Shown: positions 1 to 64,000 of the stretch, one piece after another
How the letters are laid out: each line of letters begins with the position of its first letter
How positions within the stretch are numbered: position 1 is the first letter of the stretch
Assembly (NCBI RefSeq): GCF_038806765.1
Contig: NZ_CP152389.1
Span: forward strand, 5,084,001-5,148,000
Length of the DNA: 64,000 nt
Reading direction: 5' to 3'
DNA from: Mucilaginibacter sp. CSA2-8R
GTDB lineage: Bacteria > Bacteroidota > Bacteroidia > Sphingobacteriales > Sphingobacteriaceae
Notes under the pieces: model-generated
The model's input: only the letters and a program-made list of their open reading frames with translations
The model's database searches: none
What the model was told of the DNA's origin: nothing
Position numbers and translations under genes: made by a program

Positions 1-1542
1 TGCTTACAAATCACTAATGATTTGAAAAACTACTCTAAAAACATGAACAACGTAAACGTTGTGGCTGTTTATGGAGGTGCCAGTATTTCAGATCAGTTAC
101 GCCAAATTAAACGCGGCGTACAAATTGTAGTTGCTACCCCGGGCCGTATGCTCGATATTATCAACCGCAAGGCTATTGATTTTTCGCAAGTACAATTTGT
201 AGTACTGGATGAAGCTGATGAAATGCTCAATATGGGCTTTCAGGAAGACATTGACAGTATCTTATCCACTACGCCCGAGGATAAAAAAACCTGGCTATTT
301 TCGGCCACTATGCCAAGCGAGGTACGCCGTATTTCTAAAAAGTACATGACCGACCCTTACGAGTTGACCATGGGCGCCAAGAATACCGGTAATGCCAACA
401 TTGAGCACGAATACTATATTGTACGTGCCCGCGACAAGTATGCAGCGTTTAAACGTATTGTAGACTTTAACCCCGAAATTTTCGGTATCGTATTTTGCCG
501 CACCAAAATTGAAACTCAGGAAATTGCTGAGTCGTTAATTAAAGACGGTTACAATGCCGACTCTTTACATGGAGACTTATCACAACAACAACGTGACAAG
601 GTAATGAAACGTTACCGTGAGCGCAGCCTGCAATTGTTAATTGCTACTGACGTTGCCGCCCGTGGTATTGACGTTAATGATGTTACCCACGTTATTAACT
701 ACTCGTTACCTGACGAAATTGAGAATTATACCCACCGTAGCGGCCGTACTGCACGTGCCGGTAAAACAGGGGTATCTATCTCTATCATCAATGGTAAAGA
801 AATTGGCAAAATACGTCAGATTGAGAAAGTAATTGGCAAACGTTTCAATAAAGCGGAGATACCAACCGGTTTTGATGTTTGCGAAAAACAATTATTTGGC
901 TTGATACACAAGGTACATAACGTGGAGGTTGATGAGCAGCAAATTGAGCAGTACATTCCACGCATCATGACCGAGTTTGCAGATTTAAGCAAAGAAGACC
1001 TGATTAAACGTTTTGCTTCAATTGAGTTTAACAGCTTCCTGGCCTATTATAAAGATGCACCAGATTTGAACGCACCTGAGGATACCCGCACAGCGTCACG
1101 CGATGGCGGCGAACGCTTCCCGCGTACAGGTAACCGCTCTGATTTTACCCGTTTGTTTATCAACCTGGGTTCGGTAGACGGATTTACCCGCGGCGACTTA
1201 CTGGGTTACTTCTGTAATCAAACTGGCATTGTAGGCCGCACTATTGGCAAAATTGACATTAAAGGTGTTTATTCATTTTTAGAGGTTGCCAATGAAGATA
1301 CCGATAAAGCCTTTGCAAGCTTTAAAGAAGCTGAATTTAAAGGCCGTCAGGTAAGGATAGAAATATCTGCTGATGGTAGTGGTGATAACCGCGGCAGCTT
1401 TGGCGGTGGCTACAGAAACCGCGAAGGTGGAAGCCGTCGTGAGGGTAGCAGCAACCGTGGCAACGAAAGAAATGGCGGTGGTTTCCGCGATTTCTCGGGC
1501 AAACGCCGCGAAGACCGTACCGAACGCCGTAAAAGATATTAA
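1..1542 (+). CDS. DEAD-box ATP-dependent RNA helicase (5' truncated by window edge)
   Basis: An ATP-dependent RNA helicase that remodels RNA structure during ribosome assembly, cold adaptation or RNA decay. The frame is open to base 1 and reads CLQITNDLKNYSKN before the first ATG. That stretch matches the region after the PTREL motif, so the Walker A part lies outside the window. Visible motifs in order are GGA, TPGR, DEAD (LDEADEML), SAT, the helicase C-terminal RGIDV and HRSGRTARAG. A DbpA-type RNA-binding domain follows (about residues 375-450 of the visible part), then a Gly/Arg/Ser-rich basic tail of about 60 residues. The domain order resembles DeaD/CsdA. Very sure of the family, less sure of the exact orthologue. 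Confidence 0.95.
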   Translation, partial: CLQITNDLKNYSKNMNNVNVVAVYGGASISDQLRQIKRGVQIVVATPGRMLDIINRKAIDFSQVQFVVLDEADEMLNMGFQEDIDSILSTTPEDKKTWLFSATMPSEVRRISKKYMTDPYELTMGAKNTGNANIEHEYYIVRARDKYAAFKRIVDFNPEIFGIVFCRTKIETQEIAESLIKDGYNADSLHGDLSQQQRDKVMKRYRERSLQLLIATDVAARGIDVNDVTHVINYSLPDEIENYTHRSGRTARAGKTGVSISIINGKEIGKIRQIEKVIGKRFNKAEIPTGFDVCEKQLFGLIHKVHNVEVDEQQIEQYIPRIMTEFADLSKEDLIKRFASIEFNSFLAYYKDAPDLNAPEDTRTASRDGGERFPRTGNRSDFTRLFINLGSVDGFTRGDLLGYFCNQTGIVGRTIGKIDIKGVYSFLEVANEDTDKAFASFKEAEFKGRQVRIEISADGSGDNRGSFGGGYRNREGGSRREGSSNRGNERNGGGFRDFSGKRREDRTERRKRY

Positions 1543-1563
1543 TACTATAACTACGATCTAATT

Positions 1564-1614
1564 TAATACAAAACAGCGAAGCCTCCATATTGGAGGCTTC
1601 GCTGTTTTGTATTA
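1564..1614. terminator. Perfect 24-bp hairpin, bidirectional terminator
   Basis: Arms 1564-1587 and 1591-1614 are perfect reverse complements with a 3-nt loop. The hairpin lies between the converging helicase and outer-membrane protein genes. The outer stem is A/T-rich on both sides, so each strand gives a GC-rich stem followed by U residues. Confidence 0.85.
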
Positions 1615-1624
1615 AAAGACTTTT

Positions 1625-2224
1625 TTAATTGAAATAGTAATTAACGCCTAATGCCGCGCCCTGGTTTGCGTTAAAATCAAAACTTGTGAATTTAGTAGTT
1701 GTGTAGTTACTTTTGTTTGTTTGATAACTGTAAGCCAGTGCCCCATAAGTAAAGTTTAGCGCCAGTTTTTTAGTGGCAAAAAATGTTAAATTAGGATTGA
1801 TACTGGTTCTGAACAGCTTAGTATCTGTATTCGACTGCCCAATTGATACGAGGTAGCTGCTCGATAATTGCGGAAAGAAAAACAATTTGGGCACAATAGC
1901 AAAGTAGTATCTAAAATCAATTCCACCGCCTAATAAATGCGATATGTTTTTACTTATACTAAGCCCATTGCCGGTAAATGCCTCTGTATTATTTTTTGAA
2001 TAGCTGTATTGTGGTGAAAGACCTACCGAAAAGTTTTTTGCTAAAAAAAGCCCGACAGTTGGTGTAACGTAGGCTGTTGAGAATTCATTACTGTAGCCAT
2101 TCTGACTGGTGGTTGATCTATTAAAAGATAAACTGCCGCCAATGTAAACGTTTCCTTTTTCCGTCTGCGCTTTTGCGCAGATTGAAAATACGATAAGAGT
2201 TAAGGTTAAAATGAGTTTGTTCAT
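1625..2224 (-). CDS. Outer-membrane beta-barrel protein (porin-like)
   Basis: A 199-residue exported protein with a Sec signal peptide (MNKLILTLTLIVFSICAKAQ, cleavage after CAKA). The rest alternates polar and hydrophobic residues in short strands and ends YYFN with a terminal aromatic cluster, as expected for a small 8-stranded outer-membrane barrel of the OmpW/PorT-like kind. No enzymatic motif is visible. It converges on the helicase and shares its terminator. An A/T-only inverted repeat sits just before the start codon. The function is unknown; a structural or small-solute role is the usual guess for the class. Confidence 0.75.
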   Translation of the reverse strand: MNKLILTLTLIVFSICAKAQTEKGNVYIGGSLSFNRSTTSQNGYSNEFSTAYVTPTVGLFLAKNFSVGLSPQYSYSKNNTEAFTGNGLSISKNISHLLGGGIDFRYYFAIVPKLFFFPQLSSSYLVSIGQSNTDTKLFRTSINPNLTFFATKKLALNFTYGALAYSYQTNKSNYTTTKFTSFDFNANQGAALGVNYYFN

Positions 2225-2225
2225 A

Positions 2226-2262
2226 AATTATATTTTACTCTCAAACGGAATAAAATATAATT
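2226..2262 (-). other. A/T-only 12-bp inverted repeat before the beta-barrel gene start
   Basis: Arms 2226-2237 and 2251-2262 are perfect complements made only of A and T, with a 13-nt loop. The hairpin ends one base before the ATG of the leftward barrel gene. It could be a weak terminator for the upstream lipoprotein gene or a 5'-leader structure. A/T-only pairing makes chance plausible. Confidence 0.35.
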
Positions 2263-2294
2263 ATTGTACGTATAACTAAAGATTTAATTATTCC

Positions 2295-2618
2295 TTAACG
2301 CACAAAGTCAATCGCTGTTGAATCTGGGTATAGCAGCTTTAAGTTGTGATTATCCAAGTGTTCAATCACAAATTTAGTGTAAGGTTGGTTACCTTCAAAA
2401 GAAGTGAATATTGAGTCTTCTTTCAAAAAATAATCTTCGGCCATAGGTGCGCCGCTATCATTTAAGATAAACTGTTTACTGGTAATTTGTAATTTACTTT
2501 TGCCATCCTTAGTATGCCAGTCGCCTTTCAGATTGCCTTTGCCGGTATCAGAGCAAGCTGCCGATACCAGTATAAGCGCACACGCTACATGCAGGAATGC
2601 TAAGAAATAATTTTTCAT
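2295..2618 (-). CDS. Small lipocalin-like probable lipoprotein
   Basis: A 107-residue protein with an N-terminal hydrophobic segment ending LVSAAC. The cysteine is a plausible lipidation site, although the -3 residue (S) is not ideal. The mature part has a GDWHTKDGKSKLQI stretch followed by alternating strands, resembling the first strands of lipocalin-like domains in Bacteroidota lipoproteins. It would sit in the periplasm or on the outer membrane. No catalytic residues are recognisable. It lies between two other small envelope genes on the same strand. Function unknown. Confidence 0.6.
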   Translation of the reverse strand: MKNYFLAFLHVACALILVSAACSDTGKGNLKGDWHTKDGKSKLQITSKQFILNDSGAPMAEDYFLKEDSIFTSFEGNQPYTKFVIEHLDNHNLKLLYPDSTAIDFVR

Positions 2619-2639
2619 GGTAGTAAACAGTATTGAAAG

Positions 2640-2663
2640 AGTGCCTGCCCAAGGGCAGGCACT
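2640..2663 (-). terminator. Terminator hairpin of the small repeat-containing protein gene
   Basis: An 11-bp G/C-rich stem (2640-2650 with 2653-2663) lies just past the stop of the leftward gene ending at 2672. On the minus strand a pyrimidine-rich TCTTTC follows. It separates that gene from the lipoprotein gene downstream. Confidence 0.6.
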
Positions 2664-2671
2664 TTCATAAA

Positions 2672-2995
2672 TTACATAGGTTTATTTTTCAGCTCAGCCT
2701 CTCTCACATAAATGCGATGGCCTTTTTTGTTTACATAGTAGTAAGCCGAATTTTTGTCTATATAGATAGTTTGACCACCAGGACCAACCTTAGCGTCATA
2801 TTTTTTATCAACTACTGCAGAAGCACCTTTTGATGCAATTTCAGATGTTTTACGTCCAACAGCTTTAGCACCTTTACCTACAGCTTTGGCACCTTTGTCA
2901 ATTCCGCGACCTGCTTTTTCGGCCACTTGTGCGTGAGTATCGGCAGCTACAAATAATCCAGCTGCCAGCAGAGCAACTTTAAATACGTTTTTCAT
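2672..2995 (-). CDS. Small exported protein with Lys/Gly/Ala repeats
   Basis: A 107-residue protein with a signal peptide (MKNVFKVALLAAGLFVAADTHAQ). A basic, Ala/Gly-rich segment follows with a tandem unit (KGAKAVGKGAKAVG, about residues 34-48). A C-terminal module (about 70-107) contains GGQTIYIDKNSAYYYVNKKGHRIYV, a PBCV-type short strand-rich fold common in small Sphingobacteria proteins. I chose the internal ATG at 2995 because it begins the signal peptide. The longer reading frame to 3103 would overlap the end of gpsA. Function unknown; exported to the periplasm or surface. Confidence 0.65.
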   Translation of the reverse strand: MKNVFKVALLAAGLFVAADTHAQVAEKAGRGIDKGAKAVGKGAKAVGRKTSEIASKGASAVVDKKYDAKVGPGGQTIYIDKNSAYYYVNKKGHRIYVREAELKNKPM

Positions 2996-3021
2996 GGTTT
3001 TAATTGAATTTATTTTAAAAA

Positions 3022-4029
3022 CTAACTCAATTGTTCTGCCAAACGTCTCATTTCCAGTGCCGGAGTCTGTTTTTTGTATAAAATACGGTATACAGCGTCG
3101 CAAATGGGCATTCGTACGGTGTATTGTTTATTTATCTGGTGTAGACAATTTACTGCATAATAGCCCTCAGCCACCATATTCATTTCGAGTTGGGCCGAGG
3201 TTACCGTATAGCCTTTACCTATCATATTACCAAAAGTACGGTTGCGGCTAAACTGCGAATAGGCCGTTACCAGCAAATCGCCGAGGTAAGCCGACTCTTT
3301 AATATCGCGGTCGATGGGATGAACGGCATCTACAAAATCCTGAATTTCGCGGATGGCATTAGAGATAAGCACCGCCTGAAAATTATCGCCGTATCCAACG
3401 CCATGGCAAATACCACTGGCTACTGCATAAATATTTTTAAGTACTGCCGCATACTCGGTACCATAAATATCATCAGATACAATGGTTTTTAAATAGCGAG
3501 TATTTAACATACCGGCCAACCGGGTGGCAAGCGCGGCATCAGCCGATGCGATGGTAAGATAAGAAAGCTTCTCGAGCGCCACCTCTTCAGCATGGCATGG
3601 CCCGCTGATGACAACCAAATCCTCAAAAGGGATTTGATAATATTTGTGCAAAAACTCGCCGATAATCAGGTTCTCGTCGGGAACGATACCTTTAATGGCC
3701 GATATGAGTTTTTTACCGGCTAAATCGACCGGTGTAATTTCGTGCAAGGCATTTTTTAAAAATGCGGCCGGCACGTTAAGCAACACAAAATCGGCTTTGG
3801 CTATTAAGACTTTTAAATCGGTAGACACGTTTTCTACCGGTACCTTTACTTCAACAGAGCTTAGATAATTAGGATTATGCCTAAACTTCTGTATATCTTC
3901 AACCGCCTGTTGGTTACGCATCCACCAAAATATTTCTTTCGAGGTGCCGTTATCACTAAGCATTTTTATGTTTGCGGTGGCCCAGCTGCCTCCTCCTACT
4001 ACCAGTATTCTTTGTGGTTGCCCTTGCAT
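3022..4029 (-). CDS. gpsA: NAD(P)H-dependent glycerol-3-phosphate dehydrogenase
   Basis: Reduces dihydroxyacetone phosphate to sn-glycerol 3-phosphate in the cytoplasm, which supplies the backbone for phospholipids. The 335-residue length is normal. The N-terminus carries a Rossmann nucleotide-binding motif VVGGGSWATA (about residues 10-19). The family signature follows as ISGPCHAEEVA (about 135-145), and the C-terminal substrate domain has KNIYAVASGICHG and the NA.REI helix region. A -7-like element TACCTTTG lies on the minus strand at 4076-4083, about 47 bp before the ATG, although I see no -33 box. Transcribed away from the deacetylase gene. Confidence 0.95.
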   Translation of the reverse strand: MQGQPQRILVVGGGSWATANIKMLSDNGTSKEIFWWMRNQQAVEDIQKFRHNPNYLSSVEVKVPVENVSTDLKVLIAKADFVLLNVPAAFLKNALHEITPVDLAGKKLISAIKGIVPDENLIIGEFLHKYYQIPFEDLVVISGPCHAEEVALEKLSYLTIASADAALATRLAGMLNTRYLKTIVSDDIYGTEYAAVLKNIYAVASGICHGVGYGDNFQAVLISNAIREIQDFVDAVHPIDRDIKESAYLGDLLVTAYSQFSRNRTFGNMIGKGYTVTSAQLEMNMVAEGYYAVNCLHQINKQYTVRMPICDAVYRILYKKQTPALEMRRLAEQLS

Positions 4030-4189
4030 GGTTTATCATCGGCCCGGCAAATTGATGTTCCTTTTTCCGGATGAGCAAAGGTATAACTTTTTACATGTGC
4101 AGCGGGGTATTATTGGCGGATGGTGATGTGGTAAGCCGTAATAGCGCTTAAATAAATAAAGCAAGCCAAAAATAACTTACTTTGCCTGC

Positions 4190-4813
4190 ATGTATCTGGT
4201 TAAAACGCCGTGGCTGCTTAAAAAGCTTTACCCTCAACTGGTATGGAACTACAACCGTACACAGCCTGTTATTTACTTAACTTTTGACGATGGGCCAATA
4301 CCTGTTGTAACCCCATTTGTACTTAAAACCCTAAAAGAGTTTGACGCCAAAGCTACGTTCTTTTGTATAGGCGATAACATTAAAAAGCATCCGGATATTT
4401 TTAAACAAGTACAGGCCGACGGACATAGCATTGGCAACCACACCTTTAACCATCTAAGAGGCTGGAAAACAGAAGACCATATCTACGCCGAAAACTTTAC
4501 CAAGGCCGATGAGCAGCACCCAACATTATTGTTCAGGCCGCCTTATGGCCGCATTAAACGCTCGCAAACTAAGCAATTGCAGGCCTTAAAGCCCGGCTTA
4601 AAAATTATTATGTGGGATGTGTTGAGCGGCGATTTTGATATGTCGTTAAAACCCGAAGATTGCCTTAAAGGTGTAATTAAACATACGGGTAACGGAGCTA
4701 TCATTGTTTTTCATGATAGTTTAAAGGCCTTTAACCGGCTCGAATATGTACTGCCACGAGCTTTAGCGATATGGCAAAAAGCGGGGTATACATTTGAAAA
4801 GCTCACCGTTTGA
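4190..4813 (+). CDS. Polysaccharide deacetylase family protein (NodB homology)
   Basis: A 207-residue metal-dependent deacetylase of carbohydrate esterase family 4, whose members remove N- or O-acetyl groups from peptidoglycan, chitin or xylan. The NodB motifs are present: TFDDGP (about 31-36, catalytic base and metal Asp), HSIGNHTFNH (about 83-92, metal His pair), RPPYGR (about 122-127), a W-D pair in IMWDV, and HDS near 168. No clear signal peptide is visible, which is unusual for an envelope-acting enzyme, although the N-terminal LVKTPWLLKKLYP could be an anchor. A TTACTTTG element at 4177-4184 lies 5 bp upstream of the start. The substrate is not predictable. Confidence 0.88.
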   Translation: MYLVKTPWLLKKLYPQLVWNYNRTQPVIYLTFDDGPIPVVTPFVLKTLKEFDAKATFFCIGDNIKKHPDIFKQVQADGHSIGNHTFNHLRGWKTEDHIYAENFTKADEQHPTLLFRPPYGRIKRSQTKQLQALKPGLKIIMWDVLSGDFDMSLKPEDCLKGVIKHTGNGAIIVFHDSLKAFNRLEYVLPRALAIWQKAGYTFEKLTV

Positions 4814-4918
4814 TTAAATTTCCGTAAAATTGCCGGCTCAAAATATAACCAATGTCACGGTTTTGTGTCTGGTGAGTTACAGGCACCATTATTGACTAAG
4901 TTATCTAAAAGTTAAAAT

Positions 4919-5683
4919 ATGTCTATTACTTCAGATACCGAGTTAGCAGGAATTCAAGAAATCAGCAATTGTGTAGCACTGGTACTAAAAGCCATGCGTG
5001 AGTACTGTAAACCCGGTATCACCACCTACCAGCTGGATGAGTATGGCGGTAATATGCTGGCAGACATGGGTGCCAAGTCGGCCCCTAAATTAACTTACGG
5101 TTTTCCGGGGTATACCTGCATCAGCATCAATAACGTGATTGCACATGGTATACCATCAGCCAATGTGGTGTTAAATGAAGGCGATTTGGTTAACATTGAT
5201 GTATCGGCCGAAAAAGACGGTTACTGGGCAGATAATGGCGGCTCATTTGTGTTAGGCAACGACATTAATAACCACCAGGCCCTGGTTACCGCATCACAAG
5301 AAATATTACAGAATGCACTGAGCCAGATACGCGGCGGGATAAAGATAGCCGACATTGGTAAGCTGATTGAAACGCAGGCTGCCAAACGGGGTTACAGAGT
5401 AATTAAAAACTTAGCCGGACATGGCGTGGGCCGCAGCCTGCACGAAGAACCGCATGATATTTTAAACTATTACGAAAGGTCAAACACAGCACGCTTTAAA
5501 AAGAACAGTGTCGTAGCCGTCGAAACTTTTATTTCCACCCAATCTACCTGGGCCAACACCGGGGCCGATCAATGGACACTGACTGGCGACAAGGGCGGTT
5601 ATGTAGCCCAGCACGAACATACTATTATCGTAACCTCGGGCGAACCTATTATTTTAACGCAAGCCAACGGTATTTTTGCCTAA
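4919..5683 (+). CDS. map: Methionine aminopeptidase, type I (divergent)
   Basis: Removes the N-terminal methionine from nascent proteins. The 254-residue pita-bread fold keeps the five metal ligands: Asp in NIDVS, Asp in YWADNGGSF, His in GHGVGRSLHEEPH, Glu in VAVETFIS and Glu in QHEHTI. The usual EPM motif is replaced by ETF, so it is a divergent paralogue. A housekeeping copy is often found in the ribosomal protein cluster of Bacteroidota, which is not in this window. The stop codon overlaps the stop of the converging gluQ gene. Sure of the family, moderately sure of in vivo role. Confidence 0.9.
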   Translation: MSITSDTELAGIQEISNCVALVLKAMREYCKPGITTYQLDEYGGNMLADMGAKSAPKLTYGFPGYTCISINNVIAHGIPSANVVLNEGDLVNIDVSAEKDGYWADNGGSFVLGNDINNHQALVTASQEILQNALSQIRGGIKIADIGKLIETQAAKRGYRVIKNLAGHGVGRSLHEEPHDILNYYERSNTARFKKNSVVAVETFISTQSTWANTGADQWTLTGDKGGYVAQHEHTIIVTSGEPIILTQANGIFA

Positions 5684-6582
5684 CTGTTAAGTAACACGCT
5701 TACTTTTTTCGGCGACCAAAAGGCTTCGGCCAGTTGTTGCCAGTTAGCTACAGGCTGCCTAAGTTGCATGCTGTCGGCAATATGCTGATAAACTTGCCCG
5801 GGCTTATAACCTTGCTCTCGTAAGTACTTAACAGACGTTGCTCCGGAAGATTTGGACAGTTTTTGGCCGTCTGCTCCGGCAATTAGGTCATGATGGTAAA
5901 ACTGCACGTTGCTAAAAGCATCAGCGGGTAACGCTTGCGCCAGGTAAAGTTGCGCCAGGGTAGACGCCCATAAATCAACACCCCTTACAATGTGGGTAAT
6001 GCCAAAATGCAGATCATCAATCACAGAGCTTAACTGGTAAGCTGGATGCCCATCCTTTTTACGCACTACAAAATATTGCATGGATGCTGGCAGCGTTATT
6101 GTTTGCTCTTTTAGTTGCCAGGTATTTACCGATACTTGGGCGCTTGGCGACGTTTGCATTCTCCAATTTACCTCTGCCTTGTCAAACTCCAACGCTTTGT
6201 GGCAACAGGTACCGGGGTAACTTTCGTCGGCACTCAGCGCTTTTATTTGCGACCGGGAACAGTTACAAGCAAACAGTTGACCTTTCTGCTGCAAACTGCT
6301 TAGTACCTCGTGGTACAATGGCATACGGTGCATCTGCGACCACTCGGTGGCAAATTCCTGCGCATTACGCGGTCCCTCGTGCCAGGGTAGCTCTAAAAAA
6401 TTAAGTGTATCAAAAATATCCTGCACATAAGCAGCATTGGCACGCTGCTGATCCATATCGTCAATACGCAACAAAACATTAGCCTGCTCACGCTCTGCAA
6501 GTGCAACGGTTAACGCAAACGAAAGCACATTACCAATGTGCAGGTAACCGCTGGGGGTAGGTGCAATGCGTACTTTATTCAT
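5680..6582 (-). CDS. gluQ: Glutamyl-Q tRNA(Asp) synthetase
   Basis: A truncated glutamyl-tRNA synthetase paralogue that attaches glutamate to queuosine in the anticodon of tRNA-Asp. Evidence is the HIGH-like HIGN near residue 15, the KMSKS-like KLSKSSG near 245, and the zinc-site pattern FACNCSRSQ...YPGTCC (about 112-135) typical of GluQ. There is no C-terminal anticodon-binding domain. I chose the ATG at 6582, giving 300 residues, because MNKVRIAPTPSGYLHIGN begins the catalytic fold as in the family. An extension to 6666 adds 28 unlike residues. It is transcribed away from aconitase. Confidence 0.88.
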   Translation of the reverse strand: MNKVRIAPTPSGYLHIGNVLSFALTVALAEREQANVLLRIDDMDQQRANAAYVQDIFDTLNFLELPWHEGPRNAQEFATEWSQMHRMPLYHEVLSSLQQKGQLFACNCSRSQIKALSADESYPGTCCHKALEFDKAEVNWRMQTSPSAQVSVNTWQLKEQTITLPASMQYFVVRKKDGHPAYQLSSVIDDLHFGITHIVRGVDLWASTLAQLYLAQALPADAFSNVQFYHHDLIAGADGQKLSKSSGATSVKYLREQGYKPGQVYQHIADSMQLRQPVANWQQLAEAFWSPKKVSVLLNS

Positions 6583-6821
6583 GAGTATTACACTGGCAAA
6601 TCTAATATCTGTATGCAATTTAAGCATTGCTACAGATTGATTTTTGACAGCAAAATCATTATTCATTCACCCGATGTTATATTATTCAGAATAAATCTAA
6701 ATAGTATTTGCTAAAATCCTACGGTCATATTTGGGAGTTAAATTTCGTACATTCGCGGCGTTCGCCCTGTAAAGGGGTTCTGAACAGCGAATTGTTCATT
6801 TTTTACCTAAAAATCAATCAA

Positions 6822-9089
6822 ATGGCTTTTGATTTAGATATGATTAAAAAGGTGTACGACCGCTTTAGCAGCCGTATTGAAGCTGCCCGCCAAGCGACCG
6901 GCAAACCTTTAACTTTAACTGAAAAAATCCTGTATTCACACCTGTCTGAAGGCGAAGCAAAACAAGCTTTTCAGCGTGGTACTGATTATGTTGACTTTGC
7001 ACCCGATCGTGTAGCAATGCAGGATGCAACGGCGCAAATGGCATTGTTGCAATTTATGCAGGCAGGCCGCCCGCAAGTGGCTGTACCTTCAACCGTACAT
7101 TGCGACCACTTGATTCAGGCAAAAATCGGCGCTACCGAAGATTTAAATACAGCTAAAGATATCAACAGCGAAGTTTATGACTTCCTGGCTTCTGTGTCTG
7201 ATAAATATGGTATTGGTTTCTGGAAACCAGGTGCAGGTATTATTCACCAGGTGGTTTTAGAAAACTATGCTTTTCCGGGTGGTATGATGATCGGTACCGA
7301 CTCGCATACACCTAATGCAGGTGGTTTAGGCATGATTGCTATTGGCGTTGGCGGTGCTGATGCCTGTGACGTGATGGCCGGCTTACCTTGGGAGCTTAAA
7401 TTCCCTAAATTGATTGGTGTTCACTTAACCGGTAAATTATCGGGCTGGGCATCAGCTAAAGACGTGATTTTAAAAGTTGCAGGTATTTTAACTGTAAAAG
7501 GTGGTACCGGTGCAATTGTAGAATATTTTGGTGAAGGTGCACGCTCATTATCAGCTACCGGTAAAGGTACTATCTGTAATATGGGTGCTGAGATTGGCGC
7601 AACTACCTCTATTTTTGGTTACGACGAAAAAGCAGAAGCTTACCTGCGCGGTACTCAACGCGAAGATATTGCTGACCTGGCTAATGCCATTAAAGAGCAT
7701 TTAACCGGTGATGCTGAAGCTTATGCAACTCCTGAGCAATACTTTGACCAAGTAATTGAAATTAACCTGAGCGAGCTTGAGCCGCATGTAAACGGTCCTT
7801 TTACTCCGGATCTGGCTTGGCCTATTTCTAAGTTTGCCACTGCAGTTAAAGAAAACGGCTGGCCAACTGAGTTAGAAGTTGGTTTGATTGGTTCATGTAC
7901 CAACTCATCTTACGAGGATATTACCCGTGCAGCATCTATTGCTAAACAGGCTACTGATAAAAACCTGAAAACTAAAGCTGAGTATACTGTAACGCCAGGT
8001 TCAGAACTGGTACGTTACACCGTAGAGCGCGATGGTTATCTAGATACCTTTGAGCAAATTGGTGGTGTAGTTTTGGCTAATGCTTGCGGACCATGTATTG
8101 GCCAGTGGGCACGTCATACTGATGACCCGACCCGTAAAAACTCTATCATCACTTCGTTTAACCGTAACTTTGCTAAACGTCAGGATGGTAACCCTAATAC
8201 ACACGCTTTCGTAGCATCTCCGGAGATTGTTACTGCCTTTGCTATTGCAGGTGATTTAACTTTTAACCCATTAACCGACACGTTAACTAACGAAAACGGT
8301 GAGCAGGTTAAATTAGACGAGCCACTGGGTATTGAATTACCGGTAAAAGGCTTTGCAGTAGAAGATGCCGGCTACCAGGCTCCTGCCGAAGACGGCAGCC
8401 AGGTACAGGTAATTGTTGATCCAAAATCATCACGTTTACAATTACTGGATCCGTTTAAAGCTTGGGAAGGTACCGACTTAAAAGACCTGCGCTTATTAAT
8501 TAAAGCTAAAGGTAAATGTACTACCGACCATATTTCGATGGCTGGCCCATGGTTAAAATTCCGCGGCCATTTAGACAACATCAGCAACAACATGCTGATT
8601 GGTGCTATTAACTACTTTAACAACACTGCCGACAGCGTTAAAAACGAACTGACCGGCGAATACGGTCCGGTTCCGGCTACCCAACGCGATTACAAAGCTA
8701 ACGGTATCGGTACTATCGTAGTAGGCGATGAAAACTATGGCGAAGGTTCATCACGTGAGCACGCTGCTATGGAGCCTCGCCACTTGGGTGTTCGTGTTAT
8801 CTTGGTAAAATCTTTTGCCCGTATCCACGAAACCAACCTGAAAAAACAAGGTATGTTAGGTATCACCTTTGCTGATACTGCAGACTATGATAAAGTTCAG
8901 GAAGATGACAGAATTGATGTATTAGGCTTAACTGAATTTGCTCCGGGCAAACAGTTAACCGTAGTATTACACCATGCTGATGGTACTGAGGATTCTTTCG
9001 CAGTTAACCATACTTACAACGCTCAGCAAATTGAGTGGTTTAAAGCTGGTGGTGCGTTAAACATCATCCGTAAACAACAAGTAGCTTAA
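6822..9089 (+). CDS. Aconitate hydratase (mitochondrial-type)
   Basis: Interconverts citrate and isocitrate in the TCA cycle using a 4Fe-4S cluster. The 755-residue length and order match the mitochondrial-type enzyme. It shows [14 protein letters not shown] (about 170-183), the first cluster cysteine in [11 protein letters not shown] (about 359-369), the other two in [11 protein letters not shown] (about 423-433), and the swivelling C-terminal domain with [15 protein letters not shown] and [16 protein letters not shown] chose the ATG at 6822 ([14 protein letters not shown]). The extension to 6708 adds 38 residues with no similarity to the family. Monocistronic, with its own terminator. Confidence 0.96.
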
Positions 9090-9108
9090 TTAACTACTTT
9101 ATTATAAT

Positions 9109-9147
9109 AACAAGAAAGCCGTTGCATTTTGCAACGGCTTTCTTGTT
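9109..9147. terminator. 18-bp hairpin, bidirectional terminator
   Basis: Arms 9109-9126 and 9130-9147 are perfectly complementary around a TTT loop, with T-rich flanks on both strands. It lies between the converging aconitase and SulP transporter genes. Confidence 0.85.
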
Positions 9148-9167
9148 TACAGCGCTTTTTAATGTGC

Positions 9168-10709
9168 TTATATCTGCTTATCCGTCGCTACATGATAGGC
9201 AGGGTCTTCCAAAATATTTACATCAATTACTGCATCCGCATTTTTTAACAATTGCTTGCAATCGGCACTCAAGTGTTTTAAATGAAGCTTTTTGCCGGCC
9301 TTTTGGTAACGGTCGGTCAACTTATTCAACGCCTCAATGGCCGACATGTCAGCCACCCGGCTATCCTTAAAATCAATGATGACTTCCTGCGGATCTTCAT
9401 TTACATCAAACTTCTCGGTAAAGGCTGTTACCGAGCCGAAAAACAATGGGCCGTATACTTCATAATGTTTTGCACCCGTAGCGTCAACATATTTACGCGC
9501 ACGTATGCGTTTGGCACTTTCCCAGGCAAATACCAGTGCTGATATAATTACGCCTACCAGTACAGCCAGTGCCAGGTTATGCAGCCAAACGGTAATCAGC
9601 GCCACTAATATGCCTACAAAAATATCCTGCCGAGGCATTTTGTTGATGATGCGGAAACTGGCCCACTCAAAAGTGCCAATGGCCACCATAATCATTACCC
9701 CGGTAAGGGCCGCCATAGGCACACGCTCAATCACCGGTGCACCCACAAAAATGATGAGCAGTATAGTAAGCGCAGCCACAATACCTGATAACCTTGCCCT
9801 TGCCCCGGCTGATAGATTAACCAGCGTTTGAGCAATCATGGGGCAGCCCCCCATTCCAGAAAAGAAACCATTTAAAATGTTGGCCGTTCCTTGGGCTATA
9901 CATTCGCGGTTGCCATTGCCACGGGTGGCCGTCATTTCGTCAACCAGGTTTAAGGTAAGCAATCCTTCGGTTAAACCTACACCTGCCATAATCAGAGCGT
10001 AAGGGAATACAACCTTCAGGGTTTCTAAATTAAACGGTATGGCCGGGATGTGAAAAGGCGGAAAACCACCGCTTACAGCTGCAATATCTTTCACGGTTTT
10101 AGTTGGGATACCAAAGCCCAGCACTATCAAGAACACAATGATAATGGCTACCAGCGATGGCGGAACGGCTTTGGTAAACCGGGGCAGTAAAACAACAATA
10201 GCAATGGTTAAAGCGACTAACCCAGCCATAATAAATAACGGCTCACCGCTTAGCCAAACCGATTGCCCGTTAATCACAGTCTTAAACTGCTCCAGCTGGG
10301 CGGTAAAGATGATAACGGCCAACCCGTTAACAAAGCCATACATCACCGGCTGCGGCACCAGCCTGATGAATTTGCCTAATTTAAACACACCGACTAAAAT
10401 CTGCACTACACCGGCCAGCGCCACGGCAGCAAAAACATATTCGATGCCATGGGTTTTCATTAAGGCTATCAGCACCACTACGGTAGCTCCGGCTCCGCCA
10501 GATATTAAGCCAGGACGGCCGCCTAACACTGCTGTTACCAAGCCCATGATAAAGGCAGCATACAAACCCATTAGCGGCGGAAAGCCGGCCAGGATGGCAA
10601 AGGATAAAGATTCGGGCATCATGGTCATGGCAACGGTTAAACCGGCCAGTACCTCGTTTTTATAATTTACTTTTTGCGAAAAATCAAAAAGGCGCAGAAC
10701 TGCATGCAT
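9168..10709 (-). CDS. SulP family inorganic anion transporter with STAS domain
   Basis: An inner-membrane secondary transporter for sulfate, bicarbonate or a similar anion. The N-terminal two thirds is strongly hydrophobic with about 10-14 membrane segments and the SulP signature region NEVLAGLTVAMTMMPESLSFA (about residues 17-37; longer than the usual short motif). The C-terminal STAS domain (about 420-505) contains VIIDFKDSRVADMSAIEAL. I prefer the ATG at 10709 (MHAVLRLFDFSQ), giving 513 residues. The start at 10754 adds 15 residues. No partner genes such as carbonic anhydrase or sulfur assimilation genes are adjacent, so the substrate is open. Confidence 0.9.
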   Translation of the reverse strand: MHAVLRLFDFSQKVNYKNEVLAGLTVAMTMMPESLSFAILAGFPPLMGLYAAFIMGLVTAVLGGRPGLISGGAGATVVVLIALMKTHGIEYVFAAVALAGVVQILVGVFKLGKFIRLVPQPVMYGFVNGLAVIIFTAQLEQFKTVINGQSVWLSGEPLFIMAGLVALTIAIVVLLPRFTKAVPPSLVAIIIVFLIVLGFGIPTKTVKDIAAVSGGFPPFHIPAIPFNLETLKVVFPYALIMAGVGLTEGLLTLNLVDEMTATRGNGNRECIAQGTANILNGFFSGMGGCPMIAQTLVNLSAGARARLSGIVAALTILLIIFVGAPVIERVPMAALTGVMIMVAIGTFEWASFRIINKMPRQDIFVGILVALITVWLHNLALAVLVGVIISALVFAWESAKRIRARKYVDATGAKHYEVYGPLFFGSVTAFTEKFDVNEDPQEVIIDFKDSRVADMSAIEALNKLTDRYQKAGKKLHLKHLSADCKQLLKNADAVIDVNILEDPAYHVATDKQI

Positions 10710-10945
10710 ATAGAAAGAAATAGAAAAGATAAAATAATAGCGTCCGGCAGTCATTTGCCAGGCACATTAATAGCAATAGTGTATGAATTATTATTTAACA
10801 GAAAGATATTGCCCGTTTATAGAAAAAGAGGCAGCTGTAACGTCAGAAGAGAAACCTAACTCAAGGTGGTGTAACCGGATTATGATAAATAGCTTTTTTC
10901 ATGGCTTGGCTGCAAAGTTAATAACTTAATCCCCTTAACTAACAT

Positions 10946-12055
10946 TTATTGTGGTATTTCGGCCAAACCCGCCATGATTTCCTCCAAGCTGCTTTCGTCC
11001 AATATCAACCGCTCAGGTATTCCGGCAGTATTGTACTCCCATTTAATCAAACGCATTTGGCCATCGCTAATTTCTAAGCCGGTGATATCACCATCATCAA
11101 AACAACAGCAACCGCTGTTAAAATAAGATGGCCGGTAACCGGGAAAGGTAAATTGAGCTTCGCCTTTTAATACATGCTTATTTATTTGTTGCTGCAATTG
11201 TTCAACCTTTTGCTGGTCGCCTTGCTTTTGGGCTGTTTGTAAATTAATATACAGGCGCTCCAGGTGTGTTAACGACTGGAATACCGGCTGGTGGGTGTGC
11301 CCGGTAATCAGCAGCAAATTATTTTGCCTGCTGCTCCACTGGTACATAATTTCGTTATGCAGGGTTTTTAAATGATCGTTAGTAGCCGGTGTATTGGGGT
11401 TGATGGCCAGGTAAGCCTGTAACGGCCCCCAAACATTGGCTACAAACCATTTGCTAAACCAGTTACCGTCGCTTTGTAAATCGCCCTGATGGCCGTGGGT
11501 TAAATAAATACCTAAGGGTTTATCCGCAACGCGGGTTTGCAGTACCACGCCTTCATATACTTTTACCGGCTGCCCGTAAATTTGCTGCAGTACCACCTTG
11601 GCCAGCGGGTCATTGTCCCAGTACAAATCGTGGTTGCCAAATACTTTAATAAATGCATTACGTTTTAAAAACTGCGCTTCGTGCGCAAAGGTGGCTTTAT
11701 TGTACTTGGTTACTCCAATGATGCCGTTTTCCCATAACTCTTCGCTATCACCTAAGTTGATGTAATGATATTGCTGCTCATTGTAGTAGTTCAGTGCAGT
11801 TAGGTAGTTCTTTTCAGCAAGCGTAAAATCATCTGCACTATTGCGGGTACCCTTGTGCTGGTCTGAAAGGATTACGAATTTGCCTGTTGCCACATCAAAC
11901 GGGATGATGACGCCACGCTTTCCATGGTCAGTGATTAAAGAGTTATACAAATCAGTCAGCGCTGCATGTACACGTTTGGTGTCCGGCCTCGACGAGTATT
12001 TGTTAGCGATGTTAATTAAAGGTTGCTTTAACCATTTTTGCAGCAAGCGGCGCAT
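10946..12055 (-). CDS. Cytoplasmic calcineurin-like metallophosphoesterase
   Basis: A 369-residue dinuclear-metal phosphoesterase. All five metal-site motifs are visible: D-x-H in ILSDQHKG (about 68-75), GDSEELWE (about 100), GNHDLYWD (about 139-146), LTHGHQGD (about 188) and the C-terminal GHTHQP (about 257). There is no signal peptide, so it should act in the cytoplasm. The segment QTAQKQGDQQKVEQLQQQINK may form a short helix inserted in the fold. Substrate unknown; related enzymes act on phosphodiesters, nucleotides or UDP-diacylglucosamine. It is flanked by unrelated genes. Confidence 0.85.
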   Translation of the reverse strand: MRRLLQKWLKQPLINIANKYSSRPDTKRVHAALTDLYNSLITDHGKRGVIIPFDVATGKFVILSDQHKGTRNSADDFTLAEKNYLTALNYYNEQQYHYINLGDSEELWENGIIGVTKYNKATFAHEAQFLKRNAFIKVFGNHDLYWDNDPLAKVVLQQIYGQPVKVYEGVVLQTRVADKPLGIYLTHGHQGDLQSDGNWFSKWFVANVWGPLQAYLAINPNTPATNDHLKTLHNEIMYQWSSRQNNLLLITGHTHQPVFQSLTHLERLYINLQTAQKQGDQQKVEQLQQQINKHVLKGEAQFTFPGYRPSYFNSGCCCFDDGDITGLEISDGQMRLIKWEYNTAGIPERLILDESSLEEIMAGLAEIPQ

Positions 12056-12150
12056 GCTACATCAACAGCATAGTGCAGGATAGGTTTATGTATTGAGCAT
12101 AATTAATGATAATCAGTAAGTTATTTAAATAAGGATAGCACTGTCAGAGC

Positions 12151-12180
12151 TTTGGATGAGAAAGCTTGGCACTAAACTTG
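12151..12180 (+). promoter_or_regulatory. Probable promoter of the small YtxH-like gene
   Basis: TTTG at 12151-12154 is followed after 18 bp by TAAACTTG at 12173-12180. This fits the Bacteroidota -33/-7 consensus (TTTG, TAnnTTTG) with one mismatch. It lies about 50 bp before the start codon. Confidence 0.4.
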
Positions 12181-12229
12181 TACCTATAAAGCAGATTACA
12201 ATGAATTAACAATATAAAAATCACAAACC

Positions 12230-12436
12230 ATGAGCTTATTTAAATGGGCCGTGTTCGGCGCCGCTGCTGCCTACGGCATACAACACATCACTAAAAAACG
12301 TGTAGAAGATGGTAAATCAATCATCGATGACTGGAACGAAAAAGCACCGGAGTGGATTGAAAAGGCTAAGCAGTATACTGATGAGGCCATCACTAAAGCG
12401 ACCAGCAAAGTACAGCCGGAAGAGAATTACCAGTAA
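12230..12436 (+). CDS. Small YtxH-like membrane-associated protein
   Basis: A 68-residue protein with a short N-terminal hydrophobic stretch (FKWAVFGAAAAYGIQHI, about residues 4-20) followed by a charged amphipathic helix rich in Lys, Glu and Ala (WNEKAPEWIEKAKQYTDEAITKATSKV). This layout is typical of YtxH-like and general stress small proteins anchored in the inner membrane. No enzyme motif is visible. It has its own promoter-like sequence and a strong terminator. Codon use and the clean start support a real gene; function unknown. Confidence 0.65.
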   Translation: MSLFKWAVFGAAAAYGIQHITKKRVEDGKSIIDDWNEKAPEWIEKAKQYTDEAITKATSKVQPEENYQ

Positions 12437-12451
12437 TATATCATAAGAACC

Positions 12452-12490
12452 AACGCAAAAAGGCTTTCAAATTGAAAGCCTTTTTGCGTT
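12452..12490. terminator. 17-bp hairpin, bidirectional terminator
   Basis: Arms 12452-12468 and 12474-12490 pair perfectly around a 5-nt loop, with AAAAA/TTTTT tracts inside the stem. It lies between the converging small membrane protein and GH51 genes. Confidence 0.85.
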
Positions 12491-12508
12491 ATGATAATTA
12501 ATAAAGCG

Positions 12509-14509
12509 TTATTTACTCAATGGCAAGCGCAATACATTAAATGAGTAGGGCTTAACAGCCAGTGCCAGTGTTTTACCTTTAACAGTAACCCGCTCATCTT
12601 TAGGACTTACATTTACCGCATTTTCGAACGAGTTGATTGCCTTAAGGTTCGGGGTGCTAATGCTGGTTAATATAGCGGTGGCAGGCATCTGTTTACGGCT
12701 CTGCACTTGTATATTACGGGTTTGTGCTTTACCCGATGCATTAACAATCTTTACAATCAGCTCGTTATGCTTGCTATCCACCACGGCTGAGGCATATAAG
12801 CTATCCTGACCGGCCACTACTTTTTTACCAGTACTAATGCTAACTACTTCTGTACCTTTGTATAAAGAATATAACTTTTGCACGTAATAATTTGGCGTTC
12901 CATACACATTCAGGTTATCTACCCAAATCATGTCGGGTGTCCACTGCCAGGCATCGGCATGGGCAAAAAGAGGTGCGTAGGAGGCCATGTTAACTACCTG
13001 GGCATTGCGCTCTAAACCCGTCATAAAAGCAGCTTCGGCAAGGGCACACTGCCAGTTGTTTTGATTTTTGGCGCTGGCTATCCCATCGCTTTGCGCAGCA
13101 TATTCACCTGCAAAAACTTTAGAGCCATTACGGTCGTAATTGTCATAACGGGTAGCATTGCTCAAAAACCACTCCGGCGAACGGTAGTAGTGCTCGTCAA
13201 TAATATCGGCTTTATTTTTACGCAAATTACTATTCAAAAAATCGAACCGCGCGCCGTTCGGGTCAGTACCCGAACTGTTAACCAGTTTAATTTCAGGATA
13301 TTTAGCTTTAAGGCTATCGGTAAATATTTTAAGGCGTTCTAAATACTGCGGTCCCCAGTTTTCGTTACCCACACCCATCATTTTTAAGTTGAACGGAGCC
13401 GGATGGCCCATTTCGGCACGTTTTTTACCCCACGGCGTATTCACGTCGCCATTGGCAAACTGCACCAGATCTAACGCGTCCTGTACGTAAGGGCCTAATT
13501 GGTCTAATGGCACTAACTCAGCGGTATTAAACTGGCAGGCCATGCCACAATTTAAAATGGGCAGGGCCTGAGCACCAATATCTTCGGCTAACTGGAAGTA
13601 TTCAAAAAAGCCCAGGCCATAAGTCTGAAAGTAATCTCCGGTAAGGCGGTGCTTAAATTCGGTATTCCATCGGTTAATATTCAGTTCACGGTTTTCAACC
13701 GGGCCAATGGTTTTTTTCCAGGGGTAACGGGTAGCCAGGTCGCGGCCTTCCACAATACAACCGCCCGGAAAGCGGATAAAGCCGGGCTTCATATCAGCTA
13801 GCAATTGTACCATATCTGCCCTTAAACCTCCCGGGCGCTGTTTCCAGGTATCACCAGGGAACAAGGAAATCATATCCAGATCGATAACACCTGTACCTTC
13901 CATCCAGATAGCAAACTTGCCTTTTGGAGCCATAGCATTCGCGGCGAAACTTACACCTTGTTTATGCCATTCGGCACCACTTTGATCAGGTTGCAATACT
14001 GTAGAGCCTATGACGTTCCCTTTTTCATCCTGTAATTCCAAATGCAGTTTTACGCCGGGCTTTTCTTGGCGGTACATGAAAGAGAAATTATAATTAAGCC
14101 CTTTCTTGACGCCCATTCCGCGAAATCCCTCATTAGTTAAACTAAAGTCTTCCCTTTTATCAGCGTTTTTAACGTTGGCTCTTAAAAAGCGAGGATTGGG
14201 ATTAGTGATCGGATTTTGCTGGCGGTTTAAAATAAGCACGTCGCCCTCGTTAATCTTTTTGCCTTTTACAGACCAGCCCATTAGCGGAGAGTAAAATTCG
14301 AAAGAGCGATTTTTAACCAGTTCGGCATAAATGCCGCCGTCGGCACCCATATTAATATCTTCAAAAAACACACCCCACATAGTGGGCTGCACTTTGGCGG
14401 TTACCTTATCGGCATTTACTACAATTGGTAAACTTTTTTGAGCCGAAGAGTTTAGAGAAAAGGCCGTTAACAGGGCGGCGGTTAAATAAGTAAATTTTGT
14501 AACTGTCAT
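12509..14509 (-). CDS. Secreted GH51 alpha-L-arabinofuranosidase with carbohydrate-binding-like domain
   Basis: Releases terminal alpha-L-arabinofuranose from arabinan, arabinoxylan or arabinogalactan. A signal peptide (MTVTKFTYLTAALLTAFSLNSSAQ) supports export and the start at 14509. A strand-rich region at about residues 120-215 resembles a CBM4/9-like fold. The catalytic barrel follows, with acid/base Glu in MGVGNENWG (about residue 383) and nucleophile Glu in FAGEYAA (about 469), then a C-terminal beta domain. Many bacterial GH51 enzymes are cytoplasmic and near 500 residues, so this 666-residue exported form is the larger type. It is the last gene of the leftward glycan cluster. Confidence 0.92.
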   Translation of the reverse strand: MTVTKFTYLTAALLTAFSLNSSAQKSLPIVVNADKVTAKVQPTMWGVFFEDINMGADGGIYAELVKNRSFEFYSPLMGWSVKGKKINEGDVLILNRQQNPITNPNPRFLRANVKNADKREDFSLTNEGFRGMGVKKGLNYNFSFMYRQEKPGVKLHLELQDEKGNVIGSTVLQPDQSGAEWHKQGVSFAANAMAPKGKFAIWMEGTGVIDLDMISLFPGDTWKQRPGGLRADMVQLLADMKPGFIRFPGGCIVEGRDLATRYPWKKTIGPVENRELNINRWNTEFKHRLTGDYFQTYGLGFFEYFQLAEDIGAQALPILNCGMACQFNTAELVPLDQLGPYVQDALDLVQFANGDVNTPWGKKRAEMGHPAPFNLKMMGVGNENWGPQYLERLKIFTDSLKAKYPEIKLVNSSGTDPNGARFDFLNSNLRKNKADIIDEHYYRSPEWFLSNATRYDNYDRNGSKVFAGEYAAQSDGIASAKNQNNWQCALAEAAFMTGLERNAQVVNMASYAPLFAHADAWQWTPDMIWVDNLNVYGTPNYYVQKLYSLYKGTEVVSISTGKKVVAGQDSLYASAVVDSKHNELIVKIVNASGKAQTRNIQVQSRKQMPATAILTSISTPNLKAINSFENAVNVSPKDERVTVKGKTLALAVKPYSFNVLRLPLSK

Positions 14510-14561
14510 ATTTACACTTAAAAGAAAGAGCAAGAAGGCAAGCTAAACCACTAAAAGATGA

Positions 14562-17456
14562 TTAAAGTTTACTTTCAGGAATTAAGCTGTAAGCCGGTTT
14601 AAAATCGGAATCTAAAGTAATCAAAAATCGGTCAACGATGACACCCGGATCCATTAAATATAATTTAAGCTGATGCTTACCAGGTTGTAATGCCGGGATA
14701 TTGAGTTTGCGGATGGCATTATTGCTAAGCACATTATTTTTCCATTCGGTGCTCCGACCTTCGGTTTTAAAATTGACCACTTGCGGTGTACCACCGTCTA
14801 CAGAAACCGCATAACGCATACCATAAGCTTTATTAAGCGGATGCGTTGGCAAGGTAAAAATATGCAGCTGAGGTTTTGATGCTGTATTTACGGTATAAAA
14901 ATCATAGGCTACCCACGAAGCTGATTTTAGTGCTGTATCTACAGTAATATCCTGGCTAAGAGGCCATGCTATCAAAGCATTTTGAGCATATCCTAAAGTG
15001 CTGTCGGCCTGCCAGCAGCTTGCGCCTTGATTTTGGTGGTTTTGATAATTACCGGCAAATATTGATACCATGCCGTTGTTTTCTATCACTCCTTTGTATT
15101 TAGTTAAAGCAGGCAATTGGCTGTTATTGGCCGAAACATTAACCACATATGTTTTACCATCAGCACTGATGCTAACCTGGGCCGTATGCACAGCAGGCTG
15201 CCCGGCTAACAGCTTCCAGTTAATATTTAGATAGATGCGGCTTTGCCGCTGGTTGTTTTGATTAGCCAACTGCCCTTTTTTTGCAGACAGCAAAATCCAG
15301 GGTTGCGAAGCGGTAGCCGTCCAACTAACATCAGCTGCTTTTTGCAGGAATATATCTATAAATTTTGCCTGTGGCGACCATGGATGAAATGCTGATAAAG
15401 CAAAAGCTGGGTTGCTGCCATGCACCGAGTCGGAGTAACTTCCTTCGGGTTCGATACTCCAGGCATTTACCGCAGGTTTCAAATTAATTATCGGTAACTC
15501 CGGCTCCTGGTAAACCGGCAGATTGCGCGGCTGCATTGACATGATGTTTTTCCATTTTCCACCCGCTAACTGGTTATTGTAATAAGCTGTTTCGGTAACA
15601 ATGTCTCGGTACGCCTGCCTGCTTTTATCCGCATACTCCTGCGCTATTAATCGGTTTTGCTTTCCGTACAGATATGCCTTATCGCGATATAAGAACTTTT
15701 GATTTATTAGAGACGCGCCTACAACAGGATAATAAACCAACTCGTAAAAAGCATCTTTATTAGGCAGCTTGGCATTTGTGTATATCGATTTTGCTTGGGC
15801 AGCCAGTGTTTGGTACCTAACAACCCTACGTTGCGCCTCATCGCCGTAGGCAAAATGATTATATGCTGTGTAATTGGTTTTAGTAGTAGGCTCGGTTTGG
15901 CTCCAACCCATAAATTCAGGCCGGCGCTCCCCGGCCAAGTGATAGTATTGTTGTAGAAGCCCGGCAATGTTGGCTGCATTTTTAATGCCCCATTTGCCGG
16001 CACACCATTGCTGTAAGTGCGCTTTCAGATACGTGCTGTTTTTAAATGGTTCGGCCTGGTAAGCCATATCTAAAAACAGCTGCATGTTATATTCGCAGGG
16101 TTTAATGTCGCCTACATTAAGCACCCAGATGTTTTTGGCCTGCATAGCATAGGCTTTCATCATTTCTTCGCGCATGAGTGCCGGGTTGGTCGTGCTTAGC
16201 CACAAATAATCGTGCGGGCGTCCCCAGTACGAGGCATGATAATACACTCCTGCACCTCCCGAACGTTGTTGCTCCTGTGTATTGCTCAAACGCTGGATGT
16301 AGCCATAGTTATCATCGGGCCATACCAAGGTAATATCCTCCGGAACTTTCAAGCCGCTCTCATACACATCCAAAACTTCTTTATAGATGGTAAAAGCCTG
16401 TGGTACTTTTTTGATGTCTGGGTTTACATACTTTTGCAGCAGGCCGCGCTGGTCAGCAAATATTTTGTCCAGCAAAGGCACAGCCTCCTTTGGCGATTTC
16501 ACACCTTCCATGCCGCTATCGTGTACGCCACGCATACCCATGCTATAAATGGCATTGTTCGCGCTGCTTTCTTTTACCCGGCTTTCCCAGTAGCTGTATA
16601 CTTTGGGCTGATTGGTGATGTAATTAAACGCTCCCATCGTTTTCTCGTTCCATTCCCCCACGTTGTTGCGCAACATCGGCTCGGCGTGCGATGAGCCTAC
16701 TACGATGGCGTAATCGGCTGCTGCTTTGGCATTACCGGGGTAAGAATAAAATGCTTTAGTACTGGGGTGCATGGCCGGCCAAATGAGGTTGGCTTTAAGC
16801 CGCAGCAGCAGTTCGAAAACCTTGGCATATGTTTTCGGGCCAATATCCCCGGTTTCGGGCTCAAAGGTTTTTGCAGCCCAGGGTTGCAGGCCCCAATCTT
16901 CATCATTGATAAATATGCCCCGATATTTAACAGAAGGTGGAGCCGACACATACCTGTCAATATTAATACTCAAGCTTTTTTGCTGCACCGGTGTTACATC
17001 GGCCCACCAGTACCAGGGTGACACGCCGATACGCTCTGATATATTGAAAACGCCGTAAGCTGCTCCGCGGATATCACTGCCTGCAATAACCAAAGCCTTG
17101 GTAATATTTTTGGAGGGATAACTGACGATTTGTAATAGATAACTTTCCCATTTACCTTGCAAAGCTTTGGTGTTGAGGTGCAGGCTCTTAATTAAAGCCG
17201 ACTGTAACGTACCTATCACAATTACATTTCCGCTTGCCTTGCTGATGCTGTTAGTTACTTTAGGTAAATATCCGCTCACCTGCTGAATATCACGCGCCAG
17301 CAAACCGGCCGCAATAGAATCCAGTTGATGCTCTCTCGGTGCGTACACGATAGTGACCTTGCTTTGCGGCGTAACCAAATCAAACGGCACTGCCTGTAAC
17401 CTTAAGTTGGCAAATATCAAAACAGCTATCAGCAGTAAACAGAATTTGAACTTCAT
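14562..17456 (-). CDS. GH115 family alpha-glucuronidase
   Basis: A 964-residue exported enzyme of the family that removes glucuronic acid or 4-O-methylglucuronic acid side chains from xylan or similar glycans. The signal peptide is MKFKFCLLLIAVLIFANLRLQA. Family features are GSDIRGAAYGVFNISERIG then SPWYWWADV (about residues 125-155), YRGIFINDEDWGLQPW (about 178-193), NLIWPAMHP (about 226-234), SSHAEPMLRN (about 256-265) and the C-terminal region with WTATASQPW and the fourth beta domain. It is 52 bp upstream of the GH51 gene and probably cotranscribed with it. A hairpin separates it from GH106. Confidence 0.92.
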   Translation of the reverse strand: MKFKFCLLLIAVLIFANLRLQAVPFDLVTPQSKVTIVYAPREHQLDSIAAGLLARDIQQVSGYLPKVTNSISKASGNVIVIGTLQSALIKSLHLNTKALQGKWESYLLQIVSYPSKNITKALVIAGSDIRGAAYGVFNISERIGVSPWYWWADVTPVQQKSLSINIDRYVSAPPSVKYRGIFINDEDWGLQPWAAKTFEPETGDIGPKTYAKVFELLLRLKANLIWPAMHPSTKAFYSYPGNAKAAADYAIVVGSSHAEPMLRNNVGEWNEKTMGAFNYITNQPKVYSYWESRVKESSANNAIYSMGMRGVHDSGMEGVKSPKEAVPLLDKIFADQRGLLQKYVNPDIKKVPQAFTIYKEVLDVYESGLKVPEDITLVWPDDNYGYIQRLSNTQEQQRSGGAGVYYHASYWGRPHDYLWLSTTNPALMREEMMKAYAMQAKNIWVLNVGDIKPCEYNMQLFLDMAYQAEPFKNSTYLKAHLQQWCAGKWGIKNAANIAGLLQQYYHLAGERRPEFMGWSQTEPTTKTNYTAYNHFAYGDEAQRRVVRYQTLAAQAKSIYTNAKLPNKDAFYELVYYPVVGASLINQKFLYRDKAYLYGKQNRLIAQEYADKSRQAYRDIVTETAYYNNQLAGGKWKNIMSMQPRNLPVYQEPELPIINLKPAVNAWSIEPEGSYSDSVHGSNPAFALSAFHPWSPQAKFIDIFLQKAADVSWTATASQPWILLSAKKGQLANQNNQRQSRIYLNINWKLLAGQPAVHTAQVSISADGKTYVVNVSANNSQLPALTKYKGVIENNGMVSIFAGNYQNHQNQGASCWQADSTLGYAQNALIAWPLSQDITVDTALKSASWVAYDFYTVNTASKPQLHIFTLPTHPLNKAYGMRYAVSVDGGTPQVVNFKTEGRSTEWKNNVLSNNAIRKLNIPALQPGKHQLKLYLMDPGVIVDRFLITLDSDFKPAYSLIPESKL

Positions 17457-17475
17457 TTTTTCAGAGAGGTATCTA

Positions 17476-17513
17476 TATCACAAAAGCCTTCTGTTAAAAA
17501 GGCTTTTGTGATA
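17476..17513 (-). terminator. 15-bp hairpin between GH106 and GH115
   Basis: Arms 17476-17490 and 17499-17513 pair perfectly with an 8-nt loop. It lies downstream of the leftward GH106 gene. The U-tract is weak, so it may only attenuate readthrough into GH115 and GH51. Confidence 0.6.
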
Positions 17514-17552
17514 GTTAATTAATAAACAATGGTTGTAGGTGTACTGTAGTGC

Positions 17553-20327
17553 TTAATAACTTACCAGTTTTACCGGCCCCAGCAAACCTGATGGCATCGG
17601 TTTCCAGTTGGAGGCATCAAACGGTTTGTAGTCGATATTCACAAAATTGATTTCGTGGTATTTGCGCCATTCAATTTTGTGCTGGTCCATGTACCTGATG
17701 CGGTTGGCCATCAGGTTATCAACCTCTACCTTAATGGTGTTGTTGCCTGCTTTGAGGAAACTGCCTACGCGGGCTTTAAAAGGGATGCTCCATAAAATAC
17801 CTACTTCTTTACCGTTAATCCATACCCGGGCACTTTCATCAACCTGACCTAGGTCGAGCACATATTCGCCCGCCTTTTTAGCCGGTAAATTAAACGTGCT
17901 TGTATAAACACCCGTCCCGGAAAAGTTTACCGCAGTAGTATCGCCTAAATCAGTCCAGGAAGTAAGTTTAGGCAACTTTTTAGCGGCAGGTAATACCGGC
18001 CCACCCTGGGTAAACTCCAGCTTCCAGGGGTTATCCAGCTTTACTTCGCCGGTTGGTTTATCCAAATAGCGCCATTTAGGTAAAGCCGCTTTGGCCTGTT
18101 GCCCGGCCATCAGTATTAAGGCTTCGCCCGATTGCAACTGCACCCTTACCATGCTTTGGTTTTGCCCTGCGGTTACCGGAGCGGTACCGTAGGATCCGGT
18201 TTGCGGGTCCATGATGGTTACCGAAGCGTAATTGCCGTTAAGCGGTAAGCGAGTATCAATAGATTTAGCGGTGTGGTTAACCAGATAGTAATATTTGCTA
18301 CCATTAACATCCCGGCGGATAAACTGCAAACCGGTTTCCACCAGCTTTTCGCCCCTTACCGATGCCATTGTCAGGGCATCTTCCAGATTATCCGACAACA
18401 ATACTTTACCGCTGCCCACAGTGGCTTGCTTTACACCGTTACCCGCATTGTTAAATTTTAATGCAGTGAGTATTTGTTTGAGCTGAGCTCTGCGCCCCTG
18501 CACATTAGCCAAACCGGGTACATCTTCGGGCAGTTTCTGGAAAACCACGGTAGCACCCTGCCCTGCAATTTTTAATATCTGCTGCAGCGTTTCTACCGGC
18601 ATCATGGTGCACTCGGGTACTACCAATACTTTATAACTGGCGTTAGCGCTGGTTTTTATACCGACGCCACTGCCTGTGCTTTTAGATAACGCCAGGTCGG
18701 ATACAAAATCTAAACTGTAACCTTCTTTTTGCAGACCAACCGCATTTTTGTAAAACGGTGTAGGTATCAGCCATTCTTTAATATCGTGTATGGCTAAAGG
18801 CATATCCATACCTTTGGGATGATTCCAGGCATCGTATATAGGCCAGTACATCAGTATTTCGTTATCGGCACGGCCGGATTGTAATACCGACTGGCAACGG
18901 GTGATGTAGCCGTTAAGCCCTGTGGCATGGCTCCATAAGCTATTATCGGGTACCATATTCATGGAGGCATAAAACAGCCAGCCCGGAAACTTCACATCCT
19001 CCGGCGAGTAGGTAGTACCATGATAAAACACATGGTTTACGCCCGATAAAAATATCTGTTCTACTTCGGGCTTACATTGCGAATACGAGGTTTTAAAATG
19101 CTCGGTAAGCCAGGTAAACGTTTCGGACGAGATGAGCGGCTTGCTGTTCACATGCCCGGCCGAAGAGGCAAACTTGAGCATAATAGGATTGGGGTCCACG
19201 TTACGCACATCAGCGCTATCGCGGCGCAGGCCCGGAATAGGAAATTTGCTGGAGCCAAAGGTTTCGCACTCGGGTATATCAACCGTGCCATATAAATCCA
19301 GCAAGTTACCCGGCGAACCGTGCGACTGGTTTTTAGTAATACTTTTTAAACCATGCGCCCAGTTGGTCCAGTTTTGAGTAAAGTTATGGAGCAGCATATT
19401 GCTCATAGTTTCGCGGTAGTCCGACTTTACCCGGCCTACGCTTTCATTATCATCATTGCTCATCAGTTCGCGCAAGTGCATGCGCAAATCGTAACCGTGA
19501 TCTTTTTGGAAAGCTTCAAACAAAGTGGGCGACCAGCTGGCACCATATACTTCATAACTATCGTTAAAATAAGCACGTACTGCGGGTTTCCCGCCTTTAT
19601 AGGCATCCGTAAAGCGGGCCAAGTAAACATCGGTAGCCTTTTTCGACAGGTGGTCGAGTGTATAACCCTCGCCGCCCGGCGCAGCGCGTTTAACTTTTTG
19701 CAAGGTTTTGCCCACAAAGGCAGCGTAAATTTCGGTTTTGGTTTTAACCGGCGCCATGTTAAAATTACCGTTGGCATCAACCTTATCCATCACATTGGTC
19801 GCGTTACCTTTATCATCATAGGCTACCAAAGCCTGTAATACCGCCACGTCACGCTGCTTGGGGTCGGTTACCCGGATCGCTTCTTTTACAATTTCGCCGG
19901 GGTTGAGTTTATAAGTTTGGATGATGAGCTTGCTGGCAGCATCGGCCGTTTTAATTTGCGGGCCGCCAAAAGGCCAGCCGGTACCGGTGTTCATATCCAC
20001 GCCCATGCCTAACTGTGCTGCAGTAACCGTAGTATAGTTAAGCATATCCATCCATTTGGGCGAGAGGAAATCGATATACCTGTTTTCATATCCTATGGCT
20101 CCATAAATAGGTGTTACTTCAACACCGCCAAAACCAGCTTGCTGATATTCCCCCAGCAGCATGCCTATATTTTTCTGGTCAACGGCATTGCCCATCCACC
20201 ACCAGCGGGTCCAGGGGCGGGTTTCCTTTTTTACAGCGGGCCAAACGGAGGGCTGTTTGGTTTGCGCAATGCCCGATGTAGCAACGGCGCAAAAGGTAGT
20301 GATATATAAAAAACGCTTTAACAACAT
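17553..20327 (-). CDS. GH106 family alpha-L-rhamnosidase-like enzyme
   Basis: Predicted to hydrolyse terminal alpha-L-rhamnose from pectic side chains or glycosides. It is 924 residues with signal peptide MLLKRFLYITTFCAVATSGIAQ. The GH106 N-terminal hallmark is seen as RPWTRWWWMGNAV then GFGGVEVTPIYGAIGYE (about residues 37-82), then GMGVDMNTGTGWPFGGP (about 111-127). A middle region contains SSETFTWLTEHFKTSY and HVFYHGTTYSP. A C-terminal jelly-roll sugar-binding domain (about 800-910) has ARVWINGKEVG. It is 24 bp downstream of rhaM, which independently supports rhamnose as product. Confidence 0.9.
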   Translation of the reverse strand: MLLKRFLYITTFCAVATSGIAQTKQPSVWPAVKKETRPWTRWWWMGNAVDQKNIGMLLGEYQQAGFGGVEVTPIYGAIGYENRYIDFLSPKWMDMLNYTTVTAAQLGMGVDMNTGTGWPFGGPQIKTADAASKLIIQTYKLNPGEIVKEAIRVTDPKQRDVAVLQALVAYDDKGNATNVMDKVDANGNFNMAPVKTKTEIYAAFVGKTLQKVKRAAPGGEGYTLDHLSKKATDVYLARFTDAYKGGKPAVRAYFNDSYEVYGASWSPTLFEAFQKDHGYDLRMHLRELMSNDDNESVGRVKSDYRETMSNMLLHNFTQNWTNWAHGLKSITKNQSHGSPGNLLDLYGTVDIPECETFGSSKFPIPGLRRDSADVRNVDPNPIMLKFASSAGHVNSKPLISSETFTWLTEHFKTSYSQCKPEVEQIFLSGVNHVFYHGTTYSPEDVKFPGWLFYASMNMVPDNSLWSHATGLNGYITRCQSVLQSGRADNEILMYWPIYDAWNHPKGMDMPLAIHDIKEWLIPTPFYKNAVGLQKEGYSLDFVSDLALSKSTGSGVGIKTSANASYKVLVVPECTMMPVETLQQILKIAGQGATVVFQKLPEDVPGLANVQGRRAQLKQILTALKFNNAGNGVKQATVGSGKVLLSDNLEDALTMASVRGEKLVETGLQFIRRDVNGSKYYYLVNHTAKSIDTRLPLNGNYASVTIMDPQTGSYGTAPVTAGQNQSMVRVQLQSGEALILMAGQQAKAALPKWRYLDKPTGEVKLDNPWKLEFTQGGPVLPAAKKLPKLTSWTDLGDTTAVNFSGTGVYTSTFNLPAKKAGEYVLDLGQVDESARVWINGKEVGILWSIPFKARVGSFLKAGNNTIKVEVDNLMANRIRYMDQHKIEWRKYHEINFVNIDYKPFDASNWKPMPSGLLGPVKLVSY

Positions 20328-20351
20328 GGTTTTAAATTTTAGTGATGGTAA

Positions 20352-20663
20352 TTAATCCATGTGAAAAACTTCGACCAGCGGCTTGCTTACCGGCGAGTTA
20401 TCCGCGTTGGTTTCCATAATATCGGCCATGTAAGCCCACCATTTTTGTACTACTTCGGTGCTGCCCAAATCCTGTGATGACTGGCCGGATTGCAGCTGTA
20501 CGCCAAAAAGGGTATTGGTTTCTTCGTCTAAAAAAATAGTATAATCACTGATGCCGTTGGCTTTAAGCAATGCAGCCAGTTCGGGCCATATTTCATTGTG
20601 ACGTTTTGTATACTCATTTTTAAAGCCTTCTTTCAGCTTCATTTTAAAAGCTACCTTTTGCAT
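20352..20663 (-). CDS. rhaM: L-rhamnose mutarotase
   Basis: Interconverts alpha- and beta-L-rhamnose so that released sugar enters rhamnose catabolism quickly. The 103-residue dimeric ferredoxin-like fold carries family features: AFKMKLKEGFKNEYTKRHNEIWPEL (N-terminal, with the conserved His-Glu pair in RHNEIWP), the strand ISDYTIFLDEETNTLFG, and WWAYMADIMETN near the C-terminus. There is no signal peptide, so it is cytoplasmic. I chose the ATG at 20663 because MQKVAFKMK matches the usual start. It sits between the exported GH2 and GH106 genes in one probable operon. Confidence 0.93.
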   Translation of the reverse strand: MQKVAFKMKLKEGFKNEYTKRHNEIWPELAALLKANGISDYTIFLDEETNTLFGVQLQSGQSSQDLGSTEVVQKWWAYMADIMETNADNSPVSKPLVEVFHMD

Positions 20664-20719
20664 ATTCGTCTCATTTATCAATAAGCAGCTTGGTTTGCAC
20701 TGCTGTACTGTATTATCAA

Positions 20720-23608
20720 TTAAAATAATTCGTCTTTTACCGGGCGGGTAAAGTTTTGTTGATTTTTACCTGCTTGCTCCAACAAGCCAAAGTAAAAGTA
20801 TAAGGTACGTTTAGTGGTGCCGTTGATATGATTAGCCTCACTCTGCGGACCTAATTTAGCGGTATTGCCATCAATTTTTAAAGCCAGCTTGGTACCCTCG
20901 GCCGGTATAGCATCCAAAAATGATAAATTACCCGATGGCAAACCCGGAAAAGGCTTAACGCCAGATAAACCATAAAAATCGAACAGGCGCACATACAGGT
21001 CAGGCTCTTTAGCAGCCATCAAAAACTTACCTTCAACCGTATTCAGTTCCATCCAGGTTACATTGGCAAAATACCCTTTAAACTCCGGGAATATCCAGGG
21101 TGCGCTACCCGTCTGGGTGTTATTGTAAGGGTTAATCCATACATCATCGGCCACGCCCTGCAACCGGTTTTTCCAAACACGATAAGGGCCTTTGCCTAAC
21201 CATTTAGCACCTAACACATAGTTTTCGGGGTAGGTAAAAGTAATACCTGCATAAGGGTAATCGCCTTGCAGGGCATATTCATAATCGAGGCTAATCCAGC
21301 CGCTGCCAAACATTTTCCAGCGGGCGTATTTCATATCGCCGGTATAGCTAATCTCTACCACCTCGCCGTCGGCTTCCTGCCGGTGCTTGATGTCTTTAAA
21401 TGTGGCGTTGCCGCTAACCAGCGCCGGTCCGCCACCAAACGAGACAGGGTCGCCTGCATAACCAATCAGGTTAATAATCTGTCCATTCCTTTTGTTGAAG
21501 GTTAAAGCAATGGCACCGGCTTTTAACTGCAAAGTCGAATCTGTTTCGGCAACCTGCACCGGGCTTTTGCCGGTCAGGTTCATTACGTTATTCAGCAAAC
21601 GGTCGTTGCTGTTTTTCCAAACCCAGCGGTAAAGCTGGTTTTTAAACGGATCATAAGCCGATAAAGCCAGCGCATCGTAGCTTTTCCAGTCGGCAGGTAA
21701 ATTTAATGCGAGGTTACCTGTAGCCAGCGGGGCTACCGACGGGCCTGTGAACGAGCCTTTCTTTTTAATGATATAGCTTCCATCTTGTTCATTAGGCTTG
21801 CGGTAATCAATCAGTTCCCAATTAAATGTGCATTGGTTTAGGTTGGTAAAATGGAATCGGTTTTCGACCGGAATACCGCTATTAAAATCAGCAGGTAACG
21901 TTTTAAGGGTGATGTGTACCGGCGAGAAAATTTCGCGCATGGCATAAAAGCTGCCCTCCTTTTCGCGGTGCGGACCTAAAACACCATCAGGTGCGTTTAC
22001 GCCGTTTACATCAATCATATTGTTGTGATCGGTGCGCACAATACCTTCATCAACCAAAGCCCAGATAAAGCCGCCGCCGCTGCGTTTCGATTTCCAATGC
22101 AGTTCCCAAAAATCGGACAGGCCTGTGGCACCGCCGCCGTCATCCTGCGCATGCAAAAACTCGGTAGGCATGTAAATATTGGTATCAGCCAATATGCTTT
22201 TGGTACTGTAATAATCTTCGTAGTGGTTACAATCAATGCCGTTAAAGGCATTACCCGGACGATGGTGCGGATGGATTACCGTACGCTTAGAAAAATCATA
22301 CTGCGTAAAATATTGGTCCAGTTCTTTATTGGTACCGCCCTCGTTACCGTTATCCCAAAAAATGATAGAAGGGTGGTTTACATCGCGCAGCACCATTTCT
22401 TTTACCAGCTTTTTACCGGCAGCTGTGCTGTAAGCTTTTTGCCAGCCGGCCAGTTCATCTAACACATAAAGCCCTAATGAATCGCATATTTCCAGAAACT
22501 TTTTATCGGGCGGATAATGTGACATGCGCACGGCATTCATATTCATTTCCTTCATCAGCTTTACATCCAACAGCTGTATATCGTCATTAAGCGTACGTCC
22601 GGTTTCGGGCCACCAGCTGTGGCGGTTTATACCCTTCATTTTGATGTTTACACCGTTGAGGTAAATCCCATCGCCTTTACGCACTTCGATGGTACGAAAA
22701 CCAAACTTTTCGGACGTTTGATATACGGTAGTAGCCCCTGCTTTTAAGGCTACATTAACTTTATAAAGATTAGGCGTTTCTGAAGTCCATAACTGTGGGT
22801 TGCTTACCTTGGTTACCAGGTTTACCACGCTGTCGGCCGGGCGCACATTAGCGGTGGTACGGTTAACTACTTTACCTTTGGCATCGGTAATTTCGGTAAC
22901 CAATTGCAGGTTTTGCTTAACATGCTCCGGGCGTACCTGCATTTTAAAACTACCATCGGCTTTGGCATCAATAGCCAGGTGACTGATGTGCTGTTTAGGA
23001 TAAGCCGCTAAATAAACCGGGCGAAAAATACCCCCGAATACCCAATAGTCGGCCAAACGTTCGGCATTGTTTACCGATGCATCGGCAGACATTTTACTAA
23101 CCCGCGCTTCGAGCAAGTTATTGCTGCCAAATTTCAGCTTATCGTTGATATTGTATTTAAACTCGTAAAAAGCTCCCTGGTGTTTGTCGCCGGCCGATTT
23201 GCCATTGATTTTCACTTCGGTATCGGTCATGGAGCCTTCAAAAACCAAATAAACATCCATGTCTTTCCAAGCTTGCGGTACCTGAAAATTTAATTTATAA
23301 ATACCCTGTTCGTCGGCAAAGCGGAAGTTTTTGCCGTAGGTTTTGTAATCACGACCGTAATTATAGTTGCCAAAACCTTGCTGTTCCCAGCAAGACGGAA
23401 CTGCTATTTTAGTCCAGTAACCGCTTTTGCGGCCACCAGTACAATAAAAATCCCATAACACATTGGTGCGGTTATCTTTACCCGACAGGTATTTAATTTG
23501 CCGCATGCCCGGTGCGGGCGCAGCCTCGGCGCGTAAAAACATTGCCGACAACAGGAATGCCAAAAATAATTTTAAGTGTGCAGGCAAAGAGTAATTGTTA
23601 ATCATCAT
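20720..23608 (-). CDS. Secreted GH2 beta-glycosidase (beta-galactosidase-like)
   Basis: A 962-residue exported enzyme, likely a beta-galactosidase or beta-glucuronidase. Signal peptide region: HLKLFLAFLLSAMFLRAEA. Domains run as an N-terminal sugar-binding jelly roll (about 45-205, with IAVPSCWEQQGFG), an Ig-like domain (about 210-305), the catalytic barrel (about 306-560) and a C-terminal supersandwich-like domain (about 690-950). The acid/base Glu is in WDNGNEGG and the nucleophile Glu is in PTEFLHAQ. It is first in the leftward cluster, and a 14-bp palindrome lies 26 bp before its start. The precise substrate is not decided by sequence. Confidence 0.9.
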   Translation of the reverse strand: MMINNYSLPAHLKLFLAFLLSAMFLRAEAAPAPGMRQIKYLSGKDNRTNVLWDFYCTGGRKSGYWTKIAVPSCWEQQGFGNYNYGRDYKTYGKNFRFADEQGIYKLNFQVPQAWKDMDVYLVFEGSMTDTEVKINGKSAGDKHQGAFYEFKYNINDKLKFGSNNLLEARVSKMSADASVNNAERLADYWVFGGIFRPVYLAAYPKQHISHLAIDAKADGSFKMQVRPEHVKQNLQLVTEITDAKGKVVNRTTANVRPADSVVNLVTKVSNPQLWTSETPNLYKVNVALKAGATTVYQTSEKFGFRTIEVRKGDGIYLNGVNIKMKGINRHSWWPETGRTLNDDIQLLDVKLMKEMNMNAVRMSHYPPDKKFLEICDSLGLYVLDELAGWQKAYSTAAGKKLVKEMVLRDVNHPSIIFWDNGNEGGTNKELDQYFTQYDFSKRTVIHPHHRPGNAFNGIDCNHYEDYYSTKSILADTNIYMPTEFLHAQDDGGGATGLSDFWELHWKSKRSGGGFIWALVDEGIVRTDHNNMIDVNGVNAPDGVLGPHREKEGSFYAMREIFSPVHITLKTLPADFNSGIPVENRFHFTNLNQCTFNWELIDYRKPNEQDGSYIIKKKGSFTGPSVAPLATGNLALNLPADWKSYDALALSAYDPFKNQLYRWVWKNSNDRLLNNVMNLTGKSPVQVAETDSTLQLKAGAIALTFNKRNGQIINLIGYAGDPVSFGGGPALVSGNATFKDIKHRQEADGEVVEISYTGDMKYARWKMFGSGWISLDYEYALQGDYPYAGITFTYPENYVLGAKWLGKGPYRVWKNRLQGVADDVWINPYNNTQTGSAPWIFPEFKGYFANVTWMELNTVEGKFLMAAKEPDLYVRLFDFYGLSGVKPFPGLPSGNLSFLDAIPAEGTKLALKIDGNTAKLGPQSEANHINGTTKRTLYFYFGLLEQAGKNQQNFTRPVKDELF

Positions 23609-23634
23609 AGGCTATTGGTTCAAGAGCCGCCGTG

Positions 23635-23648
23635 TGGTGTTAACACCA
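23635..23648. promoter_or_regulatory. Perfect 14-bp palindrome TGGTGTTAACACCA, probable operator
   Basis: The sequence is its own reverse complement and lies 26 bp before the GH2 start. The size and symmetry suit a dimeric repressor or activator such as a LacI- or GntR-type protein. No such regulator is encoded in the window. Confidence 0.55.
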
Positions 23649-23994
23649 TTCGCTTTTGCTCTTTTTCACATTGTACTTTTTTATCCGTTTACTACCGTTG
23701 TAATATCCGTCGTTTTTTGATTGAACCCGGACGACGGATGCAAAATGGATTAAAGTATCATGTGTTTATTTGACTATAAGTTTTATAATCGGTTTTGGAG
23801 CACAATGTACCTACTCGGGCAAATTCATCTATCCTGAACCGTCATGTTTTACCTGTAACATTTTTATACAATATTTGCATCCAGGCGGGCATGATGCATC
23901 AGGATAGTTACATTGAAAGGGTTGATTAGGTTCGGGCTAACAACAACATTATAGCTTCATTTAAAAAGAAAAAAACTAACCGCTGCTAACCAAT

Positions 23995-24002
23995 TATCTT
24001 TG
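23995..24002 (+). promoter_or_regulatory. -7 element TATCTTTG of the GH43 gene
   Basis: An exact match to TAnnTTTG, ending 17 bp before the GH43 start codon. No TTTG is found at the expected -33 position, which fits an activator-dependent promoter. Confidence 0.45.
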
Positions 24003-24019
24003 AAAACCAAATATCCGCA

Positions 24020-25027
24020 ATGAGTAGTCTATATTTATTTAGCTTGAAAGCATCCATTTTGTTGGGAATGGCCAACTTGTTTAACGGCAGCTATACCAGC
24101 AAGTCGCATCAGCCTTTAAGCGATACTGTGATAAATGCCGAAGGCAACCCCATAATCAAACATAAATACACGGCCGACCCGGGTGCCATGGTGTATAAAG
24201 GCAAAGTTTACCTATATACCGGACACGATGAAGCACCTAAAGCACAGGCCCGTTACGTAATGCACGACTGGCTGTGCTTTTCATCGCCAGACATGGTAAC
24301 CTGGACCGAACACTCTATTCCGTTAAAGGTGACCGACTTTGCTTGGGCTAAGGATGATGCCTGGGCATCACAGGTAATTGAGCGTAATGGTAAATTTTAC
24401 TGGTACGTGGCTATTGAGCATAAAACCATACATGGCAAGGCTATTGGCGTAGCGGTGGCCGATAGCCCGATAGGCCCGTTTAAAGATGCCCGTGGTTCGG
24501 CTATCATTACCAATGACATGACCACCGAAGCTAAAATTAGCTGGGATGATATTGACCCATCAGTATTTATTGACGACGACGGACAAGCTTATCTGTTTTG
24601 GGGCAATACCACCGCCCATTATGCCAAATTAAAAAGCAACATGATTGAGCTGGACGGCCCTATAAAAACCGTCAAAGGCTTGCCGCGCTACACCGAAGCC
24701 CCATGGATACACAAACGTAACGGCTGGTATTACCTTTCATACGCCAGCGAATTTCCGGAGAAGATTTGTTACGCCATGAGCCGAAACATCAATGGTCCCT
24801 GGCAGTATAAAGGCATTATTAACGAGATTGCCGGCAACTCTAACACCAATCACCAGGCCATCATCAATTTTAAAGGCAAAGATTATTTTATTTACCATAA
24901 CGGCGCGCTAACGCCCGATGCCGGAAGCTACCACCGTTCGGTATGCATTGATTATTTGTATTACAATCCGGATGGTACTATTAAACGGGTAATGATGACT
25001 ACCGAAGGGGTTAAGAAAGTGAAGTAA
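24020..25027 (+). CDS. GH43 family glycosidase (arabinofuranosidase/xylosidase type)
   Basis: A 335-residue five-bladed beta-propeller enzyme. The three catalytic acids are visible: general base Asp in YTADPGAMVY (about residue 54), the pKa-modulating Asp in WDDIDPSVFIDDD (about 178) and the general acid Glu in YTEAPWIHKRNGWYYLSY (about 230). The N-terminal LYLFSLKASILLGMANLF is hydrophobic and probably a signal peptide. Members remove alpha-L-arabinofuranose or beta-D-xylose side groups. It is 17 bp upstream of the GH28 gene and cotranscribed with it, heading away from the rhamnosidase operon. Confidence 0.9.
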   Translation: MSSLYLFSLKASILLGMANLFNGSYTSKSHQPLSDTVINAEGNPIIKHKYTADPGAMVYKGKVYLYTGHDEAPKAQARYVMHDWLCFSSPDMVTWTEHSIPLKVTDFAWAKDDAWASQVIERNGKFYWYVAIEHKTIHGKAIGVAVADSPIGPFKDARGSAIITNDMTTEAKISWDDIDPSVFIDDDGQAYLFWGNTTAHYAKLKSNMIELDGPIKTVKGLPRYTEAPWIHKRNGWYYLSYASEFPEKICYAMSRNINGPWQYKGIINEIAGNSNTNHQAIINFKGKDYFIYHNGALTPDAGSYHRSVCIDYLYYNPDGTIKRVMMTTEGVKKVK

Positions 25028-25044
25028 TAAACGTTATAAAAGCG

Positions 25045-26547
25045 ATGAAGAAATTCCTTATTTGCGCCTTTTTGCTTTGTATCAGTTACTATGTATTTGC
25101 ACAGCCTAATTGGTATAACATACGCAGCTATGGCGCCAAAGGCGACAGTCAAACTATTGATACGCGAGCAATTAACAATGCCATTGATGCAGCAGCGGCG
25201 GCAGGTGGAGGTACGGTATACTTTCCGGCGGGTAATTATCTCAGCACATCCATCCATTTAAAAAGCAAAATTACATTGCGGTTAGAGCAGGGCTGTACAC
25301 TGATTGCGGCCGACAGTGGCCTGGATGAACCCGAACCGAACCCCGCCGGCTTTAACTACCAGGACTTTGGCCATAGCCACTGGCATAACAGTTTAATATG
25401 GGGCGAAAACCTAGAAGATGTATCGATTATTGGCCCAGGTAAAATTTGGGGTCGCGGCCTTACCCGCAACGACCGGCCCAAACCAACGCAGGGAAATAAA
25501 GCCATTGCCCTGAAACTTTGCCGCAACGTAATGCTCAAAGATTTTTCGTTACTATATGGCGGGCATTTTGGCTTGTTGGCTACCGGGGTTGACCACCTGA
25601 CAATTGACAACGTCATGATGGATACCAACCGCGACGGCATGGATATTGATGGCTGCCAAAACGTACGTGTAGCCAACTGCGCCATAAACTCGCCCTGGGA
25701 TGATGGTATTTGTTTAAAAAGCTCGTACGCTTTGGGCTATGCCCGCCCTTGCGAAAACATTACCATTACCAACTGTAATGTGAGCGGGTTTGACCGCGGC
25801 ACATTCGCCAACGGTACCTATCAACGCAAAGAAGCACACCTGGTGCCCGACCACGAAGGCCCTACCGGCCGAATTAAGTTTGGTACCGAATCTAACGGCG
25901 GATTTAAGAACATAGCCATCAGCAACTGCACGTTTCAGTTTTGCCGTGGGTTGGCTTTAGAAACCGTAGATGGCGGTGTTTTAGAAGATGTTACTATAAG
26001 CAACATTACAATGCGGGATATTGGCAACTCACCTATCTTTTTACGATTAGGTGCCCGCATGCGTGGTCCGGCCAATGTTCCGGTAGGCAGTTTAAAGCGC
26101 ATTATTATCAGTAATCTGATGGTATACAACGCCGACTCGCATTTCTCTTCACTAATTTCGGGCATACCCGGTCATGATATTGAGGATGTACAACTCAACA
26201 ACATCCGGATTTACTATCGCCCTATTGACTCGGCCGTCAGTAAAATTCAACAAGTAGTTCCCGAAAACGAGAAGCAATATCCAGAACCCGAAAAGTTTGG
26301 TATACTACCAGCTTATGGCTTTTTTATTCGCCACGCCAAAAACATCAAACTCAACAATATTGAAGTTAGCTATATAGGCGCTGAAACCCGTATACCAATT
26401 TTATTAGATGACGTTAAAGGCGTTACCCTAAACCAAGTAAAAGCGCAAGTTCCAGCCGGGCAGCCTATGTACAAATTGCACCAGGTAAGTGGCTTTGAAA
26501 TTATACCGGCAAAGTCAGTGAGTAAGAAGTTGATTGTAGTGGAGTAA
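25045..26547 (+). CDS. Secreted GH28 polygalacturonase-like enzyme
   Basis: A 500-residue right-handed beta-helix pectinase predicted to cleave galacturonic acid linkages in homogalacturonan or rhamnogalacturonan. The signal peptide is MKKFLICAFLLCISYYVFAQ. Catalytic motifs are NRDGMDIDGC (about 197-206), the Asp pair in PWDDGICLKS (about 218-227) and GRIKFGTESNGG (about 277-288). The last holds the conserved RIK but not the classical GHG histidine motif, which suggests an exo-acting or non-standard pectin specificity. It ends the rightward glycan operon and is followed by a strong terminator. Confidence 0.9.
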   Translation: MKKFLICAFLLCISYYVFAQPNWYNIRSYGAKGDSQTIDTRAINNAIDAAAAAGGGTVYFPAGNYLSTSIHLKSKITLRLEQGCTLIAADSGLDEPEPNPAGFNYQDFGHSHWHNSLIWGENLEDVSIIGPGKIWGRGLTRNDRPKPTQGNKAIALKLCRNVMLKDFSLLYGGHFGLLATGVDHLTIDNVMMDTNRDGMDIDGCQNVRVANCAINSPWDDGICLKSSYALGYARPCENITITNCNVSGFDRGTFANGTYQRKEAHLVPDHEGPTGRIKFGTESNGGFKNIAISNCTFQFCRGLALETVDGGVLEDVTISNITMRDIGNSPIFLRLGARMRGPANVPVGSLKRIIISNLMVYNADSHFSSLISGIPGHDIEDVQLNNIRIYYRPIDSAVSKIQQVVPENEKQYPEPEKFGILPAYGFFIRHAKNIKLNNIEVSYIGAETRIPILLDDVKGVTLNQVKAQVPAGQPMYKLHQVSGFEIIPAKSVSKKLIVVE

Positions 26548-26568
26548 CTATTAAGTAAAATCAATAAT

Positions 26569-26611
26569 AAAAAACACCCTCTTGCTATCTGTTAGCAAGA
26601 GGGTGTTTTTT
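26569..26611. terminator. 19-bp hairpin, bidirectional terminator
   Basis: Arms 26569-26587 and 26593-26611 pair perfectly with a 5-nt loop and end in A/T runs on both strands. It lies between converging GH28 and rlmI and touches the rlmI stop codon. Confidence 0.88.
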
Positions 26612-27798
26612 TATATAACCCTGCACAGTAGTCCTTTTAAATACTCTCCTTCGGGAAAAGAAGCGCGTACGGGATGATCCTCGGGTTGACAAAATTGGTA
26701 AATAAACTGTACTTGTTTGCCGGCATCCAGGGCGGCCCAGGCCAATACCTGTTTAAAGGTGTCGATATCCATGGCGCCCGAGCAGGAAAACGTTGCCAGC
26801 AGACCGCCTTTGTTGAGCAACAGCATAGCAATACGGTTTAAATCTTTGTAAGCCCTTGAAGCACGGTCGAGTGCCGAACGCGATGGGGCATATTTAGGCG
26901 GGTCGAGTACAATGATGTCGAACGTTTCGTTTTCTTCTTTAAAGCGACGTAGCTGTTTGTTGACGTCCGACTGTATAGCCCGGTGCTTTCCGGCATCAAG
27001 GCCGTTAAGTTCGATGTTCTTTTTCAGGGTATCCATAGCTAATGCCGAACTGTCTACACTGGTTACCGATGCTGCGCCTTGCTGCAGGCTGTTGAGGGTA
27101 AAGCCCCCGGTATAACAAAAGCAGTCCAGTACCTTTTTGCCTGCTGTATGGTTGGCCAGGATGTGGCGGTTATTGCGCTGGTCGCAGTAAAAACCTGATT
27201 TTTGCCCCTCGGCAATGTTGATGCCGTAGGTTAAGCCATTCTCTTTAACCTCAACCAACTCAGGCGGCGGACTACCGGCTAAAACTTCATTGGTAGTGTC
27301 CAGCCCCTCGTGTGCACGCGAAGAAGCATCGCTCTTATCATAAATGCCCTTAGGTTGCAACAAGCGCTGCAATTCATCAATAATTACACCGATGTTGTTT
27401 TGAATGCCTGAAGTAAGAATCTGTAGCGAGAGATAATCAGCATATTTATCTACAATTAATCCTGGCAGGTAATCGGCCTCACTGAAAATGAGGCGGCAGG
27501 TATTGGTTTGGCCCGATTGCAGCACAAAATTACGGCTTTCAACAGCAGTAGAAACCTTTTGCCTAAACCAGTCATCATTAATCTCAGTATGCTCATCCCA
27601 CTCCAGCAAGCGCAACGCTACGCGCGACTGGTCATTGTAAAAGCCGTAGGCCATAAAGCGGCCCTGTGCATCAATCAGTTTAACCACATCTCCATTGGCA
27701 GGTTTACCCTTTACACGCTCGATAGCGCCCGAAAACACCCAGGGGTGGCGTTGCAGCACTGCTTTTTCTTTTCCTTTTTTCAGGATCACTTCAACCAT
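26611..27798 (-). CDS. rlmI: 23S rRNA (cytosine-C5) methyltransferase RlmI-like
   Basis: A 395-residue SAM-dependent methyltransferase with an N-terminal PUA domain (about residues 1-75, with RHPWVFSGAIERV). An RlmI-like central domain follows (LIFSEADYLPGLIVDKY, about 104-120), then a Rossmann methyltransferase domain with SAM motif VLDCFCYTGGFTLNSL (about 222-237) and catalytic region VLDPPKYAPSR (about 293-303). It methylates a cytosine in 23S rRNA in the family prototype. TATCTTTG on the minus strand at 27804-27811 ends 5 bp before the ATG, so the transcript may be nearly leaderless. Confidence 0.92.
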   Translation of the reverse strand: MVEVILKKGKEKAVLQRHPWVFSGAIERVKGKPANGDVVKLIDAQGRFMAYGFYNDQSRVALRLLEWDEHTEINDDWFRQKVSTAVESRNFVLQSGQTNTCRLIFSEADYLPGLIVDKYADYLSLQILTSGIQNNIGVIIDELQRLLQPKGIYDKSDASSRAHEGLDTTNEVLAGSPPPELVEVKENGLTYGINIAEGQKSGFYCDQRNNRHILANHTAGKKVLDCFCYTGGFTLNSLQQGAASVTSVDSSALAMDTLKKNIELNGLDAGKHRAIQSDVNKQLRRFKEENETFDIIVLDPPKYAPSRSALDRASRAYKDLNRIAMLLLNKGGLLATFSCSGAMDIDTFKQVLAWAALDAGKQVQFIYQFCQPEDHPVRASFPEGEYLKGLLCRVI

Positions 27799-27803
27799 AA
27801 CGG

Positions 27804-27811
27804 CAAAGATA
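27804..27811 (-). promoter_or_regulatory. -7 element TATCTTTG of rlmI
   Basis: An exact TAnnTTTG match on the minus strand, ending 5 bp upstream of the rlmI ATG. No -33 box is seen at the right distance. Confidence 0.4.
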
Positions 27812-27899
27812 CGCAGCCTTAGCTAATTCACTTTGATTGCAATAGGTTTTTTGCTGATAGAAGAAGTCGTAAGTAACAGTTTTGGGAAAAGGCAGCGCT

Positions 27900-29072
27900 T
27901 TACTTGTCCTGAACACACCGGAAGCCGAGGTGTTCCATCCCGCTGTCCTCTGTACTTTTCATCCGTCGGGCAACCCTGAAACCACTGCAATAACTGTTAT
28001 TGCACAAAAAAGAGCCGCCGCGTATTACCCGTTTAACAGCCTGGGGCTCCTGCGGATCATAACTACGGTCAGGGCCTTGCGGATTTTTAACCGGACTATG
28101 CTGGTAGTAAGTTTCGTTATAATAATCGTGGCACCACTCCCACACGTTGCCGGCCATATCGTAAAGACCGTAGCCGTTGGGTTTAAAAGACTTTACCGGG
28201 GCAGCGCGGTAAAATTTGTCGTGTAGGGTGTTTTTGTACGGAAAATTGCCCTCCCAAATATTGGCTTTTGCCAGTCCGGCGGTTACCGGTTCGTTTCCCC
28301 ATGGATAGATTTTATTGGCTTGCCCGCCGCGGGCGGCCCATTCCCATTCGGCCTCGGTTGGCAGGCGCTTTCCGGCCCATTTACAGTATGCTTGTGCATC
28401 ATACCACGAAAGTTGTGTTACCGGGTAATTGCCCTTGCCATTAATACTGCTGGCCGGCCCTTGTGGGTGCCGCCAGTTGGCGCCTTTTTGCCAGGTCCAC
28501 CACTGGCTGTAATCATTCAGGTCTACTTCGGTGGCGGTTGGTTTAAAAACCAACGATGCCGCTACCAGCACACTGTCGGGTGGCTTGGGTGTGCCAGGGG
28601 GCAATTGTTTTTTCAGCTCATTCCAATCAGGCTTTTTTTCGGCCGTAGTGATGTAACCGGTAGCCTTTACAAATTCGGCAAACTCTGCATTGGTTACCTC
28701 GGTAGCATCCATCCAAAAACCGGTTATGTCTACCTGGTGCTTTGGGTATTCATCGGCCGAAGCTTCGCGGTTATCGCCGCCCATAGCATACGTGCCGCCA
28801 TTAATCCAAACCATACCGGTATGGCTGGCTAAAGCACCGGCCTGCACATCTTGCGGCTGCTCCAGTTTTACGTTACCAAATCGTGAAGGGATGTTCGACT
28901 CACAGCAGATCACTTTTTTAGGAACGGGAGGTTTAGCAATTTTTGCAGCAGTATTGTTCGGTTTGGATGCGCCTGACTGTTGACAAGCCGGAGTAAAAGC
29001 TATTGCAATAACACCAAAAGTGAATGCGACACTTTTAAGAAAACTAAATTTATCCGGACTGATCAGCTGCAC
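27900..29072 (-). CDS. Formylglycine-generating enzyme (SUMF1-type, exported)
   Basis: Converts the active-site cysteine or serine of sulfatases and some phosphodiesterases to formylglycine. It is 390 residues. An N-terminal hydrophobic segment ending FTPACQQS suggests export and possible lipidation. The FGE domain (about 85-388) contains MVWINGGTYAMGG, QLSWYDAQAYCKWAGKRLPTEAEWEWAARGG (18 of its residues are the family hallmark) and GYGLYDMAGNVWEWC. The catalytic cysteine pair is kept in GGSFLCNNSYCSGFR, with C-x4-C spacing as in human SUMF1. No sulfatase gene lies in the window. It follows the phosphodiesterase genes on the same strand. Confidence 0.9.
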   Translation of the reverse strand: MQLISPDKFSFLKSVAFTFGVIAIAFTPACQQSGASKPNNTAAKIAKPPVPKKVICCESNIPSRFGNVKLEQPQDVQAGALASHTGMVWINGGTYAMGGDNREASADEYPKHQVDITGFWMDATEVTNAEFAEFVKATGYITTAEKKPDWNELKKQLPPGTPKPPDSVLVAASLVFKPTATEVDLNDYSQWWTWQKGANWRHPQGPASSINGKGNYPVTQLSWYDAQAYCKWAGKRLPTEAEWEWAARGGQANKIYPWGNEPVTAGLAKANIWEGNFPYKNTLHDKFYRAAPVKSFKPNGYGLYDMAGNVWEWCHDYYNETYYQHSPVKNPQGPDRSYDPQEPQAVKRVIRGGSFLCNNSYCSGFRVARRMKSTEDSGMEHLGFRCVQDK

Positions 29073-29219
29073 GAGTGCTAAACTAATTATTTATCATGTT
29101 GATAACAATAGCTATTTAATTGCTTAATCACCTTTCATCAAGTTCAACTTTTCAACCGATACCCTAACAATACTTTGATAGACAAAAGCTATACTTGCGT
29201 GACTGTATTATCAATTATC

Positions 29220-30119
29220 TTATTTTACCAATAAATTTGGATAATCAGATATAATACCATCAACACCCAGTTGCTTAAGCACATTTATCTCTTCGGTAGT
29301 GTTCACCGTCCAAGGAATAATTTTGACGTTTTGGTTGTGGCAGTCTTTGACCAAGTCGGCATCTACCAGTTTGTAGGCCGGGCTGTAAACATCAGGCGTA
29401 AAACCTAATTCTTTGAGGTTATCAGCAAGCGTTCCTTTTTCAACCAAGTAAGATGTTTTTACCTGAGGATATTTTTGATGCAGCACCTGTAATGTGCGTT
29501 TATCAAAAGATTGGATAATTACATACGGCGTTATTTTTTTACTTTGAGTAACGGACATCAGCAGGTCTACAAATTTTTCGGGCTCAGGGTTGTAAACGTT
29601 GTCGTTTTTGGGGCTGCTTTTTGTTTCGATGTTATAAAAAACCTGGGGCTTTTTGTTACTTTTTAAGCATTGCTGTACGCTGTCAATAACATCGGCCAGT
29701 AAGGGGATATGCGCTTTAACTTTTTGCTGCTGGGGAAATTTTTCATACAGTTTAGAACCCACATCAAAGCGCGCTATCTTGGCATAGGGCATTTTATAAA
29801 TGGCATAACGATGGGCGTCCTCTTTGGGTATCTCTTTACCTTCTGGTGTTAAAGCAAATACAGGGTTTAAAGCATCATCGTGTGACAGCACAACTTTACC
29901 ATCAGCTGTAATGTGAGTATCCATTTCCAGAGTAGTTACGCCAAGTTTCAGCGCGTTTAGCATAGCGGGAATCGTATTTTCGGGTTGCAGGCCGCGCCCG
30001 CCCCGGTGCGCCTCAGTATCAAACGCCGGAAATGCAGGAGACGGAAATTTCGCTTTTTGTGCCATAACACTCGTGGTAGTTAACAAGCCGGCCAATATTA
30101 AGTAAGCTGATTTTTTCAT
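29220..30119 (-). CDS. Exported glycerophosphodiester phosphodiesterase
   Basis: Hydrolyses glycerophosphodiesters to glycerol 3-phosphate and an alcohol. It is 299 residues with signal peptide MKKSAYLILAGLLTTTSVMAQ, so it is periplasmic or secreted. The GDPD motifs are complete: catalytic His in AHRGGRGLQPENT (about 38-50), metal ligands in LEMDTHITADGKVVLSHDD (Glu and Asp near 64-66, second His near 79), Glu in YNIETK (about 168) and the C-terminal PWTVN and GVDGIISDYP. It lies in the leftward set headed by SusC, behind the exported phosphoesterase. Confidence 0.92.
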   Translation of the reverse strand: MKKSAYLILAGLLTTTSVMAQKAKFPSPAFPAFDTEAHRGGRGLQPENTIPAMLNALKLGVTTLEMDTHITADGKVVLSHDDALNPVFALTPEGKEIPKEDAHRYAIYKMPYAKIARFDVGSKLYEKFPQQQKVKAHIPLLADVIDSVQQCLKSNKKPQVFYNIETKSSPKNDNVYNPEPEKFVDLLMSVTQSKKITPYVIIQSFDKRTLQVLHQKYPQVKTSYLVEKGTLADNLKELGFTPDVYSPAYKLVDADLVKDCHNQNVKIIPWTVNTTEEINVLKQLGVDGIISDYPNLLVK

Positions 30120-30151
30120 TGCAATATAAACGGACTGTTGCCATCCGGTTT

Positions 30152-30201
30152 AAAGTGAGGTGGTTTTTGTTGGGATACCCCATCGGCAACCGCCTCACTT
30201 T
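30152..30201 (-). other. Hairpin between phosphoesterase and GDPD genes
   Basis: Arms 30152-30165 and 30188-30201 pair over 14 bp with one G-U wobble and a 22-nt loop. On the minus strand no U-tract follows. It may be a weak terminator, a processing site or an mRNA stabiliser inside the operon. Confidence 0.45.
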
Positions 30202-30241
30202 GTTCCGAATAGCAACAGGGCTATCAGTTAATCTTTAATAT

Positions 30242-31639
30242 TTAAACGCTCATCTCGCGTTCATACTTGTCGCCAAAACGATCAGTGGCCACCACTTTAA
30301 CATTTTTAATACCGTTGTCCAGTTGTGCCGCAAAAATATGGTCTGTATTCCTTGGCTCTGGGAAGGTACGCCCAGCCGGCAGTTTATCGCCCAGGTACAG
30401 TTTTACCGCCATGGGATCCATGCCCAGCTCATTTTTCAAGATACCTTTATATTTTCCGTCCAGCCAGTATTCAACCTTCCATTGCGGGTCCCAGTTGTAA
30501 ACGTTGGCTACCAGTTTTTTCTGCTCATCAATATGTAACGATAGCTGGTTGTTTTTATCGCTGTCCATTGATTTGTAATACCATTTCAGCTGGTTGCCCT
30601 CAACGCTGTAAACACCGTAACCACGTGGCGTGCCATCTTCGCAAATTGGGCCGGTCCACCAGGCACCGCATACGGTACCATGGTTGTGCTCGTAAATGTT
30701 GCCATCTATATGGTTGGCATTGTAATGCGTATGCCCCGACATGATATGCACATTTTTAAACGGCCTTAACAGTTTGTACAAATCTTGGTTGTTTTTTACT
30801 TGGTCGTAAACCGGTATGTGCAGACAAATAATGAGCAGGTCATCCTTTTTAACGTACTGCAAATCTTTAGCTAGCCAGTTCAATTGCTCTTCTGTTATAT
30901 AACCGTCGTACTCACGCTCTTTGCCTAAATAGCGTACATCGTCCATCATTACATAATGTGCACGGCCGCGGTTAAACGAATAGTATGTGGGGCCATACGT
31001 CTTCTTGAAAGTACGATCGGAGGTTTCGTCGCCACCCTGGCGGTAATCCATATCATGATTGCCTAAGCCCTGAAAAAACGGAATACCTATTTGTTTAACG
31101 GCTGCGTTATAATCGGCAAAAAGCTCCAGATTATCCCAGGCCAAATCGCCCACACCAATGCCATGCAGCAATTCGCCGCTCAGGCCGGCAACCGTTTTCT
31201 GCGTATCCGGTACCGATTGCGCCATCATTTTTTCAACGTCCTTTTTGTTGCGTACCTGCGGGTCGGCCCAGACAATAAAGGTGTGTTTGCTGTCATTCTT
31301 TTTTAGAGGCACCAGGTTAAAATCAAAGCTACTGCCTTCGCTTAAGCGGCGATAATGTTTAGCCAGATATTGCTCGTGCGGAAATTCATAGCCTGAAGGG
31401 ATGCTGATAAACACAAACTCAGCTTTGGCATCTGGTGTAAGCTGATAAGTGCCGTCTTTGCCAGTTGGCACAATGCTAAAGCCGTCTGATATCAGCACGT
31501 TGGCCAGCGGTTTACTGCCGGCAGTTACCTTACCTGTAACGGTAGCTGCACGTTTGCTGCGGGCAAAAGTATTTCTAAATGTTAAAGTTAAAGCACCCGT
31601 TAATACCAGGGAACGTTGTATGAATAATCTGCGGTTCAT
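30242..31639 (-). CDS. Exported calcineurin-like phosphoesterase with N- and C-terminal accessory domains
   Basis: A 465-residue dinuclear-metal phosphoesterase. The N-terminus MNRRLFIQRSLVLTGALTL has an RR pair before a hydrophobic stretch and could be a Tat or Sec signal. Domains are an N-terminal carboxypeptidase-like beta sandwich (about 32-100, VTGKVTAGSKPLANVLI), the catalytic domain with WADPQV (about 126), GVGDLAWDN (about 162), GNHDMDYR (about 193), LHIPVYD (about 273) and SGHTHYN (about 297), and a C-terminal beta domain with WKVEYWLDG. Pfam MetallophosN/MetallophosC-type organisation. Substrate unknown; the neighbours point to phosphodiesters. Confidence 0.88.
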   Translation of the reverse strand: MNRRLFIQRSLVLTGALTLTFRNTFARSKRAATVTGKVTAGSKPLANVLISDGFSIVPTGKDGTYQLTPDAKAEFVFISIPSGYEFPHEQYLAKHYRRLSEGSSFDFNLVPLKKNDSKHTFIVWADPQVRNKKDVEKMMAQSVPDTQKTVAGLSGELLHGIGVGDLAWDNLELFADYNAAVKQIGIPFFQGLGNHDMDYRQGGDETSDRTFKKTYGPTYYSFNRGRAHYVMMDDVRYLGKEREYDGYITEEQLNWLAKDLQYVKKDDLLIICLHIPVYDQVKNNQDLYKLLRPFKNVHIMSGHTHYNANHIDGNIYEHNHGTVCGAWWTGPICEDGTPRGYGVYSVEGNQLKWYYKSMDSDKNNQLSLHIDEQKKLVANVYNWDPQWKVEYWLDGKYKGILKNELGMDPMAVKLYLGDKLPAGRTFPEPRNTDHIFAAQLDNGIKNVKVVATDRFGDKYEREMSV

Positions 31640-31710
31640 ATGTTTTTAACAAAAAAAGGGTACTGTATAAGATATCTAAGCAGCACCCCACATAACTTGG
31701 ATTGTAATAA

Positions 31711-33303
31711 TTAATCTTTTATACTCGTTGGTGCAACAGCCGGTGTTGTGCCCGATGATGCCGGGAATTCACCCTCAATTTCGTTAATTGCTGAGGTTTT
31801 AGTAAGCTGCACGATAGATTGTGTGCGGGCTTTAACCCACCTGCCTAAACGCGCGTTATAAATACCACCCAGCTTGTAAAAGAAGCCCTGATCTGCCGGG
31901 GTAGTGTAAGTGAGGCAAAGTGTATTTGATCCTTGTCTATAATAAGGTTGTGATTGTAGGGTGATTGGATTAACCACATCATAAAAATCTGTGTTAGTTA
32001 TTTTATAACCTTGTACCGGAGGACCAGCTAAAAACAAATTACCACCGGTGCTTACAAACATTACATCAATCGGTTCGCTATCTTTAGTTACATTGGTACC
32101 GTTAAACACGGCCATACCAAACGCGTTACCACTATTGGCAAAAAAACCGCCATTTCGTATTCCAAAGCCATCGCCGTCAGTGGTTGTGTAATTAAATGAT
32201 CTTATCCAGTTAGATGAAGCCATGCTAGTTGATCCGGAGCCATTGATCATTTTACCTGAACCACCTACATAAAAGAAAGTGCCTTTTTTTGCTGTACCTG
32301 ATGTTAAATTAAATTTAAAAGTACGGAACGTTGTAGCTGGGGTTACAGAACCACCACCGGTAGCCCAGCCGTTAGCTGGAAAGTTTCCTGGGGTGGATGC
32401 GCCTGCGTTATTACAAACTACTACCGAAAACGGTGTTGCCGCAAAATCAATGTCGCGTGTGGCCAGCAATTGTATATATTCATAGTTTCCATCGCTTCCT
32501 GATACGTCATTAATGAACCCGCTGATAACAATTGGTGTAAGTGATATGGTAGAGCTAAGCACTTGCGCATCATCTGCCTTGCGCATCCTGATTTGCGGAA
32601 CCAATCTGCCGTCAGCTGCCTTAGTGTTAAATACTATACCGTAAAAGTTTGCACTCACTGGCAGGGTATTATTTGCAAATACAGCGTTAGGCTCAGTATG
32701 TAAGGTAATATTATCAAAGCCGTCATTTACAACTCTATCACCAGCGTACTTATCAGTAGGCTTAGGTATAGGATCAAAACCACCTTTAACTATGGCTACT
32801 AACGTGCTTTCATAATTAAGCGGATTAGCAAGGATGTCACTGCTGTTAACCCGGTTAGGAGCTATAGTCTTACCGCTTGCTATTTTAGTAATGGCGCTTG
32901 TAGAAATATTTTTAATTTGTAATAGGTTATCAGCCCTGGTTAATATACCGCCAGTCACGGTTACAATTACCGAATCTCCTGACACGTAGTTAGTAGCAGC
33001 AGCACCAATAGGTATAGCAATACCCCTCAGTTGCGCCAACCTGCGCTTATCTTGCAGTAATAAATAGCCGGGGGGCAGATTACCTTGCGCATAATCAGAT
33101 ATTACTACACCTGTTATTTTTTCACAACCGTACATGTTTTCTTTCGTCAGGTTAATATCCGATCCCTCATAAAGGTCGCGCAGGTCATAGAGTGAAATGT
33201 ATGGACTAACTGTAACCGGAATATAATCACTGTCACGCTTACAGCCCATCCAAGCTGTACCTACTACCAACAGTGCGGCAATATAGAGTATTGTCTTTTT
33301 CAT
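31711..33303 (-). CDS. DUF5689 lipoprotein with lamin-tail-like C-terminal part
   Basis: A 530-residue probable lipoprotein (hydrophobic leader ending WMGCKRD). I chose the ATG at 33303 because it starts the leader; the longer frame to 33339 overlaps the SusD gene. The N-terminal half (about 30-230) contains the DUF5689 pattern, including GVVISDYAQGNLPPGYLLLQD and a paired OB-fold-like layout. The C-terminal half has ISGFINDVSG...YEYIQLLATRDIDFA, similar in outline to lamin-tail domains often linked to secreted nucleases. It is 17 bp after SusD, so it is probably a surface subunit of the SusCD system. Function unknown. Confidence 0.78.
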   Translation of the reverse strand: MKKTILYIAALLVVGTAWMGCKRDSDYIPVTVSPYISLYDLRDLYEGSDINLTKENMYGCEKITGVVISDYAQGNLPPGYLLLQDKRRLAQLRGIAIPIGAAATNYVSGDSVIVTVTGGILTRADNLLQIKNISTSAITKIASGKTIAPNRVNSSDILANPLNYESTLVAIVKGGFDPIPKPTDKYAGDRVVNDGFDNITLHTEPNAVFANNTLPVSANFYGIVFNTKAADGRLVPQIRMRKADDAQVLSSTISLTPIVISGFINDVSGSDGNYEYIQLLATRDIDFAATPFSVVVCNNAGASTPGNFPANGWATGGGSVTPATTFRTFKFNLTSGTAKKGTFFYVGGSGKMINGSGSTSMASSNWIRSFNYTTTDGDGFGIRNGGFFANSGNAFGMAVFNGTNVTKDSEPIDVMFVSTGGNLFLAGPPVQGYKITNTDFYDVVNPITLQSQPYYRQGSNTLCLTYTTPADQGFFYKLGGIYNARLGRWVKARTQSIVQLTKTSAINEIEGEFPASSGTTPAVAPTSIKD

Positions 33304-33320
33304 GTTATTTCGTGATTCAA

Positions 33321-34886
33321 TTATGGTTTTTGCCACCAAACTAATGTATTAATATCATCAGGCCCTTGTGATGCCACAGCATTACTATAACTTGTTGGGC
33401 TTGTTGATTGAGATGCTAACGGATAGTTTAACCTGGCAGGCATTCGGCCGCCATTTATTAAACCGGTACCTTTAGGAAGGAAAGGATGCCCTGTTCTACG
33501 ATATTCAAACCACTGCTGAAAATCGACCAGAAACATGGCATAGTACTTTTGAAGATGGATCGACTCCATTTTGCTGGGTGTGCCTGGTGTGGTGGTGTTT
33601 ATAGGCAAGCTATTATTCCAATCTATATCAGCATCATTAATGTATTTAACTAAAACAGGGTCTGATGTAGATTTGAAATTATTAGGTAGCCAGTAGTTTA
33701 GCGCATCAGCAATACCTTTAGTATAATAGGTTTCGCCTGTACCATTAATCCATCCTTTGGCAGCAGCTTCTGCTAAAATAAAGTCTACCTCTGCACAGTT
33801 CATGATAATACCTGTATAAGGATCGGTTTGTAAAGTGACGCCAGCATTTTGGGCATCAGAATAGAAATAGGCTTGCTTAGTTACTAATGAACCAATATCA
33901 TAACCACTTGGTACACCAACTAAACCAGATGGCCCAGACGCAATACCAAATCGATTATAGTTATTAGTGCCGTATGAGGCTGTAATTCGGGGATCAGACC
34001 AGTTAGTTAAATTTCCAAGAAAGAAGTTGGTGATCGCTGGTGTTCTAAAGTCAACCGCCCTTACGTTGATCATAAATGGTGAAGAGTATACCGCCGTACT
34101 GCTATTAGTTCCATTCCATAAAATTTTCGCGGTATGGGTATTATCCTCCATGATAGGGTAATTGCCTCTATTGGTATCAGCAATTTCTTTTATTTTGGCG
34201 ATTACCTGTGCACTCACTTCCGCTTTACCAGACACACGCAGCAATAATCGCAAATATAGAGAGTTGCCAAACCTGCGCCATTTGCTAACGTCGCCCTGGT
34301 AAACCGGATCACCAGTTTTAACGATTGCGGTTCCTTCGGCTAACAATTTATTAGCCTCTTCCAGCTTGCTAAACAAATCAAGATAGATGTCTTTCTGTTT
34401 ATCATAAACCGGTTGCAAATTGCCTTCTTTACCCTGGTTAGCCTGTGAGTAGGGCACATCACCATAAACATCTGTTAATAGTTCAAATACCCAGGCCTGT
34501 GTAATTAGCGATATCCCTTTGTAAGACGAATTCAAAGATTCAGGCTGATTGGCAATGGTATAAATATCACGCAGATTGGTTAGTTCAGGGTACCAGGCAT
34601 TCCAGGTATAATCTGCCCAAGTACGTCTTACGTCATACCTAAAAACTCTACCTTCTGCATCACTCACATCTACCGTAACCTGCATTAGCTCATTATTAAA
34701 GCCGCGGTTACGAACCATATTAGCTTGTAAAACGTTTACCAACGCCGGCGCTAACAACTGGTTGGCTGTTGTTTTAGATTTACCTATGGGGTCGGTATTT
34801 ACTTCGTTAAAATCTTTTTTACAAGAGATTAAAGTAGTGAATGCCAACAGTATTATATAGCTGGTTATCTTATTTAAAAATTTCAT
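33321..34886 (-). CDS. SusD/RagB-like outer-membrane lipoprotein
   Basis: A surface substrate-binding lipoprotein that acts as lid of the SusC transporter. It is 521 residues with a clear lipobox (TTLISC, Cys at about 22) and the following KKDFNEVNTDP typical of SusD. Helical repeat region: RDIYTIANQPESLNSSYKG then AWVFELLTDVYGDVPYSQA. The C-terminal half has ILAEAAAKGWING and QWFEYRRTGHPFLPKG, as in the SusD-like_2 subgroup. It starts 10 bp after SusC. The ligand is not predictable from sequence; the neighbours suggest a phosphodiester-containing molecule. Confidence 0.93.
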   Translation of the reverse strand: MKFLNKITSYIILLAFTTLISCKKDFNEVNTDPIGKSKTTANQLLAPALVNVLQANMVRNRGFNNELMQVTVDVSDAEGRVFRYDVRRTWADYTWNAWYPELTNLRDIYTIANQPESLNSSYKGISLITQAWVFELLTDVYGDVPYSQANQGKEGNLQPVYDKQKDIYLDLFSKLEEANKLLAEGTAIVKTGDPVYQGDVSKWRRFGNSLYLRLLLRVSGKAEVSAQVIAKIKEIADTNRGNYPIMEDNTHTAKILWNGTNSSTAVYSSPFMINVRAVDFRTPAITNFFLGNLTNWSDPRITASYGTNNYNRFGIASGPSGLVGVPSGYDIGSLVTKQAYFYSDAQNAGVTLQTDPYTGIIMNCAEVDFILAEAAAKGWINGTGETYYTKGIADALNYWLPNNFKSTSDPVLVKYINDADIDWNNSLPINTTTPGTPSKMESIHLQKYYAMFLVDFQQWFEYRRTGHPFLPKGTGLINGGRMPARLNYPLASQSTSPTSYSNAVASQGPDDINTLVWWQKP

Positions 34887-34896
34887 AAATTTCTTT

Positions 34897-37800
34897 TTAT
34901 ATCCCTACAACTAAACGAAATCCGTAACTTCTGGTAGATGGTAACTGGCCAGTTTCAAAGCCCTGAACGATGTCGGTACCGGATAATGTACCAAACTCGG
35001 GATCAAACGCCGGCCAGGGCGACCATATGAATAAGTTCCGTCCGTATATGCCCAAACTAAGCCTGTTAATACCAATCTTCCGTACCAATCTGGTGTCGAA
35101 ATTGTAGGTTAAGTTGGCCTCCCTAAATTTTAAATAATCGGTTTTGAACACACTGCCTTCTGCTTGGTCCGATCCGTAAATTGAGGTATAAAAGCTTTCC
35201 AGGTTTGTGGCTATTACATCATTAGGACGATAGGTTCCATCTGAGTTTTGCACCACCCCATTACCAATAATGCCGTTATAGCGTCCGGGTAATGTAACTT
35301 TTAGCTTACCTAAAGCTGCCATTCTCGAAAAGGTAAGTGAATGCGCTACCGCACCTAATTGTGCGTCAAACAATCCTGACAAGCTAAAACGCTGATAAGT
35401 AAGGGTAGTACCGAAGCTAAACCTGAACTTTGGCGATGTGTTACCTAAATATACCAGCTGGTCGCCGGCTTTGGCATTACCTGAAACAGCATCATAAACA
35501 ATTTGACCATCAGGAGAACGTACAATAGCTCTTCCATATAAATCACCCATACTGCCGCCAACGTTAGCCACAATTGCAGCGCCACCTAAAGGTCCGGTTC
35601 GGAGGACAACTGAACTATCTGCCAGTTCTAAAATCTTGTTGCGATTAGCTGTAAATGTTCCGTTAAGTTGCCAGGTAAACTTTTTAGTTTGAATAGGCGT
35701 TCCGGTAACCGCTATTTCAATACCTTTATTTTGAACGTTACCTACGTTAAATACGGCTACGTTATAACCGGTAGCGCGGTCTACCACCCGGCTTAATATC
35801 TGATTTTTAGTATTGCCTTTATAAACCGCTAAATCAAAGCTCAGCCGGTTGTTAAACATACGCAGTTCCGTACCTAACTCTATAGAAGTTGTTTTTAAAG
35901 GCTTTAAGTTGGGGTTAGGCAATACGTTAGGGTTAGTCATGGCACTATCCGGGTAAATGCCGTTAGATGCAAGCGTGTAATTATAAGCAGTACGGTAAGG
36001 CGTAGTACCACCGCTACCTACCTGCGAGATTGATGCCCTAAGTTTCAGGAAGCTAATATCTGTTGGCAACTTCCAAAAATCAGAAGCAATAAAAGATGCG
36101 CTTGCTGATGGGTAAAAGAAGCCTACATTGTCGGTTCTTAAAGGCGTTGCTAACGTGCTGTTCCAGTCCTGACGGCCGGTTAAATCTAAATACAGATAAT
36201 TCTTTACACTAAAAGATACCAAACCATAAAAACTATTTAACCTGTAACGAGCGGTATCAGGAACGGAGATTAGCGGATTAGCGTTATTGTCCAGGCTAAA
36301 TACCCCCGGTATTACTAAACCGTCGGCCCGAAGCTCTGACTTCTTATACTCATTGCGCATTTCGCTACCACCAATAGATGCGTTCATTTGTATGGATGGC
36401 GTTATTTTTTTGTTATATCTTAACAGGAAATCAGCATTGATTTCGTAAGATTTGACATCTTGTACCCGGTAAGATCCCTGCGCAAACTTGTTTCCGGCAG
36501 CATCCCAAGGCCGCAGCGTTTCGCGAACATCTTTGTTATAGTCGATAGAGCCACGCACCATCAAACTTAAATCATTGGTTATCTTATAGGTGGCCTGTAA
36601 ATTTCCAAGAATGCCGTTTCGGCGTTGTTTATTAATATACTGCTCTGAAATAGCATAGGGGGCTTCAGGATTGGTAGTAGTAATATTTACAAACTGTTGA
36701 TTCTCTTTTCCATTAACCCAATAATCTCTATACCAGTCTGTGTTTACGTTTGGTTGAGCAAACATAAACCAGTACATCAGGGATTGGTTGCCGTAACCGG
36801 TGGCGGGCAAATTATCGCTATTCCGGTTGTTGTAAATGGCCTTTACCTGGATATTTAGCTTTTTGCTGACATCGCTATTGGCAGAAAACGAAATATTAGT
36901 ACGTTTTAAACCTGTATTTGGAGCAATCCAGTTATCATCTCCGTGGCTGGCCGAAAAACGCATACCTACGTTTTTTAAACCACCATCTATACTGATAGAG
37001 TTTAAAGTTTCGAAACCGGTTTTAAAAAAAGATTTAACCGGGTTTTCATAAGCTACCCATGGTGTTCTGGTTAGCCCTCTTGTTTTGGTAGCAGGATCAT
37101 ACTGATAAAAGCTTGTACCACGGTTAAAAGGTGCTCCCCAGCTTGCACTTGTTGCATTAGTGCTTGCACCATCATCCGTTGCTCCGTAAGAGAAGTAATT
37201 TACCCCATTTTGGCCCTGACCATAGTCGCTTTGAATGTCCGGGCTTTTATTTACCGACTCCCAAGTATTATTAGACGTAAGGGTTATGCTCAGCTTCTTT
37301 TTGGCTTTTCCGGATTTGGTAGTAATAATGATGGCTCCGTTTGCCCCGCGCTGGCCGTAAAGTGCCGATGCTCCCGGCCCCTTTAATACAGTTACACTTT
37401 CAATATCATCGGGATTCAAGTCATTTAAGGCTGAACCAAAATCTGCGGGCATAACATCTCCTGATGTTCCATATACACCCCCGGATGAGGCGGCCGTTCT
37501 TCTGGACGAGCTACTGGCTACCACACCATCAATTACGATTAAAGCTTCGTTGTCACCGGTCAGGTTGTTTTCACCACGTAGAATAATTTTGTTTGATCCG
37601 GCAGGGCCACTGTTTCTTACTAGGTTTAAGCCAGCTACTTTTCCGGATAAGGCATCGGTCCAGTTACTGGCAGGGGCTCTGGTAAACGCTGAGGTATCGA
37701 GCTTTGATGCAGAATATCCTAAAGCACGCTCTTCTCTTTTGATACCTAAAGCGGTAACAACAACTTCGTTTAATTGGCTCGATCCACGCTTTAAGCGAAT

Positions 37801-38199
37801 AACAACTTTGCTTTGATTAGCATTGAAAGTACGCGTTTCTGAGGTGTAACCAATATAGCCAATTTGTATTTCGCTGCCGGCAGGTATGGTTGCCGTAAAC
37901 GCACCTTGCGAGTTGGTAATGGTAAGCGAACGTCTTTTACCATTGCTGATGGTAACTCCAATCAGTGGTTCAGAATCGTCGTTATCAATAACAGTACCTT
38001 GTACGGTAACAGTGCGTGGCTGCGTTTGTGCCGTTGCCGTGTGGTAACACAATGCTTGAACGGCAAGTGTAATGATGCAAATAAGCAGTGTGTAGGGGTT
38101 TTTGCTTAATGACGTTTTGGGGTTTAACCGGTTCTGCTTTGCAGCCTGACCAGATAATTGCCAAAGCCTGCTTATGCCATAAGTAAAGCTTTTGTTCAT
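34897..38199 (-). CDS. SusC/RagA TonB-dependent outer-membrane transporter
   Basis: A 1100-residue TonB-dependent importer. After a long N-terminal leader (hydrophobic core NPYTLLICIITLAVQALCYHT near 35-55) come a carboxypeptidase-like domain (about 62-145, with VTVQGTVIDNDDSEPLIGV), the SusC-type plug with LNEVVVTALGIKREERALGY and GPGASALYGQRGANGAIIITTKSG, and a 22-strand barrel ending in YGFRLVVGI. It heads the probable operon SusC-SusD-DUF5689-phosphoesterase-GDPD. No sigma/anti-sigma pair or HTCS regulator is adjacent. A Pho-box-like direct repeat lies upstream. Confidence 0.95.
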   Translation of the reverse strand: MNKSFTYGISRLWQLSGQAAKQNRLNPKTSLSKNPYTLLICIITLAVQALCYHTATAQTQPRTVTVQGTVIDNDDSEPLIGVTISNGKRRSLTITNSQGAFTATIPAGSEIQIGYIGYTSETRTFNANQSKVVIRLKRGSSQLNEVVVTALGIKREERALGYSASKLDTSAFTRAPASNWTDALSGKVAGLNLVRNSGPAGSNKIILRGENNLTGDNEALIVIDGVVASSSSRRTAASSGGVYGTSGDVMPADFGSALNDLNPDDIESVTVLKGPGASALYGQRGANGAIIITTKSGKAKKKLSITLTSNNTWESVNKSPDIQSDYGQGQNGVNYFSYGATDDGASTNATSASWGAPFNRGTSFYQYDPATKTRGLTRTPWVAYENPVKSFFKTGFETLNSISIDGGLKNVGMRFSASHGDDNWIAPNTGLKRTNISFSANSDVSKKLNIQVKAIYNNRNSDNLPATGYGNQSLMYWFMFAQPNVNTDWYRDYWVNGKENQQFVNITTTNPEAPYAISEQYINKQRRNGILGNLQATYKITNDLSLMVRGSIDYNKDVRETLRPWDAAGNKFAQGSYRVQDVKSYEINADFLLRYNKKITPSIQMNASIGGSEMRNEYKKSELRADGLVIPGVFSLDNNANPLISVPDTARYRLNSFYGLVSFSVKNYLYLDLTGRQDWNSTLATPLRTDNVGFFYPSASASFIASDFWKLPTDISFLKLRASISQVGSGGTTPYRTAYNYTLASNGIYPDSAMTNPNVLPNPNLKPLKTTSIELGTELRMFNNRLSFDLAVYKGNTKNQILSRVVDRATGYNVAVFNVGNVQNKGIEIAVTGTPIQTKKFTWQLNGTFTANRNKILELADSSVVLRTGPLGGAAIVANVGGSMGDLYGRAIVRSPDGQIVYDAVSGNAKAGDQLVYLGNTSPKFRFSFGTTLTYQRFSLSGLFDAQLGAVAHSLTFSRMAALGKLKVTLPGRYNGIIGNGVVQNSDGTYRPNDVIATNLESFYTSIYGSDQAEGSVFKTDYLKFREANLTYNFDTRLVRKIGINRLSLGIYGRNLFIWSPWPAFDPEFGTLSGTDIVQGFETGQLPSTRSYGFRLVVGI

Positions 38200-38577
38200 A
38201 AAAGGGATTTTATTGTAGTTACAGTAAGTGTGCCCGGCATTGTTAAATACCGCTGCAAAGGTGGGTATGTGCTGTTAAGCGAAAGTTAAGCACACATCAT
38301 GCTTGCATTATCACTTTGTCAATAAAAGGCCCTGAAATTGAAAATATGTAAAAATTTAGATACAAGTACAATTATCCCTTCAAAACATTAGCGAAAGCTT
38401 TTTATACTTAGGTGGTGTGATTGATATAATAAGAAAGCTTTTTTAATATAATTTTTATAGACAATTAACAATAACCCAGTATTAACTTAACCTGCACAAA
38501 AAAATATTCTGCACTTTACTTTTTACCTCACTGATAATTTCGGATTTTCGCGGGCGTTAATTGGGGATATAATCGAT
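38200..38577. other. Divergent spacer between susC and the serine hydrolase (no gene)
   Basis: This 378-bp A/T-rich region holds the susC promoter candidate (38256-38291). TTAAC boxes at 38465, 38482 and 38487 lie before the rightward serine hydrolase gene, with a TAATTTCG element at 38535-38542. I see no open reading frame or RNA gene. Confidence 0.5.
38256..38291 (-). promoter_or_regulatory. susC promoter candidate with Pho-box-like direct repeat
   Basis: On the minus strand GCTTAAC-TTTC-GCTTAAC (38291-38274) is a perfect 7-bp direct repeat with 11-bp period. After a 10-bp gap comes CACCTTTG (38263-38256), a -7 element with one mismatch to TAnnTTTG. Position and periodicity match OmpR-family sites of the PhoB/PhoP type that replace a -35 box. 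About 57 bp separate it from the susC ATG. Confidence 0.5.
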
Positions 38578-39783
38578 ATGATGTTTTTGTATAAGTATGT
38601 TTTGGCAGGTGTATTTGCTGCTGTGGTAATGTCATCGTGCTCGCACACTTCAAAAAAAGGTGTTGATAAATCGGACAAGCCTTTTGAGCCGCAAAAACTA
38701 TTAAAATATAACCCTAAGGATGCCGACGAAAAGATTGATGCCTTTATGCAGCAGTTGCATAAAAAAAATGCCTTTAACGGCAATGTACTGGTAGCCAAAA
38801 AAGGGAAGATTTTGTACGAAGGCTCGTTTGGCTGGGCTAATCACCTCACCCGCGACAGCCTGAAAATAGAGTCGAAATTTGAACTGGCCTCGGTATCTAA
38901 AACCATGACCGGTACAGCTATTATGCAGCTATGGGAAGAAGGCAAAATTAAACTCGACCAGGATGTGCGCGATTTTTACCCTAACTTCCCTTACGCCGGG
39001 GTAACCATCCGCTTGCTGCTCACCCACCGCTCGGGTATGATGAACTATGTTTATTTTGTTGACGGTTTGTACCGCTCGCAGCACCTTGACCAGCGAAAAG
39101 GAATTACCAACCAGCAGGTAATGGAGCTGATTGCCAAATACAAGCCGGCTCCGTTTAATAAACCTAATGCCCGGTTTTTGTATAACAACTCTAACTATAT
39201 GGTGCTGGGTTCTATTATTGAAAAAGTTACTGGTGTGCCTTATGCACAGTATGTACAGGAGCACATTTTTAAACCTGCCGGCATGACCCATACTGCCGTA
39301 TACTCTAAAGCGGTATACGACAAAATTCCGGTTGATGTAGTAGGGCACGACCGTAACAGCTGGCGCTACTCTGTTGCGCAGAATTTTTTAGATGGGCCGG
39401 TAGGCGATAAAGGCATTTATAGCACAGTTGGCGATTTGTACCTGTTTGACCAGGCTTTAAAAGCTGGTAGATTAATTAAAGCCAGTACCCAAGACTCAGC
39501 CTATACCGCTCATGTTACCCCATTGATACGCGGGCATTTCAGCTACGGGTATGGCTGGCGTATATTTGAAAGTAAAAACGAAAAGGTGGTTTACCATACC
39601 GGCTGGTGGCATGGTTTCAGGCATATATTTTTACGTGATTTAAAAAACGATGTGACTATAGTTTTGTTAGGAAACTTAGTGAACGGCAGCTTGCTGCATT
39701 TAGACGAATTGTTTAAAATTACCGGGATGCCTGTTGTACGCAAAGGTGCTTACACCGGTACCGGCGAAACGGCAGACGATTAA
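38578..39783 (+). CDS. Serine hydrolase, beta-lactamase class C family lipoprotein
   Basis: A 401-residue penicillin-binding-protein/esterase-type hydrolase. The leader MMFLYKYVLAGVFAAVVMSSC ends in a lipobox-like cysteine. The catalytic Ser-x-x-Lys is ASVSKTMTG (about residues 102-110), the second motif is YNN in LYNNSNYMVLG (about 202), and the third is HTG in VYHTGWW (about 340). Members can be D,D-peptidases, esterases or D-amino-acid hydrolases, so the substrate is open. It begins the rightward group of genes and is 48 bp upstream of the YbaB-type gene. Confidence 0.88.
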   Translation: MMFLYKYVLAGVFAAVVMSSCSHTSKKGVDKSDKPFEPQKLLKYNPKDADEKIDAFMQQLHKKNAFNGNVLVAKKGKILYEGSFGWANHLTRDSLKIESKFELASVSKTMTGTAIMQLWEEGKIKLDQDVRDFYPNFPYAGVTIRLLLTHRSGMMNYVYFVDGLYRSQHLDQRKGITNQQVMELIAKYKPAPFNKPNARFLYNNSNYMVLGSIIEKVTGVPYAQYVQEHIFKPAGMTHTAVYSKAVYDKIPVDVVGHDRNSWRYSVAQNFLDGPVGDKGIYSTVGDLYLFDQALKAGRLIKASTQDSAYTAHVTPLIRGHFSYGYGWRIFESKNEKVVYHTGWWHGFRHIFLRDLKNDVTIVLLGNLVNGSLLHLDELFKITGMPVVRKGAYTGTGETADD

Positions 39784-39831
39784 CACCTGGTAATTCATCA
39801 GCATAAATTATTCACTTTTAAACCAATTTTT

Positions 39832-40137
39832 ATGTTCGACAAAATATTAGAAGCTCAGCAAAAAGCTGGCGAAATGAAAAAACGCCTGGATGGCATCACT
39901 GTAACCGGCGCGGTAGAAGGCGGTAAAATTACCGTAACCGCCAATGCCAACAAAGTGGTGCAGAGCATCGTTATTAGCGATGAGTTTTTAAGAGAAGCTG
40001 ATAAAGATGAGTTGGAAGAATTACTGGTTACAGCCGTAAACAAAGCGATGGAGCAGGCCGACAATATTAACCAGAGCGAAATGGCTGCCATGACCAAGAA
40101 TATGTTTGGTGATTTGGGCGGTATGTTTGGACAATAA
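39832..40137 (+). CDS. YbaB/EbfC-type nucleoid-associated protein
   Basis: A 101-residue DNA-binding protein. The YbaB fold is recognisable: N-terminal helix MFDKILEAQQKAGEMKKRL, central strands GKITVTANANKVVQSIVISDEF, then the helix KDELEELLVTAVNKAMEQAD, and a Gly/Met-rich tail (NMFGDLGGMFGQ) as in the family. In many bacteria it lies beside dnaX and recR; here it does not. It acts in the cytoplasm as a dimer that organises DNA. High confidence in family, unknown specific role. Confidence 0.92.
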   Translation: MFDKILEAQQKAGEMKKRLDGITVTGAVEGGKITVTANANKVVQSIVISDEFLREADKDELEELLVTAVNKAMEQADNINQSEMAAMTKNMFGDLGGMFGQ

Positions 40138-40179
40138 CATACCATAGCCATGTAATAAATCGGTAAAATCAATTTTACC

Positions 40180-40227
40180 AATAAAGCGTTTAAACAACTA
40201 TTAATAGTTTTGTTTAAACGCTTTATT
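40180..40227. terminator. 17-bp hairpin between ybaB-type and UPF0173 genes
   Basis: Arms 40180-40196 and 40211-40227 pair perfectly, with extra pairing in the loop, and TTTTTTATTT follows. The stem ends 8 bp before the next ATG at 40236. A second 8-bp near-palindrome (40162-40179) is directly in front. It may terminate ybaB or control the downstream gene. Confidence 0.7.
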
Positions 40228-40235
40228 TTTTATTT

Positions 40236-40922
40236 ATGAAACTGACTTATTACGGGCACTCTACCGTAGAATTGCAAACCGGCGGCAAAACGCTGTTATT
40301 CGATCCGTTTATTACACCGAACGAATTAGCCAAACATATCAATATTAATGAGCTGAAACCCGATTATATCCTGATTTCGCATGGGCACGGCGACCATGTG
40401 GCCGATTTACTGCCTATCCAAAAAAACAGTGGCGCTAAAGTAATTTGCATTGCCGAGATTGCTACCTGGTTAGGTAAAAACGGTGTAGAAGATGCACATG
40501 GCATGAACATTGGCGGCAGCTACAGTTTTGATTTTGGCCGGGTAAAAATGGTATATGCCCTGCACTCAAGCTCAATGCCCGATGGCAGCTACGGCGGCGT
40601 ACCAGCAGGCTTTGTAATTTACGCCGAAGGCAAAAAGATTTATTTTGCAGGCGATACAGCTTTAACCTACGACATGAAATTACTGGCTGAAGAAGAACTG
40701 GATTGGGCCATTTTACCGATAGGTGATAATTACACCATGGGTATTGATGACGCTGTTAAAGCCAGTGATTTTATTGCTTGTAAAGACATCATCGGTGTGC
40801 ACTATGATACTTTTCCGGCTATTAAAATTGATAAAGACGAGGCGATGGAAAAATTCATCAAGGCCGGCCTAAATTTAAAGTTGCCGGCTATTGGCGACAG
40901 CATTGAGCTAGTGGGTAATTAA
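40236..40922 (+). CDS. UPF0173-type metal-dependent hydrolase (metallo-beta-lactamase fold)
   Basis: A 228-residue cytoplasmic hydrolase of the UPF0173 group. The metallo-beta-lactamase motif HxHxDH is present as ISHGHGDH (about 47-54), with LFDPFI upstream, further ligands in ALHSSS (about 109) and AGDTAL (about 138), and the C-terminal HYDTFPAI (about 189). The family is widespread in bacteria but its substrate is not established. Compact length and no signal peptide fit the family. It has its own terminator and lies just behind an unusual hairpin. Confidence 0.9.
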   Translation: MKLTYYGHSTVELQTGGKTLLFDPFITPNELAKHININELKPDYILISHGHGDHVADLLPIQKNSGAKVICIAEIATWLGKNGVEDAHGMNIGGSYSFDFGRVKMVYALHSSSMPDGSYGGVPAGFVIYAEGKKIYFAGDTALTYDMKLLAEEELDWAILPIGDNYTMGIDDAVKASDFIACKDIIGVHYDTFPAIKIDKDEAMEKFIKAGLNLKLPAIGDSIELVGN

Positions 40923-40939
40923 CAACACACCTACTATAT

Positions 40940-40982
40940 AAACAAACAAGGTCATTGTGTTATACGATGACCTTGTTTGTTT
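40940..40982. terminator. 16-bp hairpin, bidirectional terminator
   Basis: Arms 40940-40955 and 40967-40982 pair perfectly around an 11-nt loop. It lies between the converging UPF0173 hydrolase and the small lysine-rich protein genes. Confidence 0.8.
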
Positions 40983-40996
40983 TAAGAAAGATAAAA

Positions 40997-41182
40997 CTAC
41001 ATTTTTGTAGCAGTGGTGTCTTTTTTCACTTTCACTTTCATCTTACCATTTTTCTTTTTCATTTTTTTCTTAACAGTGTCTTGGGCGGCAACATCAGCTT
41101 TAGCTGATACGATTGGGCCGTGTGCAAATACAGTTCCGAAAGAGATTGCCGCTAAGGCAACCATACAAATCATTTTTTTCAT
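40997..41182 (-). CDS. Small exported lysine-rich protein
   Basis: A 61-residue protein with signal peptide MKKMICMVALAAISFGTVFAHG. The mature part of about 40 residues is very basic, with KKKMKKKNGKMKVKVKKD (about 38-55). No domain is recognisable. A TTACTTTG element on the minus strand at 41222-41229 is a plausible -7 sequence 39 bp upstream. A polycationic periplasmic or surface peptide could bind nucleic acid, lipopolysaccharide or other anions, but this is a guess. The clean start, signal peptide and terminator support a real gene. Confidence 0.6.
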   Translation of the reverse strand: MKKMICMVALAAISFGTVFAHGPIVSAKADVAAQDTVKKKMKKKNGKMKVKVKKDTTATKM

Positions 41183-41256
41183 AGCAAGCTGATTTTAATA
41201 AGTTCCTAATGTTAACATCGCCAAAGTAAGTAAAGTTTGCTTTAGGCTTAATTAAA

Positions 41257-42522
41257 TTAAATTATTGTTCCGGATAGTATTACTGCGCGTTTTTTTACCA
41301 CTACAATGCCGCCTTGTACGGTGTACGAACCGTAATCACCATCAGCCAATGGCTCGTCGCCGCAGTTAATGCTTACATCATCGCCAATGTGGGCATTTTT
41401 ATCAATAATGGCGTTTTTAATTTTACAGCGGTCGCCTATACCCATAATAGGGGCGTTGGCTGCCTTGGCATCGGCAATCTGCTCTATGGTTTGGTAGTTG
41501 TCGCTCCCCATTACATAGCAGCTTTCAATTTCGGTACCTAAACCTATGCGGGTACGTACACCGATGATTGCATGCGTAATACGGCTGGCATTGATGATAC
41601 AGCCATCAGCAATAATTGATTTTTCGAGCAGGGTACCTGATATTTTTGAAGGCGGCAACATGCGCGCACGCGTAAAGATGGGCTTTTTATCAAACAGGTT
41701 AAACTGAGGTATATCATCAGTAAGACCTAAGTTTGCTTCAAAAAACGACGGAATAGTACCGATATCTTCCCAGTAACCTTCGTATTGGTAGCTGGTTACG
41801 CGGTGCGTTTTAATAGATTGCGGTATAATCTCTTTACCAAAGTCTGGATGATCGTTTCCCTGTAATAGTTCATAAAGCGCTTTACGGTTAAAAATGTAAA
41901 TACCCATTGAGGCCAGGTAGTTACGGTCTTTAGCCGCCATTTCTTCACTTACCTCTGCAGCCCAACTCTCAAAACCGCTTTTTGGTTTTTCAATAAAGTC
42001 GGTAATTACACCTTCGGTATCAGTTTTTAAGATCCCGAAGCTCGGCACGTCTTTAGCGTGTACGGGGATGGTAGCTATAGAAATTTCGGCACCGGCGTTG
42101 ATATGCTGCTGTACCATGTCTTTAAAGTCCAGCTGGTACAACTGGTCGCCGGAGAGGATGAGCACATACTCAAATTCGTGTACAGACAAATGGTGCAGGC
42201 TTTGCCTAACGGCATCAGCCGTACCCTGAAACCAGCCCACATTTGATGGGGTTTGCTCGGCAGCTAAGATATCAACAAACGAATCGCTAAAGCTGCTGAA
42301 GTGATAAGTGTTTTTGATGTGCTTGTTAAGCGAGGCCGAGTTAAACTGCGTAAGCACAAAAATGCGTTCGAAGCCCGAGTGCAAGCAGTTAGAGATCGGA
42401 ATATCAACTAAACGATACTTACCGGCAATAGGTACGGCCGGTTTTGAACGGGTGGCGGTTAACGGGAATAAACGTGTTCCCTGGCCCCCGCCAAGTACTA
42501 TGCTGATTACTTTAGAGTTCAT
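41257..42522 (-). CDS. glgC: Glucose-1-phosphate adenylyltransferase
   Basis: Makes ADP-glucose from glucose 1-phosphate and ATP, the committed step of bacterial glycogen synthesis. It is 421 residues. The N-terminal nucleotidyltransferase domain has GGGQGTRLFPLTATRSKPAVP (19 of these residues form the ATP-site motif), then DIPISNCLHSG and GTADAVRQSL. The C-terminal left-handed beta-helix runs from about residue 295, with hexapeptide-like GIGDRCKIKNAIIDKNA. Its ATG overlaps the glgA stop as ATGA, so the two are translationally coupled. The usual allosteric Arg near the N-terminus is not obvious. Confidence 0.95.
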   Translation of the reverse strand: MNSKVISIVLGGGQGTRLFPLTATRSKPAVPIAGKYRLVDIPISNCLHSGFERIFVLTQFNSASLNKHIKNTYHFSSFSDSFVDILAAEQTPSNVGWFQGTADAVRQSLHHLSVHEFEYVLILSGDQLYQLDFKDMVQQHINAGAEISIATIPVHAKDVPSFGILKTDTEGVITDFIEKPKSGFESWAAEVSEEMAAKDRNYLASMGIYIFNRKALYELLQGNDHPDFGKEIIPQSIKTHRVTSYQYEGYWEDIGTIPSFFEANLGLTDDIPQFNLFDKKPIFTRARMLPPSKISGTLLEKSIIADGCIINASRITHAIIGVRTRIGLGTEIESCYVMGSDNYQTIEQIADAKAANAPIMGIGDRCKIKNAIIDKNAHIGDDVSINCGDEPLADGDYGSYTVQGGIVVVKKRAVILSGTII

Positions 42523-43943
42523 ATAGTTGGTTTTAAGCTTTCATAGAGTTGGATGTATTGTTGGGCCGAGCGGGTCCACGAAAAATCGAGCCCCATCATA
42601 CGTTTACGTAACAATTGTAAATGCGTGGTGTTCTGGTAAAGTGTTACCGCACGGCTAATAGAGTAGCAAATATCATTAACGCTGCTTTGGTTAAAGCAGA
42701 TACCGTAGCCGCCTTCGTCGCCAAAATCAAGCACAGTGTCAATCAGTCCACCGGTACGCCTCACAATAGGCAAAGTACCGTAACGCAAGGCATATAATTG
42801 GTTAAGACCGCAGGGCTCCACGCGCGATGGCATCAGCAAAAAGTCGCTGCCGGCATAAATGAGGTGGGCCAACTCCTCGTTGTAGCCTACGTAAGTGATA
42901 TAATGGTTCGGAAATTTTGCTTTAAGCTGCGTAAGCGCGGCTTCTGTTTCTTTATCACCGGCGCCTAACATTAAAATATTGAGTTTGCCGGCATGTTCTG
43001 TCAGGCTGCGGGTAAAGGCCTCGGGCAGTAAGTCGGCACCCTTTTCAACCACCAGCCTGCCAATAAAAGAGATCAGGGGTAAATCGGGCGAGAAGCCAAA
43101 ATGCTCGCACAAAGCCTGTTTGTTTTTGAGCTTACCGGCTTCGGGCTGGGCAGGTGTAAACGGCGCAGCAATCATGGGGTCGGTTTCCGGGTTCCACACC
43201 TCGGTATCAATCCCGTTAATGATGCCCTGTCCTTTGGCCCGCTCCAGGTAAAACAGTAATTCAAGCCCGTTGGAGTTAACCGAAAGCTCTTCTAAATAAC
43301 TTGGCGATACGGTAGTATACCTATCACAGCATTTAATGGCGCTGGCCAGTGGGTTAATGCCGCCGTTCCAGTCGAGCAAACCGGCATGAGCCATGTCAAC
43401 CTCGGGCAGGTAATCAAACTTTTGGTAGCCAAAGGCACCGTGGTACTGCCCATTATGTATGGTAAATACGGTAACGGTTTTGGCCAGCCGCTTGTACAAA
43501 GCCGAATGCTGAAGCAAAAAGGGAATCAATCCTACATGATGATCATGGCAGTGAATAATATCGGGCTTTTGCTGCGACCAGTTAATCCAGTCTAAAAACG
43601 CCAGCTGAAAAGCAATAAACTGTTCGCGCTCATCGGGGTAGCTATATACCTCGGGGCGGTCGAGCAGGCCGGGAATATAAATCAGAAAAAGCTCAAAGCC
43701 TAATTTATTGGTACGCTCTTTCCAGATCTCAAATTCATAACGTTTGGTACCTAACAGGTTCGAGGCTTCAAACACCACGTCAAATTCATTTTCCTGAACA
43801 AATTTGCGGTCGTAAAAAGGTAAAACTACCGAAGCCTGTAAACCGGCCTCGTTTTGATATTTGGGTAAGGCGCCTACAACATCGGCCAGCCCGCCAACCT
43901 TAGCGATGGGATAACACTCTGCGGCAAGATGAAAAACTTTCAT
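42519..43943 (-). CDS. glgA: Glycogen synthase (ADP-glucose type)
   Basis: Extends alpha-1,4-glucan using ADP-glucose. It is 474 residues, a GT5-type GT-B fold. The N-terminal ADP-glucose motif is KVGGLADVVGALPK (about 16-29). Other features are HCHDHHVGLIPFL, INGIDTEVWNPETDP (about 244-258), FIGRLVVEKGADLL and the C-terminal PSRVEPCGLNQLYALRYG (about 377-394, catalytic Glu region). It is upstream of glgC and overlaps it by 4 bp. No branching enzyme or phosphorylase lies in the window. Confidence 0.95.
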   Translation of the reverse strand: MKVFHLAAECYPIAKVGGLADVVGALPKYQNEAGLQASVVLPFYDRKFVQENEFDVVFEASNLLGTKRYEFEIWKERTNKLGFELFLIYIPGLLDRPEVYSYPDEREQFIAFQLAFLDWINWSQQKPDIIHCHDHHVGLIPFLLQHSALYKRLAKTVTVFTIHNGQYHGAFGYQKFDYLPEVDMAHAGLLDWNGGINPLASAIKCCDRYTTVSPSYLEELSVNSNGLELLFYLERAKGQGIINGIDTEVWNPETDPMIAAPFTPAQPEAGKLKNKQALCEHFGFSPDLPLISFIGRLVVEKGADLLPEAFTRSLTEHAGKLNILMLGAGDKETEAALTQLKAKFPNHYITYVGYNEELAHLIYAGSDFLLMPSRVEPCGLNQLYALRYGTLPIVRRTGGLIDTVLDFGDEGGYGICFNQSSVNDICYSISRAVTLYQNTTHLQLLRKRMMGLDFSWTRSAQQYIQLYESLKPTI

Positions 43944-43962
43944 TTTATAGGTATGATGGGCT

Positions 43963-43993
43963 CAAAGTAAGTAAATACTTCGCTTACAACAAT
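43963..43993 (-). promoter_or_regulatory. Probable promoter of glgA-glgC
   Basis: On the minus strand ATTG (43993-43990) is followed after 19 bp by TTACTTTG (43970-43963), ending 19 bp before the glgA ATG. The same TTACTTTG octamer precedes the genes at 4190 and 41182, suggesting a local variant of the TAnnTTTG element. Confidence 0.5.
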
Positions 43994-44179
43994 AACCCAT
44001 CATTAATAAAATGTGTTTTTATCATCTGTTGATTATTGCTTAAAAATGAATATCAAATAATTAACAAATGAGGCTTTATACGCGAAGGCTTGTAAGAACT
44101 GCTCAGCATATTAACCGGCTGCATCCACTACAAAAAACCTTTTTTGTTACTAACGGCTGCGCAAGAGGCATCAAATAAA

Positions 44180-44233
44180 AAAGCCGGAACCGTATATCAA
44201 GACTTTACATGCTTGATATATGGTTCCGGCTTT
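44180..44233 (-). terminator. 22-bp hairpin, terminator of der
   Basis: Arms 44180-44201 and 44212-44233 pair with one G-U wobble and a 10-nt loop. It lies 33 bp after the der stop, and on the minus strand a run of T follows. Confidence 0.82.
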
Positions 44234-44266
44234 GGTATAGCTCAAAGGGCGGCTTAACCCGCCAGC

Positions 44267-45568
44267 CTATTTTTGCCTGAAGAATATTTGCACCGGTACG
44301 CCGGTAAAATCAAAGTTTTCGCGCAGTTTGTTTTCTATAAAGCGCTTGTATGGGTCTTTAACATATTGCGGCAGGTTACAGAAAAATGCAAACATGGGCG
44401 ATGTAGCGTTAATCTGGGTAACGTATTTAATTTTTACGTGCTTGCCCTTTAATGCCGGCGGCGGATAGTTTTCAATAATCGGCAGCATCACATCATTCAG
44501 TTTTGAGGTTGATATTTTTTTGCTGCGGTTGGCATATACGTCTGCTGCGGTTTCAATTACTTTAAGCAGGCGTTGTTTTTCTAACACCGAGGTAAATACG
44601 ATAGGCACGTCGGTAAAAGGCGCTGTTTTTTCGCGGATTTGCTCTTCAAAACGTTTAATGGTTTTGTTGTCTTTTTCAATCAAATCCCATTTGTTAACCA
44701 CCAGCACAATGCCTTTTTTATTTTTTTCGGCCAGGTGGAAGATGTTGATATCCTGCGATTCCAAACCTTCTACCGCATCAATCATCAGAATGATGACATC
44801 GGCTTCTTCGAGCGCTTTAATGGTACGCATTACCGAGTAAAACTCGATATTCTCCTTCACCTTGGTTTTTTTACGCAGACCGGCAGTATCAATCAGCATA
44901 AACTCATGACCGTAGCGGTTGTAGTGGATATGGATAGAATCGCGGGTGGTACCGGCTATAGGGGTTACAATATTACGCTCTTCGCCAATCAGTGCATTGA
45001 TGATGGATGATTTACCCACGTTAGGGCGGCCAACAATGGCGTATTTAGGCAGGGTATTTTCTTCGGCAGGCTCATCATCAAAGGTTTTAACCAGCTCGTC
45101 CAGCAGTTCGCCGGTGCCCGAACCGGTCATGGACGAGATGTTGTAGATTTCGCCTAAACCCAGGCTATAAAAAATGGTAGCGTCAGACTGCAGTGCATTA
45201 TTATCTACCTTGTTTACCACGATGAACACCGGCTTTTTGCCTTTGCGCAGCAGGGTGGCTATTTCATCGTCTAAATCGGTAATGCCGGTGGTTACATCCA
45301 CCATAAATATAATGGCGGTAGCTTCTTCAATGGCAATCACCACCTGCTCGCGGATGGCGGCTTCAAATACATCGTCCGAATTGGCTACGTAGCCGCCGGT
45401 ATCAATTACGTTAAAGCTGCGGCCCACCCATTCGGCAATGCCATAGTGACGGTCGCGGGTAACGCCGCTAAAGTCATCAACAATGGCTTTACGCGTTTCG
45501 GTAAGTCGGTTATATAAAGTGGATTTACCTACGTTAGGACGTCCCACTATGGCTACTATGTTACTCAT
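44267..45568 (-). CDS. der: Ribosome-assembly GTPase Der (EngA)
   Basis: An essential GTPase for 50S ribosome assembly. The 433 residues carry two tandem G domains: [14 protein letters not shown] (about 8-21), DTGGY and NKVD (about 120) in the first, and [14 protein letters not shown] (about 181-194), DTAGL and NKWD (about 296) in the second. A KH-like C-terminal domain ends in [10 protein letters not shown]. The upstream repeat supplies TATCTTTA at 45575-45582, just before the ATG, as a possible -7 element. It is next to era on the same strand. Confidence 0.97.
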
Positions 45569-45574
45569 GTTTTG

Positions 45575-45608
45575 TAAAGATACAAGAGCTAAGAGCCAAG
45601 AACCAAGA
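45575..45608 (-). promoter_or_regulatory. Promoter-like end of the GGTTCTTGGCTC repeat before der
   Basis: On the minus strand, repeats of TTGG-type units end in TATCTTTA (45582-45575), 6 bp before the der ATG. A TTG lies 21 bp upstream of that octamer. The repeat may thus supply both -33 and -7 elements. Confidence 0.4.
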
Positions 45609-45846
45609 CATTACTGATGGATGTGCTATGGTTTTGCCTGATAACTCTCTGAATTATTTATACTCTATATTATATTGTTCTTAGCTCCTGCTCTTCAACA
45701 GCTAACTATTTTAATGTCTCTTAAGCGCTCAGCTCCTCATGCTGTTATAGCCCAGCCGCTATAAACTTCTTTGCTGATCGCTTCATTCTTTCCAAACTCT
45801 ATTTCCCTACAACCTCTTGGCTCCTGGTTCTTAGCTCCTGGCTCTA
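45583..45846. repeat. Imperfect inverted copies of a TTGGCTC/TTAGCTC repeat in the era-der spacer
   Basis: AGAGCTAAGAGCCAAGAACC at 45585-45604 recurs in inverted, slightly changed form at 45816-45846 (CTTGGCTCCTGGTTCTTAGC onward). A shorter copy, TTCTTAGCTCCTGCTCTT, is at 45678-45695. The units are 6-7 bp variants of (T/C)TTGG(C/T)TC. The 286-bp spacer has no gene. Confidence 0.6.
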
Positions 45847-45854
45847 CCCCGCCC

Positions 45855-46733
45855 TTAGTCCTCGTATCCAAACTGTTTTAAGTAGTTCTTTTTGCTGCGC
45901 CAGTCGCCGATAACTTTGACGAACATCTGGAGGAATATTTTGCGCTGGAAAAATTCTTCCATGCTGCGGCGGGCGTAGGTGCCTACAATTTTAAGCATTT
46001 CGCCGTTTTTGCCGATGAGGATGTTTTTTTGCGAATCGCGCTCCACAATAATTTCGGCACTGATACGGTACAGCTGCTCGCCCTCTAAAAATTCGGTAAT
46101 AATAACCTCGGTGCTGTACGGAATTTCTTTTTTGTATTGCTTAAATACCTGCTCGCGTATCATCTCCGACGCAAAAAAGCGGTCGTTACGGTCGGTCAGG
46201 AAATCCTTTTCGTAATAAGGCGGATGCTCGGGCAGGCTGTCTACCACAAAATCCATCACGCCACGGATGTTATGATCTTTAAGGGCCGAAATAGCGAAAA
46301 TTGCCTTCGGGTTGAGCTTTTGCTGCCAGTACTCAATTTTGGCCTTTACGGCTTCCTCGTCGCTTTTGTCAATCTTGTTAATCAGTACGGCCAGGGGCGC
46401 CAGCGAGCCTTGCAGCTTTTCGAGTACCTCGTTTTCGTCGTGCGTTTCGTTAATGTCGGTCACCAGCAAAATTAGGTCGGCATCTACAATAGAGCCGTTT
46501 ACCTGGTGCATCATGCTTTCTTGCAGGGCATAGTGCGGTTTAATAACGCCGGGCGTGTCCGAAAAAACAATTTGATAGTCGGGCTGGTTAACAATACCGA
46601 GGATGCGGTGACGGGTAGTTTGCGCCTTGGGCGTAATGATGGACATTTTTTCGCCCACGAGGGCGTTCATCAGGGTAGATTTGCCTGCGTTAGGCTTACC
46701 AATTATGCTTACAAAACCTGCCCGGTGACTCAT
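45855..46733 (-). CDS. era: Ribosome-assembly GTPase Era
   Basis: An essential GTPase that binds the 3' end of 16S rRNA during 30S maturation. The 292 residues contain GKPNAGKSTLMNAL (about 10-23), DTPGVIKPHY (about 57-66), NKIDKSDE (about 119) and a C-terminal KH domain with SQKNILIGKNGEMLKIVG (about 235-252). I chose the ATG at 46733 (MSHRAGFVSIIGK). The frame to 46766 would run into the -33 box of the tRNA promoter. Transcribed away from tRNA-fMet. Confidence 0.96.
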   Translation of the reverse strand: MSHRAGFVSIIGKPNAGKSTLMNALVGEKMSIITPKAQTTRHRILGIVNQPDYQIVFSDTPGVIKPHYALQESMMHQVNGSIVDADLILLVTDINETHDENEVLEKLQGSLAPLAVLINKIDKSDEEAVKAKIEYWQQKLNPKAIFAISALKDHNIRGVMDFVVDSLPEHPPYYEKDFLTDRNDRFFASEMIREQVFKQYKKEIPYSTEVIITEFLEGEQLYRISAEIIVERDSQKNILIGKNGEMLKIVGTYARRSMEEFFQRKIFLQMFVKVIGDWRSKKNYLKQFGYED

Positions 46734-46754
46734 ATAAAAAATATTAAAAATAAA

Positions 46755-46786
46755 TTTGGAGTACAAAGAAACGAATTATATCTTTG
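46755..46786 (+). promoter_or_regulatory. Promoter of tRNA-fMet
   Basis: TTTG at 46755-46758, a 20-bp spacer, then TATCTTTG at 46779-46786. Both boxes match the Bacteroidota -33/-7 consensus exactly. Transcription should start near 46793, about 19 bp before the tRNA. Confidence 0.82.
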
Positions 46787-46811
46787 CAGTCCAATAAAAA
46801 AACAAACATAG

Positions 46812-46884
<73 letters not shown>

Positions 46885-46886
46885 CC

Positions 46887-47217
46887 TGAAAAGAAAAGCC
46901 TCAAATCGAAAGATTTGAGGCTTTTTTGGTTTGGATTGATTTATTTTGTCGCTTATTGTATATGTTGCTCGTAGCTTCTACAATAAAAGCTTGTCAAGAA
47001 AATGCTACCTTAACACTACGAGTGTTTAAAAATGAGAAGTAAAGTATTGAGCTTTTCTTGTCAAATGAGCGATTGATTGTAACTTAGTCCATGAAAGGCG
47101 AACAGTATCGTGCTGTAAAGTCGACTCACTTAATTGGCTTCATAAGAAGCTATCTCAAATCTTTTAAGTACAAGCGGCCTTGCCTATAATGATTAGATTT
47201 TGAAGAATATTTAGTTA
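46887..47217. other. Spacer between tRNA-fMet and mod (no gene)
   Basis: After the tRNA terminator this 331-bp region is A/T-rich and contains no reading frame I can support. I looked for a duplicated tRNA 3' end or integrase remnant here and saw none. Confidence 0.5.
46894..46927 (+). terminator. Terminator of tRNA-fMet
   Basis: A 14-bp stem (46894-46907 with 46912-46925) capped by a GAAA tetraloop and followed by T residues, 10 bp after the tRNA. Confidence 0.88.
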
Positions 47218-49293
47218 ATGATACAAGATATAATTGACCGGAATGAAGATTTGCAAGCCAATCAAAAGCAGTTGGCTGTACTCAAAGAATACTTTCCGGC
47301 TTGTTTTAAAACAGATGGCTATTTTGATATTGAGCGTTTTAGATCGGAAATATCTACTAAGGCCGATTTGATCAATGAAGGCTATGAATTAAAATTTTTA
47401 GGTAAAAACTATGCTAAGTTGTTGGCTAGTACCGATACCACTACTGTGATACAGCCGAATGAAAAGCACAACGCATTGCATGAAAACATAAACAGTGAGA
47501 ATATATACATCAGCGGCGATAACTTAGACGGATTAAAACATCTGCTCAAAAGCTACCAGCGGTCAATAAAGTGTATTTATATAGATCCGCCATACAACAC
47601 CGGGACTGATGGCTTTGTGTACCAGGATAAATTTAACTATAGTAAAGAAGAGCTGCAAGATAAGTTGAGCCTAAGCGAAGAAGAAGCTGAACGTATACTA
47701 GAATTAACCCGCCGAGGCTCTGCTTCTCACTCTGCCTGGCTGATGTTTATGTACAGCCGATTATTATTAGCGCGTGACCTGATGACCGATGACGGAGTTA
47801 TTTTTATATCAATAGACGACAATGAACAGGCTAACCTCAAGTTGCTTTGCGACGATGTGTTTGGTGAGGAAAATTTTTTGGGGCAAATCATTCACAACAA
47901 GCTTAATTCAAAAAACGATACGATTAATATACAAAAGAATCATGACTACATCACATGCTACCGAAGAAGGGCAATTTACTCTTCAAATACTCAAGTTTTA
48001 CCTTCATTAAAAATAAACAAGCATATCGTCAAAGAGGTGTTTAAGGAAGATGATCGGTTTTATCTTATTAATGACGCTATTACAACAAGGGGTGATGGTG
48101 GAACACTAAATAGTAGGAAAAATTTAGGTTACACCATTTACTATAACCCAGATACAAAAGATTTTTTGGGGCTACAAGATTACGACTTGGCACTGGCAAC
48201 AGTATCAAATAATGAAGAAGAAATATACGCTGACAATGTCGATTTGTTAAATAGGGGCTACACTAAAATTAGACCACCAAAAGTTCGTGGCCAATTAGGC
48301 GCATGGACATGGGATCTGATAAATTTTAATGCCTCTAAGGATGAAATTCTTATTAAGCCAACAAAGAGTGGTTATTCTGTTAAAAAAAGAACATTCGTGC
48401 CATCAGAAAAGGTCTATCAAGTAGAAGAACGATATTTTGTGTCTTTCGAAAACGTAAGTAATGTCAGAAGTGTATCTGAGTTTTCATCTAATGAAGGCGC
48501 AATACAATTGTCTGAATTATTAGGTGTTGATGGTGTATTCAGCAATCCTAAAAATATTAATCTTATTCAATACTTGATCAGTCTAGTTGATTGTAAAGAC
48601 TCAATTTTTCTAGATTTCTTCTCCGGTTCTGGATCAACGGCTCATAGTATAATGCAACTTAATGCAAACGACGACGGTAAGCGTAAGTTTATTACTATCC
48701 AACTGCCAGAGAGGATTGATTCTAACGATATATCTCAAAAAGCTGCATCTATTTTTCTGAGAGAAAACGGTTTGCCTTTAACATTAGATTTTATTGGAAT
48801 AGAACGCATCAAACGCGCTGCTGCCAAGATTAAAAGTAAGCATGCCGATAAAGAATTAGATTTGGGTTTTAAACATTACACATTAGTCGAGCCAAACCAA
48901 AACACATTAGATAAACTGGAAAGCTTTGACAGATCAGCTTTGTTAGTAGACACCAATGTTATAGACGACTTTGGTAAGCCTACCATTTTAGCAACCTGGC
49001 TTAATACCGATGGCTACGGTCTTACCGCACAGGCACAAGCCATAGATTTGGCCGGTTACGCCGCCTACTATTATGAAAAGCACCTCTACTTTATTGATCC
49101 AAATTTTAATTTGGAGAGTATGAAAGCCTTACTGGCAAAATATGACAGTGATGGTCATTTTAACCCTGAAAATCTGATACTCTTTGGCTACAGTTTTCCC
49201 GACTGGAGCATTAACGAAATGGTAGAAAAAAATCTGCGCGTACTTAATGACTGCGAAAAGAATTTGAAAATTAATTATACCATTAGATATTAA
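47218..49293 (+). CDS. Type III restriction-modification system methyltransferase (Mod)
   Basis: Methylates adenine in a short asymmetric site and provides sequence recognition for the complex. The 691 residues have a beta-class motif order: DPPYNTG (motif IV, about 123-129) before FSGSGSTAH (motif I, about 469-477). Between them, about 230-440, lies a family-variable region that should contain the target-recognition domain. An N-terminal helix region precedes them. The stop is 5 bp before res. Base use is visibly more A/T-rich than in neighbouring core genes, which suggests horizontal transfer. No simple repeat for phase variation is seen. Confidence 0.93.
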   Translation: MIQDIIDRNEDLQANQKQLAVLKEYFPACFKTDGYFDIERFRSEISTKADLINEGYELKFLGKNYAKLLASTDTTTVIQPNEKHNALHENINSENIYISGDNLDGLKHLLKSYQRSIKCIYIDPPYNTGTDGFVYQDKFNYSKEELQDKLSLSEEEAERILELTRRGSASHSAWLMFMYSRLLLARDLMTDDGVIFISIDDNEQANLKLLCDDVFGEENFLGQIIHNKLNSKNDTINIQKNHDYITCYRRRAIYSSNTQVLPSLKINKHIVKEVFKEDDRFYLINDAITTRGDGGTLNSRKNLGYTIYYNPDTKDFLGLQDYDLALATVSNNEEEIYADNVDLLNRGYTKIRPPKVRGQLGAWTWDLINFNASKDEILIKPTKSGYSVKKRTFVPSEKVYQVEERYFVSFENVSNVRSVSEFSSNEGAIQLSELLGVDGVFSNPKNINLIQYLISLVDCKDSIFLDFFSGSGSTAHSIMQLNANDDGKRKFITIQLPERIDSNDISQKAASIFLRENGLPLTLDFIGIERIKRAAAKIKSKHADKELDLGFKHYTLVEPNQNTLDKLESFDRSALLVDTNVIDDFGKPTILATWLNTDGYGLTAQAQAIDLAGYAAYYYEKHLYFIDPNFNLESMKALLAKYDSDGHFNPENLILFGYSFPDWSINEMVEKNLRVLNDCEKNLKINYTIRY

Positions 49294-49298
49294 GCTAT

Positions 49299-52262
49299 AT
49301 GGAACTATTACTAAAAAACGATTTGCCTCACCAGGTAAAAGCGTATAATGCAATAGCTAATGTATTTAGTGAGGAGTTGATACAAAAAAATGCCTTGTAT
49401 TATCAAAACCCTACGCTCGTATTAGACAGGCATACGTTATTGACTTATATAGCACAGGTTCAGAAAGAAAATAAAGTACCAACCGAAAATAAAGCGCAGA
49501 ACGAAATAGGGTCTTACCTTAACCTTGATGTTAAGATGGAAACAGGTACGGGTAAAACCTATGTTTATACTGCTGCCATGTACGAGCTACATAAACGTTA
49601 CGGCATCAACAAATTTATCGTAGTGGTGCCTACCTTGGCCATTAAAGCCGGTGCCAAACAATTTATGCAAGATGGTTATACCCAACGCCATTTCAAAGAT
49701 CAATGTGGTTATGGTACCGAACTGGATGTTTTGGTACTCGAAGCTGCAAAAAAAAAGAATAAAGGGAAAAATTATTTTCCAAGTGTAGTGCGTGAGTTTG
49801 TAGCAGGTAGCAGTCAGAATACTAACAAAATTTATGTGCTGCTTACTAATATGGCGTTATTAGGTGGCAACTCTAAAATGCTGACTGATAATTACGACTA
49901 TGGTGTAGAGGGCTTTTATAAGCCGATTAAAGGCATCAACGCAACCAAGCCATTTGTAATTATTGACGAGCCACATCGTTTCAGTAAAAAGCAAAAAGCA
50001 TATCAGTTTGTGGAAAAAGAAATACAACCGCAAGCGATTGTACGCTTAGGTGCAACGTTTCCCGAAGAGGAAGTTGGAAAAGGTAAAAACAAGGTCAAAA
50101 GGCGTGATTATAAAAACCTATTGTATGACCTTAACGCCTTCGAAGCCTTCAATCAAGACTTGGTTAAAGGAATAGCTAAAGAGCACTTTGAACCCATTAG
50201 TCAAAAACAGGATAAAGTTAAAATTATGAGCATTGCTGGCAAAAGCGAGGCAAAGTTTAACCTTATACAAAAAGATGCACCTGTTAAATCTTTTACTTTA
50301 TCGAAAGGAGATAGTCTTGGTATTATATCGGCCGAATTAGAAGGTATTGTAATAGACGCTATTACGAATAGTACCGTTGAACTTTCGAACGGACAAATCA
50401 AAAGTACAGGCGAAGAATTCAGTACCGATATATATTCATCATCCTACCAAGAGTCAATGTTACGTTTGGCGTTAGAACGTCATTTTGAAGTAGAACGTAT
50501 AAACTTTGCACGCAATAACAAGATCAAGACGTTGGCGTTGTTCTTCATTGATGATATTCATTCTTATCGTACAAATGAGCAACAAGAAAAGACCCCTTAT
50601 TTAAAAGCTGCTTTTGAGCGTTTACTGATAGAAAAGATTAACGCTCTATTGCCCGAACTTAGTGCGCAAGAACAGGAATACAAAGAATATTTGTTAGCCA
50701 CTAAAGCAGATGTAGACGCTAGCCATGCAGGCTATTTTTCACAAGACAATAGTAGTTCTGACGAAGCCATTGCTCAAGAGGTACAAGAAATTTTATACGA
50801 AAAAAAGAAGCTATTGTCTATTAAAAATGGCAAAAGCATATTTAATACTCGTCGCTTTCTGTTTTCCAAATGGACGCTTAAAGAGGGGTGGGATAATCCT
50901 AATGTGTTTACCATTGCCAAATTAAGAAGCAGTGGTAGCGACAATAGTAAAATACAAGAAGTAGGCAGAGGCTTGCGCTTACCTGTTGACGAATTTGGGA
51001 ACCGAATATCAAACGAGCAATTTAAACTTAATTACATTATTGACTTCACAGAGGCTGATTTTGCTGAAAAACTTGTTAACGAAATAAACGCAGACTTACC
51101 AAAAGGCTTTGTAATTACTGACGAAGATATTTCTCGTGTAGCAGATCAACGTAAGATAGACGCAGATGATTTGTTTTTGGAGTTGTTGACTAAGAAATAT
51201 ATTGACCGAAATAAAAATATAAAGGCGGAAAATAGAAATCAGTTTTTTCAGGAGTACCCTGAGTTCACCAAGGGTTTAAAACAAGGTAAGGTAGAAGATC
51301 GTAATAAAAAACCAGAAAGAAAGATCAAAATACGAAAGGCTGTGTATGATGAGTTAAAAACCTTATGGGCAGCTATCAACAGCAAATATATTTTGTATTA
51401 TGAAAGAATTGAAGAGGAGAACTATTTGTTTGACGAACTTTTGAGTCTTTTTAGGAAAGGCGTTTTTTCGGATGTGTATATGAATAGCCGCCGCTCTGAA
51501 TTGAATACAAAAGGAGATATTGCCACTTTAAATGAAGACACAGGAGTGCAATACAAAATTAATCGTCCTATTCATTATGCAGAGTTTTTAAAACGAATCA
51601 ATAAGCAAACCAACTTATCTATTCAGTTTGTGCACGGAGTAATAGTGGAATACGCCAAAGATAATAGGGTTACTGATGAAATGTTTAACGAACAGAGCGT
51701 TTCAAACCTTAAAAGATTATTTCAAGATTGGAAGATTGAGAAACTTAATGGTCGGTTTAGTTACTCTAAGGCTAATTTACCAATGAAAGGGACGCCTCTT
51801 TCCTACGCCAATGGTAGCCCGAAAGCTGAAATAACACAAGGTATTATAGGTACAAAGTTCATCGAAGGCCAGCCCACGGAAAACTATCTTTATGATGTAT
51901 ATGCGTTTGATTCTCCTTTAGAGAAGGAAAATTTGTTAGCAGGTGGTATACAGGAAATTGTAGTTTATGGTAAAATACCAAAGAATAGTGTTGCTATTCC
52001 GACCACTACGGGTCAATCCTATAGCCCTGATTTTATGTATGTAGTGAAGAAAGGCAATGGTGATAAAATTTTGAACATAATTGTAGAAACCAAGGATGTC
52101 GAAAATCAAAAAACGCTACGAGGCATAGAAGAGGCAAAAATATCTTGTGCTAAGCAATTTTTTAATCAACTTACTATTGATGGTTATAAAGTTGAATTCA
52201 AAACACAATTGAATGGTGAAAAAATCAAGCAGGTAATTGATGAAGTAATGACCCTTAATTAA
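49299..52262 (+). CDS. Type III restriction enzyme subunit (Res)
   Basis: The ATP-dependent translocating nuclease partner of Mod. Its 987 residues show a superfamily 2 helicase core with METGTGKTYVY (Walker A, about 79-89), VVPTLAIKAG, IIDEPHRF (about 221-228), LGATFP (about 247) and the C-terminal motif EVGRGLRLPVD (about 552-562). A PD-(D/E)xK nuclease domain lies near the C-terminus, with SPDFMYVV (about 908-915) and IVETKD (about 926-931). All key residues are present, so it appears active. It is tightly coupled to mod. Confidence 0.94.
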   Translation: MELLLKNDLPHQVKAYNAIANVFSEELIQKNALYYQNPTLVLDRHTLLTYIAQVQKENKVPTENKAQNEIGSYLNLDVKMETGTGKTYVYTAAMYELHKRYGINKFIVVVPTLAIKAGAKQFMQDGYTQRHFKDQCGYGTELDVLVLEAAKKKNKGKNYFPSVVREFVAGSSQNTNKIYVLLTNMALLGGNSKMLTDNYDYGVEGFYKPIKGINATKPFVIIDEPHRFSKKQKAYQFVEKEIQPQAIVRLGATFPEEEVGKGKNKVKRRDYKNLLYDLNAFEAFNQDLVKGIAKEHFEPISQKQDKVKIMSIAGKSEAKFNLIQKDAPVKSFTLSKGDSLGIISAELEGIVIDAITNSTVELSNGQIKSTGEEFSTDIYSSSYQESMLRLALERHFEVERINFARNNKIKTLALFFIDDIHSYRTNEQQEKTPYLKAAFERLLIEKINALLPELSAQEQEYKEYLLATKADVDASHAGYFSQDNSSSDEAIAQEVQEILYEKKKLLSIKNGKSIFNTRRFLFSKWTLKEGWDNPNVFTIAKLRSSGSDNSKIQEVGRGLRLPVDEFGNRISNEQFKLNYIIDFTEADFAEKLVNEINADLPKGFVITDEDISRVADQRKIDADDLFLELLTKKYIDRNKNIKAENRNQFFQEYPEFTKGLKQGKVEDRNKKPERKIKIRKAVYDELKTLWAAINSKYILYYERIEEENYLFDELLSLFRKGVFSDVYMNSRRSELNTKGDIATLNEDTGVQYKINRPIHYAEFLKRINKQTNLSIQFVHGVIVEYAKDNRVTDEMFNEQSVSNLKRLFQDWKIEKLNGRFSYSKANLPMKGTPLSYANGSPKAEITQGIIGTKFIEGQPTENYLYDVYAFDSPLEKENLLAGGIQEIVVYGKIPKNSVAIPTTTGQSYSPDFMYVVKKGNGDKILNIIVETKDVENQKTLRGIEEAKISCAKQFFNQLTIDGYKVEFKTQLNGEKIKQVIDEVMTLN

Positions 52263-52282
52263 ACAGGTCATTACTTCATCAA
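52237..52282 (+). terminator. 17-bp inverted repeat spanning the res stop codon
   Basis: The last coding bases 52237-52253 pair perfectly with 52266-52282. The stop codon TAA (52260-52262) sits in the 12-nt loop. An A/T-rich tail with TTTT follows. It is a likely terminator that uses coding sequence as its left arm. Confidence 0.65.
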
Positions 52283-52317
52283 CATAATAATTTTCTATGA
52301 CCATATTACGCTCCTTT

Positions 52318-53694
52318 TCACCTCACTTTAATCACCCCACTATTCACCACCTTCACCTCCTTCGTATTCCCCGCGCTATACACATTAACATTTACTAACG
52401 CCGGAAACTTCACATTATCCAGCTTAATGGCAAAAGGCGGTTTAGGCCCGGTAGTGTTAAACTTTACGTTCTCCAGGCGCAGGTGCTGCACGTTCATGGC
52501 GCCTAAGGCCCAGGGGGCTTCGCTGGTGGCGTTGGTGGCATAGGTTACCTGCAGGTTTTTAAACAACACGTTTTGGTACCCAAAGCCGGGGGCGGCGTTT
52601 ACGGCAATACAGCGTTTAATGGAGTCGGCCACGATGTTTTCTACCGTAATATCCCGGGCGTTGTTGCCTTTGTGCAGTTCAAAAATAAAAGGGTTATCCA
52701 TGTTGCTCATTTTCAGGTTGGAGATAATCACGCCTTCAATGTCGCCTTTTACCAGTCCCCAGCCGCCGGGCTGGATGTAAATACCGGCCAGCATATTGGT
52801 GCGGTGCAGTTTACCCGAGGTGCGGTGCGCAAACTTGCCCGGTCCGGCAAAAAGGCTTTGGGTAACGGTAAAGCCGTTCACTGGCATAATCACCCGGATG
52901 CCGTTGCACGCCGAGTTAACCGAACAGTTTTGCACCCTAAAGTTTTCCCAAAAACCACCGGCAATAGCATCGTCGCCGGTCTGCAAATCGCAACCGTCTA
53001 ACAATACGTTTTTACCGCCGCGAATGTGAATCCCATCCCAGCCCTGGCGGATGCGCACCTTACGGAAAACCACATCCTGCAGGTTATAAGCCAGGATAGC
53101 GTAGTTGGCCGCCTTTTCGATAGTCACATTCTCAAACTTTACCCCCGTGCAGTTGGCCAGAATAATGGTATGCGGACCGCGCATGTTTTCTTCGCCTTTG
53201 GGGTTAAACACATGCTCGCCGTCAATCGCACCATCGCCCGATATGCTGATGTTGTTGGCACCCTCACCAATAATTAAAGCCTTGGTCCACACGGTATCAT
53301 AAGCGCTGTTGCCATTGTTGCCCTCATCGCTGATGGTGCTGTATTTAGACAGGTCGGTTTTGGGTACAAACGATTGGTAGCGGTTAGCATCGGCCACGCC
53401 CTTTAACACCGCGCCCTTGCTCAGCAGCAGGTTTACCTTGCTCTTGAGGTAAATGGTAGATGTTAAAAAAACACCTTTCGGCACTACCACCGTACCGCCG
53501 CCAGCCTTAAAGCATTGGGTAATGGTCCGGTTAATCACGTCGGTATTCACGGTTTTATCATCGCCCTTGGCACCCATGGCCTGTATGTTAAAACGCTTTC
53601 CCTGAGCATGGCTGAGGGTAGGTATAAGCGTTAGTAAAGCGTTACAAGCAATAACAATAAAAGAGGTTTTGAGCCGGCGGGTTGTGTATTTCAT
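52318..53694 (-). CDS. Exported GH28-like right-handed beta-helix protein (divergent)
   Basis: A 458-residue protein with a basic N-terminus and signal peptide core SFIVIACNALLTLIPTLSHA. The fold looks like GH28 (RFNIQAMGAKGDDKTVNT, then LKSKVNLLLSKGAVLKG). An Asp site is kept as WDGIHIRGG and the Asp pair as TGDDAIAGG. The GHG and RIK motifs of polygalacturonases are missing: the matching place reads ACNGIRV. It may act on a different pectin-like glycan or be inactive. I prefer the ATG at 53694, outside the upstream hairpin; 53706 is possible. TATATTTG on the minus strand at 53729-53736 is a -7 candidate. Confidence 0.78.
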   Translation of the reverse strand: MKYTTRRLKTSFIVIACNALLTLIPTLSHAQGKRFNIQAMGAKGDDKTVNTDVINRTITQCFKAGGGTVVVPKGVFLTSTIYLKSKVNLLLSKGAVLKGVADANRYQSFVPKTDLSKYSTISDEGNNGNSAYDTVWTKALIIGEGANNISISGDGAIDGEHVFNPKGEENMRGPHTIILANCTGVKFENVTIEKAANYAILAYNLQDVVFRKVRIRQGWDGIHIRGGKNVLLDGCDLQTGDDAIAGGFWENFRVQNCSVNSACNGIRVIMPVNGFTVTQSLFAGPGKFAHRTSGKLHRTNMLAGIYIQPGGWGLVKGDIEGVIISNLKMSNMDNPFIFELHKGNNARDITVENIVADSIKRCIAVNAAPGFGYQNVLFKNLQVTYATNATSEAPWALGAMNVQHLRLENVKFNTTGPKPPFAIKLDNVKFPALVNVNVYSAGNTKEVKVVNSGVIKVR

Positions 53695-53700
53695 CAAATA

Positions 53701-53728
53701 AAGCATACGGGCAAGGGACCGTATGCTT
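53701..53728 (-). terminator. 10-bp hairpin between the beta-barrel receptor and GH28-like genes
   Basis: Arms 53701-53710 and 53719-53728 pair perfectly with an 8-nt loop, and on the minus strand TTTATTTG follows. It may terminate the receptor gene. It would also fall at the 5' end of a GH28-like transcript started from TATATTTG at 53729-53736. Confidence 0.55.
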
Positions 53729-53791
53729 CAAATATAAAAGATTTTTGATAGCAAAACCTCGTACTAAAACCTTTTAGTTGAACCGGTCTGT

Positions 53792-56179
53792 TTATCCGGC
53801 CCGGCGCCTCTCTTCTTCGCTGGCGGTATTGCGGCGGCGGGTGGCCGTTACGTCGCTGCCCAGCCGGTAACTCATACTAAAGGTGATGCTGCGGGTATCG
53901 TTCTTTTCGTAAAAACCGTTGCGCTGGTTCTGGTAGTTTACATTAATGCGGTAGGCATTGCCATAAAAAATATCGTTCACCGCCAGGCGCATTGTTCCCT
54001 GCCCGTTCAGGATAGTTTTACGGATGCCGGCGCTTACATCATAAGTGTGGGCCACCTTAAAAATACCCTGTATAGAGGGCGATGAGTACCAGGCGCTGGC
54101 CTCGGCTTTGAGATTGTGCTTTTTGCTCAGGGTAAAGGCATGGTCGGTACTGAGGTAGGCCCGCCATAAATGGTAATCGTAACTGCCGTTTAAGTACCCC
54201 GAACGTTCCTGGTGAATGGTTCCTTGCAGGTAATTGTTAATTTCCCACCAGGCAGCAGGCTTTACCGGGAACGACAAGGCAACACCCGCTTCGCGGCTGA
54301 GCTCCAGGTTTTGCTGGGTATCATAAAAAAGCTTGTTCACGTTGTCCTGCACGGTAATATTGCTAAAATAATTGTTGGTGTGCCGGTAAAACAGGGTAGC
54401 GTTGTATTGCCCTTTGTAAGTATAGCCCAGCTCGACGTTATGAATGAAGGCCGGCTGCAAGGCAGGGTTGCCCACCAGGTAAGTATAAGGGCTGCTGTAA
54501 GATTTAAAAGGATTGAGCCTTACATACTCGGGCCGGTTAATGCGGTAACCGTAGGTAAAATTAAACTCGTTATCAGCATCAAGCTTATACATCACAAACA
54601 AGGTAGGGAACAGCTTAAAATAGCGGTTGAGGTTTAGCGAGTCGAGCGTGACGGAGTAGCCACGGGTGCGGGTATATTCGCCGCGCAGACCGCCCTGCAG
54701 GCTCCACTTGCCAAGGCTGCCGGATATACTGGTATAAGCCGCAGCCGTGTTTTCGCTGTACCTGAAGTTGTCGCTCCGGGCCGGGATGAGCACCGGCGCA
54801 GGCCCTCCGTTATTATAAAAATCAAAAATATTCTGGCTCACAATGCTGCTGTACTTAGCGCCCGATTCCATATTCCACTTTTTGCCCAGCTTGTAGGTAT
54901 AATCTACCTTGCCCGAATAAATGCTGATGTTTTGTACTGAAGGGGTATAAATGTTGTACGGACTGGAAGCCAGGCCGCCACCGGGCAGTAGCGACAGGTT
55001 GTTTACAAACTGCCCGTTGTTGTTGCGGTAAGGCGCATAGTCTATATCAATATTCAGGCTGCGGCCGTTGGTGTCCAGTTTGGCTTTATAGTTCAGGTTA
55101 AAGCTGTACTGGTTGGTGCGGCCGTTGGTAAGCGTATTGGTTTGCAGCACCGAATCGAGCATGGAGCGATAGTTGTTAAAAATATTGGTTTGTACGGCAT
55201 TGGTGCGGTTGTTTAAACTATTGTATCCGGTCACCAAAAAGCCAATTACTTGTTTGCTGGTCAGGTTGTAATCGGCCCCGGCCCGGTAGGTATGCCCCCG
55301 GCCCCAGCGGATGCCCCTTTTGGTATTTTCCCAATCCGAGTAACTGCCGGGGTTCTGGTAAATAATGTATTCGTCTTCGCGGTGGTCTTTTTTGCGCTGG
55401 TTGTAACCGTAGTTGCCGTAAATATTCAGTTTGCCTTTGCGGTAATTAAACACGCTGCTGGCAATATAGCTGCCGTAAGTAGCTTGGGTGTATACGCCGT
55501 TTAAAATCACATTCAGCCCCTGCCCCTTGGGCTTTTTTGATACAATGTTGATAACCGCTCCGCCCTGCGCATCGTACCGCGCGGTAGGGTTGGTAATAAT
55601 TTCCATCTTGCTCACATTGTCAGACGGCAGGTTGCGCAGGTAATTGGCCAAATCCTCGCCCGAGAGCCGCAGGGGTTTATCGTCCATATACACAATTACG
55701 CCCTTGCCCATGGCGCTGATGCCGCCATCAAACTTGGTTTGCACGCCGGGTGCCTTACTCAAGGCATCCCATACAGTACTGCCGCTGGCTATGGGGCTGT
55801 TTTCTACATTAAAAACTACGCGGTCAATCTTGCGTTCAATGATGGGCTTGTTGGCATTTACGGTTACCTGCTGCAGTTGCTGGGCCTTGGGCTGCATGAT
55901 GATTTGCAGGGTATCGACAGGTAAACGGAGCTTACGCTTCACTGTTTGGTAGCCCACATGCGTTGCCGTTAAACTATAACTTGCGCCCGGCTTAATGTGT
56001 AGCTCAAACACACCCTGCCGGGACAAAACGGATGGTACGGGTTTATCATTTAAGCTCAGCGTAATCGTAACGGCGTCCAGCGGCTGGCGTGCAGCATTGG
56101 TGACCGTGCCTTTAATAACCGATTGTGCAAACAAGCAGTAAGGTAACAACAGCGCAATAAGTGATAAGGCTTTTTTCAT
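53792..56179 (-). CDS. Outer-membrane beta-barrel receptor with carboxypeptidase-like domain (TonB-dependent-receptor type)
   Basis: A 795-residue exported protein with signal peptide MKKALSLIALLLPYCLFAQ. An N-terminal carboxypeptidase-like domain (about 22-105, with VIKGTVTNAARQPLDAVTI) is followed by a plug-like region (KPIIERKIDRVVFNVENSP then GAVINIVSKKPKG, about 110-220). The long barrel has OMP_b-brl_3 character and ends in FSMSYRLGSDVTATRRRN with a basic tail. It lacks a SusD partner, so it is not a glycan-type SusCD transporter. It is divergent from a two-component system, whose regulator may control it. The ligand is unknown. Confidence 0.87.
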   Translation of the reverse strand: MKKALSLIALLLPYCLFAQSVIKGTVTNAARQPLDAVTITLSLNDKPVPSVLSRQGVFELHIKPGASYSLTATHVGYQTVKRKLRLPVDTLQIIMQPKAQQLQQVTVNANKPIIERKIDRVVFNVENSPIASGSTVWDALSKAPGVQTKFDGGISAMGKGVIVYMDDKPLRLSGEDLANYLRNLPSDNVSKMEIITNPTARYDAQGGAVINIVSKKPKGQGLNVILNGVYTQATYGSYIASSVFNYRKGKLNIYGNYGYNQRKKDHREDEYIIYQNPGSYSDWENTKRGIRWGRGHTYRAGADYNLTSKQVIGFLVTGYNSLNNRTNAVQTNIFNNYRSMLDSVLQTNTLTNGRTNQYSFNLNYKAKLDTNGRSLNIDIDYAPYRNNNGQFVNNLSLLPGGGLASSPYNIYTPSVQNISIYSGKVDYTYKLGKKWNMESGAKYSSIVSQNIFDFYNNGGPAPVLIPARSDNFRYSENTAAAYTSISGSLGKWSLQGGLRGEYTRTRGYSVTLDSLNLNRYFKLFPTLFVMYKLDADNEFNFTYGYRINRPEYVRLNPFKSYSSPYTYLVGNPALQPAFIHNVELGYTYKGQYNATLFYRHTNNYFSNITVQDNVNKLFYDTQQNLELSREAGVALSFPVKPAAWWEINNYLQGTIHQERSGYLNGSYDYHLWRAYLSTDHAFTLSKKHNLKAEASAWYSSPSIQGIFKVAHTYDVSAGIRKTILNGQGTMRLAVNDIFYGNAYRINVNYQNQRNGFYEKNDTRSITFSMSYRLGSDVTATRRRNTASEEERRRAG

Positions 56180-56204
56180 GCAGTAAAACTACCCGTAAGT
56201 AATA

Positions 56205-56240
56205 TTAAGCAAACTTAACAAGTATTAAATAACATTAAAT
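56205..56240. promoter_or_regulatory. Four TTAA boxes at exact 10-bp spacing between receptor and histidine kinase
   Basis: TTAAGC, TTAACA, TTAAAT and TTAAAT begin at 56205, 56215, 56225 and 56235. A minus-strand -7 element TAAGTTTG (56217-56210) for the receptor gene overlaps the array. Helically phased direct repeats are typical for OmpR-family response regulators, one of which is encoded next door. Confidence 0.55.
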
Positions 56241-56288
56241 TGTGTTTTTACCGGGCACGTAATAAAATCTTATTGGCAAATTAGCTTC

Positions 56289-57740
56289 ATGAAAAGGCTT
56301 CCGGCCCGTTATGTATACGCTTTGGTTATTGCATCGTTAATCATTACGGTCAGTTTGCAATTGGTGTGGCTTGCTCAAATTTATAAGAGCCAGCACCGGC
56401 AGCTTAAAACGGAGGTTGAAGAACTGGTAAGCACAGCGGCCAAAACCACCACCTACAACAGTATAGCCCGCGGGCACGAGCAAAGTGCCCGCTTCCGCGA
56501 GTTTTTTATGTCGCCGCAATGGCTGCAGCTCCGGCAGTCTTTTGACGATTTAAAGGTAGATGACCTGCATAGCGAATTTCATTACGGCTTAACCGAAGAT
56601 AGCACTGTAGTGCAAATGCGCTTATCTTTTTTAAACCATAATATTCGCTACAAACCACATGCTTCGCACGTTATTGATACGCAACTACCCAGGGTTAACC
56701 AGCTGCTTGATGTGCGAACGTTTAAACAAATGGATAGCACCATAACAGCCGCTTTGCATCAGGCCGGCATAAGCACCGCTGCATACGCTGCCCGTTATGA
56801 TTATGACCACGACCGTTTAGATAGCACAACCGCACCAACAAAGCAAATCCAGCCGGCTTTTGCCAGCAAGCACTACACCTATAATTTAAAATTTTTACAT
56901 AAATATCAGCTCGTTTTACCATCGTTAACCGGCACAGTACTTTACAGGATGCGGTATTACCTGGTGTCGTCGGTGTTGATGATATTGCTTACCGGCATTG
57001 CCTTTTTAGTGATTATTAAAATGATGCGTAGCCAGCAGTTGTATGCGCAGGCACGTTTTGCGTTTACCAGCAACATGACTCATGAACTGAAAACACCGGT
57101 ATCTACTGTGGCTATCGCCCTCGAAACCATCAGTAATAACCATTTAGAAAATCATCCGGCTATGTTAAAAAACTATATTGAAATGAGCCGGAGCGAGCTG
57201 CGCAGGCTTAACCTGATGATTGAAAAAGTATTAAACCTGGAACAGGCAGATAACGGCGAGGTAAGTTACCGGCACGAGTTGTTTGATGTACAGCAGGGGA
57301 TAGAGAACGTATTGGCTTCTATGCAACTGCAAATTGCGCATAAAGAAGCACAGATCAACTGGCAGCCACTACCGGAGCCCTGCTTTGTATACGGCGACCC
57401 GGCGCACCTCACCAATGTATTTTATAACCTGACCGAAAATGCCTTAAAATATGGCGGACAGGGTGTACAGTTGCACATCAGTTGTAGTCGCAGCCATAGC
57501 GAGGTAATTATTAAATTTAGTGATAACGGACCCGGTATAGAACCTTTGTACCACCAGCGGGTGTTTGACCGTTTTTTTAGGGTGCCCGGTGCTACGGCGA
57601 ACATACACCAGGTAAATGGTTCGGGCCTGGGCCTAAATTATGTTAAACAAGTGATTGAGCAGCACAGTGGCTGGGTGGCACTGCAAAGCACCAAGGGCAA
57701 AGGGTGTACATTTATTTTATACTTACCTGCAGCAGCATGA
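56289..57740 (+). CDS. Two-component sensor histidine kinase
   Basis: An inner-membrane sensor kinase of 483 residues. Membrane helix 1 is at about 9-31 (YALVIASLIITVSLQLVWLA), a periplasmic sensor region is at about 32-222, and helix 2 is at about 224-246. There is little room for a HAMP domain. The phosphorylated His is in FTSNMTHELKTPVS (about 262). The ATPase has the N box NVFYNLTENALKYGG (about 376-390), FSDNGPGIE and VNGSGLGLNYVK. The layout resembles the RprX group of Bacteroidota. It is coupled to the response regulator by an ATGA overlap. Confidence 0.93.
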   Translation: MKRLPARYVYALVIASLIITVSLQLVWLAQIYKSQHRQLKTEVEELVSTAAKTTTYNSIARGHEQSARFREFFMSPQWLQLRQSFDDLKVDDLHSEFHYGLTEDSTVVQMRLSFLNHNIRYKPHASHVIDTQLPRVNQLLDVRTFKQMDSTITAALHQAGISTAAYAARYDYDHDRLDSTTAPTKQIQPAFASKHYTYNLKFLHKYQLVLPSLTGTVLYRMRYYLVSSVLMILLTGIAFLVIIKMMRSQQLYAQARFAFTSNMTHELKTPVSTVAIALETISNNHLENHPAMLKNYIEMSRSELRRLNLMIEKVLNLEQADNGEVSYRHELFDVQQGIENVLASMQLQIAHKEAQINWQPLPEPCFVYGDPAHLTNVFYNLTENALKYGGQGVQLHISCSRSHSEVIIKFSDNGPGIEPLYHQRVFDRFFRVPGATANIHQVNGSGLGLNYVKQVIEQHSGWVALQSTKGKGCTFILYLPAAA

Positions 57741-58429
57741 AGTACCGCATATTATACGCCGAAGACGAGCCTTTTTTGGCGCAGATTACCGCTGATAATT
57801 TACAACTTAAAGGCTATGAGGTATTAGCAGCTACCAATGGGCAAGAAGCACTGGCACTGTTTAAAAACCATAAGCCCGACCTGTGCCTGCTGGATATTAT
57901 GATGCCACTAAAGGATGGTTATACGCTGGCCGATGACATCAGGCAGTTAAACCCGCTGGTCCCGATAATTTTTTTGAGCGCCAAATCAATGCCCGAAGAT
58001 GTGGTGAAGGGTTTTAAAAGCGGAGGGCATGATTATCTTAAAAAACCGTTTAGTATTGCCGAGCTACTGGTTCGCATCGAGTCGCTGCTAATGCGCTTTG
58101 GCACAGGGCCTGCACAAAGCACGGAGGCACCGCAAACGGTGTACACCTTTGGTAACTCCCGACTGGATACTATTACACAGCGTTTGCAAACGCCGTTAAG
58201 CCTTTACGATCTGTCGTTTAAAGAGATGGAGCTGCTTAAACTATTGCTGCAAAACCAAAACCAGGTGCTGGAGCGGCAGCAGGCCTTGCAAACCATCTGG
58301 GGCGATGACAATTATTATAACGCCAACAGCATGACGGTTTTTGTTACCCACCTTCGCAAAATGCTTAAAGACGATTTGCAAATACAGGTCTTAAATATCA
58401 GGGGCATCGGTTATAAGTTAATTTGCTAA
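57737..58429 (+). CDS. OmpR-family response regulator
   Basis: A 230-residue DNA-binding regulator. The receiver domain has the acidic pair in YAEDEPF (about 8-9), phospho-acceptor Asp in CLLDIMMPLKDGY (about 53), Ser in FLSAKS and Lys in LKKPFS (about 103). A winged-helix DNA-binding domain covers about 130-228, with FKEMELLKLLLQNQNQVLER and VTHLRKMLKDD. I chose the ATG at 57737, which overlaps the kinase stop as ATGA. Likely phosphorylated by the adjacent kinase and a candidate to bind the TTAA array upstream of the operon. Confidence 0.94.
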   Translation: MKYRILYAEDEPFLAQITADNLQLKGYEVLAATNGQEALALFKNHKPDLCLLDIMMPLKDGYTLADDIRQLNPLVPIIFLSAKSMPEDVVKGFKSGGHDYLKKPFSIAELLVRIESLLMRFGTGPAQSTEAPQTVYTFGNSRLDTITQRLQTPLSLYDLSFKEMELLKLLLQNQNQVLERQQALQTIWGDDNYYNANSMTVFVTHLRKMLKDDLQIQVLNIRGIGYKLIC

Positions 58430-58548
58430 TCTGATAGATTGCCTGTAATTACGGCCGCAACGTTTCTTATTTCGATTCATACCTGAGGGGTATGCTGTAT
58501 AAGTCGGCAGTTGTTTGTAGTTTTACGGCCATCTATCTGTTTCGTTTT

Positions 58549-59856
58549 ATGAAAAACTGGTTGTTGCTGATTCCGGCGCTGTTCGTGTTATCGTGTAAAA
58601 GTCCTGCCGAAAAGGAAGAAACCCGGCAGCTTAACAAACTTGCCGAAGATTATGTGCACCTGGGTTTAACCATAGGGCAGTACGACGAGGCCTTTGTGGA
58701 TGCCTACTACGGTCCCGACTCGCTGAAACCGAAACAGGCCGCCGGCGAGGATTTCCCGAAAGACAGTCTTTTAGCGTCGGTTAATGAGCTAACCAATGCC
58801 CTGGGCAACCTGTCTCATGCCTCCACCATCGACTCCAATAAAATGCGCGCCAACTGGATGTACGACCAGCTGATGGCCTTTAGCCGCCGCATCCGCATTG
58901 CCAGCGGCGAGTATGAGTCGTTTGATGATGAGTCGAAACAGCTTTTTGGTGTGGTAGCACCCGAATATAATGAAGACTATTTTAAAGCTTATATAGACCA
59001 ACTGGACAGTATTTTACCCGGCCGCGGCAACGTGAACGACCGCTTCCAGAAACTGGCCCGGCACTTTGTGATCCCTAAAGATAAACTGGAAACGGTAATG
59101 AATGCTGCTATTGCCGAAGCCCGCAAGCGCACCAAGGCCCACTACCAGTTACCCGCTAACGAAAGTTTTACCCTCGAGTTTGTAACCGATAAACCCTGGA
59201 CGGGTTACAACTGGTACAAAGGCAACTATAAAAGCGTTATCCAGATTAATACTGATACCAAAGCTTACATTGAGCGCGCCATCGATGTAGGCAGCCACGA
59301 AAGCTATCCCGGTCACCATGTGTACAACATGATGCTCGAAAAAAACCTGTACCGGGGCCGCGGCTGGGTAGAGCTGTCGTTATACCCACTGTTTAGTCCG
59401 CAGTCGTTAATTGCCGAGGGCAGCGCCAATTACGGCGTGGAGCTGGCTTTTCCCGGTAACGATAAAGTAAATTTTGCTAAGGCTACCTTGCTACCCCTGG
59501 CTGGATTAGATACCGCCGGCATCGACGTATACTTTAAAGCGCTTGCCATTAAAGCCAAATTAAACTACGTGCGCAACGAGGTAGCCCGCGGATTGATTAA
59601 CGATACCATGACCCGCAGCAAAGCCCTAAGCTGGCTGCGCAAATACGGACTGATGAGCGATGAGGTGGCCGAAAAATCGCTCGACTTTATCAGAAAAAAC
59701 CGCAGTTACGTCATCAACTACAATTACGGCCAGGACCTGGTTAAAAACTATGTAGAGCAGCAAGGCGGCACCGCTAAAAATCCCAATAAGCGCTGGGAAA
59801 TATTTGGCCAGTTGCTGAGCAGTGAGGTTTCGCCTGCCAGTTTGGTAAAGCACTAA
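58549..59856 (+). CDS. DUF885 family lipoprotein (putative metallopeptidase)
   Basis: A 435-residue protein. The leader MKNWLLLIPALFVLSC ends in a good lipobox (VLSC), which supports the ATG at 58549 over the longer frame. The DUF885 signature is SHESYPGHHVYNM (about 257-269), an HExxxGHH arrangement suggesting a metal-binding peptidase-like site, with the downstream Glu in LIAEGSANYGVELAF (about 304-318). The family is predicted to be peptidase-like in bacteria. The substrate is unknown. It stands alone after the response regulator. Confidence 0.82.
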   Translation: MKNWLLLIPALFVLSCKSPAEKEETRQLNKLAEDYVHLGLTIGQYDEAFVDAYYGPDSLKPKQAAGEDFPKDSLLASVNELTNALGNLSHASTIDSNKMRANWMYDQLMAFSRRIRIASGEYESFDDESKQLFGVVAPEYNEDYFKAYIDQLDSILPGRGNVNDRFQKLARHFVIPKDKLETVMNAAIAEARKRTKAHYQLPANESFTLEFVTDKPWTGYNWYKGNYKSVIQINTDTKAYIERAIDVGSHESYPGHHVYNMMLEKNLYRGRGWVELSLYPLFSPQSLIAEGSANYGVELAFPGNDKVNFAKATLLPLAGLDTAGIDVYFKALAIKAKLNYVRNEVARGLINDTMTRSKALSWLRKYGLMSDEVAEKSLDFIRKNRSYVINYNYGQDLVKNYVEQQGGTAKNPNKRWEIFGQLLSSEVSPASLVKH

Positions 59857-59987
59857 CCCAACAACGCCACTACATTTATTAATTTGATTTTGAAGTGATT
59901 GTTTGAATTTGACAATCATTGGTTTGATGGATACAAACGTTCGGGCAGTTTCTTTGCTCACCTTTGTATCACAAAAACAAACAAGCA

Positions 59988-60827
59988 ATGAATAAGAAAG
60001 TATGGTACGTTACCGGTGCTTCTAAAGGATTAGGCTTAGCATTGGTTAAAAAACTGCTCGCAAACGGTTATCGGGTTGCAGCAACTTCACGATCTGCAGA
60101 AGCTTTAAAGTCGGCAGTAGGTGCAGTAGAAGGTGATGCCTTTTTACCGCTTGGCGTTGATTTGACGGATGCCGGTTCAGTAAGCGCATCCATTAAGCAA
60201 ACGGTAGAGCATTTCGGAACAATAGATGTCGTAGTTAACAACGCCGGCTTTGGTATTGGCGGCAGTGTGGAGGAATTATCTGAGCAGGAAGTGGCCGAAA
60301 GTTTTAATGTTAATGTGTTTGCCACTATACAAGTTACTAAACAGGCATTGCCTTATATGCGTAAGCAGCGGTCGGGGCACATCATCAACATATCATCTAT
60401 CGCCGGTTTTGCGGCAGCTACCGGCTGGGCTATGTACGCGGCTACCAAATTTGCGGTAATAGGTTTGAGCGAGGTACTGGCCGAAGATGTGCGCGAGTTG
60501 GGTATAAACGTAACGGTAGTAGCTCCGGGTGGATTCCGCACCGAGTTTTTAAGCCAGCAGTCTTTAGTAATCTCCGACCATAAGATTAACGACTATCAAG
60601 CCATCCGGGCCTCGCACGAACGCTACCTAACTATGGACGGCAAGCAGGCCGGCGACCCGGAAAAGGCTGCCGACGTATTTATTCAGCTGGCCGAAATGCC
60701 CGAACCTCCCGCTAGGTTTTTTATGGGTACTGATGCCTATAACCGGGCTGTACAAAAAACAAAACTGCTGACTGACGACTTAGAAAAGTGGAAAACGCTA
60801 TCGTCTTTTACTGACTTTGAAGCGTAG
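59988..60827 (+). CDS. Short-chain dehydrogenase/reductase
   Basis: A 279-residue classical SDR. The cofactor motif is TGASKGLGLAL (about 8-18), then NNAG (about 86-89), the catalytic Ser in INISSIAG (about 135) and YAATK (Tyr and Lys about 150-154). Arg residues after the first strand suggest NADP preference. The ATG at 59988 starts the Rossmann fold directly. It is 26 bp upstream of an AraC-family gene on the same strand, so the regulator probably controls this operon. The substrate is not predictable. Confidence 0.9.
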   Translation: MNKKVWYVTGASKGLGLALVKKLLANGYRVAATSRSAEALKSAVGAVEGDAFLPLGVDLTDAGSVSASIKQTVEHFGTIDVVVNNAGFGIGGSVEELSEQEVAESFNVNVFATIQVTKQALPYMRKQRSGHIINISSIAGFAAATGWAMYAATKFAVIGLSEVLAEDVRELGINVTVVAPGGFRTEFLSQQSLVISDHKINDYQAIRASHERYLTMDGKQAGDPEKAADVFIQLAEMPEPPARFFMGTDAYNRAVQKTKLLTDDLEKWKTLSSFTDFEA

Positions 60828-60853
60828 GTCGTTGTTTTATATTTGCAATACTT

Positions 60854-61759
60854 ATGCAAACCGAATCGCTCGAAGATTTTTACCGGCACAAGTTTAACTG
60901 GATGCCCGATGACCTGAAAAAGGACATTGGGCACTTCAATGTATTTAACCTGGAAGAGACGTACCGGCATGGATACAGCACCGTTAAATACAGCCGCCGC
61001 GATTTTTATAAGATTATGCTCATCCGCGGGCGGCACTTGTTTCATTATGCTGATAGAAGTGTGGAAGTTAATGGTACTAACCTTATCTTCTTCAATCCGT
61101 TGGTGCCGTATAAATTTGAGCGGCTTACCCATGATCCATCAGGTTACTTCTGTATTTTCAGGGAAGCATTTTTTGCCGGTCAGGTGCGCAACGGCATCAA
61201 GGAAATACCCATGTTTGTTATGGGCGGACAAGCAGTGTTTCCCCTGAGTGCAGAAAAGGATGCAGAAATAACCAGCATCTTCAAAAAAATGCAGGAGGAA
61301 CTTGAGCAGGATTATCTTTACAAATACGACTTGATTCGTAATTACCTGATGGAGATAATCCACCAGGCGCTAAAGCTAAAACCGTCGGAAACGCTGTATC
61401 AGCAGGCAGACGCCAATACCCGTTTAACCGCCGTATTTACCGACTTGCTGGAACGCCAGTTTCCTATAGAATCGGTATCTCAGCAATTTGGTATGCGCTC
61501 GGCCAAAGCCTTTGCCCAGCAGCTCAATGTGCATGTTAATCACCTTAACCGTGCTGTGCGCGTGGTAACCGGCAAAACCACCACCGAACTTATTTTTGAG
61601 CGCCTCATAGCCGAGGCCAAAGCCCTGTTGCAACACACCAACTGGAACGTTGCCGAAATAAGTTACTGCCTGGGTTTCGAAGAACCCTCGCACTTTAATC
61701 ATTTCTTTAAAAAGCTTACCCACGCCACGCCGACATCGTTTAGGCAAATAGCCTCCTGA
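60854..61759 (+). CDS. AraC-family transcriptional regulator
   Basis: A 301-residue regulator. The N-terminal part (about 1-180) looks like a cupin-type ligand-sensing domain (RGRHLFHYADRSVEVNGTN). The C-terminal AraC DNA-binding region (about 195-300) has two helix-turn-helix motifs, ending NVAEISYCLGFEEPSHFNHF then FKKLTHATPTSFRQ. It follows an SDR gene in the same direction and probably regulates it. The arrangement is common in Bacteroidota. The inducer is unknown. Confidence 0.93.
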   Translation: MQTESLEDFYRHKFNWMPDDLKKDIGHFNVFNLEETYRHGYSTVKYSRRDFYKIMLIRGRHLFHYADRSVEVNGTNLIFFNPLVPYKFERLTHDPSGYFCIFREAFFAGQVRNGIKEIPMFVMGGQAVFPLSAEKDAEITSIFKKMQEELEQDYLYKYDLIRNYLMEIIHQALKLKPSETLYQQADANTRLTAVFTDLLERQFPIESVSQQFGMRSAKAFAQQLNVHVNHLNRAVRVVTGKTTTELIFERLIAEAKALLQHTNWNVAEISYCLGFEEPSHFNHFFKKLTHATPTSFRQIAS

Positions 61760-61781
61760 TAATTTACAACTACAACAAAGC

Positions 61782-61817
61782 AACAATACCTCCCAAAATT
61801 AACCGGGAGGTATTGTT
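61782..61817. terminator. 13-bp hairpin, bidirectional terminator
   Basis: Arms 61782-61794 and 61805-61817 pair perfectly around a 10-nt loop and are followed by TATTTT. It separates the converging AraC-type regulator and metalloprotease genes. Confidence 0.82.
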
Positions 61818-61845
61818 ATTTTAATGGAGTTAAGTGGCCGGGTGC

Positions 61846-64000
61846 TTACTTGTTAAAATCATCCAAAAAGCTCATGCCGGGCATACCTATCGGAGCGCCG
61901 GGCGGCATTTCTACCGCCGGTTCGGTCTGATACTTTTCGGGATTGGCTTTAAAGTCTTCAATTTGCGCCAAAGCATAATACATATTGGCTTTTTGTGTAG
62001 CCTCTGCCGATGGCATCTTAGCCGTGAGCCAGTCTTTCAATTCGTTTACCTTTAGCAACGCTTGCCCGCGCACAATTTTAGAGGCGCGGTTGTTGGCGGC
62101 TAATTGCAGCAGATATTCGAGGGTTAGGTTATTTACCATAGTTTGTAATTCGCCATGGTAGCCATTGACGGCAGGTGCTTTCCAGGTTTTATCATACAGG
62201 CGATCAACCACTGCCATAAAGCCGGGCTGGCGGCTATCGCGGCCATGGTATTCAATCAATCGGGCGGCACGCTCCGCATTCAAAAGCGACGAAATCGTTT
62301 CGCCTGCGGCAGATTCAGCTGCGGCAATAGGGTCGAACGTTGGGCCGGTATTGCCTTTAAAAGTTTCCATGCTGGCCGGGTAGCCTGTTGGCCGCGGCGG
62401 TATTTTGGCAATCAGTTTCTCGGGCAGGGCCAGGGCATCGGGTGTAATAGTGGCAGCCAATGCATCAAAGGCACGCCATTGCTCGGCCGGGTCAACCATT
62501 TGCGTAGGTACCTGTCCGTCGTTTTTAACGGCATGAGTAAAATATAAGCCACCTACCGATTTAGCTACCGCTTCAATCTGATAACGGTGCAACAGGTAAA
62601 TAGGTACCAGTACTTCTTCGAGTGTAGCCATTGGGGCATCTTTTACAATGGCTTTTTCCGAAAAACTATTTAGTACCTGGCGGCGGATTTTCATCAATTT
62701 ATTTAGCTCATCAATCGGGTTTACACCGTCATCCCACTGGTGAGATGCGGGGTGTACATACCCGCCAATATCAGGGATGTACTGAAAGCCCAGTTTAATG
62801 GTTTTGTTCATGATTTTATCCAAGGCAGCGTTCTCGTCGGTTCCTTTCGGAAACTCTGAGTAACCCCACGTCACGGCCCGTTTGTCCCAACTACCTATAC
62901 CTTTGGCATAGGCATCCGAGAGGTCAACCGTGCCGTCGACCTTCAAGGTCATGCGCGGAAAGGGATAATCCATCACCGAGGCGCGGTCTTTGGGGCTGGC
63001 AGCAAAATTATGGGTAAAACCCAGTGTATGGCCAATCTCGTGGGCTGATAACTGCCGGATGCGGGCCAGCGCCATTTCTTCCATCTTTTTACTGGTGCCT
63101 TTGCCATCTTCATATGGCTGTAACAGCCCCTCGGCAATCATGTAATCCTGGCGGTGACGGTCTGACCCTAATGTAACCACACCTTTGATAATTTCGCCGG
63201 TACGCGGGTCAATATAGGACGAACCATACGAAAATGCCCGCGGGTTGCCTGCGCGGTTTACCCAGTTTACTACGTTGTAACGGATATCCATCGGGTCGGC
63301 ACCTTCAGGCAGTTCTTTTACCTGAAAGGCATTTTTAAAACCGGCGGCTTCAAAAGCCTGGTTCCACCAGCCGCCGCCTTCAATCAATGCCTTCTTAATT
63401 TTTTCGGGCGCGCCGCGGTCCACATAATACACAATGGGTTTAACTGCTTCGCTCATGGCGGCTCCAGGGTTTTTCTTTTGTAAACGATGCCGGCGACTAA
63501 AGCGCTTTACCAGTGGCTCATTCATATCCGCCGAAAAATCCATGTAGCTGAATAAAAAGAAGCTCGACCGCGGGTCAAACTTGCGTGGCTTATAGCCCTC
63601 TTCGGGTAGTTCAACAAACGACTGGTGCATTTTTACCGTCACGGCGCTGGGGTCTGGCGCTATACTGTTACCACCAAAGCCCCGCCCGCCGCCCGCGCCG
63701 CCGGTAAAGGTAACCATAGCTTCAAACTCAGTATTTTTAGGAAAATTCTTAGTGTTAGCCATGTATACCGCCGATCGGGTATCATCTACCCGATAACCGC
63801 CGCCGCCAACAGCAGCCCCACGCCCATTAGCACCACCCGATGAGGGCGCACTGCCTAACCGCCCGCCAATATTTTGGCTGTCGCGTACAATAAACGGAGT
63901 AAGGTCTATCAAAACTTTATCACCCTCGGTAGCTACCGGCGCAAAACCCCATATCACCGATTTAGCAAAAGCATTTTCTACAGCACGCTGTTCATCAACA
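61846..64000 (-). CDS. Zinc metalloprotease, DUF5117-type (5' end beyond window)
   Basis: A secreted metzincin-like protease of the DUF5117/DUF4953 group common in Bacteroidota. The frame is open to base 64000 and reads VDEQRAVENAFAKSVIWG before the GTG at 63957, so that GTG is internal and the true start lies to the right. The zinc site is HEIGHTLGFTHN (about 305-316 of the visible part), the extended HExxHxxGxxH form. It is preceded by VVTLGSDRHRQDYMIAEG and followed by a long C-terminal helical region. The first part contains Gly-rich loops (GRLGSAPSSGGANGRG). Substrate unknown. Confidence 0.9.
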   Translation of the reverse strand, partial: VDEQRAVENAFAKSVIWGFAPVATEGDKVLIDLTPFIVRDSQNIGGRLGSAPSSGGANGRGAAVGGGGYRVDDTRSAVYMANTKNFPKNTEFEAMVTFTGGAGGGRGFGGNSIAPDPSAVTVKMHQSFVELPEEGYKPRKFDPRSSFFLFSYMDFSADMNEPLVKRFSRRHRLQKKNPGAAMSEAVKPIVYYVDRGAPEKIKKALIEGGGWWNQAFEAAGFKNAFQVKELPEGADPMDIRYNVVNWVNRAGNPRAFSYGSSYIDPRTGEIIKGVVTLGSDRHRQDYMIAEGLLQPYEDGKGTSKKMEEMALARIRQLSAHEIGHTLGFTHNFAASPKDRASVMDYPFPRMTLKVDGTVDLSDAYAKGIGSWDKRAVTWGYSEFPKGTDENAALDKIMNKTIKLGFQYIPDIGGYVHPASHQWDDGVNPIDELNKLMKIRRQVLNSFSEKAIVKDAPMATLEEVLVPIYLLHRYQIEAVAKSVGGLYFTHAVKNDGQVPTQMVDPAEQWRAFDALAATITPDALALPEKLIAKIPPRPTGYPASMETFKGNTGPTFDPIAAAESAAGETISSLLNAERAARLIEYHGRDSRQPGFMAVVDRLYDKTWKAPAVNGYHGELQTMVNNLTLEYLLQLAANNRASKIVRGQALLKVNELKDWLTAKMPSAEATQKANMYYALAQIEDFKANPEKYQTEPAVEMPPGAPIGMPGMSFLDDFNK

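Follow-up and report, generated by a model that had tools for sequence, protein, structure and literature searches.

The five minus-strand genes listed in Table 1, which lie in a window of 64,000 nucleotides from the soil bacterium Mucilaginibacter sp. CSA2-8R (the whole stretch of DNA analysed), probably form a phosphate-starvation operon. The organic phosphodiesters that it would capture are most likely glycerophosphodiesters, whether head groups of deacylated phospholipids, oligomers of glycerol phosphate or both. The operon is probably induced by phosphate shortage, because its promoter signal also precedes phosphate genes. As judged from the sequence and the protein families, low phosphate would activate a PhoB-type regulator that binds a TTAAC repeat replacing the -33 element. 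The surface lipoproteins SusD and DUF5689 would then bind the substrate, and SusC would import it with energy from TonB. In the periplasm, a Tat-type exported, GpdQ-like calcineurin-like phosphoesterase (CPE) and a Sec-type exported glycerophosphodiester phosphodiesterase (GDPD) would cleave it to glycerol-3-phosphate (G3P), which may enter the cell via GlpT, the gene of which is present elsewhere in the same genome, or be dephosphorylated.

Table 1. Features of the operon and its putative promoter (window coordinates).
Feature	Position	Strand	Evidence
SusC/RagA TonB-linked outer membrane transporter	34897..38199	-	TIGR04056, 580 bits vs cut-off 368
SusD-like_2 surface lipoprotein (lid)	33321..34886	-	PF12771, 331 bits vs cut-off 27
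DUF5689 lipoprotein	31711..33303	-	PF18942, 69.8 bits vs cut-off 28.6
Calcineurin-like phosphoesterase (CPE), exported, RR-type (Tat-like) N-terminus	30242..31639	-	PF16371, PF00149, PF16370
Exported glycerophosphodiester phosphodiesterase (GDPD)	29220..30119	-	PF03009, 129.3 bits vs cut-off 23.6
Pho-box-like direct repeat TTAAC-N6-TTAAC, 11-bp period	38274..38289	-	Enriched in relatives and before PhoU_div genes
-7 element CACCTTTG, 5/6 specified bases of TAnnTTTG	38256..38263	-	Exactly 10 bp past the repeat

An earlier note on this DNA had described SusC, SusD, DUF5689, CPE and GDPD as following one another on the same strand, and this was borne out, with all five on the minus strand and intergenic gaps of 10, 17, 71 and 122 bp. 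Its claim that glycoside hydrolases are missing held for the eight genes scanned (26611 to 39783), among which neither a glycoside hydrolase or CAZyme nor an ECF sigma factor was found. The N-terminus of SusD, read from the sequence, runs ...LISC|KKDF; SusD scored 20.3 bits against PF14322, below the cut-off of 27, and PF07980 was absent. The mechanical open reading frame of DUF5689 begins with TTG at 33339, but the start at 33303 (MKKTIL) yields the 17-bp gap and a lipoprotein-type signal. MetallophosN, Metallophos and MetallophosC were all above cut-off in the profile scan of the CPE. The GDPD reached none of the NCBIfam equivalogs (for example, 82.9 versus 264), and its closest solved chain is 3ch0 (E 1.2e-63). 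Scans for sigma-70 promoters and terminators returned no more than those of shuffles.

The conservation on which the earlier note made its reading depend was found in relatives: among 76 related full-length loci, which were picked by CPE similarity alone and are mutually related, so that the counts are not independent, 63 carry SusC>SusD>DUF5689>CPE as an unbroken run, which GDPD extends in 48. The gene order is beyond chance, because it recurs across genera. GDPD is absent from the same strand in 16 of the 76 loci; of 11 relatives from the same genus, 4 were found to have it together with the module. A GDSL-type acylhydrolase accompanies 48 loci (two-sequence profile; two representatives confirmed by Pfam). 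In locus L118, a sensor kinase matches the models of PnpS and PhoR but stays short of the cut-off of each; the ORF beside it was rejected as a response regulator, since its sole match, to a 'hypothetical protein' model, is likewise under the cut-off. SusCD pairs are usually linked to glycans, and glycoside hydrolases lie near some relatives' loci (L034 and L140), as would suit an ordinary glycan PUL in which the phosphoesterases are incidental; yet the operon itself carries no CAZyme and its conserved partners are phosphoesterases, which makes that reading very improbable.

Of 68 testable loci in relatives, 57 have the TTAAC repeat, versus 3% of background regions (at 9 or more of 10 letters, 59 of 91 module regions have it, and 10 of 328 in the background), and its enrichment in module promoters appears only at period 11. 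Across spacings of 0 to 40, the -7 element most often lies 10 bp past the repeat (30 of 54 cases), and no other spacing accounts for more than 3. Neither the repeat nor the -7 element (38289..38256) was mentioned in the earlier note. In Mucilaginibacter, the repeat precedes 28 of 30 PhoU_div (PhoU-like) genes, and 25 of the 28 repeat-bearing promoters have the -7 element 10 bp further on. In the PhoU_div regions, periods 8 and 14 also reach 14/30 and 12/30, so that only the module promoters give a clean period test. With no more than one mismatch allowed, the composite pattern has four matches in the present genome versus one in the reversed control: before a PhoU_div gene with a Pit-type transporter, a TonB-receptor-like barrel, a second SusCD cluster carrying three phosphoesterases, and the operon described here. 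The pattern is unspecific at two mismatches (27 versus 17 reversed), and TTAAC-N6-TTAAC alone is weakly specific (46 versus 26 reversed), its match falling within an ORF in 12 of 30 loci fetched.

Counting against the phosphate reading, the repeat was not enriched before PhoX-family (PF05787) genes class-wide (1 of 25, after 5 of 30 loci without a usable start were skipped). Before PstS-like genes it was found in 4 of 19 cases overall and, once the genes were traced back to the starts of their operons, in 7 of 13; it precedes all three PstS genes above cut-off and none of 11 weak binding proteins. A PhoB-like regulator scores below its equivalog cut-off. For its phosphate meaning the repeat therefore depends mainly on the PhoU/Pit genes, the three strong PstS from other families, the PhoB-like regulator and the second SusCD cluster. 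With its 11-bp period, the repeat presumably resembles the PhoP box of Bacillus subtilis. No description of a Bacteroidetes Pho box was found in the open-licence literature, nor was the PhoP box string found in the accessible part of PMC6232261.

Glycerol-3-phosphate genes accompany some of the loci: on the same strand in the fetched flanks, GlpT was found in 15 of the 76, GlpD in 13, GlpK in 8 and GlpF in 8, and of six GlpT candidates scanned, five were above the TIGR00712 cut-off. GlpT of E. coli exchanges G3P for phosphate, so the glp linkage could also mean carbon use, with the operon feeding glycerol and G3P catabolism under the control of glycerol or a sigma/anti-sigma pair instead of phosphate. 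Consistent with this are the glp genes themselves, a DeoR-type regulator upstream of susC in both loci scanned for one, and the same-strand FecR genes of 23 of the 76 loci. However, the repeat is kept in 11 of 15 testable loci with any GlpT, GlpD or GlpK, and in 9 of 11 GlpT loci as in 46 of 53 loci without glp genes, and the window operon carries it with no FecR or glp gene adjoining; carbon scavenging is therefore improbable.

The model of the CPE found its best VIA-align match in GpdQ of Enterobacter aerogenes (3d03; Z 19.9, rmsd 2.7, 215 residues), a likeness of predicted fold at 16% identity that covers CPE residues 119-360 only and leaves extra N- and C-terminal domains outside. Purple acid phosphatases (Z 18.4) and Rv0805 (Z 18.3) follow closely, and PhoD is among the matches (2yeq, Z 16.0); Foldseek alone placed Rv0805 first and GpdQ third, and phmmer returned no match of the CPE to the PDB at E 0.01. 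Among 80 relatives, the first motif (DPQ) and the motifs GNHD and GHTH are present in all 80 and the RR-type N-terminal pattern in 75. For DUF5689 the PDB gave a chance match only, and approximately residues 25-150 were modelled, at low confidence (mean pLDDT 59), as an OB fold that matches those of nucleic-acid-binding proteins (best Z 9.0).

That match would suit nucleic acid scavenging, in which DUF5689 would act as a surface binder of DNA or RNA, SusC would import oligonucleotides and the CPE would cleave them for phosphate. Class-wide, domains of the Endonuclease I, PLD-like or Exo/endonuclease kinds occur in large DUF5689 proteins, and a Riemerella DUF5689 protein is treated among the essentials of natural transformation in the available part of PMC8459023. 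The model is weak, however, and the profile scan found no dedicated nuclease domain in the five operon genes. No role in nucleic acid use is known for GDPD and glp genes. Nucleic acid is distinctly unlikely as the substrate, and is kept as a candidate in view of the fusion of DUF5689 to nuclease-type domains in other proteins.

Glycerol teichoic acids of Gram-positive neighbours, imported and then degraded by an endo-type metallophosphoesterase and the exo-type GDPD, are an unlikely source. SusCD systems suit oligomers, the DUF5689 model resembles an OB fold, PhoD is among the CPE fold matches and G3P genes occur in some relatives; by analogy, the kind of enzyme pair and the phosphate control may be those of PhoD and GlpQ, as far as the consulted parts of PMC7086022 and PMC6232261 describe them. 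Yet GpdQ is a better structural match for the CPE than PhoD is, polymer binding by the operon proteins is hypothetical, and B. subtilis GlpQ halts at glycosylated or alanylated units (PMC7086022, in part). A wider and rather unlikely proposal is that soil Bacteroidota obtain phosphorus by taking up teichoic acid or other polymers of glycerol phosphate via a Pho-controlled SusCD devoted to this, and that DUF5689 would bind phosphodiester polymers at the surface quite generally (teichoic acid in the present operon, DNA where competence and nucleases are concerned).

Among the three substrates proposed in the earlier note, glycerophosphodiesters, small or polymeric, fit best, and nucleic acid suits the operon enzymes less well. 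Its broader suggestion of phosphodiester scavenging gains from the conserved order, the glp genes of some relatives, the two exported phosphodiesterase-type enzymes and the promoter common to phosphate genes. With a phosphodiester-capturing operon here, phosphate-linked SusCD systems would reach beyond Flavobacterium into Mucilaginibacter, Pedobacter and relatives and be connected with glycerol-3-phosphate metabolism, and DUF5689 would gain a testable role. TTAAC-N6-TTAAC-N10-TAnnTTTG is a candidate phosphate promoter signature with which Bacteroidota genomes may be scanned for phosphorus genes; the composite pattern alone led to the second phosphoesterase-bearing SusCD cluster.

No description of the SusCD-DUF5689-CPE-GDPD gene set was found in the open-licence literature. 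In Riemerella, the DUF5689 protein RA0C_RS04920 has a gene number adjoining RA0C_RS04915, which is placed in the outer membrane and bears a carboxypeptidase regulatory-like domain; it differs in its link to natural transformation and its second domain, DUF5017 (PMC8459023, accessible part). In B. subtilis, the phosphodiesterase PhoD and the GDPD-type GlpQ are under PhoPR control (PMC7086022 and PMC6232261, as far as available), yet these Gram-positive enzymes act on the cell's own wall under phosphate limitation. PhoD also aligns more poorly to the CPE than GpdQ does. To our knowledge, SusCD and DUF5689 are absent from that system.

Among the closest known systems is PUSI of Flavobacterium johnsoniae, which confirms the earlier note's statement on phosphate-linked SusCD complexes in plant-associated Flavobacterium. 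According to the part of PMC8115612 consulted, its SusCD-type pair is accompanied by two phosphodiesterases that are exported, pf00149 and pf16670 (phosphoinositide phospholipase C and CpdA in that paper's description); the system is contrasted with CAZyme-bearing PULs, was proposed for phosphodiesters and is strongly induced on phosphate depletion. PusD1 of PUSI is pf07980/pf14322 whereas the SusD here is PF12771, and PUSI has an ECF sigma factor whereas none lies beside this operon; DUF5689 and GDPD set the present operon apart, and the induction of PUSI was measured while this operon is known from sequence. Common to this phosphate utilisation system (PUS) and the present operon are the SusC/SusD pair and, co-located with it in place of CAZymes, the predicted exported phosphodiesterase-type enzymes.

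The window sequence and curated profiles bear out the five consecutive minus-strand genes described in the earlier note, with its positions and gaps: SusC, SusD, DUF5689, an exported phosphoesterase (CPE), identified by curated profile as a three-domain calcineurin-like protein, and an exported glycerophosphodiester phosphodiesterase (GDPD). Read by eye, the N-termini of SusD (..LISC/KKDF) and DUF5689 (..WMGC/KRDSD) suggest lipoproteins, the CPE start MNRRLFIQRS suggests a twin-arginine type, and that of GDPD suggests a Sec signal. Together with the gene families, these signals would imply capture at the cell surface, import driven by TonB and cleavage in the periplasm. An FGE-sulfatase-type protein lies 147 bp downstream of GDPD, and in one relative (L033) a homologue directly follows CPE. 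Elsewhere in the window, one segment has a G+C content of 36-37%, against 41-47% in adjoining 2-kb blocks.

Coordinates and context of the features discussed (window positions unless stated)
Feature	Position	Strand	Context
SusC	38199..34897	minus	operon
SusD	34886..33321	minus	operon
DUF5689	33303..31711	minus	operon
CPE	31639..30242	minus	operon
GDPD	30119..29220	minus	operon
FGE-sulfatase-type protein	27900-29072	minus	
Low-G+C segment	48001-52000		
Repeat TTAACTTTCGCTTAAC	38289..38274	minus	end 74 bp ahead of susC start codon
-7 element CACCTTTG		minus	10 bp downstream of TTAACTTTCGCTTAAC
Composite site			host genome, upstream of the SusC-SusD-DUF5689-CPE-GDPD operon
Composite site			host genome, upstream of PhoU_div and PHO4/Pit-type transporter
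Composite site			host genome, upstream of PF13620/OMP_b-brl_4 barrel resembling TonB receptor
Composite site			host genome, upstream of ECF-like and FecR-like ORFs (called by sequence) heading second SusCD cluster
Second SusCD cluster (L268)	G000:C1:4808000-4824500		outside window
PhoB-like response regulator	L121:7262-8027	minus	

The earlier note had read this gene set as a possible phosphodiester-scavenging system, and its order is conserved. Among 36 same-genus relatives searched, 11 carry a close CPE (≥46% identity); SusC, SusD and DUF5689 share its cluster in all 11, CPE stands in front of the cluster in five, and GDPD was seen in four, the GDPD search having covered the extra 13-kb stretches at most in part. 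Of three more distant CPE relatives (34-35% identity), one lies in SusC-SusD-CPE with GDPD upstream (L043) and one in SusC-SusD-CPE plus a GDSL lipase (L044), and for the third neither SusC nor SusD was matched among the neighbours (L045). A wider scan by CPE alignment confirmed at least 587 relatives, the closest among the matches listed (95%) being in a Mucilaginibacter MAG. The best 80 of these, mostly from Pedobacter and Mucilaginibacter but also Daejeonella, Sediminibacterium, Flavihumibacter, Rufibacter, Pontibacter and others, were taken on; five share contigs, judging by length, with the same-genus set, and 75 of the 80 CPE starts carry an RR-type motif (simple pattern, no predictor). 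In the 76 of the 80 with full flanks, same-strand neighbours included SusD (75), SusC (74), DUF5689 (71), GDPD (60), GDSL-type acylhydrolase (48) and FecR (23). The exact order SusC>SusD>DUF5689>CPE occurred in 63 of the 76, with GDPD next in 48, and SusC>SusD with CPE and GDPD formed a single run in 59. As the loci were picked by CPE only, the neighbours are an independent result, the species nonetheless being related. In L160, L208 and L209, GDPD or DUF5689 appears as two adjacent ORFs, perhaps frameshifts or duplications.

Most of these loci share a putative promoter repeat, TTAAC-N6-TTAAC, with an 11-bp period. Of the best 80 of at least 587, 68 had a testable upstream region (≥80 bp; 12 dropped), and 57 of the 68 carry the repeat at ≥9/10 letters. 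At the same stringency it was found in 59 of 91 module regions versus 10 of 328 background regions (Fisher P value 1e-37, an underestimate given the non-independence of related species), and repeats with periods of 8-10 and 12-14 in just 0-8% of module regions. The -7 element (TAnnTTTG; ≥5/6) lies exactly 10 bp past the repeat in 30 of 54 cases, with at most three at any other distance from 0 to 40. In the control sets, the repeat precedes 28 of 30 PhoU_div genes in Mucilaginibacter (-7 element at 10 bp in 25 of the 28), all three strong PstS genes, 4 of 19 PstS-like genes overall, none of 11 weak binding proteins and just 1 of 25 PhoX-family genes class-wide; when operon starts of PstS-like genes were found by walking, it was present in 7 of 13.

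In the host genome (one 5.34-Mb contig), the composite pattern TTAAC-N6-TTAAC-N10-TAnnTTTG at ≤1 mismatch has four sites versus one for the reversed control, and at two mismatches 27 versus 17. Immediately upstream of the PhoU_div/Pit site lies a PhoR/PnpS-like kinase, with matches under cut-offs. The second SusCD cluster reads SusC-SusD-Metallophos-Phosphodiest-Exo_endo_phos-esterase, its Phosphodiest gene being a type I phosphodiesterase. Overlapping TTAAC repeats with three half-sites precede the PhoB-like response regulator (TIGR02154 229 bits, under the cut-off of 296). The simple repeat is also found upstream of a choice-of-anchor I protein, which presumably recalls Fjoh_3414 through domain likeness, and of two PF13620 outer membrane barrels (L122 and L123). 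The barrels are of the same type as Fjoh_3841 (pf13620), listed as phosphate-induced in Flavobacterium johnsoniae (PMC8115612).

Several lines of evidence bear on the substrate. The predicted CPE model (pLDDT 78) aligns best with GpdQ (Z 19.9), followed by purple acid phosphatases (18.4) and Rv0805 (18.3), while Foldseek alone ranked Rv0805 first and GpdQ third. Same-strand glp genes among the 76 loci comprise GlpT (15), GlpD (13), GlpK (8) and GlpF (8). By NCBIfam, GlpT was above cut-off in five of six loci checked (L207 slightly under), GlpK exceeded cut-offs in both loci scanned, and GlpD matches in two loci fell under equivalog cut-offs. A DeoR-type regulator lies upstream of susC in both loci scanned for one. 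Two of the five CPE-first loci (genomes G036 and G002) have a PF04185 phosphoesterase two ORFs past DUF5689. The host genome encodes GlpT elsewhere (664 bits; cut-off 632.55) and no PstS above cut-off (60 bits; cut-off 206.6). Taken as a whole, these findings point to phosphodiesters yielding glycerol-3-phosphate. Glycoside hydrolases occur near some relatives (L034 and L140).

A search of 119 genomes from the class matched DUF5689 in 38; the host genome has a single copy, the operon's own. The predicted model of the operon's DUF5689 is poor overall (pLDDT 59). Its better-modelled first ~150 residues match OB folds (best Z 9.0), most of which belong to tRNA synthetases and proteins that bind nucleic acid; for residues 248-513 the match is a Bacteroides DUF4876 protein (4q1z) at Z 7.5. 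The seven large proteins scanned from the DUF5689 set carried Endonuclease I (two), PLD-like (four) or Exo/endonuclease-phosphatase (one) domains, DUF5689 itself not being recovered by Pfam scan at 1e-5 in one PLD-like protein. Such fusions lie at L288, L289, L291, L292, L294 and L296, all in class genomes other than the host's. A DUF5689 protein of Riemerella is linked to natural transformation (PMC8459023). Because of the nuclease-type fusions and this transformation protein, the domain's sequence associations suggest that it accompanies phosphodiester-polymer handling.

Teichoic acid is the boldest candidate substrate, since PhoD and GlpQ act on it in B. subtilis under PhoPR (PMC7086022 and PMC6232261). 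A search of open-licence literature found no description either of these five genes together or of a Pho box in Bacteroidetes. Lidbury and colleagues described the phosphate-induced clusters PUSI to PUSIV of F. johnsoniae, of which PUSI and PUSII carry SusCD-type pairs (PMC8115612). The Mucilaginibacter operon has its logic in common with these clusters, yet compared with PUSI it has another SusD family, adds DUF5689 and GDPD, and is without an ECF factor.
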